Assembly: GCA_029861345.1 (NCBI GenBank) | Contig: JAOTZM010000005.1 | Span: 1-34,398 of the forward strand | Length of the DNA stretch: 34,398 nucleotides | From: Candidatus Nitrosopumilus sp. | Lineage (GTDB): Archaea > Thermoproteota > Nitrososphaeria > Nitrososphaerales > Nitrosopumilaceae | Direction of reading: 5' to 3' | In this document: positions 1 to 34,398 of the stretch, piece after piece | How positions within the stretch are numbered: the stretch's first letter is position 1 | Layout: each line of letters starts with the position of its first letter | Translations under genes and position numbers: made by a program | Notes under the pieces: generated by a model | Told to the model about the DNA's origin: nothing | Databases searched by the model: none | What the model saw: the letters and a program-made list of their open reading frames with translations, nothing else

Positions 1-515
1 TTGTAAATAGTTTTACTAGTAAGTTTTTTCTTTGATTTGACTGGCATGTTAGAGATTGCAGTAAATTTGTTATCTACAATAATTGAAATTTCAAATGTTG
101 CCTTTGCTTCAGGTTCATCCCAACAAGGAAATGCGCGTCTTGCATCAGCTGCTTCAAACTGTGTTGTAGCCAGATACTTTGTTTTGCTACCCTGTTTGTA
201 CTGACTGCGATAAAACCCAAGAAGTCTGTCATTTAAAATTCCCTGAAACTCCAAGTGGATTGTGGCTTGTCCTTTGATTTTTTCTCCCAATTTTATTTGT
301 AATTCTTCTTTTTTCTCATTGGTTTTTGGAGTAGAATAGATAATTTTTCCTGCTGATTTTACCTGACAGGATTTTATCTTAATCTCCGCACAATTCATTA
401 TAATTGTATTTGTAGGTTTTTTACAATCTACGGAGATTATTTCAGTTCCACTAAAAATGAATTTTTTCAGATCTGGTTCAAAGATGAGATCATAGTTAAT
501 GGGAATGACGTCCAC
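1..515 (-). CDS. M1 family zinc aminopeptidase, N-terminal part (runs off left edge)
   Basis: The frame on the minus strand reads as the N-terminal beta-rich domain of an M1 aminopeptidase (PepN / tricorn-interacting factor F2/F3 type), which trims peptides in the cytoplasm. About 170 residues are visible. The recognisable stretch is TQFEAADARRAFPCWDEP, the classic conserved motif of this domain, followed by a beta strand (KATFEISI). The HExxH zinc site would lie outside the window. No ATG exists in frame after the upstream stop. The GTG at 513-515 gives an N-terminus (VDVIPINYDL) like that of homologues, so I chose it. An AT-rich TATA-like element lies about 50 nt upstream (562-575). The gene follows a tiny zinc-finger gene on the same strand by 57 nt. 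The family call is firm; the start is inferred. Confidence 0.87.
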   Translation of the reverse strand, partial: MDVIPINYDLIFEPDLKKFIFSGTEIISVDCKKPTNTIIMNCAEIKIKSCQVKSAGKIIYSTPKTNEKKEELQIKLGEKIKGQATIHLEFQGILNDRLLGFYRSQYKQGSKTKYLATTQFEAADARRAFPCWDEPEAKATFEISIIVDNKFTAISNMPVKSKKKLTSKTIY

Positions 516-571
516 GTCTGAGATACTTTTGTTACACTTTAAGTAGATTTTCTATTCTTGGAAATTAAATA

Positions 572-733
572 TTAATTCCATGGATCAGATTTTTCATCCC
601 ATGAAAATGCGTTAATTCCTGTTTCGCTAAGAGATTTACTATTTCTAATAGAAACAAGCAGACATTCATCAGAGCAATGTGTCATTTCAGAATTTTTCAT
701 AAATCTTCTACAATTTTCACAATACTGACCCAT
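572..733 (-). CDS. Small zinc-finger protein, 53 aa
   Basis: A 53-residue frame starts at an ATG and ends in TAA. It carries C-x2-C near the N-terminus (YCENCRRF) and H-C-x3-C about 11 residues later (THCSDEC), a compact four-ligand zinc site. The C-terminus is polar and contains two Trp residues. No fold-level name can be given. It lies 57 nt upstream of the M1 aminopeptidase on the same strand and could be co-transcribed with it. The paired cysteines and ATG support a real gene; function is unknown. Confidence 0.55.
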   Translation of the reverse strand: MGQYCENCRRFMKNSEMTHCSDECLLVSIRNSKSLSETGINAFSWDEKSDPWN

Positions 734-858
734 ACCTCAAATGAACTAATGCATAGTTTAGCACCAAACTCCCTCAAAATAAGAAAGAACCCGATTTCTT
801 AAAGAATTATGCATAATTTTCAAGTGTGAGAATTAGAAATTATTTGAATTAAATCATC

Positions 859-867
859 TTTTTATAC
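859..867 (+). promoter_or_regulatory. TATA element for the 893 gene
   Basis: The sequence tttttatac lies about 28-30 nt before the TTG at 893. In archaea the TATA centre is about 26-27 nt before transcription start, so the transcript would begin at or next to the TTG. This supports a leaderless mRNA and decides the start. Confidence 0.45.
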
Positions 868-892
868 AGTTCATTCTTGGTAACAGTGTTAA

Positions 893-1480
893 TTGGATTC
901 AGATACAGTAAAGCGTCAGAGGCATCCAACAAAAAAAGAGAAGACCCGTAGTATTACTTATCGCCTGCCTGTAAAACTAGTTGAAGAAATAGAGACAGAA
1001 GCTATGAGTCATAACGTCTCACACAATGTCATGGCAAGGCAAATTTTAGAAAAATACATTCAATGGGACAGATTCGCAGACAAAATAGGCATAATTCCTG
1101 TCCCAAAAAAAATTCTAGACACATTAGGAATGGACATGGACGCAAAAGAGGTAAATGAAATCATCAATATCATAAAACCAGTCATCAAAGATACGGTACT
1201 ATTCATTAAAGGTAAGTACGATCTGAAAAGATGTATTGAGACCCTAGAAGACTATATGCGTGCATCAGGTATGAAATCAGATCATAGGGTGGAAGGGGAT
1301 CTTCATCATTTTGTCATACAGCATGAGCTTGGCAGCAACTGGTCAGTATTTACAGAACAGCTACTAAAAGAAATATTTCATGAATTCCTCCCAGATACAA
1401 AAATGAAGTGTCAAACAACAAAGTCGACAGTTATTGCAACAATTACATTAGGCGCAGACTTTAGTGAACATGACTATTAA
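893..1480 (+). CDS. Ribbon-helix-helix-like DNA-binding protein, 195 aa
   Basis: The first 60 residues begin with a very basic tail (KRQRHPTKKEKTR). A short strand-like segment (SITYRLPVKL) and two helices follow, the pattern of ribbon-helix-helix (CopG/MetJ) proteins that bind DNA as dimers. The remaining ~130 residues form an alpha/beta region that I do not recognise; it may be a sensor or oligomerisation domain. The TTG start fits a leaderless transcript from the TATA at 859-867. It stands alone, between leftward genes. It is likely a transcription regulator; its targets cannot be seen. Confidence 0.72.
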   Translation: MDSDTVKRQRHPTKKEKTRSITYRLPVKLVEEIETEAMSHNVSHNVMARQILEKYIQWDRFADKIGIIPVPKKILDTLGMDMDAKEVNEIINIIKPVIKDTVLFIKGKYDLKRCIETLEDYMRASGMKSDHRVEGDLHHFVIQHELGSNWSVFTEQLLKEIFHEFLPDTKMKCQTTKSTVIATITLGADFSEHDY

Positions 1481-1858
1481 AAATAGTAAAAAAACTAGTT
1501 TTTGTTAAAAGACTAGTCAAAAAGAGTATAGTATTTGTCCGTAAAGACACTATTTTAGAAACAAATAGAAATTTCATAATTAATTTAGGATCTTCTCCGT
1601 AAATGTAGCATTTCAACAATATTTTCAGAGTAGATTAAGTGAGAAATATTTAGAAAAAAGAAAAAGAGTTTGTCAGTAATTGACTATATTATTTTTTATA
1701 AAAATTAGATTATTTGATAACCACAAGTATTCCAATTATTGTAGATGTCACCCCTACTACAGATAGAATCTTTTTCCAAATGGACTCAACTAGTCTATTA
1801 AATGCCTCTACTCTAGAGATTCTTGCACAGAAATATCTTGGTTAGAAACTGAAATATT
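1481..1858. other. Intergenic region, 378 nt
   Basis: AT-rich spacer between the 3' ends of the ribbon-helix-helix-like gene and the SNase-like gene. No RNA gene or clear terminator hairpin was seen. It holds one protein-like but start-less minus-strand frame (1710-1841), listed separately. Confidence 0.6.
1710..1841 (-). pseudogene. Start-less single-TM small protein frame (possible gene remnant)
   Basis: An open minus-strand frame of 43 codons ends in TAA. It has an amphipathic helix (RVEAFNRLVESIWKKIL) followed by a hydrophobic helix (VVGVTSTIIGILVVIK), the look of a small one-TM membrane protein. The frame has no ATG, GTG or TTG before the upstream in-frame TAA. In another frame a GTG begins just upstream but stops after six codons, so a single indel could have separated start and body. 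It may be a decayed gene, an unusual start, or chance. Confidence 0.3.
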
Positions 1859-2392
1859 TCAACATCCATGTTTTTGAGCCCAAGAATCACTTGCAAATTC
1901 GCTGGAATCGCAAAATCGAGAATCCAAATATCCCAAATCAGCATCCAATAGTTCTTTATTTAGAATCATATCATTACAATAAACAACTCCAATAATTCTA
2001 CTATGGCCCTCAGGAGTTTGTCCATCATCTTCATCAACTAGAACTTTAGTTCCAATTGGGCAAATTGTTTGGATAAAATTTTTAGAGTCTAATTCTCCAA
2101 ATCCAGTTAATTCAGGAGCTGATGCCAATGAAAATCGTACAGATTGATCATCAACATGAATTGTATCACCATCAATTATTTTAGTTACAATTCCAGTGAT
2201 GCATTTAGCATTTCCTGAACAACTCGGTAATGTTGATTCTGAAGACTGAACAATAGGTAAAGCAGGTTGAGGAGTAGAAATTTTTTTCTCAATATCGTTT
2301 GAAGGATTTTTTGTATCTGATTCAGGAGTAGAAATTATAACAATTAATCCAATTATTGGAATAATTGCTAATGCAATCATTTTTTTATTCAT
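1859..2392 (-). CDS. Secreted SNase-fold (thermonuclease-like) protein, atypical metal site
   Basis: This 177-residue protein has a short basic N-terminus and a hydrophobic segment (residues ~5-21), a signal or anchor. A low-complexity Pro/Ser linker to ~55 and a staphylococcal-nuclease-like OB domain follow. The IDGDT motif (72-77) supplies the equivalents of SNase D19 and D21 (D74, D76). Arg86 and Arg132 match catalytic R35 and R87, and Glu94 matches E43. The positions of calcium ligands D40 and T41 are Ser91 and Ala92, so metal binding is probably altered. Five further Cys suggest disulfides outside the cell. The fold is confident; nuclease activity is uncertain. Confidence 0.8.
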   Translation of the reverse strand: MNKKMIALAIIPIIGLIVIISTPESDTKNPSNDIEKKISTPQPALPIVQSSESTLPSCSGNAKCITGIVTKIIDGDTIHVDDQSVRFSLASAPELTGFGELDSKNFIQTICPIGTKVLVDEDDGQTPEGHSRIIGVVYCNDMILNKELLDADLGYLDSRFCDSSEFASDSWAQKHGC

Positions 2393-2533
2393 GAGATTTT
2401 TTATTTGATGGTACTACTTTGGTCTTTCTCTTTTTGGAGTTTATTACAAGATGAAATCATATTTTCTTCTTTTCAATTCATGCTAATAGATTTCCTTGAA
2501 CCGCTCAATTAAAATATCATTCAGGGATTTGCG

Positions 2534-2770
2534 CTAATCTTCTATTTCACTCATTTGTCTTCTGAGTTTTTCTTCATTTCTTTGCCAAATTTCTATCATT
2601 TTTTTATTGAAGGAAATTTCTTTTCTGATTTTGGCGATTTCATTAGAAGTCATTCCTTCTAATTTTTGTTCTAATTGGTTTTTCTTGTCTTGATGAAACT
2701 GTATTTTTGATAGTATTTCATTTAATTTTTTTTCTTGATATTGTCGTACTCGTTTTTTAAGAAATTCCAT
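2534..2770 (-). CDS. Small charged coiled-coil protein, 78 aa
   Basis: Almost the whole product is predicted to be helical and charged, rich in Lys, Glu and Gln, with hydrophobic residues spaced as in a coiled coil (for example LNEILSKIQFH, KMIEIWQRNEEKLRRQM). There is no Cys and no membrane segment. The ATG start is clear and divergent from the small 2843 frame. It could oligomerise or bind nucleic acid or a partner protein, but nothing in the sequence names a function. Confidence 0.55.
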   Translation of the reverse strand: MEFLKKRVRQYQEKKLNEILSKIQFHQDKKNQLEQKLEGMTSNEIAKIRKEISFNKKMIEIWQRNEEKLRRQMSEIED

Positions 2771-2824
2771 TGTAATATCAAAATTAGAGTTATTTACCTA
2801 AAAAAAGTAATTATTTGTCATAAT

Positions 2825-2874
2825 ATTGCAGTTGCTGCCATAATGTTTGATACTCTAGCTTTGGTGATTATTCC
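2825..2874 (+). repeat. Diverged direct repeat, copy A
   Basis: This 50-nt stretch matches 3687-3736 at about 41 of 50 positions in the same orientation. It spans the presumed start of the small frame at 2843 and encodes MFDTLALVIIP; the other copy encodes MFNTQTLVIVP. It suggests a duplicated gene start in a decaying neighbourhood. Confidence 0.6.
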
Positions 2875-2980
2875 TCTGCTGTTATTTTTGAGCATGAATC
2901 AAATGATTCAAAGAGTACTAAGAGAAGCGTTTAGAAGAATAACTGTTGATTATGATTCCAACTCACTCAGGGAGATTTGA
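2843..2980 (+). CDS. Possible 45-aa one-TM protein
   Basis: From the ATG at 2843 the frame gives a hydrophobic helix (LALVIIPLLLFLSM), then a basic amphipathic tail ending REI. Upstream extension of the frame runs antisense through the coiled-coil gene and looks random, so I used the internal ATG. The start region is duplicated at 3687-3736, where the equivalent frame stops after 13 codons. It may itself be a truncated member of that family. Low confidence. Confidence 0.35.
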   Translation: MFDTLALVIIPLLLFLSMNQMIQRVLREAFRRITVDYDSNSLREI

Positions 2981-3033
2981 ACTTGTCTATTTTAGAGGTT
3001 CATAGATTTTTCCGATTACAATTCCTTAGAGGT

Positions 3034-3315
3034 TTAGAATCTTGTGTGGATTATTACTTTAAGTTCATTTATTTTTTTAATATCTTCAAAATCAATATCT
3101 AATTTAGCTTTTTCTTTAAATGAAAAATCTAATTTTATGACCTCAAATAAGATCTTCAATCCTTCTTTAATTTTTCCAGATTTTACAAAAGATGATGCTT
3201 TGTTGTATAGTGCTGTTGTATTTTTTGGTTTAACCCTCAAAACGTTATCAGAGCATTTTATGGCAATATTATATTGGCCTATGTAGTGATGGGCCAGTCC
3301 TTTATTCAACAACAC
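3034..3315 (-). CDS. TPR-repeat protein, short (probably N-terminally truncated)
   Basis: The 93-residue product holds about two tetratricopeptide repeats: an A-helix/B-helix pair around GLAHHYIGQYNIAI and another around NTTALYNKASSFVKSGKIKE. It ends with a cap (FSFKEKAKLDIDFEDIKKI) that I recognise as the usual C-terminus of longer thaumarchaeal TPR proteins. The marked start is GTG. The frame stays open upstream to about 3379 without an ATG, so an N-terminal portion may have been lost. TPRs mediate protein-protein contacts; no partner is evident. It could be a functional mini-protein or a remnant. Confidence 0.55.
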   Translation of the reverse strand: MLLNKGLAHHYIGQYNIAIKCSDNVLRVKPKNTTALYNKASSFVKSGKIKEGLKILFEVIKLDFSFKEKAKLDIDFEDIKKINELKVIIHTRF

Positions 3316-3771
3316 TAAGAGATTTCCTTCACCATTGAGATTTGAAAGAGAACTACAATTGTCCGTTCAGGTAAATGAACTCAACGTGGTTCAGATAGTA
3401 GGGAATGTAATTGCAGGTAGCACATAAATTATAACTTCACCAACATTCATTTTTTTTATAAATCAATAATTTGGATTTTGATAGAAAATTTCTGTTAAGA
3501 TTGACACAAGTTCATCTATTTGAATTGCAATCAGTAAAACTAGGATCTATGTTGGAGATGAAATTACTAATGATGGCAAATCATAATAACAATTACACAT
3601 AGGCTATGAAGGTTCTGAATTTCAGGTAATTGCATTAAGGTATTTTGTACGATGACCTGCTCATAGAAATGTATGTGGTTGCACCAATTGTAGTTGTTGT
3701 CATAATGTTTAATACACAAACTTTGGTGATTGTACCATGTATGTAAAAAGTTCCTGATTCTCGTAGTCTCT
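3316..3771. other. Intergenic region, ~456 nt, with gene debris
   Basis: No complete gene is visible. On the plus strand a 20-odd-codon frame ending in TAA near 3427 reads ELQLSVQVNELNVVQIVGNV, which looks protein-like but has no convincing start. The second copy of the direct repeat (3687-3736) lies at the right end. It is best read as debris between accessory genes. Confidence 0.4.
3687..3736 (+). repeat. Diverged direct repeat, copy B
   Basis: This stretch matches 2825-2874 at about 41 of 50 positions. Its equivalent ATG frame (MFNTQTLVIVPCM) stops after 13 codons, so this copy is not an intact version of the 2843 frame. Confidence 0.6.
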
Positions 3772-3915
3772 ATGTTCATTCAGGAGATTTGGCTTCATCG
3801 GTGCAATCACTGCGGGTATGAGTGGACCAACAAGATCAAGGAACCAAAGACATATGCAAATGTAAAATGCAAGTCTCTACTGGAACAAGGAACACATATT
3901 TCCCAAAAGGACTAA
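3772..3915 (+). CDS. Small zinc-ribbon-like protein with an incomplete second knuckle
   Basis: From the ATG at 3772 the frame gives 47 residues with a good first knuckle, WLHRCNHCGYEW. The second half, KTYANVKCKSL, resembles the CANPKC knuckle common in thaumarchaeal zinc ribbons, but the first Cys is Tyr, leaving three cysteines. An upstream extension to TTG 3730 looks non-coding. The gene sits next to repeat copy B in a debris-rich stretch and may be decaying. His residues could supply the fourth ligand. Confidence 0.4.
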   Translation: MFIQEIWLHRCNHCGYEWTNKIKEPKTYANVKCKSLLEQGTHISQKD

Positions 3916-4044
3916 AATAGTACAATTATTCAGGGATCATGGAATATATTCTCTTTTTCTAAAATACTTCTCTTAAATTTCATGAATCATTGATCTGAAC
4001 AAATCATTCGTGAGTCTTTTAAACAAATTTTACATATCCAAGTC

Positions 4045-4122
4045 ATGACAAATAACGATAACCAATCAAAACCAACATGGGAAGACATTCAAGGATTATC
4101 CTGGATGTTTTATGAAGAATAA
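4045..4122 (+). CDS. Possible leaderless 25-aa micropeptide
   Basis: An ATG frame of 25 codons ends in TAA and is followed at once by a T-rich run (4123-4129), a plausible archaeal terminator. A TATA-like ttttaaac (4017-4024) lies about 25 nt before the ATG, as expected for a leaderless transcript. The peptide is acidic and aromatic at its end (QGLSWMFYEE). Promoter, frame and T-run line up well for a real transcription unit, but length alone cannot prove coding. Confidence 0.38.
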   Translation: MTNNDNQSKPTWEDIQGLSWMFYEE

Positions 4123-4213
4123 TTTTTTTCTTTGAAGACTGGCATTGCCTTTTTTAAATTCATAGATGGGGCTATCAAAAAACTTTCATTAGACTTTTTT
4201 TTATAGTATTATC

Positions 4214-4621
4214 ATGAGCAATTCTTTTCCAGAATCTAAATTACGGATACGGATGAGTTCTCATGATGCACATTATGCCGGAGATCTTGTTGATGGTGCA
4301 CGAATTCTTAATCTATTTGGAGATGTAGCTACTGAATTAACAATTCAATATGATGGAGATGAGGGTCTTCTTCGAGCTTATGATAAAGTTGAGTTTTTAG
4401 CTCCAGTGCATAGTGGAGATTTCATTGAAGTCACAGGAAAAATTACTGAGGTAGGAAAAACCAGTAGGAAAATAATCTTTGAAGCATACAAGGTGATTGC
4501 ACCAAACAAAGACGATGCAAATGAAAGTGCTTGCGATGTACTGGATTTACCAATTCTTGTAGCAAAAGCAACTGGTACATGTGTGGTAACCCTAGAAAAA
4601 CAAAGAAAAAGAAAATCTTAG
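4214..4621 (+). CDS. 3-aminobutyryl-CoA ammonia-lyase-like hotdog enzyme
   Basis: The 135-residue single-hotdog protein closely resembles 3-aminobutyryl-CoA / beta-alanyl-CoA ammonia-lyases (Kal, Acl). Signature stretches are [18 protein letters not shown] near the N-terminus, then [37 protein letters not shown] and a C-terminal [16 protein letters not shown]. Known members add or remove ammonia across the C2-C3 bond of short acyl-CoAs, making crotonyl-CoA or acrylyl-CoA. Both related CoA esters occur in the thaumarchaeal 3-hydroxypropionate/4-hydroxybutyrate cycle, and the mutase B12 subunit lies 1.9 kb away. The real substrate is not proven; a thioesterase or hydratase-like role is possible. 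Confidence 0.75.
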
Positions 4622-4637
4622 GTGGTATTTTGTCACT

Positions 4638-4907
4638 CTATCTTCTCAAGTCTCGAATCATCATGTCTGTGAAGGTTCTTTCATTGGTGTAATCAAAGAC
4701 CATGTAAAATGGTGGTAATTTCTTGAATGAGACATCGGTGTGAAATTGTAATATTTTATCAAAACTTGTGTTTCTGATTGCATAGATATATTGCAGTAAT
4801 GGCGTTGGGGTTTCATCATCCATTGTCATTTCTAGTAGTTCATGAATTGTAATTCCGTGAAAGTCGTTTTGTGAAGCTGGATCTTCTCCGTATATGAAAC
4901 GTCTCAA
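4638..4907 (-). CDS. Hypothetical protein, 89 aa
   Basis: I do not recognise this protein. It is acidic in the first half (MTMDDETPTPLLQ), aromatic-rich throughout and ends TFTDMMIRDLRR. It has no Cys pairs, signal or membrane segment. Its stop lies 16 nt from the stop of the converging hotdog-enzyme gene. The ATG start and normal composition suggest a genuine small soluble protein. Confidence 0.5.
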   Translation of the reverse strand: MRRFIYGEDPASQNDFHGITIHELLEMTMDDETPTPLLQYIYAIRNTSFDKILQFHTDVSFKKLPPFYMVFDYTNERTFTDMMIRDLRR

Positions 4908-4969
4908 CGATAGTATGAAATTTTGTAGGGAAAAGAGAACTAATTAGTTCCAACAAATATTACTAAATA

Positions 4970-5539
4970 ATGACTGGTTGGGGTAAATACAAACAAGCTG
5001 AGCAAAATCTAGAAAACATGAAAAAGTATCACCCTATGATGCTACAATTTCAAAATGAAAAAAGTAACTTCATTCATGCATGTGTTGGTCTTTTCAATAA
5101 TCTTTTAGAAGATTACAGAAAACACTACAATTTGGACATTACAAATGGAGGTAAGAAAAAAAAGAATGTAAAAATAGATAATTTTAGACGGGCTGCGAAG
5201 ACTTCTAATAATTCAAAAGCAGTAGAGTTCATTGATTGGTATAAAAACCAGAGGTCCGACATTAAGGAGAACCCAACATTTGGATTTTTAGAAAATAAAA
5301 GACATGAAGATGAACATGAAGATATGGACAATCGAATTGGAATAAATTTTAGTCATGAAGGAAAGATTAGTAACACTGAACCAACCTTAATCCAACCTGA
5401 TTTTAATGATCCAAGTAAAATGATATTTCCTGAAAATCCCAATGTGTCTATTCTTCAAGTATGTGAATTATATTTACAAAGACTTCGCCAGCTCATTCTT
5501 GATGCAAAGCAGAAGGCGAATGATATTGAGTCTCTTTAG
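4970..5539 (+). CDS. Possible HEPN-type RNase-fold protein, 189 aa
   Basis: The protein is mostly helical and charged. Residues 111-116 read RHEDEH, which fits the HEPN active-site pattern R-(polar)-x3-H. A long final helix (NVSILQVCELYLQRLRQLILDAK) follows, the order seen in Cthe_2314-like HEPN domains. HEPN proteins are often RNases in toxin or defence systems. No cognate nucleotidyltransferase or antitoxin is adjacent; the neighbours are small zinc ribbons. The ATG lies ~25-30 nt after an AT-rich element. The HEPN assignment rests on one motif and helical content, so it is tentative. Confidence 0.5.
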   Translation: MTGWGKYKQAEQNLENMKKYHPMMLQFQNEKSNFIHACVGLFNNLLEDYRKHYNLDITNGGKKKKNVKIDNFRRAAKTSNNSKAVEFIDWYKNQRSDIKENPTFGFLENKRHEDEHEDMDNRIGINFSHEGKISNTEPTLIQPDFNDPSKMIFPENPNVSILQVCELYLQRLRQLILDAKQKANDIESL

Positions 5540-5549
5540 TTTTATTCCT

Positions 5550-5714
5550 CTAACGATTTATCAACAATTGAGCACCGCATATCGGACAAAAATTGAATTG
5601 TTCCTCACATCTAACAACTCCTTTTGTTTTATTACATGTAAAAGTAGTCCGACCAGTACCGTTTGAATTTAATACCAAAAAATGGTTCTCGTCAAGGTTG
5701 TAAATATCATTCAT
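5550..5714 (-). CDS. Small zinc-ribbon protein, 54 aa
   Basis: An ATG frame of 54 residues carries four cysteines: two spaced (FTCNKTK, VVRCEEQ) and a canonical C-x2-C knuckle with following Gly (FCPICGAQL). It is followed by a TAG stop. The preceding gene (5757-5957), 42 nt upstream on the same strand, is another zinc-ribbon protein and the two N-termini both begin MND. They may be paralogues or an operon. Function unknown. Confidence 0.6.
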   Translation of the reverse strand: MNDIYNLDENHFLVLNSNGTGRTTFTCNKTKGVVRCEEQFNFCPICGAQLLINR

Positions 5715-5756
5715 ATTATCCTCACCATTATTTTATGTTACTTAATAATTCATTTG

Positions 5757-5957
5757 TCACGATTCCTTCCAATTCACGTTGCATGTTGTACACTTTCCAT
5801 TGTATCCATTGTATTTTCTACAAAATTTTATAATAGTACCATTTCCACATGACATACATGGGCCTATAGACTCTTCTGGGATTAGCATGAATCCTTTATG
5901 GTATGTTAGTTTGAATAACTCTTCTTCTGTTAGTTTGTCTGGAAGATAGTCGTTCAT
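5757..5957 (-). CDS. Small zinc-ribbon protein, 66 aa
   Basis: After an acidic ~25-residue N-terminus (LTEEELFKLTYHKGF) comes a two-knuckle zinc ribbon: C-x2-C in GPCMSCGNG and C-x2-C in GKCTTCNVNW, plus one more Cys (KFCRKY). A TATA-like ttatag lies about 30 nt before the ATG. It heads a two-gene run of small zinc ribbons, downstream of a winged-helix regulator on the same strand. It may bind nucleic acid or protein; function unknown. Confidence 0.62.
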   Translation of the reverse strand: MNDYLPDKLTEEELFKLTYHKGFMLIPEESIGPCMSCGNGTIIKFCRKYNGYNGKCTTCNVNWKES

Positions 5958-6003
5958 ACGTATCTATTACAGGTAATAGCGTAAAAACTATAACCTGTTT
6001 TGG

Positions 6004-6333
6004 TTAGTTTTTGTTAAAAACTATCACAACATCAATTTTACCATCATGGAAACTGGTGTTGACTTCCTTGATTTTACTTTTATACAAAAAGAGTCGTTTG
6101 CCTTCATCAGTAATTACGCCTGAAGTAAATATCATCTTTGAATCATGAAGCATTTGAATTCTTCTATAAACAGTACTAATTGGAATGTTTTTCTCACGGG
6201 ATATCTCTATTGCTGATTTTGGTTTATCCATTATTACTGCCAAGATGGATCTACAATATTTGTCAGAGAGAATTTCAAGAAAAGATTCTTTCCTTTCAGG
6301 CTCTTCAATTTTTAATTGATCTAAGATTAGCAT
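6004..6333 (-). CDS. Winged-helix transcriptional regulator (ArsR/MarR-like), 109 aa
   Basis: The core (residues ~20-75) is a helix-turn-helix: ILSDKYCRSILAVI, then SAIEISREKNIPISTVYRRI as the recognition unit, then a wing (KMIFTSGVITDEGKRLFLYK). Such proteins bind promoter DNA as dimers. A longer frame to 6396 is open, but a TATA-like ttatatca (minus strand, 6354-6363) lies 25 nt before the ATG at 6331-6333, supporting a leaderless 109-residue product. Direct and inverted repeats around that TATA suggest self-regulation. There is no Cys-based metal site, so it is not a classic metal sensor. Confidence 0.75.
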   Translation of the reverse strand: MLILDQLKIEEPERKESFLEILSDKYCRSILAVIMDKPKSAIEISREKNIPISTVYRRIQMLHDSKMIFTSGVITDEGKRLFLYKSKIKEVNTSFHDGKIDVVIVFNKN

Positions 6334-6381
6334 GTAACAAGTAGGCAATTTTTTGATATAACAAGTAAGCCGACACTGGCT
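6334..6381 (-). promoter_or_regulatory. Promoter and candidate operator of the winged-helix gene
   Basis: On the minus strand the TATA-like ttatatca (6354-6363) overlaps one copy of a direct repeat (TTACTTGTTAtA); a second copy (CTACTTGTTAcA) ends at the start codon. Just upstream is an inverted repeat, AAGCC-6 nt-GGCTT (6366-6381). Repeats that overlap the TATA box and transcription start are what an autoregulating repressor would use. This is inference only. Confidence 0.4.
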
Positions 6382-6526
6382 TGCTCTGCAAGACAAAAAT
6401 TAACTATTTAACACAGTTTTGTTCCAAAAATACTAAAAAATCCAAATCTGAAGAAATTATTGATAAAAAAATACGAATTAGAAAATCAAATAAAGCATTT
6501 AAAACATACAAGAATAGATTACAATC

Positions 6527-6949
6527 ATGAAACAAAAGACTGCATCGCGAAGTATCAAAATCTTGGTTGCCAAATTAGGTCTTGACGGTCATGATAGAGG
6601 AGCTCTGGTGCTTTGTAGAGCATTTAGAGATTCAGGAATGGAGGTAATTTATTCAGGGCTTTTTGCCACACCAGAAAGAATAGCACAGATTGCAGAAGAT
6701 GAAGATGTAGATGCTATTGCGATGAGTTTGCTTAATGGTGCACATGGAACACTTTTCCCTAGAGTAGTAAAGGCTCTAAAAAAGAAAGGGATTAACGATG
6801 TTTTAGTTGTAGGTGGAGGAGTAATTCCAGAAATAGACCACAAAGATTTGATTAAATCAGGAGTAGACCATGTATACGGTCCAGGAACTCCACTACCAAC
6901 AATAATTAATCATATCAACACTGGCGTTTCTAAATTAAGAAAAATATAA
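6527..6949 (+). CDS. mcmA2: Methylmalonyl-CoA mutase, small cobalamin-binding subunit
   Basis: The 140-residue protein is a stand-alone B12-binding Rossmann domain. The DGHDRG motif (D20-x-H22-x2-G25) donates the axial His to cobalt. SLLNGAHG (from ~69) and the VVGGGVIP loop (~98) match the S-x-L and GG motifs. With the large catalytic subunit, absent from this window, it interconverts succinyl-CoA and methylmalonyl-CoA, a step of the thaumarchaeal 3-hydroxypropionate/4-hydroxybutyrate cycle. A TATA-like element at 6497-6506 lies 26 nt before the ATG (leaderless). It converges on ilvC with 7 nt between the stops. Confidence 0.9.
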   Translation: MKQKTASRSIKILVAKLGLDGHDRGALVLCRAFRDSGMEVIYSGLFATPERIAQIAEDEDVDAIAMSLLNGAHGTLFPRVVKALKKKGINDVLVVGGGVIPEIDHKDLIKSGVDHVYGPGTPLPTIINHINTGVSKLRKI

Positions 6950-6956
6950 GAAAAAA

Positions 6957-7955
6957 TTATTCTGTGGAATCAGGCCACATCATTTTACGCATTTCTTTAC
7001 CGACTTTTTCAATTTGGTGTTCGTCATATTGTTTCATGTATTTGTCAAATGCATCTTTGCCATTTTTCTGATATTCAGAAATCCATTCATTGTTGAATGT
7101 ACCATCTTGAATCATTGTAAGGACTTTTTTCATTTTCTCTTTATTTGCAGAGTCCATAATCATCGGTCCACGAGTTAAACCACCATATCTAGCAGTTTCA
7201 CTTACACGTCTCCACATTCCATTAATTCCATATCTCTGAATCATATCTACAATGAGTTTGAGTTCATGTAAAACTTCAAAGTATGCAATTTCTGGTTGAT
7301 ATCCTGCTTCAACTAGAGTTTCAAATGCATTTGTTACCATAGAAGCTGCACCACCACAAAGATCAGCTTGTTCACCAAACCAATCAGTTTCTACTTCTTC
7401 TTTGAAAGTAGTTTGAATTAGTCCAGCTCTTGCACTTCCAATCGCTTTTGCAATTCCCAATGTTCTATCCCAAGCTTTTCCTGTAAAGTCTTGTTCAACT
7501 GCAACAATTGAAGGGGTTCCAAAATTATCAAGATATGTTTCTCTAACTTTAGAGCCAGGTCCTTTTGGTGCAACCATAATAAGATCAACGTTGTTTGGAG
7601 CTTCAATCCATTTCCAATAGATTGCAGCTGCATGAGAAAATGACAATGCTTTTCCTTCAGAAAGATTTGGTCCGATTTCATCTTTGTATATTTGACCTTG
7701 AATCATATCTGGAATCAATATGTGAATAATGTCTGCTTGTTTTGTTGCATCTGCAACAGACAATACTTTGTGGCCATCAGCTTCAGCCTTTTTCCAGCTA
7801 CTACCACCTTCTTTAAGACCAATTACTACATTGAGACCAGAGTCTTTCATGTTGTTTGCTTGTGCATCGCCTTGGATTCCATAACCAATTACAGCAATTG
7901 TTTGATTCTTAATTGGATCAAGACTGATATCGTTATCTTTCCATGTTTTTGCCAT
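6957..7955 (-). CDS. ilvC: Ketol-acid reductoisomerase
   Basis: Class I KARI, 332 residues, the second step of valine/isoleucine synthesis (acetolactate to dihydroxyisovalerate, NADPH and Mg2+ dependent). The N-terminal dinucleotide site is VIGYGIQGDAQ. The specificity loop GLKEGGSSW has two Ser, typical of NADPH use. Mg2+ ligands lie in TDWFGEQADLCGG and in the helical C-terminal domain (ELKLIVDMI). A longer frame runs to 8003, but homologues start at MAKTW and a TATA-like taatattt lies ~25 nt before that ATG, so I set the start at 7955. A clear housekeeping gene. Confidence 0.95.
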   Translation of the reverse strand: MAKTWKDNDISLDPIKNQTIAVIGYGIQGDAQANNMKDSGLNVVIGLKEGGSSWKKAEADGHKVLSVADATKQADIIHILIPDMIQGQIYKDEIGPNLSEGKALSFSHAAAIYWKWIEAPNNVDLIMVAPKGPGSKVRETYLDNFGTPSIVAVEQDFTGKAWDRTLGIAKAIGSARAGLIQTTFKEEVETDWFGEQADLCGGAASMVTNAFETLVEAGYQPEIAYFEVLHELKLIVDMIQRYGINGMWRRVSETARYGGLTRGPMIMDSANKEKMKKVLTMIQDGTFNNEWISEYQKNGKDAFDKYMKQYDEHQIEKVGKEMRKMMWPDSTE

Positions 7956-8193
7956 GATTTTTGCATAAATATTGCAAATATTAACTAACAGAGAAGACTG
8001 CAATATTATTAGAAATTAGTTGAGTTTTGATTTTAAATCTGTGATCTTTGATTTTTCCAAGACAGTATTCACAAACAAGATAAATGGCAGGATTACTAAA
8101 ATCTCGATAAAATAGTCTGAAGAATTATTGCAATGTTCAGGTAATAGTCAGTAATTTTTGGTTTAAAAAGCAAAAGACTATGAAAAAAGACAA

Positions 8194-8298
8194 TTATTCA
8201 TCATCAGACAAACATAATCCTGCAAAACCACAATCTTTGCAGCCTTTTAGATCATCATAGTTTTTGCTTTTGCACATTGGACATTGCTTATCATCCAT
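8194..8298 (-). CDS. Mini zinc ribbon, 34 aa
   Basis: A 34-codon ATG frame has two knuckles, CPMC (residues 6-9) and CKDC (20-23), plus Cys29, and an acidic end (LSDDE). The spacing C-x2-C-x10-C-x2-C is a textbook rubredoxin-like zinc ribbon. It lies ~200 nt after another mini zinc ribbon on the same strand. It is too short for a catalytic domain and probably a zinc-binding adaptor. The cysteine pattern is the main support. Confidence 0.55.
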   Translation of the reverse strand: MDDKQCPMCKSKNYDDLKGCKDCGFAGLCLSDDE

Positions 8299-8499
8299 TA
8301 AGAAAAGGTGGCAAATTGATCTTAAATTGTCTTCTTTCTCAAAAAAAATAAAAAGTATCTTTCTTTAGATCAAGAAAAAATCTAGAATTTATCATGTGAG
8401 AAACAAACGTCAAGAAAGGGAAAATCATACTAAAAAACAGGAAATTAATGGAAATTGAGAAAGAGGAGAAAGTAGAGCACATGAATTTATGGAGTGTGA

Positions 8500-8619
8500 C
8501 TAGATTTCAATTATTTTGTTGCAAGAGCGACACTTTACTGTGACTCTTTTGCCAGGTAGCCTAACAAATCTTTTTGAACCGCATTCAGGACAAACAGGAC
8601 ATGCACGTATCGGTTCCAT
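8500..8619 (-). CDS. Mini zinc ribbon translationally coupled to nadM, 39 aa
   Basis: The product has CPVC-x2-C in its N-terminal half and a second knuckle (KCRSCNKI) after a basic strand (KRFVRLPGKRVTV). This resembles a single Zn-ribbon of the type in ribosomal or transcription proteins. Its ATG shares one base with the TGA of nadM (TGATG at 8617-8621), so the two are translated from one mRNA by coupling. What it contributes to NAD synthesis, if anything, is unknown. Confidence 0.62.
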   Translation of the reverse strand: MEPIRACPVCPECGSKRFVRLPGKRVTVKCRSCNKIIEI

Positions 8620-9149
8620 CAGTGTTCGGTAGGATTCGTATCAGACTTTGAAATTATTTCCAGTCTATTTTTGGCGTTGATCTTTGATAGTAATTTGTAA
8701 ACTGCATTTGGAACAGAGTCTTTCCAATTTTCATCAGAAATTATCATTGAGCGAATTTTTGTTGCATTGTATTGAGTTCTATTAAAAAATTTGGGAGTAA
8801 CAACTGGAATTTCAGAATCAGAAAGTAGCATTGAAACGTAACTGTTTCCGCTATACACTTTATCAAAATGAGGCAGTGCAGATTTAAGATACGATGCCCA
8901 CGTGGCAATATTAAACTGGTTTTCAAGTGACACAATATAGCATCTTGTTAAATCAACAGAAGATTCTTTTAGAGAATCATGAATCATCTCCATTCGTTCA
9001 CCGGTAGTAAAGGGATCTTTTTCTAAATAATTGAACTGAGAACTTGTGATGGCTATGATTATTTCATCGCACTCATCAAGAATTTGTTTTACCAAGTCCA
9101 AATGGCCTAGATGAAAAGGCTGAAACCTACCCATCATTAACCCACGCAT
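8619..9149 (-). CDS. nadM: Nicotinamide-nucleotide adenylyltransferase (archaeal NMNAT)
   Basis: The 176-residue archaeal NadM joins NMN and ATP to make NAD+ in the cytoplasm. The nucleotidyltransferase motif GRFQPFHLGH (7-16) and the C-terminal YNATKIRSM, equivalent to the I-S-x-T-x-I-R motif, are both present. FTTGERMEMI is also family-typical. An AT-rich element on the minus strand lies ~23 nt before the ATG. The stop overlaps the start of a mini zinc ribbon. NadE, the other late NAD enzyme, is about 6 kb away. Length and motifs are normal. Confidence 0.93.
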   Translation of the reverse strand: MRGLMMGRFQPFHLGHLDLVKQILDECDEIIIAITSSQFNYLEKDPFTTGERMEMIHDSLKESSVDLTRCYIVSLENQFNIATWASYLKSALPHFDKVYSGNSYVSMLLSDSEIPVVTPKFFNRTQYNATKIRSMIISDENWKDSVPNAVYKLLSKINAKNRLEIISKSDTNPTEH

Positions 9150-9183
9150 AGCAAATTACTATTTTTGATTTTATTAAGTCAGT

Positions 9184-10113
9184 CTATTGTATTGGGCCGC
9201 TTCCAAGAATTCGAATAGTTGGAGATTCAGGTTTTAAAATCACTGCTATTTGCCCTTTTTTGCATACAATTGGTTTTTCAAATTCCAGTTTCAGAGGAGT
9301 AATTGAAGAGAATTTTGCAGCTTTGATTTGCAAACCAATATTGACCAGACACCCTTGATTTTCTGCAATTTCACTCTTGTAAAATGGACTTTTTTGAAAA
9401 TCAATCTCAATCTCTGTTGTGACATCTACTGCTCCTTCTTCAGAAATTATATCACCACGTCCAACTTCGTCAGGCTTTGCACCCTTTACTGCAAGTCCTA
9501 CTCTTGCAGGGGACAGAGATTCTTCAACAGGATCATCATGCATTTGAATAGATTTTATGAGGACGTCAATTCCTGCAGGATATAATTTTAGATTATCATA
9601 TTGCTTTATTTTTCCAATAGTCACTTTACCTAAAATTACAGTCCCAACTCCTTTAACATCAAAACAATGATCAATTATCATCTCAGAGGGACCGTCATTT
9701 AAGATTGGTTCGAGTTTGTCCATCTCTTCTTTAATTTTATCTTGATCAACTTTTACATATTTTTCAATCACGGTTCCTTTAATCATTGCACCTAACTTTG
9801 ATTCATCCACCTCAAAAGTATGAGATAAGATTCCTTTTTCTTTTTTCAATGAATCAAGTGCAATAATTTGCTCTCCAGTAAATTTATCTAATTTATCTAC
9901 ATGAAATATCACATATTCTGCTAAATTAATTGCTTGAAACAATGGCTGTATTTTGTCAGGGAATCCACTTGGAGTTACCCACGTTTTGATAATGTCAGAT
10001 TCCTTTCTATCATAAAGAGAAAGATCAGTTACGGTTCCTTTTTTCCCAAAGTCTGATGCAATGTCTTGTTTTCCCAATACTACAAAGTTTACAGACTTGA
10101 TGTTGTGTAACAT
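9184..10113 (-). CDS. SelB-like/EF-Tu-like protein lacking the GTPase P-loop
   Basis: The 309-residue product has the layout of a SelB/EF-Tu relative: a degenerate G domain (~1-110), then EF-Tu domain 2 (MIIDHCFDVKGVGTVILGKV) and domain 3 (ending RILGSGPIQ). In domain 1 the expected GxxxxGK[ST] becomes VLGKQDIASDFGKKG, and no DxxG or NKxD is visible, so GTP binding is unlikely. SelB-like paralogues lacking GTPase motifs occur in archaea without selenocysteine; their role is not settled. A TATA-like ttttatat lies 24 nt before the ATG. It lies upstream of nadM on the same strand, 34 nt from it. Confidence 0.78.
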   Translation of the reverse strand: MLHNIKSVNFVVLGKQDIASDFGKKGTVTDLSLYDRKESDIIKTWVTPSGFPDKIQPLFQAINLAEYVIFHVDKLDKFTGEQIIALDSLKKEKGILSHTFEVDESKLGAMIKGTVIEKYVKVDQDKIKEEMDKLEPILNDGPSEMIIDHCFDVKGVGTVILGKVTIGKIKQYDNLKLYPAGIDVLIKSIQMHDDPVEESLSPARVGLAVKGAKPDEVGRGDIISEEGAVDVTTEIEIDFQKSPFYKSEIAENQGCLVNIGLQIKAAKFSSITPLKLEFEKPIVCKKGQIAVILKPESPTIRILGSGPIQ

Positions 10114-10282
10114 GACGAAAATTTCAATGATCCATATAAAATGTCAACTAATTCAGAGTTAATTAAAGACAAATTTTTTTGTGTATGATTGGATTAAAGA
10201 TCACAGCAGTTATGGTTCAATGTCGTGTAAAAGAGGCGATACAAATTATTAAATTTCCAAAAATCAATTAAAAATAATAGCC

Positions 10283-10372
10283 CTAGTTTAGGAGTGTTTC
10301 TTTGATTCCCAACAGGATTGTCTCTCGACCAAAATCATCGAGTTGTTCTTTTTGTAATAATTCTTGTTTCAT
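10283..10372 (-). CDS. Possible 29-aa micro-ORF
   Basis: An ATG frame of 29 codons ends in TAG. The peptide is a charged amphipathic helix (QELLQKEQLDDFGRETILLG). A TATA-like ctatatag (minus strand, 10408-10416) lies about 38 nt before the ATG. Composition is protein-like rather than random, but no family is recognised. Confidence 0.3.
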   Translation of the reverse strand: MKQELLQKEQLDDFGRETILLGIKETLLN

Positions 10373-10561
10373 TGTTTATGATTATCAAAACATGGTATTA
10401 AGTCAGATCTATATAGAATAAGAGATAAATCTATATTCTGCTAATTCTCAGGCATGATTTTCTCATCATTCCTGGGAAGAGCACAAACATTGACTGATGA
10501 AAATAAGATTCTAAAGACCACTTGAGATATTCTAGCATGGACATTCAGAAAGATTCACAGG

Positions 10562-10645
10562 ATTTTCGTCCAAAACACGCAGATGATATAATATAGAATT
10601 TTCATCCAAAACACGCAGATGATATAATATAGATTTTCCATCACA
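10562..10645 (+). repeat. Tandem repeat, ~36-nt unit, two copies plus a partial third
   Basis: Unit 1 (10562-10597) and unit 2 (10598-10632) differ by one substitution and one base of length; a partial third begins at 10633. The core reads CCAAAACACGCAGATGATA followed by taatatag, so each unit carries an AT-rich TATA-like block on both strands. It could be a duplicated promoter or operator, or a recent slippage duplication. Confidence 0.75.
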
Positions 10646-10739
10646 TGAAGAAGAAATATTTGATCTCATAACAAATTGTGAATATTATTTTTCTATAAAA
10701 GAATAAGGTACAAATCACACTACCATAATATTACGAATC

Positions 10740-11492
10740 CTATGGAAATGAATTCAACACTGCAGCATAACTTGCAAATCTATGATTTTTTGGCTTTACT
10801 AGTTTTTGATGATATTTACTAATTGGTCTTCCAATTGTTCCATTAAGACCAAGTGGAGCTAGAACATATTTTTCCTTATCAGCCCAATTAAGAACCTCAT
10901 CAGTAGGAGCATAGTGGTTAACTATTTTTTTATTGATGACATTTTGAAGAATTTTCCCATATTTTTTTGAGGATGGGACATCTTCAGTGATTGACGCACC
11001 AAAAAAGTGAACACTTTCTATAATTCCATTATTTTGTTCCTTTTTTGCAAGATACTCTACAGTACTCAGTATTACCTGAGAGCCCAAAGAGTGACCCATC
11101 AGTCGAATCTTTGTTTTTGGACTAGTTTTTTTAAAATCTTCTATGAACTTTCCAAGGTTCCGCCCATTTTTCTTTGCAATTGTTTGCCCTACTGTAAGTG
11201 CATGTTTTGCATGTTTAATCAAGTGAGCACCAGGGGTATTTGAATCATAACTATAACCAATTACAGGATGAACATATCTTAATTTGCGTAATCGATTTCT
11301 TGCCAGAAGAACTTTGGCTATTGCTCCTGCATTGTCATTTCTCAAACCATGAATCATTATTGTAACTTCTTTTGAACCAATTAATTTTTTAAAATCTTTT
11401 TTTGGATACAGATAATAAAAATTATTTTTGAGAGTTTTCCCATCATCTAGATCATAGTATCCCCGAGTAGAAATTCTTGGTAGAGGTTTCAT
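10740..11492 (-). CDS. Alpha/beta hydrolase fold protein, 250 aa
   Basis: The fold is shown by an oxyanion-hole HG (IMIHGLRND, ~46-52), the nucleophile elbow GHSLGS (Ser135), a candidate acid Asp198 (APTDEVLNW) and His237 (PKNHRF). It resembles intracellular esterase/lipase-like proteins of the DUF726/DUF900 type; the substrate is unknown. No signal peptide. Its ATG immediately follows the TAA of metG (11493-11495), so the two form an operon with ahcY upstream. No link to tRNA charging is evident. Confidence 0.75.
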   Translation of the reverse strand: MKPLPRISTRGYYDLDDGKTLKNNFYYLYPKKDFKKLIGSKEVTIMIHGLRNDNAGAIAKVLLARNRLRKLRYVHPVIGYSYDSNTPGAHLIKHAKHALTVGQTIAKKNGRNLGKFIEDFKKTSPKTKIRLMGHSLGSQVILSTVEYLAKKEQNNGIIESVHFFGASITEDVPSSKKYGKILQNVINKKIVNHYAPTDEVLNWADKEKYVLAPLGLNGTIGRPISKYHQKLVKPKNHRFASYAAVLNSFP

Positions 11493-13148
11493 TTACTCAG
11501 ATGGTCCCAGTTGTTTTTTGTGTCTTTCAATATCAGATTCTTCAACTTTGGCAAACAACGGCGATACATCACCCAGTATATGACCAGCAGAAATACCCAA
11601 TACAGACATATCGTTCCAAGATGATTTGACGATATCTCCCTCTAATCCCAGTTGAAGCCAAATTTTTTGTGCAGATTCAGGCATAAATGGGAAAATGGCA
11701 ATTGCCAAGCTTCGTGCAGCATTAACTGAAAGAAATACACAATTTGCAGTTCCAGGACCTTTTTTCCACGGTTCCTTGTGTTGGAAATATTGGTTAAAGT
11801 ATGATGAAAATTCCATTATTTTCTTTAGAGCTCGATCAAGATGATTCTGCTCCAAAAGAGATCCAACATCAGATGCAATATTTTTTATTTTTTGTTCTGC
11901 CTCAGAATCTTTGTCATCAAAGGATCTGGTTTCAGGGATTTTTCCATCAAATGCTTTCTTGGTAAATCCAAGTGCACGGTTAACAAAGTTTCCAAGATTT
12001 CCAATTAATTCAGAGTTGATTCGTGTGGTAAAGTCATCCCAATCAAAATTCAAATCATCTTGAGAATAGGGATTAATCGATACTAGATAATATCTAAGAT
12101 AATCTGCAGGATAATATTCCAGGAATTCCTTTAGTCCAATGTACCAATTTCTGCTTTTAGAAATTTTCTTTGCTTGAAGTGTCAGATGACCTCGGGTTGG
12201 AATGTAATCAGGTAATTTGTATTCGTTATTTATTCCCAACCTCATTGCAGGCAAAAAAAGGTAATGATGATACACAATGTCTTTTCCAATAAAATGATAA
12301 ATGTCAGCTGAATTCCAAAATTCTTTTCCATCAATTCCTTTATCATTTAGAAATTTTACTGCAGTTGAAATGTAGGCCAAGTGGTTATCAAACCACCCAT
12401 AGAAAACTTTGTCTTTTGCATCATCAAGTGGTACTGGAACACCCCAAGAAATATCTCGAGTAATATCCCAATCAATCAATCCAGATTTTATCCAATTTTG
12501 GACATACTTTTTGACATCTTTTTGAAGGTGTTCATTTTCATCAAGCCATTTTGATAATGAATCACCAAAGTTTTTGAGTTTGAAAAAATAGTGCTTTGTT
12601 TTCTCTTTAATTGGCGCTTGACCACAAAGGGAACATTTTGGATTAGTAATTTCTTCAGGAACACGACCACAACTTTCACAAAGATCAGAGTACTGGTCTT
12701 CTGCATTGCAATATGGACATTTGCCCTTTACGTATCGGTCAGGCAAGAATTTCTTATCATTATTGCAGTAGAATTGGATAATTTCTTGCTCATAGATGTG
12801 ACCAGCATCATTTAGTTTATTGAAGACATCTTGAACAAAGGCGATATTCTCAGGCGAGCTAGTCTTGTAAAAATAATCAAATCCTATGTTGAATGCAGAA
12901 AAATCTTCATAATCCCGCTTGTTCCAATGAGCAACATACTCAGCAGGAGTTTTCCCTTCTTTTTCTGATTGAATTAAGATGGGAGTTCCAAAGTCATCAG
13001 ATGCGCAAATATAGTAGGCCTCTACGCCATTTAGTTTTAAGAATCTAGTAGTCACATCTGCAGGAAGATATGTGGATGCAACATGTCCTAAATGAATTTC
13101 TCCATTTGCATATGGCAAAGCACTAGTAATGATAGCTTTTTTGTTCAT
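11493..13148 (-). CDS. metG: Methionyl-tRNA synthetase (archaeal, no C-terminal tRNA-binding domain)
   Basis: The 551-residue class I synthetase has HLGH (19-22), KISKS (328-332) and a two-knuckle zinc insertion (Cys144/147, 157/160, 172/175). It charges tRNA-Met for initiation and elongation. The usual WFDAPIGY segment of the methionine pocket reads WFDNHLAY, and GKDIVYFH reads GKDIVYHH, so the pocket differs from the bacterial pattern; this may be a clade feature. It ends after the anticodon domain, without an EMAP-like extension. It starts 38 nt after the ahcY stop and abuts the hydrolase gene. Confidence 0.93.
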   Translation of the reverse strand: MNKKAIITSALPYANGEIHLGHVASTYLPADVTTRFLKLNGVEAYYICASDDFGTPILIQSEKEGKTPAEYVAHWNKRDYEDFSAFNIGFDYFYKTSSPENIAFVQDVFNKLNDAGHIYEQEIIQFYCNNDKKFLPDRYVKGKCPYCNAEDQYSDLCESCGRVPEEITNPKCSLCGQAPIKEKTKHYFFKLKNFGDSLSKWLDENEHLQKDVKKYVQNWIKSGLIDWDITRDISWGVPVPLDDAKDKVFYGWFDNHLAYISTAVKFLNDKGIDGKEFWNSADIYHFIGKDIVYHHYLFLPAMRLGINNEYKLPDYIPTRGHLTLQAKKISKSRNWYIGLKEFLEYYPADYLRYYLVSINPYSQDDLNFDWDDFTTRINSELIGNLGNFVNRALGFTKKAFDGKIPETRSFDDKDSEAEQKIKNIASDVGSLLEQNHLDRALKKIMEFSSYFNQYFQHKEPWKKGPGTANCVFLSVNAARSLAIAIFPFMPESAQKIWLQLGLEGDIVKSSWNDMSVLGISAGHILGDVSPLFAKVEESDIERHKKQLGPSE

Positions 13149-13186
13149 CAGATACTTGTCAGGTGCGGCATTGAGGTTAAGAAGTT

Positions 13187-14428
13187 TTACCAGCTGTTAG
13201 CATATTTGATTTGCTCGGCATTAAGTTTATCAATTTTAACATCCATTGCCTTTAGAGCATCAACTGCTACTTGCTTATCAATTTCTTCTGGAACATTAAT
13301 GATTTTATTTTCCATTTTTTTGTGATTTTTGAGAATATACATTATAGATAAAATTTGATTTGAAAATGATTGTGCCATGACCTCTGGAGGATGTCCTTCT
13401 GCTGCAACCAAGTTTGCAAGACGTCCCTGGCCAATGAGATAAACTCTGTTGCCATTTTTCAAAGTACATTCATCAAGATTCGGTCGTACTTGTTTTACAG
13501 ATTTTGATTGCTTTAGTAAGAATTTGCTATCGATTTCCACATCAAAATGACCAACATTACCCATAACTGCACCATCTTTCATTTGTAAGATGTGCTCTTT
13601 TCTAATCACACTTGTCATGCCAGTACATGTAACAAAGATATCACCAATCTTTGCAGCTTGTGACATCGGCATTACTTCAAATCCATCCATATGAGCTTCA
13701 AGTGCCTTCACAGGATCTATTTCAGTGACAATTACTTTGGAGCCCATGCCATGGCATCTTGATGCAACACCACGTCCAACCCAACCATAACCAACAACTA
13801 CTACACGTTTTGATGCCAAAAGTAGATTCATTGCACGCAGATAGCCGTCAATGGTACTTTGTCCGGTACCATATCGATTATCAAACATGTGTTTTGTGTA
13901 TGCTTCATTGACTAAAATTACAGGATAGCGAAGTTTGCCCTTATTTTCTACGGCTCTTATTCGGGTAACACCAGCAGTTGTTTCCTCTGTTGCACCTAGA
14001 ATTTGTATGTCTTTGAATCTCTTATCAAAATGAGCTTTGACATTCATGTCAGCACCATCATCAGTTAGAATAACTGGTTTGTGTTTCAATACCTGATCAA
14101 TGCACCAATCATATTCTTTGACGGACTGTCCATTCCATGCGTAAACATTAATTCCTTGTGATGCCAAAAATGCTGCAATGTCATCCTGAGTGGTTAATGG
14201 ATTTCCGCCACAACATGCAACAGTCGCGCCAAGTTCTTTTGCCCCCATAAGTAAGACCGAAGTCTCTTTTGTAATATGCAAGCAAAATCCAAGCGTGATA
14301 CCCTTTAGAGGTTTTGATTTTTTAAAGCGATTAATGGTATTATCTAGAATTTGCATATGAGATCTAGCCCACGAATAAGATATCTTTCCTTCTTTGATTA
14401 ATTTTGGGCTAGTCTTTACTTTACTCAA
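13187..14428 (-). CDS. ahcY: S-adenosyl-L-homocysteine hydrolase
   Basis: The 413-residue enzyme splits S-adenosylhomocysteine into adenosine and homocysteine and so keeps methyltransferases running. Conserved stretches include HITKETSVL, SCNPLSTQ-like GGNPLTTQDD, EETTAGVTR, NRYGTGQST and the NAD site VVGYGWVGRG. The C-terminal NAD lid ends at KYANSW. The start is TTG: no in-frame ATG precedes it, and a TATA (ttttata, minus strand, 14451-14457) lies 26 nt away, so the message is leaderless. It is the first gene of a run with metG, a sensible methionine/SAM pairing. Confidence 0.95.
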   Translation of the reverse strand: MSKVKTSPKLIKEGKISYSWARSHMQILDNTINRFKKSKPLKGITLGFCLHITKETSVLLMGAKELGATVACCGGNPLTTQDDIAAFLASQGINVYAWNGQSVKEYDWCIDQVLKHKPVILTDDGADMNVKAHFDKRFKDIQILGATEETTAGVTRIRAVENKGKLRYPVILVNEAYTKHMFDNRYGTGQSTIDGYLRAMNLLLASKRVVVVGYGWVGRGVASRCHGMGSKVIVTEIDPVKALEAHMDGFEVMPMSQAAKIGDIFVTCTGMTSVIRKEHILQMKDGAVMGNVGHFDVEIDSKFLLKQSKSVKQVRPNLDECTLKNGNRVYLIGQGRLANLVAAEGHPPEVMAQSFSNQILSIMYILKNHKKMENKIINVPEEIDKQVAVDALKAMDVKIDKLNAEQIKYANSW

Positions 14429-14503
14429 TGTATTGATTCTTGAATTAGGTTATAAAATGCTATCATGCGAATATAAATAAATGATAAATATTTCAATGAA
14501 TCA
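14429..14503. promoter_or_regulatory. Divergent promoter region of ahcY and the Rieske gene
   Basis: Only 75 nt separate the two TTG starts. On the minus strand ttttata (14451-14457) is 26 nt from the ahcY start. On the plus strand atataaata (14471-14479) is ~29 nt from the Rieske start. Two back-to-back TATA elements give leaderless messages both ways and may allow shared control. Confidence 0.5.
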
Positions 14504-14806
14504 TTGACTTGGAAAAAGATTGCTGAAAAAGGAGAAATCGCTACAGGAAAAGGCAAAGCATTCAAAATTGATAAAAAACAAATTGCAATATTCAATCAAG
14601 ATGGATATCATGCATTAGATGATCTTTGCGTTCATCAAGATGGATCGATTGCACCTGGAAAACTAGATGGGGATATTGTTGAATGCCCATTACACTTTTG
14701 GCACTACAATATTAAAACTGGAGAACTAAAAGACTATCTCAAAGATGTCAAATTGGAAACATATCCAGTGGAGACAAGAGATGACGGCATATACGTGGAT
14801 ATCTAA
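14504..14806 (+). CDS. Rieske [2Fe-2S] ferredoxin, 100 aa
   Basis: Soluble Rieske domain of the NirD / dioxygenase-ferredoxin type. The cluster ligands are Cys42 and His44 (CVHQDG) and Cys61 and His64 (CPLHFW), with normal spacing. It carries electrons to an oxygenase, reductase or similar partner; no such partner is adjacent. There is no TM anchor, so it is not the cytochrome bc1 type. Start TTG, leaderless, with TATA at 14471-14479. Confidence 0.88.
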   Translation: MTWKKIAEKGEIATGKGKAFKIDKKQIAIFNQDGYHALDDLCVHQDGSIAPGKLDGDIVECPLHFWHYNIKTGELKDYLKDVKLETYPVETRDDGIYVDI

Positions 14807-14906
14807 ATAGAAAATTTTAGCAAGTTAGAGATTAAATAAATTATAGATTAAATTCAAAAAGAGGAGAGATTCACTCCTAGTGTTTGGAATTAACAACATT
14901 AGGCAC

Positions 14907-14915
14907 AATTTTTAT
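14907..14915 (+). promoter_or_regulatory. TATA element of nadE
   Basis: The element aatttttatt has its centre about 29 nt before the TTG at 14941. It supports a leaderless message beginning with TTG rather than the downstream ATG at 14953. Confidence 0.4.
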
Positions 14916-14940
14916 TCTCACAGATTCTTCAAGTTAGATA

Positions 14941-15732
14941 TTGAATCAAGACATGATAAATGAAATCATAAATCAAGATTATTCTTCAATTACAGAAACA
15001 ATTGAGGAATTCTTATCAGATCAGATAGAAAAGAATCATGTAGATGGACTCATTCTAGGATTAAGTGGAGGCGTTGACTCGGCAGTTTTAGCTTATATCT
15101 GCAAAAGAAAACTAAAAGAAAAAACCTTGGCAATCATAATGCCAGATACCTCAATAACGCCTAAAGAAGAAACTGAAGATGCACTCAAAATGATTGCCTT
15201 AACCGGAATAGGATACAAACTACTTGACATCAATCCAATTGTAAAAGAATACACAATGTATCTAGAACCAAATGATATTGCCAGAGGGAATCTTCGTGCA
15301 AGGGTTAGAACAAATATTTTGTATTATTATGCAAATGCCAAAAACTATCTAGTTTTAGGTTCTAGTGACAAAAGTGAGTATTTGATTGGGTATTTTACAA
15401 AATTTGGAGATGGTGCATCTGATCTTACCCCAATTATATCACTATACAAACTCCAAGTAAGGGAAATTGCAAAGTATCTAGGAGTACCTGAGAATGTGAT
15501 TTCTAAAAAGAGCAGCCCTCATCTATGGAAAGAACATGAGGCTGAAAAAGAATTAGGAACGTCATATGAAGAGATAGATTCTATTCTTTATTGTTTATTT
15601 CATAAGAAACTTTCTGTTGATGAGACATCTAGTATTACACAGATAGAAAAATCAACTGTAGAAAAAATTCAGAGATTAAAAATTAACAGTGAACACAAAA
15701 GATTGCCGGCACAAAAACCAGACAGAGAGTAA
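14941..15732 (+). CDS. nadE: NH3-dependent NAD+ synthetase
   Basis: The 263-residue enzyme amidates deamido-NAD+ (NaAD) to NAD+ with ammonia and ATP. The PP-loop SGGVDS (42-47) is clear, and GNLRARVRTNILYY and SDKSEYLIGYFTKFGD are family-typical. There is no glutaminase domain, so it uses free ammonia, which suits an ammonia oxidiser. The TTG start fits a TATA at 14907-14915; ATG 14953 is the alternative. The gene is followed by cysS after two bases, so they share an mRNA. Confidence 0.94.
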   Translation: MNQDMINEIINQDYSSITETIEEFLSDQIEKNHVDGLILGLSGGVDSAVLAYICKRKLKEKTLAIIMPDTSITPKEETEDALKMIALTGIGYKLLDINPIVKEYTMYLEPNDIARGNLRARVRTNILYYYANAKNYLVLGSSDKSEYLIGYFTKFGDGASDLTPIISLYKLQVREIAKYLGVPENVISKKSSPHLWKEHEAEKELGTSYEEIDSILYCLFHKKLSVDETSSITQIEKSTVEKIQRLKINSEHKRLPAQKPDRE

Positions 15733-15734
15733 GG

Positions 15735-17126
15735 ATGAAAATTCAAGATACACTATCAAATTCAGAACAAAAATTAGATGTTTCAAAAAAAGTTAGAATT
15801 TACCTTTGCGGGGTAACAGTTTATGATGAATCACATATTGGTCATGCTAGAACAATAATAGTTTTTGATGTTTTAAGAAAATACCTAGAGAGAAAAGGGA
15901 TTGAAATTGAATTTATTCAAAATTTTACAGATGTAGATGATAAAATCATAAATCGAGCAGAGATAGAGAATACAACTGCTGAAAAAATAAGTATAAGATA
16001 CATTGAAAATTATTTTAAAGATTTTGATGGACTAAATGTAAAACGGGCAACAAACTATCCAAAGGCTACAGAGCACATAGATGATATTATCAAATTTATT
16101 GAAAAATTAATTGAAAAACAAATAGCATATACTTCTAAAAATGGAGTCTATTTTTCAGTATCAAAATTTCCTGAATATGGAAAATTGTCAAAAAAGAACA
16201 TCGAAGAACTTCAATCAGGTGCAAGAATTGACATAGATGAAGCAAAGAATGATCCCTTAGATTTTGCTCTGTGGAAGTTCTCAGAGAAAAAACCAGCATG
16301 GGAGAGTCCATGGGGCAAAGGAAGACCGGGATGGCATATTGAATGCTCTGCAATGAGCCTAAAGTATCTAGGAGAAAATTTTGACATACATGGAGGAGGA
16401 AGAGATCTAATATTTCCTCATCATGAAAATGAGATTGCACAATCAGAATCTTTTACAGAATCACCATTTGCAAAAATTTGGATGCATGTAGGAATGGTAA
16501 CAATAAATGGAGAAAAGATGTCAAAATCACTTGGAAACATAAAATCAATCAAACATGTTTTAGAAAATTGGGGGCCTAACATCATTAGATTATTTTGTCT
16601 ATCTGGACACTACTCTAAACCAATTGATTATTCTGAAGAGTTGTTAAAAGAGAACCTCACAAAATGGAGACAGGTCGAGACATGTTATTACGAATTAATT
16701 CATGCAGATGGTGAAAATCGTGAAGAAGTTAATTCAGTTATGGAGAAAATAAAAATAGAGTTTAGCAACGCGTTGGAAGACGATCTTAACACACATCTTG
16801 CATTATCTTCATTTTTCCAACTTGTTAAGGAAGCAAATAGATTAGCAGCTGAAGAAAAACTCGGAAAAGAAGATGCAAAGATTATCAAAAAAGAGTTTGA
16901 AAGTATGTTACAGGTTTTAGGGTTAATCATTCCAAAAATGACAGAAAACAAAAAACAGGAAATAACCAATCTAATTACAAACAGAGAGATATTTAGAAAA
17001 GAAAAACAATTCAATGAAGCAGATAAAATTCGAGACAAACTTAACGAGATGAATGTAGAATTGATTGATCATAAAGGAAGAACAATCTGGATGAAAAAAG
17101 AAAATATCAAAGCTGAAAAATTCTAA
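15735..17126 (+). CDS. cysS: Cysteinyl-tRNA synthetase
   Basis: The 463-residue class I synthetase has HIGH (34-37), KMSKS (261-265) and the zinc/cysteine-selecting set: Cys25 (LCGVTVYD), Cys204 (HIECSAM) and His229 with Glu in FPHHENEIAQS. It charges tRNA-Cys. Length and order are normal. Two bases separate it from the nadE stop, with a purine-rich AAGG just before the ATG. It converges on the antiporter gene with a 72-nt gap. Confidence 0.95.
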   Translation: MKIQDTLSNSEQKLDVSKKVRIYLCGVTVYDESHIGHARTIIVFDVLRKYLERKGIEIEFIQNFTDVDDKIINRAEIENTTAEKISIRYIENYFKDFDGLNVKRATNYPKATEHIDDIIKFIEKLIEKQIAYTSKNGVYFSVSKFPEYGKLSKKNIEELQSGARIDIDEAKNDPLDFALWKFSEKKPAWESPWGKGRPGWHIECSAMSLKYLGENFDIHGGGRDLIFPHHENEIAQSESFTESPFAKIWMHVGMVTINGEKMSKSLGNIKSIKHVLENWGPNIIRLFCLSGHYSKPIDYSEELLKENLTKWRQVETCYYELIHADGENREEVNSVMEKIKIEFSNALEDDLNTHLALSSFFQLVKEANRLAAEEKLGKEDAKIIKKEFESMLQVLGLIIPKMTENKKQEITNLITNREIFRKEKQFNEADKIRDKLNEMNVELIDHKGRTIWMKKENIKAEKF

Positions 17127-17198
17127 AGGTTAGTGGAACAATCAGAATTTGAATCAAGATAATAATAATAGAATCATTCTAACTAAATGGGGTCTAAA

Positions 17199-18404
17199 TT
17201 ATTCCTTGAATGAGTTTCGAAGTAAAATGGGTGCAATGAAAATTGTTGCCAAGATCACAAAAATAACTGTAGAATACAGTTCTTCAGAAAGGATACTCAT
17301 TGCCAATCCTGTCCCTGCTACAATAAAAGCAATTTCACCCCTTGCTATCATTCCATAGCCTATTCTGAGGCCTTTTTTTCTACTTTTTAGAAGAACTGAA
17401 GCTGGTATACCACAGCCCAGAATTTTGCTCCCCACTGCTACTGTCAAAAGCATACCAAACAAGACCCAGTTAATTGATGAGATTTGTGTGATATCCACAT
17501 GAGCTCCAATTATTGCAAAAAACAACGGTGCCACAATTACCTTCAACCTACCAACAAATTCCCTAACTTGTCCGGATAGTTTAGATCCTGCTAATCCCAT
17601 ACCTGCAGCAAATGCACCAACAATGGGATTCAGTCCTACGCTTGAGGCAATTGCTGCCAATCCAAATGCAGAGCCCAAGGCAACACCTTGTTTGATACCT
17701 CTTCCCTCCAATGTTGATGCAGACATGCTGGCAACCACATGTACAATTTTTGGCAAGACATACACTGCTGCTAGGAGTATCAAAAACCAGAATCCAATTT
17801 CAGTTATTGTGGTAATTACTACTGATTCAATTGTCGGAATTGTGTGTAATGTCACAAGTGAAATTACGGCAGAAAGAATTGCAAGTCCCAATACATCATC
17901 CAGTACTGCTGCATTTACCAAAATGTTTCCTTCCTTAGATCTCTCCTTTCCAATTTCTTCTAAGATGGTAACAGATATTGCAATGCTTGTAGCACTAAAT
18001 ATTGTTCCAATAATTATCGAAACAATCCAATCAAATCCCATCCACAACATAATGAAATATCCCAGAACAAGTGGTATTATCACTCCAAAAGTTCCAACCA
18101 ATACAGATTTTGAACCGGCTTTTATCAGATCATGAAATGTAAAATGTAATCCTGCGGAAAACAAAATAATGATTCCAGATATCTGCCACAGAGATAACAT
18201 GATTTCATTTAGCTCAACAATAGATTTGTCAAATAGTGGTAATATGCCTCCAAGTGCAAAAGGCCCTAGAATAATTCCAGATACAACAAATCCGATTATT
18301 TCAGGAATTTTAAAATGCATACATAATCTTCCCAGCAACAGTGCAGGTAAAACCAGAAACAAAACACCAATAATCGTTGGGATAACATCAAATTCAGATA
18401 CCAT
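17199..18404 (-). CDS. CPA2-type cation/proton antiporter (KefB/NapA-like)
   Basis: The 401-residue integral membrane protein has about 12 hydrophobic helices. The family's crossing helices show in KIPEIIGFVVSGIILGP, ATSIAISVTILEEIG, VLDDVLGLAIL (with the paired Asp of this family) and NPIVGAFAAGMGLAGS. It exchanges Na+ or K+ for H+ across the cytoplasmic membrane. There is no TrkA-N/RCK domain at the C-terminus. The upstream gene on the same strand is a four-CBS protein, which could supply separate nucleotide sensing. Which cation it moves cannot be told. Confidence 0.9.
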   Translation of the reverse strand: MVSEFDVIPTIIGVLFLVLPALLLGRLCMHFKIPEIIGFVVSGIILGPFALGGILPLFDKSIVELNEIMLSLWQISGIIILFSAGLHFTFHDLIKAGSKSVLVGTFGVIIPLVLGYFIMLWMGFDWIVSIIIGTIFSATSIAISVTILEEIGKERSKEGNILVNAAVLDDVLGLAILSAVISLVTLHTIPTIESVVITTITEIGFWFLILLAAVYVLPKIVHVVASMSASTLEGRGIKQGVALGSAFGLAAIASSVGLNPIVGAFAAGMGLAGSKLSGQVREFVGRLKVIVAPLFFAIIGAHVDITQISSINWVLFGMLLTVAVGSKILGCGIPASVLLKSRKKGLRIGYGMIARGEIAFIVAGTGLAMSILSEELYSTVIFVILATIFIAPILLRNSFKE

Positions 18405-18533
18405 GTCTATTACCTTAGATCAATTCTTCAATAAAATTAATCTTCAATTTTCATAAATGAGCATCAGGCATGTAAAGAGATATGTGTCTTGATAGATATC
18501 TCAATCCATCTGAGTTGTAGCAAAAAATCAAAG

Positions 18534-19382
18534 TCAATTCAAAAATGCCAAAGCCTTTACAATGTCGGTCTTACTTATTATTCCAATAATGTTGCCATGC
18601 CCTGACAAGACTCCAGCACCATTGATGTTTTTGTCCAAAAGTATTCCTCCTGTTTTTGCCAGATCATCATCATAGTTTACTGAAACAATATTTTCACTCA
18701 TTATCTCATTGATTTTTGTACTGCCACCAAATCCAGAGGCTGAAATGAATCCCTTTCTTGGAAAAATTACAGATATCACAGGATCAGAGTTATCAAGTAT
18801 ATCTTCTTGCTCTCCTAGCTTTAGTGATAGATTAAACAAATCTCTGAATGTAACAATTCCAACAGGAATTTCATCATGATCTCGGAGTATTATTCGAGAA
18901 ATTTTATCATCAATCATTTTCAACACTACCTTGTATAGAGGTGTGTCAGAGTACTGCCATGCATAATATGGAGACATGTATTCACCAACAATTTTTTTGC
19001 CAGGATATGTTTTAGTAAAATATCTCACAAGATCAGTTTTTGTTAGGATTCCAACTACCTCGTCATTTGCAGTAACCACCAGAGAACCTATCCCGTTTTT
19101 TAGCATGATTTGTGCACATTCATCTAGTCCTCTTTTTTCATCAACAGAGATTATTTTTTTTATTATTTCAGATAATGGGATCGCATCAAGCTTTCTTTCA
19201 GTGTTATCAGTTAAGAGAAAAAGTCCCAAATCTTTTTCAGATACAAGACCAGTAATAGTATCATTTTCAGTCACTAAAAGTCGACTTTTCTTCTCCTCAA
19301 TTACTTTTTTTAAGACATCAGCCAAACTAGATTCATATTTTATACTTATTGGAGTATTCATGTAGTCTTTAGCATCATTCAC
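18534..19382 (-). CDS. Protein with four CBS domains, 282 aa
   Basis: Four CBS motifs in tandem make two Bateman pairs; typical strands are RLLVTENDTITGLVSEKDL, IGSLVVTANDEVVGILTKTDL, SRIILRDHDEIPVGIVTFRDL and a final GNIIGIISKTDIVKAL. Such modules bind adenine nucleotides and signal energy state. The linker SDPVISVIFPRKGF is shared with the paralogue at 21192-22040. No effector domain is fused. It lies 129 nt upstream of the antiporter on the same strand and is divergent from PAC2, with only 49 nt between start codons. Confidence 0.88.
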   Translation of the reverse strand: MNDAKDYMNTPISIKYESSLADVLKKVIEEKKSRLLVTENDTITGLVSEKDLGLFLLTDNTERKLDAIPLSEIIKKIISVDEKRGLDECAQIMLKNGIGSLVVTANDEVVGILTKTDLVRYFTKTYPGKKIVGEYMSPYYAWQYSDTPLYKVVLKMIDDKISRIILRDHDEIPVGIVTFRDLFNLSLKLGEQEDILDNSDPVISVIFPRKGFISASGFGGSTKINEIMSENIVSVNYDDDLAKTGGILLDKNINGAGVLSGHGNIIGIISKTDIVKALAFLN

Positions 19383-19431
19383 GACATTGCAAAATCGGAT
19401 AGTTATAAAAAATACCAGCTAATTACCAATA
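19383..19431. promoter_or_regulatory. 49-nt divergent promoter between the CBS and PAC2 genes
   Basis: One AT-rich block (agttataaaaaat, ~19401-19413) lies 24-26 nt from both start codons, one on each strand. Both messages would be leaderless and their promoters would overlap, so TBP/TFB bound for one gene could block the other. Confidence 0.45.
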
Positions 19432-20220
19432 ATGAAAATCAATATAGAAAATCTAGGTTTTTCTTTTAATTGTAAACTTTGTAAAAATTATTACTTGAAA
19501 ATTGCAAAACAGGATACTCAAGAGAATACATTACTTGTAGGATTTCCAAGTAATGGTCTTGTTGGCACTTTTTCAGTATCATATCTTATTCACCATCTAA
19601 AGATGAAACAGGTGGGAGAAATTGAAATTCCAGATCTTCCGTCAACGTTATTTGTAGAAGGCGGAGAAATCCTAGTTCCCATTAGAGTCTATAACAAGAA
19701 CAATATTTTTATCATTATCTCTGATGTTCCATTTAATCAGTATTTGGCAGAAAATTTTGCAGTTGCAGTTCACAAGTTTTGTAAAAAATTTGCAATTAAG
19801 AAAATAGTAATTGTAAGTGGAATGGAGACAGCTAGTAAAGAAAAAAAGCCTCCTAAAATTTATGGTTTGGTAACACATCCGATATTGGAAAATACACTTT
19901 ACGAGAATCAAATTCCAAAATTTTTAGATGGTTCAATTTTTGGAACAGATGCAGCCATAATTTCAGTTTTTAGAAAAACAAAGATACCAGCACTTGTTCT
20001 GTATGCAGAATGTCATCCATTCTTCCCAGATCCAGAAGCATCAATTGTTGCAATAGTCACACTGGCAAAGATTCTAGATGTTAATGTAGACACAAGTGAT
20101 ATTCAGAATAAAATGGATAGACTTCGTATACAACACAGAAATTTAATGGAGGAAACAATTCGTACATTACAGCAACAACAACAAGAAAAACAGACAAGAG
20201 CTCCACAGATTTACAGATGA
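19432..20220 (+). CDS. PAC2 family protein (proteasome-assembly-chaperone-like)
   Basis: The PAC2 fold shows in LLVGFPSNGLVGTFSVSYLI, then LPSTLFVEGGEI, KKIVIVSGMET and FPDPEASIVAIVTLAKIL. Archaeal members resemble eukaryotic proteasome assembly chaperone 2, and the fold is related to nucleoside phosphorylases; an actual chaperone role in archaea is not shown. The C-terminus is a Gln-rich coil (LQQQQQEKQ). TATA at 19403-19410 is 26 nt before the ATG. The hsp20 gene follows after 4 nt, so the two form an operon with a protein-quality theme. Confidence 0.85.
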   Translation: MKINIENLGFSFNCKLCKNYYLKIAKQDTQENTLLVGFPSNGLVGTFSVSYLIHHLKMKQVGEIEIPDLPSTLFVEGGEILVPIRVYNKNNIFIIISDVPFNQYLAENFAVAVHKFCKKFAIKKIVIVSGMETASKEKKPPKIYGLVTHPILENTLYENQIPKFLDGSIFGTDAAIISVFRKTKIPALVLYAECHPFFPDPEASIVAIVTLAKILDVNVDTSDIQNKMDRLRIQHRNLMEETIRTLQQQQQEKQTRAPQIYR

Positions 20221-20224
20221 TCAT

Positions 20225-20611
20225 ATGATAAAAAATATTGATTTTAAATTTGAAATAATACCTCCAATAATTAATTCATTATTTGACGATATTGAACATA
20301 GAATTCTCTCACCACTTTCATGTCTAAGAGAGTTTGACAATCATTGGATGCTGGAATTTGATCTTCCACTAGTAAGTAAAAAAGACATCAAGATTATTTT
20401 TGATGGAAATACTATTAATGTTGAGGCAAAGCTCAAAGAGAAATACTCTGAAGAACAATTAGGAAAGATTACAAAGTTTGAATATTTTAAAAAATCAATT
20501 TCATTACCTGGGAAAATTGATAGTAAAAAAACTGCTGCTAAATTTCAAAAAGGAAGGCTAGAGATAAAAATTCCAAAAAAAATGTTGGGCCATTCCGTCA
20601 AAATCAATTAG
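20225..20611 (+). CDS. hsp20: Small heat shock protein (Hsp20/alpha-crystallin), 128 aa
   Basis: The alpha-crystallin domain starts near residue 40 (WMLEFDLPLVSKKDIKI) and ends with the conserved G-x-L motif (KGRLEIKIPKK). Such proteins bind unfolding proteins as ATP-independent chaperones. The C-terminal I-x-I tail is short (HSVKIN). It is downstream of PAC2 by 4 nt, so it is likely on the same transcript. A second Hsp20 lies 2.4 kb away and differs in its long N-terminal arm. Confidence 0.85.
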   Translation: MIKNIDFKFEIIPPIINSLFDDIEHRILSPLSCLREFDNHWMLEFDLPLVSKKDIKIIFDGNTINVEAKLKEKYSEEQLGKITKFEYFKKSISLPGKIDSKKTAAKFQKGRLEIKIPKKMLGHSVKIN

Positions 20612-20723
20612 AAAGAGTAGTTTGTTTTCTAATTATACATACATAATGCAGGAGAGTCATCTGTCACGTCATTCTTCACATAATGTAATCTTAATTTTTT
20701 TAATATCAAAGATTTGAATAGTT

Positions 20724-20834
20724 TTAGTACGGTCTGTCTCTCAATAAATGACAATCGCAGTTACATCCTTTTTGGCATTTCATTCTCTTGCAGTCAGAAC
20801 AAATACTCTTGTTCCAAAAAGGAGCAGTATTCAC
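20724..20834 (-). CDS. Cys-rich mini protein, 36 aa
   Basis: The frame carries six cysteines and one His in 20 residues (ICSDCKRMKCQ, then GCNCDCH), enough for one or two zinc sites. The start is GTG; an in-frame TAG precedes it and no ATG is available. A TATA-like ttaattag lies ~26 nt upstream, fitting a leaderless GTG message. The basic tail ends LLRDRPY. Function unknown. Confidence 0.45.
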   Translation of the reverse strand: MNTAPFWNKSICSDCKRMKCQKGCNCDCHLLRDRPY

Positions 20835-20958
20835 AGTATTACTGATGCTTTCATCCTAATTAACCAGCCGAGTCAAATTCAAATCCAGGTGCTTTTTTTA
20901 GTTTATTTCTAGATCATACCCTAGATGAATTACTACTGTTTGTCAGATAGTTATCAGT

Positions 20959-21207
20959 TTGAATGAAATTATCTCTGTTGATATTAATAAGATCAATACC
21001 CTTAATGTTGTTCAAAAATTACGCATGAAATCACAATTACGCATCCATATTGTAACTCTTGATCATCACATTGAACAAATTACGGAACCTATGATAAAAA
21101 TGGGGTATGTGACAGTTGAAACCCTTGGACGAAATAGCATTGTATCAATTACCGCTCAGAGAAATAACACACTTAGTATCTTTGGCAATCCTCATTCTTT
21201 GATTTGA
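20959..21207 (+). CDS. Hypothetical small protein, 82 aa
   Basis: I do not recognise this protein. The middle looks like a beta-alpha-beta unit (LRIHIVTLDHHIEQITEPMI, then VTVETL and NSIVSITAQR), as in a ferredoxin-like or ACT-like fold, but no ligand motif is seen. The start is TTG; ATG 21025 is a possible alternative. Its 3' end overlaps the 3' end of the CBS gene by 16 nt. Likely a real soluble protein. Confidence 0.5.
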   Translation: MNEIISVDINKINTLNVVQKLRMKSQLRIHIVTLDHHIEQITEPMIKMGYVTVETLGRNSIVSITAQRNNTLSIFGNPHSLI

Positions 21208-22040
21208 GTCATTGCCTTTATGATATCGGATTTGCTAATCACTCCAGATATTTTATCATTTATTGTAACGCCAACTCCATTTATTTTATTTTCAATCATT
21301 GTAGAACATGCTATTATCAAGTCATCATTATAGTCTACAGATACAATTTTTTTACTCATGGCGTCTTTTGCAAGAGTCGTCTCTCCAAATCCAGATTCAG
21401 ACAAAAATCCCCTTCTTGGAAATACTACAGAGATTGCAGGATCAGAGTTATCAATTACCATATCAGAACGTCCCTCCGTCAAGGCTATTTGAAACAAATC
21501 TCGAAAAGTCAGAATGCCTTCAGGCTCATTATTCTGATTTTTTAGAAATATTCTGGATATCCTTTCATCTATCATCTTTGTTATGACTTTGTTTAGGGAG
21601 TCCTCAGAGTCCATAGAAGTATACGTTATTGTCATTAAATCCCCAATTCTATTGTGGCCTACAAAGTTTTCAAAATAGTACTTTGTTAGATCTGTCTTGG
21701 TGACAATTCCGATTAATCCCTCGTCATTACAATAAACTCCAACAGAGCCAATGTCTCTATCTACCATTATTTCAGCTGCTCCCTGAACTGTCATGTTTTC
21801 ATGAACAGACACGAACCTCCTTGCTATCTGAGATACTGGAATGTCTTCAAGGGCCTTTCCAGATTCATCAGTAAGCAAGAACATCCCAATGTCTTTTTCT
21901 GTAACGATTTGCACATCAGGGCCTCCAGTGACTATCAACCTGCTAATATCTCCCTGTAATAGCCTAGAGATTGCATGGTAAAGAGATGCATCACTTTGAA
22001 TGGTAATTGGCATTTGTAAGACAGATCGAAGTTGAGTCAT
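21192..22040 (-). CDS. Second four-CBS protein, 282 aa
   Basis: A paralogue of the 18534-19382 protein, of equal length, with two Bateman pairs: SRLIVTGGPDVQIVTEKDIG, IGSVGVYCNDEGLIGIVTKT, SRIFLKNQNNEPEGILTFRD and INDKISGVISKSDII. It shares the DNSDPAISVVFPRRGFLSES linker. It probably binds AMP/ATP-type ligands. It is the third gene of a tight UspA, C2H2, CBS run (9 nt after the C2H2 stop), suggesting a nucleotide-sensing part of a stress response. No effector domain is attached. Confidence 0.87.
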   Translation of the reverse strand: MTQLRSVLQMPITIQSDASLYHAISRLLQGDISRLIVTGGPDVQIVTEKDIGMFLLTDESGKALEDIPVSQIARRFVSVHENMTVQGAAEIMVDRDIGSVGVYCNDEGLIGIVTKTDLTKYYFENFVGHNRIGDLMTITYTSMDSEDSLNKVITKMIDERISRIFLKNQNNEPEGILTFRDLFQIALTEGRSDMVIDNSDPAISVVFPRRGFLSESGFGETTLAKDAMSKKIVSVDYNDDLIIACSTMIENKINGVGVTINDKISGVISKSDIIKAMTQIKE

Positions 22041-22049
22041 TTCTAAAAA

Positions 22050-22286
22050 TCACTTTTTATGCTTGAAGAGATTTTTTAAATTTCTATCTCTCATCTTTTT
22101 TTCTTTGTGTTCTTTTCTAAAATGTTCCAATCTGTGCTTTTCATGAATAAACTCTTTTCCACATTCAGTACATTTTACTATTGTATGGTGATGTACCTTA
22201 CGAACATGCTTTACTAAGTCATCATGATTTGAGAATTTCTCATCACATTGAGTACAATTGTTTTTGGATTTTGTAAACAGATTCAT
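22050..22286 (-). CDS. Two-finger C2H2 zinc-finger protein, 78 aa
   Basis: Two classical fingers of the form C-x2-C-x12-H-x4-H: Cys11, Cys14, His27, His32 and Cys39, Cys42, His55, His60. The basic C-terminal tail (KEKKMRDRNLKNLFKHKK) could hold DNA or RNA. C2H2 proteins of this eukaryote-like kind are uncommon in prokaryotes, and this one may be a transcription or RNA-binding factor. Its ATG overlaps the TGA of the UspA gene (4 nt), so the two are translationally coupled, and the CBS gene follows. Confidence 0.82.
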   Translation of the reverse strand: MNLFTKSKNNCTQCDEKFSNHDDLVKHVRKVHHHTIVKCTECGKEFIHEKHRLEHFRKEHKEKKMRDRNLKNLFKHKK

Positions 22287-22702
22287 TTTATCAGGTATAC
22301 TGGAATTTTGGATTTATGTAAGATAAAGTTGGATACACTTCCAATCATGTCTCCGCTAGCAGAACCGGTTCCTGTTGTGCTCATTACTATATGATCATAT
22401 TTGCCATTTTTTATCATCTTTAGTGTCTCAATACCAGGTGAACCTCTGGCAATCTTTTTTCTGAATTTGATGTTTTTCTTGTCAGCATATTTTTCTGCTT
22501 TTTTTAATATAGAATTAGCCTGAGATTCTATGATTTTATCATATCTACGTGTTCTTGGCCCTCCTTCTTCTACATGAGGAATAACATGAAGACAGGTAAT
22601 TTCACCATGAGTAAATCCTGCTAGAATTAGTGCCCGGTTTAAGGCATCAAATGATTTTTTAGATCCATCTACAGGAACTAGAATTTTTTTCATATCTTTC
22701 AT
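22283..22702 (-). CDS. Universal stress protein (UspA family), 139 aa
   Basis: Rossmann-like Usp fold: KKILVPVDGSKKSFDALNRA at the start, CLHVIPHV, and the nucleotide motif GTGSASGDMIGSVSNFIL near the end. ATP-binding Usp proteins respond to stress or energy state. A TATA-like agtataaaa (minus strand) lies ~32 nt upstream. It is the first gene of the UspA, C2H2, CBS run. The other side carries a divergent hsp20, so stress genes flank a common 264-nt control region. Confidence 0.9.
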   Translation of the reverse strand: MKDMKKILVPVDGSKKSFDALNRALILAGFTHGEITCLHVIPHVEEGGPRTRRYDKIIESQANSILKKAEKYADKKNIKFRKKIARGSPGIETLKMIKNGKYDHIVMSTTGTGSASGDMIGSVSNFILHKSKIPVYLIK

Positions 22703-22966
22703 TATAATAAAATGTCTGAAATCTTTGAATTTTTATACTTATTGGAATTATTAACATTAAGAAACTTAGCTTTTAAAATCTTAATTCATCACTTCCAAAT
22801 CTAAAATTATAATAGTTTAATCTAGTTTGAAATGTAATCTGAAAAATTTTTTTAAAATGAATCAAAAAATTGAATTTAAATTATCAGAGTTATTGTTTAA
22901 TTATTGTAATTTTCAAAAGTGAAAATCTACAATATATCATTAAATGGGATATGAACAATAAAATCA
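22703..22966. promoter_or_regulatory. 264-nt divergent control region (uspA / hsp20)
   Basis: Very AT-rich. TATA-like blocks lie at both ends (rc of 22731-22740 for uspA; aatatatcatta at about 22930 for hsp20). No clean long inverted repeat was found by eye. The two divergent stress genes may be controlled together. Confidence 0.4.
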
Positions 22967-23449
22967 ATGGCTAAAACAAAAAATACCCCAAAGAAAACTA
23001 GTGGGATCACACCATTTTTGACATCAAGTTGGACTGACATTGATAGATCAATTGAAAATCTAAGAAAAGACATGGAAAAGGCATTTTCATCATTTCCATC
23101 AATATCAATGCCAAAAATGCCAGAATCAACGTGTGATGTTATAGACGAAGGTAATCAGTTTCGGGTAAAAATGAATGTGCCTGGAGTCCAGAAAAAAGAC
23201 ATCAATCTCAACGTAACTGATAATTCCTTAGAGATTTCAGCAGAACACAAGGAAGAATCTGAAGAAAAGAAAAAGAATTATCTCAGAAAGGAGAGAAGTC
23301 ATGTTTCATACTATAGAACATTACCAATGTCTGAAGATGTAATTTCAGGAAAAGTAAAGGCAAAACTTAGTGATGGTGTTTTGGATATCACTTTACCAAA
23401 GTCAAAACCAACTAGAACACAAAAGAAAAAGTCAATATCAATACAATAA
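22967..23449 (+). CDS. hsp20: Small heat shock protein (Hsp20), 160 aa
   Basis: The N-terminal arm (~50 residues, IDRSIENLRKDMEKAFSSF) is amphipathic. The alpha-crystallin domain begins near 55 (CDVIDEGNQFRVKMNVPGV) and ends with the G-x-L strand SDGVLDITLPKSKP. The I-x-I motif is seen at the C-terminus (SISIQ). It is an ATP-independent holdase chaperone. It is divergent from the UspA run. It is followed by an apparent T-rich terminator (about 23450-23470). Confidence 0.9.
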   Translation: MAKTKNTPKKTSGITPFLTSSWTDIDRSIENLRKDMEKAFSSFPSISMPKMPESTCDVIDEGNQFRVKMNVPGVQKKDINLNVTDNSLEISAEHKEESEEKKKNYLRKERSHVSYYRTLPMSEDVISGKVKAKLSDGVLDITLPKSKPTRTQKKKSISIQ

Positions 23450-23472
23450 CTTTTTTTCTTTTATTTCTTTAA

Positions 23473-23824
23473 TCACTCAACTTTTTTGTAGGTTTGATGA
23501 AATTCTGTGAATATTGTTTGTGCAATATTTTGCAGATGAATTATTTCACTAAATTGTGTTTTCCCCTTTGAAATTTCTCACATAATAGTCATACATTTGT
23601 TATTTTTGATAGAGTTCGGCTCTTCAGTATCAGCCCATATATTAAAACAACCTTCAAAGTCGAGACAGAATTTTAGGATTATTACCTCCCAATCATCGGA
23701 TGTCTTAGGGATGTCGTGGCTTTGTCCATCTCACTAAATTCAGTTTTTCTGTTCCTTAGTAATAGATTTAGAGTTTCTCTAACTTTTTTTCATCATATCC
23801 ATCTATCAAATCAATTCTATTCAT
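23473..23824 (-). pseudogene. Decayed gene of unknown family, ~117 codons
   Basis: Three minus-strand frames join into one protein-like line. It runs MNRIDLIDGYDEKK, then (after an A7 run) VRETLNLLLRNRKTEFSEMD, then SDDWEVIILKFCLDFEGCFN, then past an in-frame TGA to FSEIIHLQNIAQTIFTEFHQ and a final TGA at 23473. At least two frameshifts and one stop are needed. The protein line is convincing, but no family is recognised. It may be a decayed gene, or an intact one broken by sequence errors at the A7 run. Confidence 0.55.
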
Positions 23825-23919
23825 GACAGTTTTTCTTTGACTGCTATTAAAAATGGATTCATATTTTCAGATATGATAACTTTGAACTAGTTTAACTACA
23901 AAGGTTGTGATTTAAAATC

Positions 23920-24042
23920 ATGCGAAATGATCCATTTTGTCACTGTGGTTCTTGCGGACATGAAAAAGTTGGAGAATGTTACACTAAACAATGTTCTTGT
24001 TGTTTAAGTGATCATCAAGGGGCATTTGGTAAAAATAAATGA
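23920..24042 (+). CDS. Cys/His-rich mini protein, 40 aa
   Basis: The 40 residues include 7 Cys and 3 His (CHCGSCGHEK, then CYTKQCSCC and a His further on), a dense metal-binding array. ATG start, TGA stop. It resembles the small Cys-rich peptides common in thaumarchaeal genomes. Zinc or copper binding is plausible. A TATA-like tttaaaat lies only ~8 nt away and cannot be the promoter, so the promoter is not located. Function unknown. Confidence 0.55.
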   Translation: MRNDPFCHCGSCGHEKVGECYTKQCSCCLSDHQGAFGKNK

Positions 24043-24102
24043 TTACAATTAAAATTAAAAAATCAAAGTAAAAGATTAATTTCTTCAAGAAATAGTTAAT
24101 TC

Positions 24103-24921
24103 ATAACTCAAAAAATTATCATTATAAAGGCAGATGGGAGTAAAGTTTCGTTTAATCCAAACAAGATCATAACAACTTGCATGAGGGCAGGAGCAAGTAA
24201 AGATGCATCTAAGAGAATAATTAAAAAAATTCGTGGCCAGATATATCGAGGAGTGGAAACGCATGATATTTACAAAATGGTCTTATCTGCACTAAGTGAG
24301 GAAAAAGATGGCACAGTACTGAAACAAAGATATCAACTAAAAGATGCGATTATGAAGATAGGCCCTGCAGGTTATATTTTTGAAGACTATGTTGGTGAAA
24401 TTCTAAAGCATTCAGGGTTTAAAATCAAAAACATTAGAGGAAAAGTAAGAGGAGAGTGCACGATTCATGAAATTGATCTGATTGCATTTACTGAAAATCA
24501 AAGAATACTAGTAGAATGCAAATATCACTCTAAACATGGGATTTATACTGGTCTGAAGGAATCCTTGTATACTCATGCACGGTTTTTAGATACTAATTCC
24601 TACTTTGATGAAGAATATCTTGTTTGTAACACCAAAGTTTCTACTCATGCAAAAAAATATGCAAAATGTGTAGGCCAAAATATTCTTTCATGGAGATATC
24701 CACCAAATAACAGCCTAGAAAAAATAATTGAGAAAAACCACCTCTATCCCATTACAATTTTGAATTTAAGTCCAAAGGAGGTTAGAATATTTTTGCATCA
24801 TGGAATTATGTTAGCTAAAAATATCTTAGATTACACCGAATATGAGTTATCTAAAGAAACTGGCATCAACATTAAAAGAATAAAAAATTTTCAAAAATTA
24901 ATTCGCAAGATAATATCCTAA
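24103..24921 (+). CDS. ATP-cone plus Mrr-like nuclease-fold protein, start codon unusual
   Basis: The first ~90 residues are an ATP-cone (KADGSKVSFNPNKIITTCMR and VETHDIYKMVLSALSEE), a nucleotide-sensing domain best known from ribonucleotide reductase. A PD-(D/E)xK domain follows: EIDLIAFTENQRILVECKYH gives the D-x9-E-C-K core. An all-helical C-terminus follows (~200 on). Archaeal proteins of this kind are known, but their job is unclear; restriction or repair is possible. The domain begins before the first ATG (24181). The frame opens after TAA 24097-24099 and reads ATA-ACT-CAA, which would be MTQKIIIIK if ATA starts it. Either ATA is used, or an ATG was lost. Confidence 0.75.
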   Translation: MTQKIIIIKADGSKVSFNPNKIITTCMRAGASKDASKRIIKKIRGQIYRGVETHDIYKMVLSALSEEKDGTVLKQRYQLKDAIMKIGPAGYIFEDYVGEILKHSGFKIKNIRGKVRGECTIHEIDLIAFTENQRILVECKYHSKHGIYTGLKESLYTHARFLDTNSYFDEEYLVCNTKVSTHAKKYAKCVGQNILSWRYPPNNSLEKIIEKNHLYPITILNLSPKEVRIFLHHGIMLAKNILDYTEYELSKETGINIKRIKNFQKLIRKIIS

Positions 24922-25223
24922 AATTAATTTTTGAGTCTATTGATTAATCAGTCCATCAGCAGACTAAGTTTAAGATCATGATTGTGCATGAAATTTTCAG
25001 ATAGAGAGATAAATGAAAAAACTGAAGTATGTAAATTTTCAATCAAACATATTTTGTTATATAGATTATGATTACAAATTTTTTAGTTCCTTTTCATGAT
25101 AATTGAATTTCTAATTTCAATTGCATTATGTTGACTAATTTTATTCCTAAAAAAATTAGGTGCGTCTAATTAGACTCGACTAATTTTCATATTGTTTAAT
25201 AGAATTAAAAATTATTACAAATC
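24922..25223. other. Intergenic region, ~300 nt
   Basis: AT-rich. A 28-codon ATG frame at about 25013 has no support from composition. The clear element is the palindrome at 25156-25183, just before the TATA of the 25224 gene. Confidence 0.5.
25156..25183. promoter_or_regulatory. 28-nt imperfect palindrome, candidate operator
   Basis: The core GTCTAATTAGAC is a perfect 12-base palindrome, and its flanks TTAG/CTAA also pair across the same centre, giving ~28 nt of near-symmetry. It lies 40-68 nt before the 25224 start and just upstream of a TATA-like gtttaatag (25194-25201). It is a natural binding site for a dimeric regulator. No cognate regulator gene is adjacent. Confidence 0.5.
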
Positions 25224-25508
25224 ATGAATCCATGGAATAAATTTTGGAATTGGTATGAAAATAAAATCCTAGGAAGTATAATCATCATTGCAATTATTCA
25301 ATTTATTCAAGTTCCACATATGGTGTGGAATGCAGATATAATGTTAGAGGCAGGAATTGTATCCAGAATACATCCAGTTCTTGATTGGTTCTTGTATGGA
25401 GTAGATTTGATTGAAATCATTTCAATTGTTAATGTTGGGATGATAATGTTTAGTCTAATTAAGAAAAGACGAGCTGGAAAAAAACAAGTTTCTGCTGATA
25501 TGACATAA
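25224..25508 (+). CDS. Small two-helix membrane protein, 94 aa
   Basis: Two hydrophobic helices (KILGSIIIIAIIQFIQV and LIEIISIVNVGMIMFSLI) with an aromatic N-terminus (NPWNKFWNWYENK), and a basic end (KKRRAGKK), which would sit in the cytoplasm. No catalytic motif. It stands alone with its own promoter and a palindrome just upstream. It could be a stress or transport accessory protein; I do not recognise the family. Confidence 0.6.
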   Translation: MNPWNKFWNWYENKILGSIIIIAIIQFIQVPHMVWNADIMLEAGIVSRIHPVLDWFLYGVDLIEIISIVNVGMIMFSLIKKRRAGKKQVSADMT

Positions 25509-25509
25509 T

Positions 25510-25712
25510 CTAATCCTTTGCTTTCCAAATAACGCGTTATGGAAATGGGATTTCTATTCCAGGCTTGTCTAAAGCATTTTTTATGTAGCAGGTAGGATCG
25601 GTTGAGCTTTGCTCCAATCATCTCTTGGGCCATACCAATACTGGGATACACTCGAATCACCAAGTTCTTCTACTCTAAATTCAGGTTCAGAAACTCGAAG
25701 AACAAAAGACAT
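25510..25712 (-). pseudogene. Remnant of an MscS-type mechanosensitive channel, C-terminus
   Basis: The minus strand reads FRVEELGDSSV then WYGPRDDWSKAQ. After a frame change it reads IKNALDKPGIEIPFP-stop-RVIWKAKD, the C-terminal signature of MscS proteins (...GIEIPFPQR...). The stop (TAA) replaces a Gln codon. The pore helices are absent, so only about the last 65 codons remain. It lies directly downstream of nreA on the same strand. It is a non-functional relic of a channel gene. Confidence 0.72.
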
Positions 25713-25729
25713 CATATGTTGTTAAAACT

Positions 25730-26887
25730 CTAAAAGAAATCGGACATTGTTTTTTGTCGCATTAAATTTAAGATGTTTCCATGTGAGAGCCATTCAGATT
25801 TGCTAATACTCATTTTGTTTGATGCCATAAGCAAAGCATGTTCCAAATTATCTGCTAACATTGGATTCTGCTTCATAGCCTCACGAATTCCTTCACGGAC
25901 CTGCCATACGCCTACAGGAATTGCATATTCAGGCATAATTTCCCGTAAAATGATGACTCCTGCCTGAATTTTCTTTTTCTGCAAGTATTCCACAACCCCC
26001 AATTTGGCTGCAAAATAAGCACCGGCTATTGCAGGAGGATGATCAATTCCGCGTGCATCTTCGTTATCAGAACCAAATCCCAATATCCCATTAGAATACC
26101 AAGCCTCGATCATTTCGTAGATCCACCTATGTGGAAACAAAACAACCGAGAAAACATTTCCTAAATGCTTATAGGAAAATACAGTACATGAATCAATCAA
26201 ACTATAATCTAAAATCTCATCAGTAATAGATTTAGAAATAATGTCATCAGTAGCTGTAATGCTCCATCTAGTGGGAACTAATTTTCTTTTTTGTCCTAAC
26301 ATTCCAATACTAAGACATTTTTGAATTTTTGAAATTTCAATTCCAGAATTATACAAATTTAAAACTGCATCTTGTGCTTTCAAGTCCTTATCATAAAATA
26401 TCTTTTCAATTGATTTTACAGAAGCAGTTCCAGAAAATTTTGCAGATTTTATCTCTCCAATTGGACCAAATGGTGCACTTTCACCATCAAGGGAAACATT
26501 TGTAGATGTTGCTTTATCAAATATCAAATCAGAATCAATAGGTTTTGAAGACATTGTAACTTCTTGAAGATTTTCAATGTAGCATCCATCTGTTTGATCA
26601 ATGGGGATTTTTTGTATGCCACGAACCAAATTTAGTCTAAAATTCACAATTTCCTCTAAAGATTTTCCTTTCCATTTTTCAGGAGTATCAAGTAGACTTG
26701 TGTCACCATGAATTGGTGGAACCATTGGACCAACAAAGACTTTAGGATAATTGTAAGAGCCCACAAAGACTGACGGAGGAGAAGTGCCACTAATTGAATC
26801 AGAAGAAAATAGATGTCCATATTTTGAGAGAGATTCATGCCATTTTGCCAATATGGATCTACGAATATCTTCAGAATCAGATGACAT
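25730..26887 (-). CDS. nreA: DNA repair protein NreA family
   Basis: The 385-residue Nre protein is recognised by GSYNYPKVFVGPMVPP near the N-terminus, ATDDIISK, FPHRWIYEMIEAW and MPEYAIPVGVWQVREG. It ends in QKTMSDFF, a PCNA-interacting (PIP) box of the form Q-x2-M-x2-FF. Haloferax NreA acts in DNA repair and contacts PCNA. The N-terminal C4 zinc finger of some homologues is missing. A TATA-like attaatagg (minus) lies ~26 nt before the ATG. It is divergent from the btuF-like gene. Strong assignment. Confidence 0.9.
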   Translation of the reverse strand: MSSDSEDIRRSILAKWHESLSKYGHLFSSDSISGTSPPSVFVGSYNYPKVFVGPMVPPIHGDTSLLDTPEKWKGKSLEEIVNFRLNLVRGIQKIPIDQTDGCYIENLQEVTMSSKPIDSDLIFDKATSTNVSLDGESAPFGPIGEIKSAKFSGTASVKSIEKIFYDKDLKAQDAVLNLYNSGIEISKIQKCLSIGMLGQKRKLVPTRWSITATDDIISKSITDEILDYSLIDSCTVFSYKHLGNVFSVVLFPHRWIYEMIEAWYSNGILGFGSDNEDARGIDHPPAIAGAYFAAKLGVVEYLQKKKIQAGVIILREIMPEYAIPVGVWQVREGIREAMKQNPMLADNLEHALLMASNKMSISKSEWLSHGNILNLMRQKTMSDFF

Positions 26888-26986
26888 TGTAATTTATGCC
26901 TAAATTGAGCCTATTAATCTGCCTAGTTAGGAAAATTGACATTTTGTAAACAGATGATGTTTAAGTAATAACTTCCAAAAAAGTTT

Positions 26987-27911
26987 ATGACAATAAAGAG
27001 AATTGTCTCTTTTTTGCCTAGTGCTACTGAATTACTATATGAATTAGGAGTACAGGATAAACTCTACGGAGTAACACATGAATGCAAATATCCACCAAAT
27101 GCAACTTCAAAACCACAAGTTATTGATTCTGTAATACATTCAGATGGGTTAACCAGTAAGGAAATAGATACAATGACTTGTCAGTTATTAAATGACGGAA
27201 AAGATATTTTCGTATTAAATGAGAAGAATCTAAAAGATGCCAATCCTGATCTAATTATATCACAAGAAACTTGTGAAGTATGTGCAGCACATACTAATCA
27301 AGTCAATAAAGCATTAAAAGTTCTTCAAAAAAAACCAATTCTGCATTCTATGAATCCTCATAATCTAGATGAAATCATAAATTCAGTTAAGGAATTAGGT
27401 AGAATTTTAGAAAAAGAAAGCAATGTAAAAAAAAATAACAGATGCGCTTGAAAAAAGAATTCAAAATGTAAAAAAAATTCCATGTGATGAAAGTCCCAAG
27501 GTTCTTGCCATTGAATGGATTGAACCATTCTTTACAGCAGGCCATTGGATTCCTGAAATGATACAAATTGCAGGAGGAATCAACATGATAAGTAAAATTG
27601 GAGAGCATTCAAGACGTTTAGATTTCCAAGAAATAATTGAAGATGAGCCAGACATAATTATCATGATGCCGTGTGGCTTCGATACCAAACGTACTATTTT
27701 TGAATATAATAACATACTAAAAGAAAATCAAAAATGGAATTCTCTAAAGGCAGTAAAAAATAATCAGATTTTTGCAGTAGATGCAAATTCATTTTTTAGT
27801 AAACCTAACATAAGAACTATAGACGGATTAGAAATACTTGCCAAAATCATCCAACCAGATAAATTTGAAACTCTAAAGGTTGCAGAAGGATCATTTTCGC
27901 ATATAAAATGA
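26987..27911 (+). pseudogene. BtuF-like cobalamin-binding protein, single-base frameshift in A9
   Basis: The frame starts RIVSFLPSATELLYELG, the start of a BtuF/COG0614-type binding fold, then ISQETCEVCAAH. It breaks in a run of nine A (27427-27435). In the next frame it continues ITDALEKRIQNVKK, then IEWIEPFFTAGHWIPEMI, MPCGFDTKRT and KNNQIFAVDANSFF. With eight A the two join into an ~307-residue normal-length protein, so one extra A disrupts it. No signal peptide, which is usual for archaeal cytosolic members. It may be a sequence error, slippery expression, or a recent pseudogene. Confidence 0.8.
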
Positions 27912-28114
27912 AAAGAAATACAGGCTCAATTATGAGAAGAGAATCCCAAATGATAAAACTAGTGTAATAAAAATTATTTTTAATTGAGGATATTAAGTTA
28001 ACAAAGATTTCAAAACTTTGTAGAATGGTTAATTTTAAAAATTAGCACTAGCAGAAAAAATGGCAGTTCTTTAAATAATCTCAGCCACGAATTTCTACAT
28101 GTTACAAGAATGGA

Positions 28115-28123
28115 TTATAAAAA
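28115..28123 (+). promoter_or_regulatory. TATA element deciding the start of the 28142 gene
   Basis: The element ttataaaaa is centred 24 nt before ATG 28142 but only ~9 nt before TTG 28127, so it favours the ATG. A GGAGAGGAA purine run lies between and could also act as a ribosome site. Confidence 0.4.
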
Positions 28124-28141
28124 AAATTGGAGAGGAACCTG

Positions 28142-28327
28142 ATGGGTAGGACATGCAGGGGAATTTGTGAAATGCATAAAGCAGAACCAGCTTCGAATAA
28201 AATAAGATATGAAATTGGACAGAAAAGATGCACATTCTGTGGAATATTTTTATCAGTAGATAATTCTAGATGTATTTGCTGTAAAGCAGTTTTAAGAACA
28301 AAACCAAGAGGCAAAAAGAAAGAGTAG
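28142..28327 (+). CDS. Small zinc-ribbon protein, 61 aa
   Basis: Begins GRTCRGICEMHKAEP, a thaumarchaeal motif, then KRCTFCGIFL and SRCICCKAVLRTKPRGKKKE: two C-x2-C knuckles plus the N-terminal C-x3-C. The very basic end suggests nucleic acid or ribosome contact. I chose ATG 28142 from the TATA position; TTG 28127 gives 66 residues. Its stop directly abuts the stop of the GTPase gene on the other strand. Such proteins are conserved across this group, but the role is unknown. Confidence 0.7.
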   Translation: MGRTCRGICEMHKAEPASNKIRYEIGQKRCTFCGIFLSVDNSRCICCKAVLRTKPRGKKKE

Positions 28328-29539
28328 TTATTTTTTTGCAGCACTAACTAGAGAAACAACATCTCTATCTCTTAATTGATAATCAACTGGAAGTCTCAAA
28401 TTATATCGTAAATCTTTTCCATAAAGAAGGCCTTTTGTCAAATCAGAATGGATCTCTCTTGCAAGATCATTTATTGTGGCCCCATCTTTTAGCAGAATCA
28501 AATCAGGCAATACCCTCCCCTTGCTATCAGCGAGGTTTTTCTCATCTGCGACAGGGTAAATAGAATTCATCTTAAGAAGCTTGAAAACTGCAACATTAAT
28601 TGCAAATTGCACACCAGTTCTCATGTATTCACCCATAATTCCTTTTTTGATTAAATTTAGAGCATTGATTTGCTTTTCATTTAATTTATCAGATTTAATA
28701 ATTTCAAATTGTTCAGAGCCAGGAGAATATTTTATCAATCCCTTTTGTTCTGCTCGCCTGAGACTAAATTCACTGTCACCACTTACAGGAATGACTATAG
28801 TATCATTATAGCGTTCTCTTAGACGGTCAAAGTTTTTGTCAGCACCTTCAACATCAATTTTGTTTGCTACGATCAGAGTTGGTTTTGAAATCTTTCGCAG
28901 GTGCGATGAAAATTTTTTACTATCTAGCATATCAAAATTATCAAAATCTTTTTCCACAAGTCCAGTTGCAAGAAGTGTTTCTTTCACATGATTTTTGTTT
29001 ACACCAATACCACGATAAAGATTAGTAATGACATCTAAAATATCAGAACCTGTCTGGATAAGTTTTGATACTTTTTCTCGATTGCCTTCTAAAATTTTTT
29101 GATACCACATGATTAATTCCTCCTCAATATCTGCAAAATCAGAAATAGGATCACCTGTTCCAACTTCAGTAATTTTTCCTGTTGAGTCAATTCCGCCAGA
29201 AGCATCAACCACATGAAGTAGCGCATCAGATTGTGCCGCAATAGAGAGGAATTGATTTCCTAATCCTTTTCCTTTCCATGCATCTTTGATAAGGCCAGGC
29301 AAATCAATCAGTTCTATTGGAATGTATCGCCATCCATCGACACATTTTGAGTTATTTGGATTATCTTGAATTTTAAATTCTGGATGAACACAAAGAGTAA
29401 TTGCATGCGTTATTCCAGACACTGGTGCTTTAGTAGTAAATGGATAGGATGAAATTTCCTCAGAAGATAGAGTAGAAGAATTAAAGAAAGTTGTCTTTCC
29501 AGTATTTGTTTTACCAATTAAACCAAGCTTGATAGGCAT
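28328..29539 (-). CDS. YchF/Obg-type GTP/ATP-binding protein with TGS domain
   Basis: The 403-residue protein starts with G1 GKTNTGKTT (9-17), G3 region LIDLPGLIKDA and base-contact NKID (IVANKIDVEG). A family-typical C-terminal TGS domain follows (ILLKDGATINDLAREIHSDL). Archaeal members are related to bacterial YchF/Obg and are linked to translation or ribosome function; archaeal/eukaryotic members belong to the Obg-HflX-like group. A TATA-like ataaatatt (minus) lies 24 nt before the ATG. It lies downstream of the hypothetical gene at 29574 on the same strand. Confident as a GTPase; the exact role is inferred. Confidence 0.9.
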   Translation of the reverse strand: MPIKLGLIGKTNTGKTTFFNSSTLSSEEISSYPFTTKAPVSGITHAITLCVHPEFKIQDNPNNSKCVDGWRYIPIELIDLPGLIKDAWKGKGLGNQFLSIAAQSDALLHVVDASGGIDSTGKITEVGTGDPISDFADIEEELIMWYQKILEGNREKVSKLIQTGSDILDVITNLYRGIGVNKNHVKETLLATGLVEKDFDNFDMLDSKKFSSHLRKISKPTLIVANKIDVEGADKNFDRLRERYNDTIVIPVSGDSEFSLRRAEQKGLIKYSPGSEQFEIIKSDKLNEKQINALNLIKKGIMGEYMRTGVQFAINVAVFKLLKMNSIYPVADEKNLADSKGRVLPDLILLKDGATINDLAREIHSDLTKGLLYGKDLRYNLRLPVDYQLRDRDVVSLVSAAKK

Positions 29540-29573
29540 AAAATAATTACTAGTTGAGAATATTTATCTCTGC

Positions 29574-29939
29574 CTAGGAACTAGAAGGATTTTTATTTTT
29601 AATTTTTTCAAGTGACTCATTAAGTTTTTTGAGAGCCCAATCAATGTCAGACAAGTCTTCAGCAGATAGACAGTCTCTCCATTTTTCTAAAACACTACTT
29701 GCAATTTCAGAACAATTGTAAAGTAAATTCCAATAAGGATGATGCTCAGCTGTTGTGTATGCAAGTTCTGTTACGTCACTAAGACCATTTTTTGCCCTTG
29801 CCAGAGACGTAATTTTTTCACCAAAGACTTTGACAATATCATTTTCAAGGTCCTTTTCAATTTTTAAAGGAGTGTTTTGTTGTTCATGTTTTTTTGCCAG
29901 ATCAAGTAATTCATGATAAAAATTTTCAAAGTTTGTCAT
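29574..29939 (-). CDS. Hypothetical helical protein, 121 aa
   Basis: Mostly helical and charged (LLDLAKKHEQQ, then DIDWALKKLNESLEKIKN). No metal motif, TM or signal. The gene lies one base after the CoA-binding protein stop on the same strand and precedes the GTPase by 34 nt, so it is probably operonic. No homologue is recognised; it could be a small regulatory partner. Confidence 0.55.
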   Translation of the reverse strand: MTNFENFYHELLDLAKKHEQQNTPLKIEKDLENDIVKVFGEKITSLARAKNGLSDVTELAYTTAEHHPYWNLLYNCSEIASSVLEKWRDCLSAEDLSDIDWALKKLNESLEKIKNKNPSSS

Positions 29940-29940
29940 G

Positions 29941-30351
29941 TTAACACAGTCTCTGATGCTCTGCTAACATACATCTGTTGAAAACAACTTTGATTCCTTC
30001 TTTTCTTGCTAATTCTTCAGCTTCAGAATTATGGATTCCCTCTTGCAACCAGATCACTTTGGGTTTTTTCTTTATGGCCTCTTTTACAAATGGTAAAACC
30101 TGATCCGAAGGTCTGAATATATCTACGATTTCAACATTTTCATCTATTTCTGAAATAGAATCATAGCATTTTTTACCTAAAATCTCATCAGATGATGGAT
30201 TTACAGGTGTAATATCATATCCATTATCAGCCAGATATTTGGGTACAAAGTGAGCTGCTTTAAAGGAACTTTTTGATATTCCTATAACAGCTACTTTTTT
30301 GAGAGAGAGAATATCACGAATTTGTTCATCAGTGTGATCATCTTGTTTCAT
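29941..30351 (-). CDS. CoA-binding protein (YccU-like), 136 aa
   Basis: CoA-binding Rossmann domain: KKVAVIGISKSSFKAAHFV, then LADNGYDITPVNPSSDEILG and VIWLQEGIHNSEAEELARKE, with a C-terminal CMLAEHQRL. Stand-alone forms bind CoA derivatives; the role is unclear. A longer frame starts at 30399, but a TATA-like element (minus, ~30376) lies 25 nt before ATG 30349-30351, supporting the shorter start. Operonic with the two genes downstream. Assignment to the family is firm. Confidence 0.85.
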   Translation of the reverse strand: MKQDDHTDEQIRDILSLKKVAVIGISKSSFKAAHFVPKYLADNGYDITPVNPSSDEILGKKCYDSISEIDENVEIVDIFRPSDQVLPFVKEAIKKKPKVIWLQEGIHNSEAEELARKEGIKVVFNRCMLAEHQRLC

Positions 30352-30437
30352 GATTAATGTGCAAACATGCAGAATATAATTTTTGAAGAAGGGTAACAAA
30401 ACAAAGAATTTTTTAGTCCTAATAAAACGAAGAATTC

Positions 30438-30947
30438 ATGGATCCAGAGCCAAAAGATATCATCGTTCTTGGAGCAATAAAACATGGAACCAACAAATTT
30501 GATAAAATTCAAAAAACCACACAGATTGAGCCTGAAGAACTTGATTCAATTTTAAAGCAACTAGAAGATAGAGAGTTAATTCAAGTAGAAGAAAAGAAAG
30601 GATGGCTAGGAAAGAAAATCGAAATCACAGTTACCGATAAAGGCTCAAAAGAAGTAGATGAGCAAGTTCATGAATTGCAAACAAAATGGAATCAGATGTC
30701 AGCATCATACAAAACAGGTGATAAAGAGAAGCTGAAACAATACATGGATGATAACAGATCATTTTTCCCAATGATGATGTTCTTTGGAGTAATGGATATG
30801 ATGATGTTCTCAATGATGTTCAGTATGATGGGAATGGCGATGTCAGATTATGTTCCACCAGAAAATATGCCAGAAGGAGGAGATGCAGGTATTGATGACA
30901 GCAGTGGTATGGATGACGGAGGATTTGATTTTGATGTTGGGTTCTAG
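30438..30947 (+). CDS. Winged-helix protein with Met-rich hydrophobic segment, 169 aa
   Basis: Residues 1-75 form a winged helix (EPKDIIVLGAIKHGTNKF, then EELDSILKQLEDRELIQVEE). Residues 112-135 hold 13 Met in 24, with Phe and Gly between (PMMMFFGVMDMMMFSMMFSM). The tail is acidic and Gly-rich. The Met-rich helix could sit in a membrane, self-associate or bind Cu(I), which matters in copper-dependent ammonia oxidisers. It is a candidate regulator with an unusual tail. A TATA-like taataaaac is ~15-20 nt upstream. BirA follows after 36 nt. Confidence 0.6.
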   Translation: MDPEPKDIIVLGAIKHGTNKFDKIQKTTQIEPEELDSILKQLEDRELIQVEEKKGWLGKKIEITVTDKGSKEVDEQVHELQTKWNQMSASYKTGDKEKLKQYMDDNRSFFPMMMFFGVMDMMMFSMMFSMMGMAMSDYVPPENMPEGGDAGIDDSSGMDDGGFDFDVGF

Positions 30948-30950
30948 TGT

Positions 30951-30960
30951 ATATTTTATA
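30951..30960 (+). promoter_or_regulatory. TATA element of birA
   Basis: The element atattttata is centred 27 nt before the TTG at 30984. It makes birA a leaderless TTG-start message and fixes the start. Confidence 0.45.
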
Positions 30961-30983
30961 CTCCAAATAAAAACAGACCATAA

Positions 30984-31991
30984 TTGATTTACAATTCTTT
31001 TGAGAATCCAGGATTAGTAAAAGTACTAACATTTTTGAAAACTCATAATACAGAGTATTTATCTGGTCAAGACTTGAGTGACGTTTTGAGAATAAGCAGG
31101 GTTGCAGTATGGAAACATATCAAAAAAATTCAAGAGTTAGGATACATTGTAGAGTCAAAACAGAAGATGGGGTACAAGTTAACATCAAATTCAGATGCTC
31201 TTTTGCCATGGGAAATTACTTCAGGTCTTAAAACAAAAATGATTGGACATCAGGTGTACTATTTTGACTCTTTAGACTCTACTCAGAATCAGGCACTAAA
31301 AATGGCAGATAATCCATCAAATAATGGGGCAGTAATAGTTGCAGCACAGCAGACAGGCGGAAGAGGGAGATCCGGAAGAAAATGGATTTCCCCCAAAGGA
31401 GGCATTTGGTTTTCAGTAATTTTACAACCAAAGTTTGACATTTCCATTACAACACTATTTCCAATTGCATCTGCACTAGCATTATCAAATGCAATAGAAA
31501 AAACATTCAAGATTTCACCTGAATTAAAATGGCCAAATGACTTGACTATCAAAGGCAAAAAAATTGCGGGAATGCTTGTTGATGTATCACTTGAATCAAA
31601 TAGAATTGAGAATATGGTTTTAGGCGTAGGAATAAATTTTAATGTAGATGTAAAACAAATAGAGAAAACACTAAAGGACACGCCAAATTTTTATGGGATA
31701 GAATCTCTTAATCAGCAAAAAAAGAATGTTAAACCAGTTCAGTTGGTTCAAACATTTTTAGTAGAATTAGAAAAAATTTATGAATTATTAAATGCAAAAC
31801 ACACAAAGAAAATCATTTTAGAATGGACAAAAAGATCATCAACAATTGGAAAGAATGTAGAGTTAGAGACTATAGATGGCAAAATAAAAGGAAAGGCAAT
31901 TAAAATTGATGATGATGGCGCATTAATAATATCAGATAACGGGAAAACGAACAAAATAATATCTGGAGATATTATTCATTTATCAAAGTAG
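30984..31991 (+). CDS. birA: Bifunctional biotin ligase/biotin repressor BirA
   Basis: The 335-residue protein has an N-terminal winged helix (~10-65, SGQDLSDVLRISRVAVWKHI) and a biotin-protein ligase domain: GGRGRSGRKW (125-134) binds biotinyl-AMP, KWPND (182-186), then KKIAGMLVD. A C-terminal SH3-like domain follows. It attaches biotin to carboxylases such as acetyl-/propionyl-CoA carboxylase of the 3-hydroxypropionate/4-hydroxybutyrate cycle and may repress biotin genes. The start is TTG. Assignment strong. Confidence 0.93.
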   Translation: MIYNSFENPGLVKVLTFLKTHNTEYLSGQDLSDVLRISRVAVWKHIKKIQELGYIVESKQKMGYKLTSNSDALLPWEITSGLKTKMIGHQVYYFDSLDSTQNQALKMADNPSNNGAVIVAAQQTGGRGRSGRKWISPKGGIWFSVILQPKFDISITTLFPIASALALSNAIEKTFKISPELKWPNDLTIKGKKIAGMLVDVSLESNRIENMVLGVGINFNVDVKQIEKTLKDTPNFYGIESLNQQKKNVKPVQLVQTFLVELEKIYELLNAKHTKKIILEWTKRSSTIGKNVELETIDGKIKGKAIKIDDDGALIISDNGKTNKIISGDIIHLSK

Positions 31992-31992
31992 A

Positions 31993-32340
31993 TTATTTTT
32001 TAGAAGTTTTTGATTTAGTTTTTGTCTTTGATTGTTTTTTTGTTTGTGATGAAATCATTAAAGATTGTTCTTTTAGTATTTCCTTTAGATCGTTTTGTAT
32101 CTCTAAAACATACAAAAGCAATTCTTCTAAAATTTTAGAATATTGTTCATATATAGATAATAGATCAGTTTTCTTTTCATTTACCTTCAACAGGCATTCA
32201 TTTGAGCGCAATAGATTTGCCGCATTGATTAATTCAGGCACATCAGATACAGATCCCTCTAATTGATTCAAATCTGCCTTAATCTGATGAATTTTTTTAC
32301 GCAAATCAGGGATTATCTCCCCAGTAGGAATTTCTGTCAA
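31993..32340 (-). CDS. Coiled-coil protein with Lys/Thr-rich tail, 115 aa
   Basis: Two helical segments (DLRKKIHQIKADLNQLEGSV and LLSIYEQYSKILEELLLYVL) and a repetitive basic tail (KTKTKSKTSKK). The tail suggests nucleic acid binding. The stop is 1 nt from the birA stop on the other strand. The TTG start at 32340 is 26 nt from a TATA-like element (minus, 32361-32370), so I prefer it over ATG 32358 (121 aa) or 32388 (131 aa). Unknown function. Confidence 0.6.
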   Translation of the reverse strand: MTEIPTGEIIPDLRKKIHQIKADLNQLEGSVSDVPELINAANLLRSNECLLKVNEKKTDLLSIYEQYSKILEELLLYVLEIQNDLKEILKEQSLMISSQTKKQSKTKTKSKTSKK

Positions 32341-32360
32341 TACAAAATACGTGATCATGA

Positions 32361-32370
32361 ATAAATTAAA
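32361..32370 (-). promoter_or_regulatory. TATA element of the coiled-coil gene
   Basis: On the minus strand tttaatttat is centred ~26 nt before TTG 32340, giving a leaderless start. Confidence 0.4.
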
Positions 32371-32532
32371 GATTTTCAATAGGTGCATTTTGTTTTTTAA
32401 GTAATGGCAAAGTTGAACACATCAGATCTTGTTCTAAAAAATGAGAATGAGTGTTAGCTCAACCTACACACAATTAACCTGCAGAAATTAGGTAGAAGTG
32501 ATAATAAGGTAAAGTGGGCAATTCTTCGTTGT

Positions 32533-33444
32533 ATGCTTAAAAATTCATTGATTAGTGGACCAAAATGTCCAGCATGTGGAGATAAAAAAATGGTCACAGA
32601 TCAAAATACAGGAGAGTTGTTTTGTGGAAAATGCGGATTTGTAGTGACAGATAAAATTACAGATACAGGTGCAGAATGGAGATCTTTTGCAAATGATGAA
32701 AGTAATAGAACTAGAGTAGGAGCTGGAACTTCACTAACAATGCATGACATGGGTTTATCAACTGTGATTGGAGCAGCTAACAAAGATTCAACAGGAAAAC
32801 CGCTATCTGCAAGTGTAAAGAGTTCAATTGAAAGGTTAAGAACATGGGATAGTAGAACACAAGCACATTCTTCTGCAGATAGGAATCTCAGACAAGCACT
32901 TAATGAAATGGATAAATTAAAAGATAAACTTGCATTGACTGACGCAGTAGTAGAAAAAGCAGCTTATATTTACAGAAAAGCAATGGAGAAAAAATTAGTA
33001 AGAGGTCGTTCAATTCAAGGGCTAGTTGCAGCATGTCTTTATGCATCATGTAGAAACACAGAAACACCAAGAACATTGGACGATGTTGCTAAAGGAATCA
33101 ATATCAGAAGAAAAGATGTTGCAAGATGTTACAGATTAATTTTCAGAGAACTTGAGTTAAAAATGCCAGTTGTGGATCCTGTAAAAGGAGTTTCAAGAAT
33201 TGCAAGCATAGCAGAATTAAGTGAAAAAAGTAAACGCAAGGCAATTGCAATATTAAATGAAGCAAAGAAACTAGGCATGGTTGCAGGAAAGGATCCAATG
33301 GGAATTGCTGCTGCTGCACTTTATCTTGCATGTATAAGTTCTGGAGAAGTAAAATCCCAAAAGGATATCTCAATTGCATCAGGAGTTACAGAAGTTACTA
33401 TTAGAAACAGATGTGCAGGTTTGAGAAAGATGCTCAATAACTAA
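32533..33444 (+). CDS. tfb: Transcription initiation factor TFB
   Basis: The 303-residue TFB has a zinc ribbon (Cys12, 15, 31, 34: CPACGDKK ... FCGKCGFV), a B-finger/linker (NRTRVGAGTSLT), and two cyclin repeats (RNLRQALNEMDKLKDKLALT and GVSRIASIAELSEKSKRKAI). It bridges TBP at TATA to RNA polymerase. Thaumarchaea often carry several TFBs, so this may be one of a set. TATA-like ataataagg is ~28 nt before the ATG. Downstream is only a short fragment. Strong assignment. Confidence 0.95.
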   Translation: MLKNSLISGPKCPACGDKKMVTDQNTGELFCGKCGFVVTDKITDTGAEWRSFANDESNRTRVGAGTSLTMHDMGLSTVIGAANKDSTGKPLSASVKSSIERLRTWDSRTQAHSSADRNLRQALNEMDKLKDKLALTDAVVEKAAYIYRKAMEKKLVRGRSIQGLVAACLYASCRNTETPRTLDDVAKGINIRRKDVARCYRLIFRELELKMPVVDPVKGVSRIASIAELSEKSKRKAIAILNEAKKLGMVAGKDPMGIAAAALYLACISSGEVKSQKDISIASGVTEVTIRNRCAGLRKMLNN

Positions 33445-33525
33445 ATGTTAGACGGATTAGACTTTAGTTCTAAAAAGGTTTTAAAAATTCTAGAATCGTC
33501 AACGGTTTTTATGATATATCTAGCC

Positions 33526-33654
33526 ATGAAGGTTTTATTCATAGGTAGTTCTGAGAATATAAAAAAATTCAGTGAGGCACATCAGAGAAATGTGTTTCAA
33601 AATCTCTTAGATTCAGAAGGGAAGATAATTTCAAAAAGATTGAAAATGTGTTAA
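33526..33654 (+). CDS. Short Rossmann-like frame (possible gene fragment), 42 aa
   Basis: The ATG frame starts MKVLFIGSSENIKKF, like the start of a Rossmann fold, but ends after 42 residues (KRLKMC). The frame is also open from ATG 33445, directly after the TFB stop. A TATA-like tttttatga lies ~18 nt upstream. It is probably a truncated gene or chance; no rest of the fold follows. Confidence 0.3.
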   Translation: MKVLFIGSSENIKKFSEAHQRNVFQNLLDSEGKIISKRLKMC

Positions 33655-33708
33655 TTGAAAATCAAGAAAGAACACAAAGGACAACTATACGTTGCATGAA
33701 TTAGCATG

Positions 33709-34118
33709 TTATTTCTGAGATCTTTTGAATTCTAATTTATCCCAAGGAAAAACAACATAAGCAGTGTTATCTGTTTTTTTAGTATAAACAAATTGTTTTG
33801 GATATTTTTTTCCACGTCTTGCAAACAAGGTAACAAAAATCAGTTCTGATGTGTTGTCCACATTAGAAATAATATTGTCAAAAGTTTTTCCAGAATCAAA
33901 AATATCATCAACAAATATTGAATTAGAAGATATTTTCTTTTTATTGACAAAAAAATTTCAATTCCCAAATGATCTGTTAGTAAACATGAAGACACTAGTA
34001 CTCCTCTACTCAGAGTTGTAATACTAGAAAATTTTTGTGATAATTTTGAAATTTTTCTAGAAAGTTTTTCTACCAAAAGTTCTATTTCATCCCAGCTAAC
34101 ATCTTGTTCAGTAGTCAT
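33709..34118 (-). pseudogene. Frameshifted phosphoribosyltransferase (purine/HGPRT-like)
   Basis: The N-terminal frame (MTTEQDVSWDEIE, then ITTLSRGVLVSSCLLTDHLG) breaks in a T7 run (plus 33950-33956). One extra T would join it to the second frame, ISSNSIFVDDIFDSGKTF, the PRPP-binding loop, then FARRGKKYPKQFVYT and VVFPWDKLEF to TAA 33709. The whole would be ~136 residues, normal for this small family. The usual SRGGLVP/R motif is SRGVLVSSC, so key residues are also lost. It is either real decay or an error plus divergence. Confidence 0.72.
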
Positions 34119-34154
34119 AGTAAAGAGTGTAATAAGCAGAATTAATTCGTATGA

Positions 34155-34398
34155 TTAGAATGTTTTCATTGGAGTTTTTTTAAGAGGTTCAATTATTTTA
34201 AGAATTTTAAATGGTAATTTACCAAAATCGATTTCTTTTTCACATGATACTAACAATACATCATCATTAGTTAATGGAAAACTCATAACAATTACCTTAT
34301 CTCGATATGACATTGAAAAATGAACTTCACCAAATTCCTTATCAAACTCGTGCCTCATTCTCACACGCAAAGCAAGTTCCATGAACATCATTTCATCT
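34155..34398 (-). CDS. Conserved thaumarchaeal protein (roadblock/DUF6659-like), continues past right edge
   Basis: The visible part ends MELALRVRMRHEFDKEFGEV, SYRDKVIVMSFPL, then LLVSCEKEIDF. I recall this pattern from a thaumarchaeal family with an N-terminal domain that binds or senses small ligands. The first visible ATG is at 34391, but the frame is open to the window end (DEMMFMELAL), and family members have more sequence before this point, so the start is probably outside the window. It lies upstream of the broken phosphoribosyltransferase on the same strand. Function unknown. Confidence 0.6.
   Translation of the reverse strand, partial: DEMMFMELALRVRMRHEFDKEFGEVHFSMSYRDKVIVMSFPLTNDDVLLVSCEKEIDFGKLPFKILKIIEPLKKTPMKTF

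Follow-up and report, generated by a model that had tools for sequence, protein, structure and literature searches.

Probable gene decay at two loci and a separate, probably younger frame break in a BtuF-like gene at A/T runs of a Nitrosopumilus-group draft genome

We found that three genes in a 34,398-nucleotide stretch of archaeal DNA (hereafter the window) are broken at A/T runs, and that these breaks differ in kind. Ordinary gene decay in an AT-rich archaeon very probably accounts for two of them, a gene near 23.5 kb and a phosphoribosyltransferase (PRT), while the A9 of a BtuF-like gene would be a separate, younger event and possibly a consensus error. The original prediction had described all three as genes broken at homopolymers and had favoured sequencing error, with decay or slippage as alternatives. 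All three breaks are indeed present, and every one involves an A/T run of 7-9, yet they differ from one another, and a single cause for all of them is unsupported. In draft archaeal genomes, a frame break at an A/T run is thus not to be dismissed as sequencing error, nor are such breaks to be assigned one common cause; gene-by-gene comparison with relatives tells true decay from doubtful calls.

Genome and control comparison

The window comes from contig 78 of G000, a Nitrosopumilus-group draft genome (1.74 Mb, 192 contigs, 95% complete); among named genomes, those of Nitrosopumilus and of Marine Group I thaumarchaeotes are closest to it. Its G+C content is 33%, A/T runs of at least 7 number about 60 in 34 kb, and the 32 unbroken genes contain 30 A7/T7 and four A8/T8 runs. 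Window copies were judged against relatives from genus genomes, with G000 as the sole genome of its species compared.

To control for assembly-wide error, we took ORFs from 800 kb of the single-contig relative G088 and matched them to the window and to 341 kb from other contigs of G000. The control rests on one reference genome and, when the window is counted, on about 98 kb of matched coding sequence. None of the 117 matched genes in the 341-kb sample was credibly frame-broken, and four A9/T9 runs lying in coding sequence beyond the window all kept the frame. Paralogues or a spurious ORF explained the two-frame flags. Outside the window, the single-frame flags came from in-frame stops, most of them close to the N-terminus, and were taken as upstream start extensions or spurious ORFs (L211 and L218 alone were inspected individually); antisense ORFs and N-terminal extensions were the source of the spurious flags. 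Breaks in other long-run genes across the assembly, the mark of homopolymer error, were thus not found in this sample, and with no credible break in 117 genes and four A9/T9 runs in frame, homopolymer error throughout the assembly is unlikely. Among the matched window genes 3/16 were broken (Fisher p = 0.0015), a figure that is descriptive only, as the window was chosen for them. Since the 30 A7/T7 and four A8/T8 runs lie in unbroken window genes and 0/117 genes are credibly broken elsewhere, the breaks exceed chance.

Two decayed genes

The gene near 23.5 kb (23473-23824, minus strand) encoded a 117-aa protein of unknown function and now carries two frameshifts and one nonsense codon. Relative to five intact relatives, the first lesion is a -1 at an A7 on the sense strand (T7 on the plus strand; 23784-23790), a further -1 is located near 23714-23718, away from long runs, and at 23578-23580 the arginine codon of the relatives is replaced by an in-frame TGA. 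Intact homologues occur, for example, in G058, G050, G003 and G012, and in G050 the gene adjoins an Hsp20 gene, likewise in the window. The predicted break near A7 is therefore real but accompanied by a second frameshift and a stop, and the expectation that one base added or removed would join the gene was wrong. Since it has been disabled more than once and independently, as judged by comparison with the intact orthologues, it is an established multi-lesion pseudogene.

The second gene is a purine/xanthine PRT-like pseudogene (33709-34118, minus strand) whose relatives are intact or independently broken. Alignment with about 20 relatives places the loss of frame at a T7 on the sense strand (33949-33955), one base off the predicted 33950-33956. 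Intact relatives contain the motifs SRGGL.P.R and VDDIFD[TS]G, which we take, from their roles in the type I PRT family, to be the pyrophosphate loop and the PRPP motif, respectively. In the window copy, 7 of 41 genus-invariant residues are changed (G40V, P43S, R45C, A48T, I56F, D59N and L110F), compared to two or fewer in each of 43 relatives, and the pyrophosphate-loop residues G40, P43 and R45 are gone. The nearest solved structures are purine PRTs of the GpT-1 type and xanthine PRTs. Intact relatives share with PRK09177 and GpT-1 (PDB 4trb) the loop SRGG, the PRPP motif DDIFDTG and a C-terminal FPWD, but an intact relative scores only 48.5 bits with the xanthine PRT model NF006613, below its curated NCBIfam cut-off of 138 bits, and the window copy differs further in its frameshift and lost loop residues.

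A homopolymer sequencing error cannot yield this pattern at invariant sites, so the PRT appears to have been decaying already when it was sequenced. Frame disruption combined with loss of constraint at conserved sites marks it as a pseudogene, and its break is, on this comparative evidence, real decay. A PRT match was obtained in 65 of 95 genus genomes, 7-8 of which are frame-broken, including the single-contig genome G067. That the breaks of G000, G009 and G017 lie only a few codons apart (residues ~51-58) could point to a programmed frameshift. The direction differs, however, with -1 in G000 and G009 and +1 in G017, the frame is lost at residues ~40, ~60 or ~100 in other genomes, most relatives are unbroken, and G000 has lost its loop residues. 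As both direction and site vary among species, we rejected programmed frameshifting, which is extremely improbable here.

The window PRT shares G40V and R45C with the decayed copy in G017 (G017:C1:251700-252102). Joint inheritance of these two changes was considered and rejected: since G015, which groups with G017, retains an intact loop, they apparently arose by convergent decay.

Next to the PRT, at 33446-33704 on the plus strand, lies the remnant of its conserved neighbour, a GIY-YIG-like gene of about 95 aa, with several indels and frame switches. This fourth broken gene was missed in the original prediction. The GIY-YIG-like gene is intact in L088/L135, L032, L141, L137, L044 and others, and in L088 the PRT is intact as well. 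In L086, L089 and L090, both genes are absent from between the TFB and 80-aa genes, which are adjacent or nearly so, compared to about 710 bp apart in the window. As a concatenated-protein tree places the window near the L086/L089/L090 group, with L088 branching outside those three, the losses of the PRT and its neighbour in related species and in the window look independent. Repeated, independent loss of this gene pair is thereby documented across the Nitrosopumilus group.

A frame break was also noticed in another relative, where the GTPase gene of MAG HM_N (L087:11288-12312) is split over two frames. Our literature search returned nothing relevant on frameshift pseudogenes in Nitrosopumilus.

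A single frameshift in the BtuF-like gene

The BtuF-like gene (26987-27911, plus strand) has one frame switch, located exactly where it had been predicted, in the A9 at 27427-27435, the longest run in the window. The joined protein carries the Peripla_BP_2 domain (PF01497, E 2.7e-23) over residues 6-266, as do BtuF-type substrate-binding proteins. It differs from BtuF proper in scoring 27 bits with the BtuF model NF002894, far under the curated cut-off of 234 bits, and in having no signal peptide evident by eye. Of the 69 genus genomes in which a match was obtained, 65 have an unbroken copy; the exceptions are the window itself, G012 and G096, whose copies are broken, and G047, whose copy is a contig-edge fragment.

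Only 1 of 90 invariant residues is changed in the window copy, and amino-acid change in the window lineage is no higher than in the relatives on either side of the run, which suggests that the lesion is very recent, unreal or tolerated. Loss of constraint beyond the single frameshift, which would indicate a pseudogene, was not found in this gene. At the run site most relatives lack a long run, the closest relative (L279, 82% identical) has an in-frame A8, and an A9 was seen in none of them. Most likely, the A9 is thus a separate and much younger single +1, either a recent real mutation or a strain polymorphism.

Competing explanations

Sequencing or assembly error behind all three breaks would fit a draft of 192 contigs in which each of the three genes loses its frame at an A/T run of 7-9. 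The comparison with related genomes nevertheless speaks against error in the 23.5-kb gene and the PRT: both have lesions outside runs, namely the TGA, the second frameshift and the invariant-site substitutions, related species have lost the PRT by deletion and one single-contig genome has it broken, and the control sample is free of credible breaks despite its A9/T9 runs. Error as the common cause is already refuted for these two genes and, for the set as a whole, very unlikely. Error may apply only to the A9 of the BtuF-like gene. A consensus error at this site would be in line with the length of the run and the normal constraint on the rest of the gene, but the four other coding A9/T9 runs of the assembly are in frame, and we regard such an error as possible, though on balance doubtful.

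The BtuF-like gene might also still be expressed, if slippage of RNA polymerase or ribosome on the A9 yields some full-length protein. In many bacterial genomes, A/T runs begin to show selection against transcriptional slippage at a length of nine (PMC1088944), and the A9 reaches the length at which slippage rescue comes into consideration (about 9 or more A/T at the frameshift). Both halves of the gene are still constrained, and there is a precedent in frameshifted genes of Blochmannia and Buchnera, with single run indels in Blochmannia genes thought to be rescued by slippage (PMC3017870). Those genomes are likewise AT-rich, with single A/T-run indels in otherwise constrained genes and eroded genes alongside; the present host, however, is an archaeon and not an insect endosymbiont, its genome is not generally riddled with breaks, and rescue here would be putative. 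The A9 is moreover absent from all relatives compared, and a very young lesion would leave the same pattern of constraint. We therefore consider some continued expression unlikely, and a functional gene, with transcriptional slippage restoring the frame across its A9, slightly less likely still. If true, it would extend endosymbiont-style tolerance of frameshifts to an ammonia-oxidizing archaeon.

From the observed lesions, their independence across species, the loss of constraint in two genes and the absence of the block from related species, we infer that the run indels arose by replication slippage and persist because the genes are dispensable. Slippage in short A/T runs would create indels, which would persist in genes that are dispensable in the lineage, such as the 117-aa gene and the pair of GIY-YIG-like gene and PRT, where more lesions would then accumulate. 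The decaying segment would finally be deleted, as already occurred in related species. The BtuF-like A9 would be a later, lone +1 in an A run whose counterpart in a relative is an in-frame A8.

A conserved ATA at an apparent start position

An ATP-cone/Mrr-type gene (24103-24921, plus strand) has a conserved ATA at its apparent start position. The gene has no ATG, GTG or TTG ahead of its domain, and two codons before the apparent start at 24103 there is an in-frame TAA. Among the 20 copies that include the start region, the window among them, the codon at this position is ATA in 17, GTG in two and ATG in one; in a more distant 21st homologue (L323), an ATG is found nearby. A TATA-like box of the AGATTAAT type, at 24073-24080 in the window, is positioned exactly 30 nt upstream of the apparent start in 16/20 copies, in keeping with a leaderless transcript that begins near the ATA. 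This arrangement suggests that the mRNA may be AUA-initiated and possibly leaderless; an archaeal AUA start was not found in a limited search of the literature.

Upstream of this gene, we noted an unlisted 40-aa cysteine-rich ORF (MRNDPFCHCGSCGHEKVGECYTKQCSCCLSDHQGAFGKNK; 23920-24042, plus strand). Many genus genomes conserve the DNA of this interval, and contig 116 of G000 contains another stretch similar to it.
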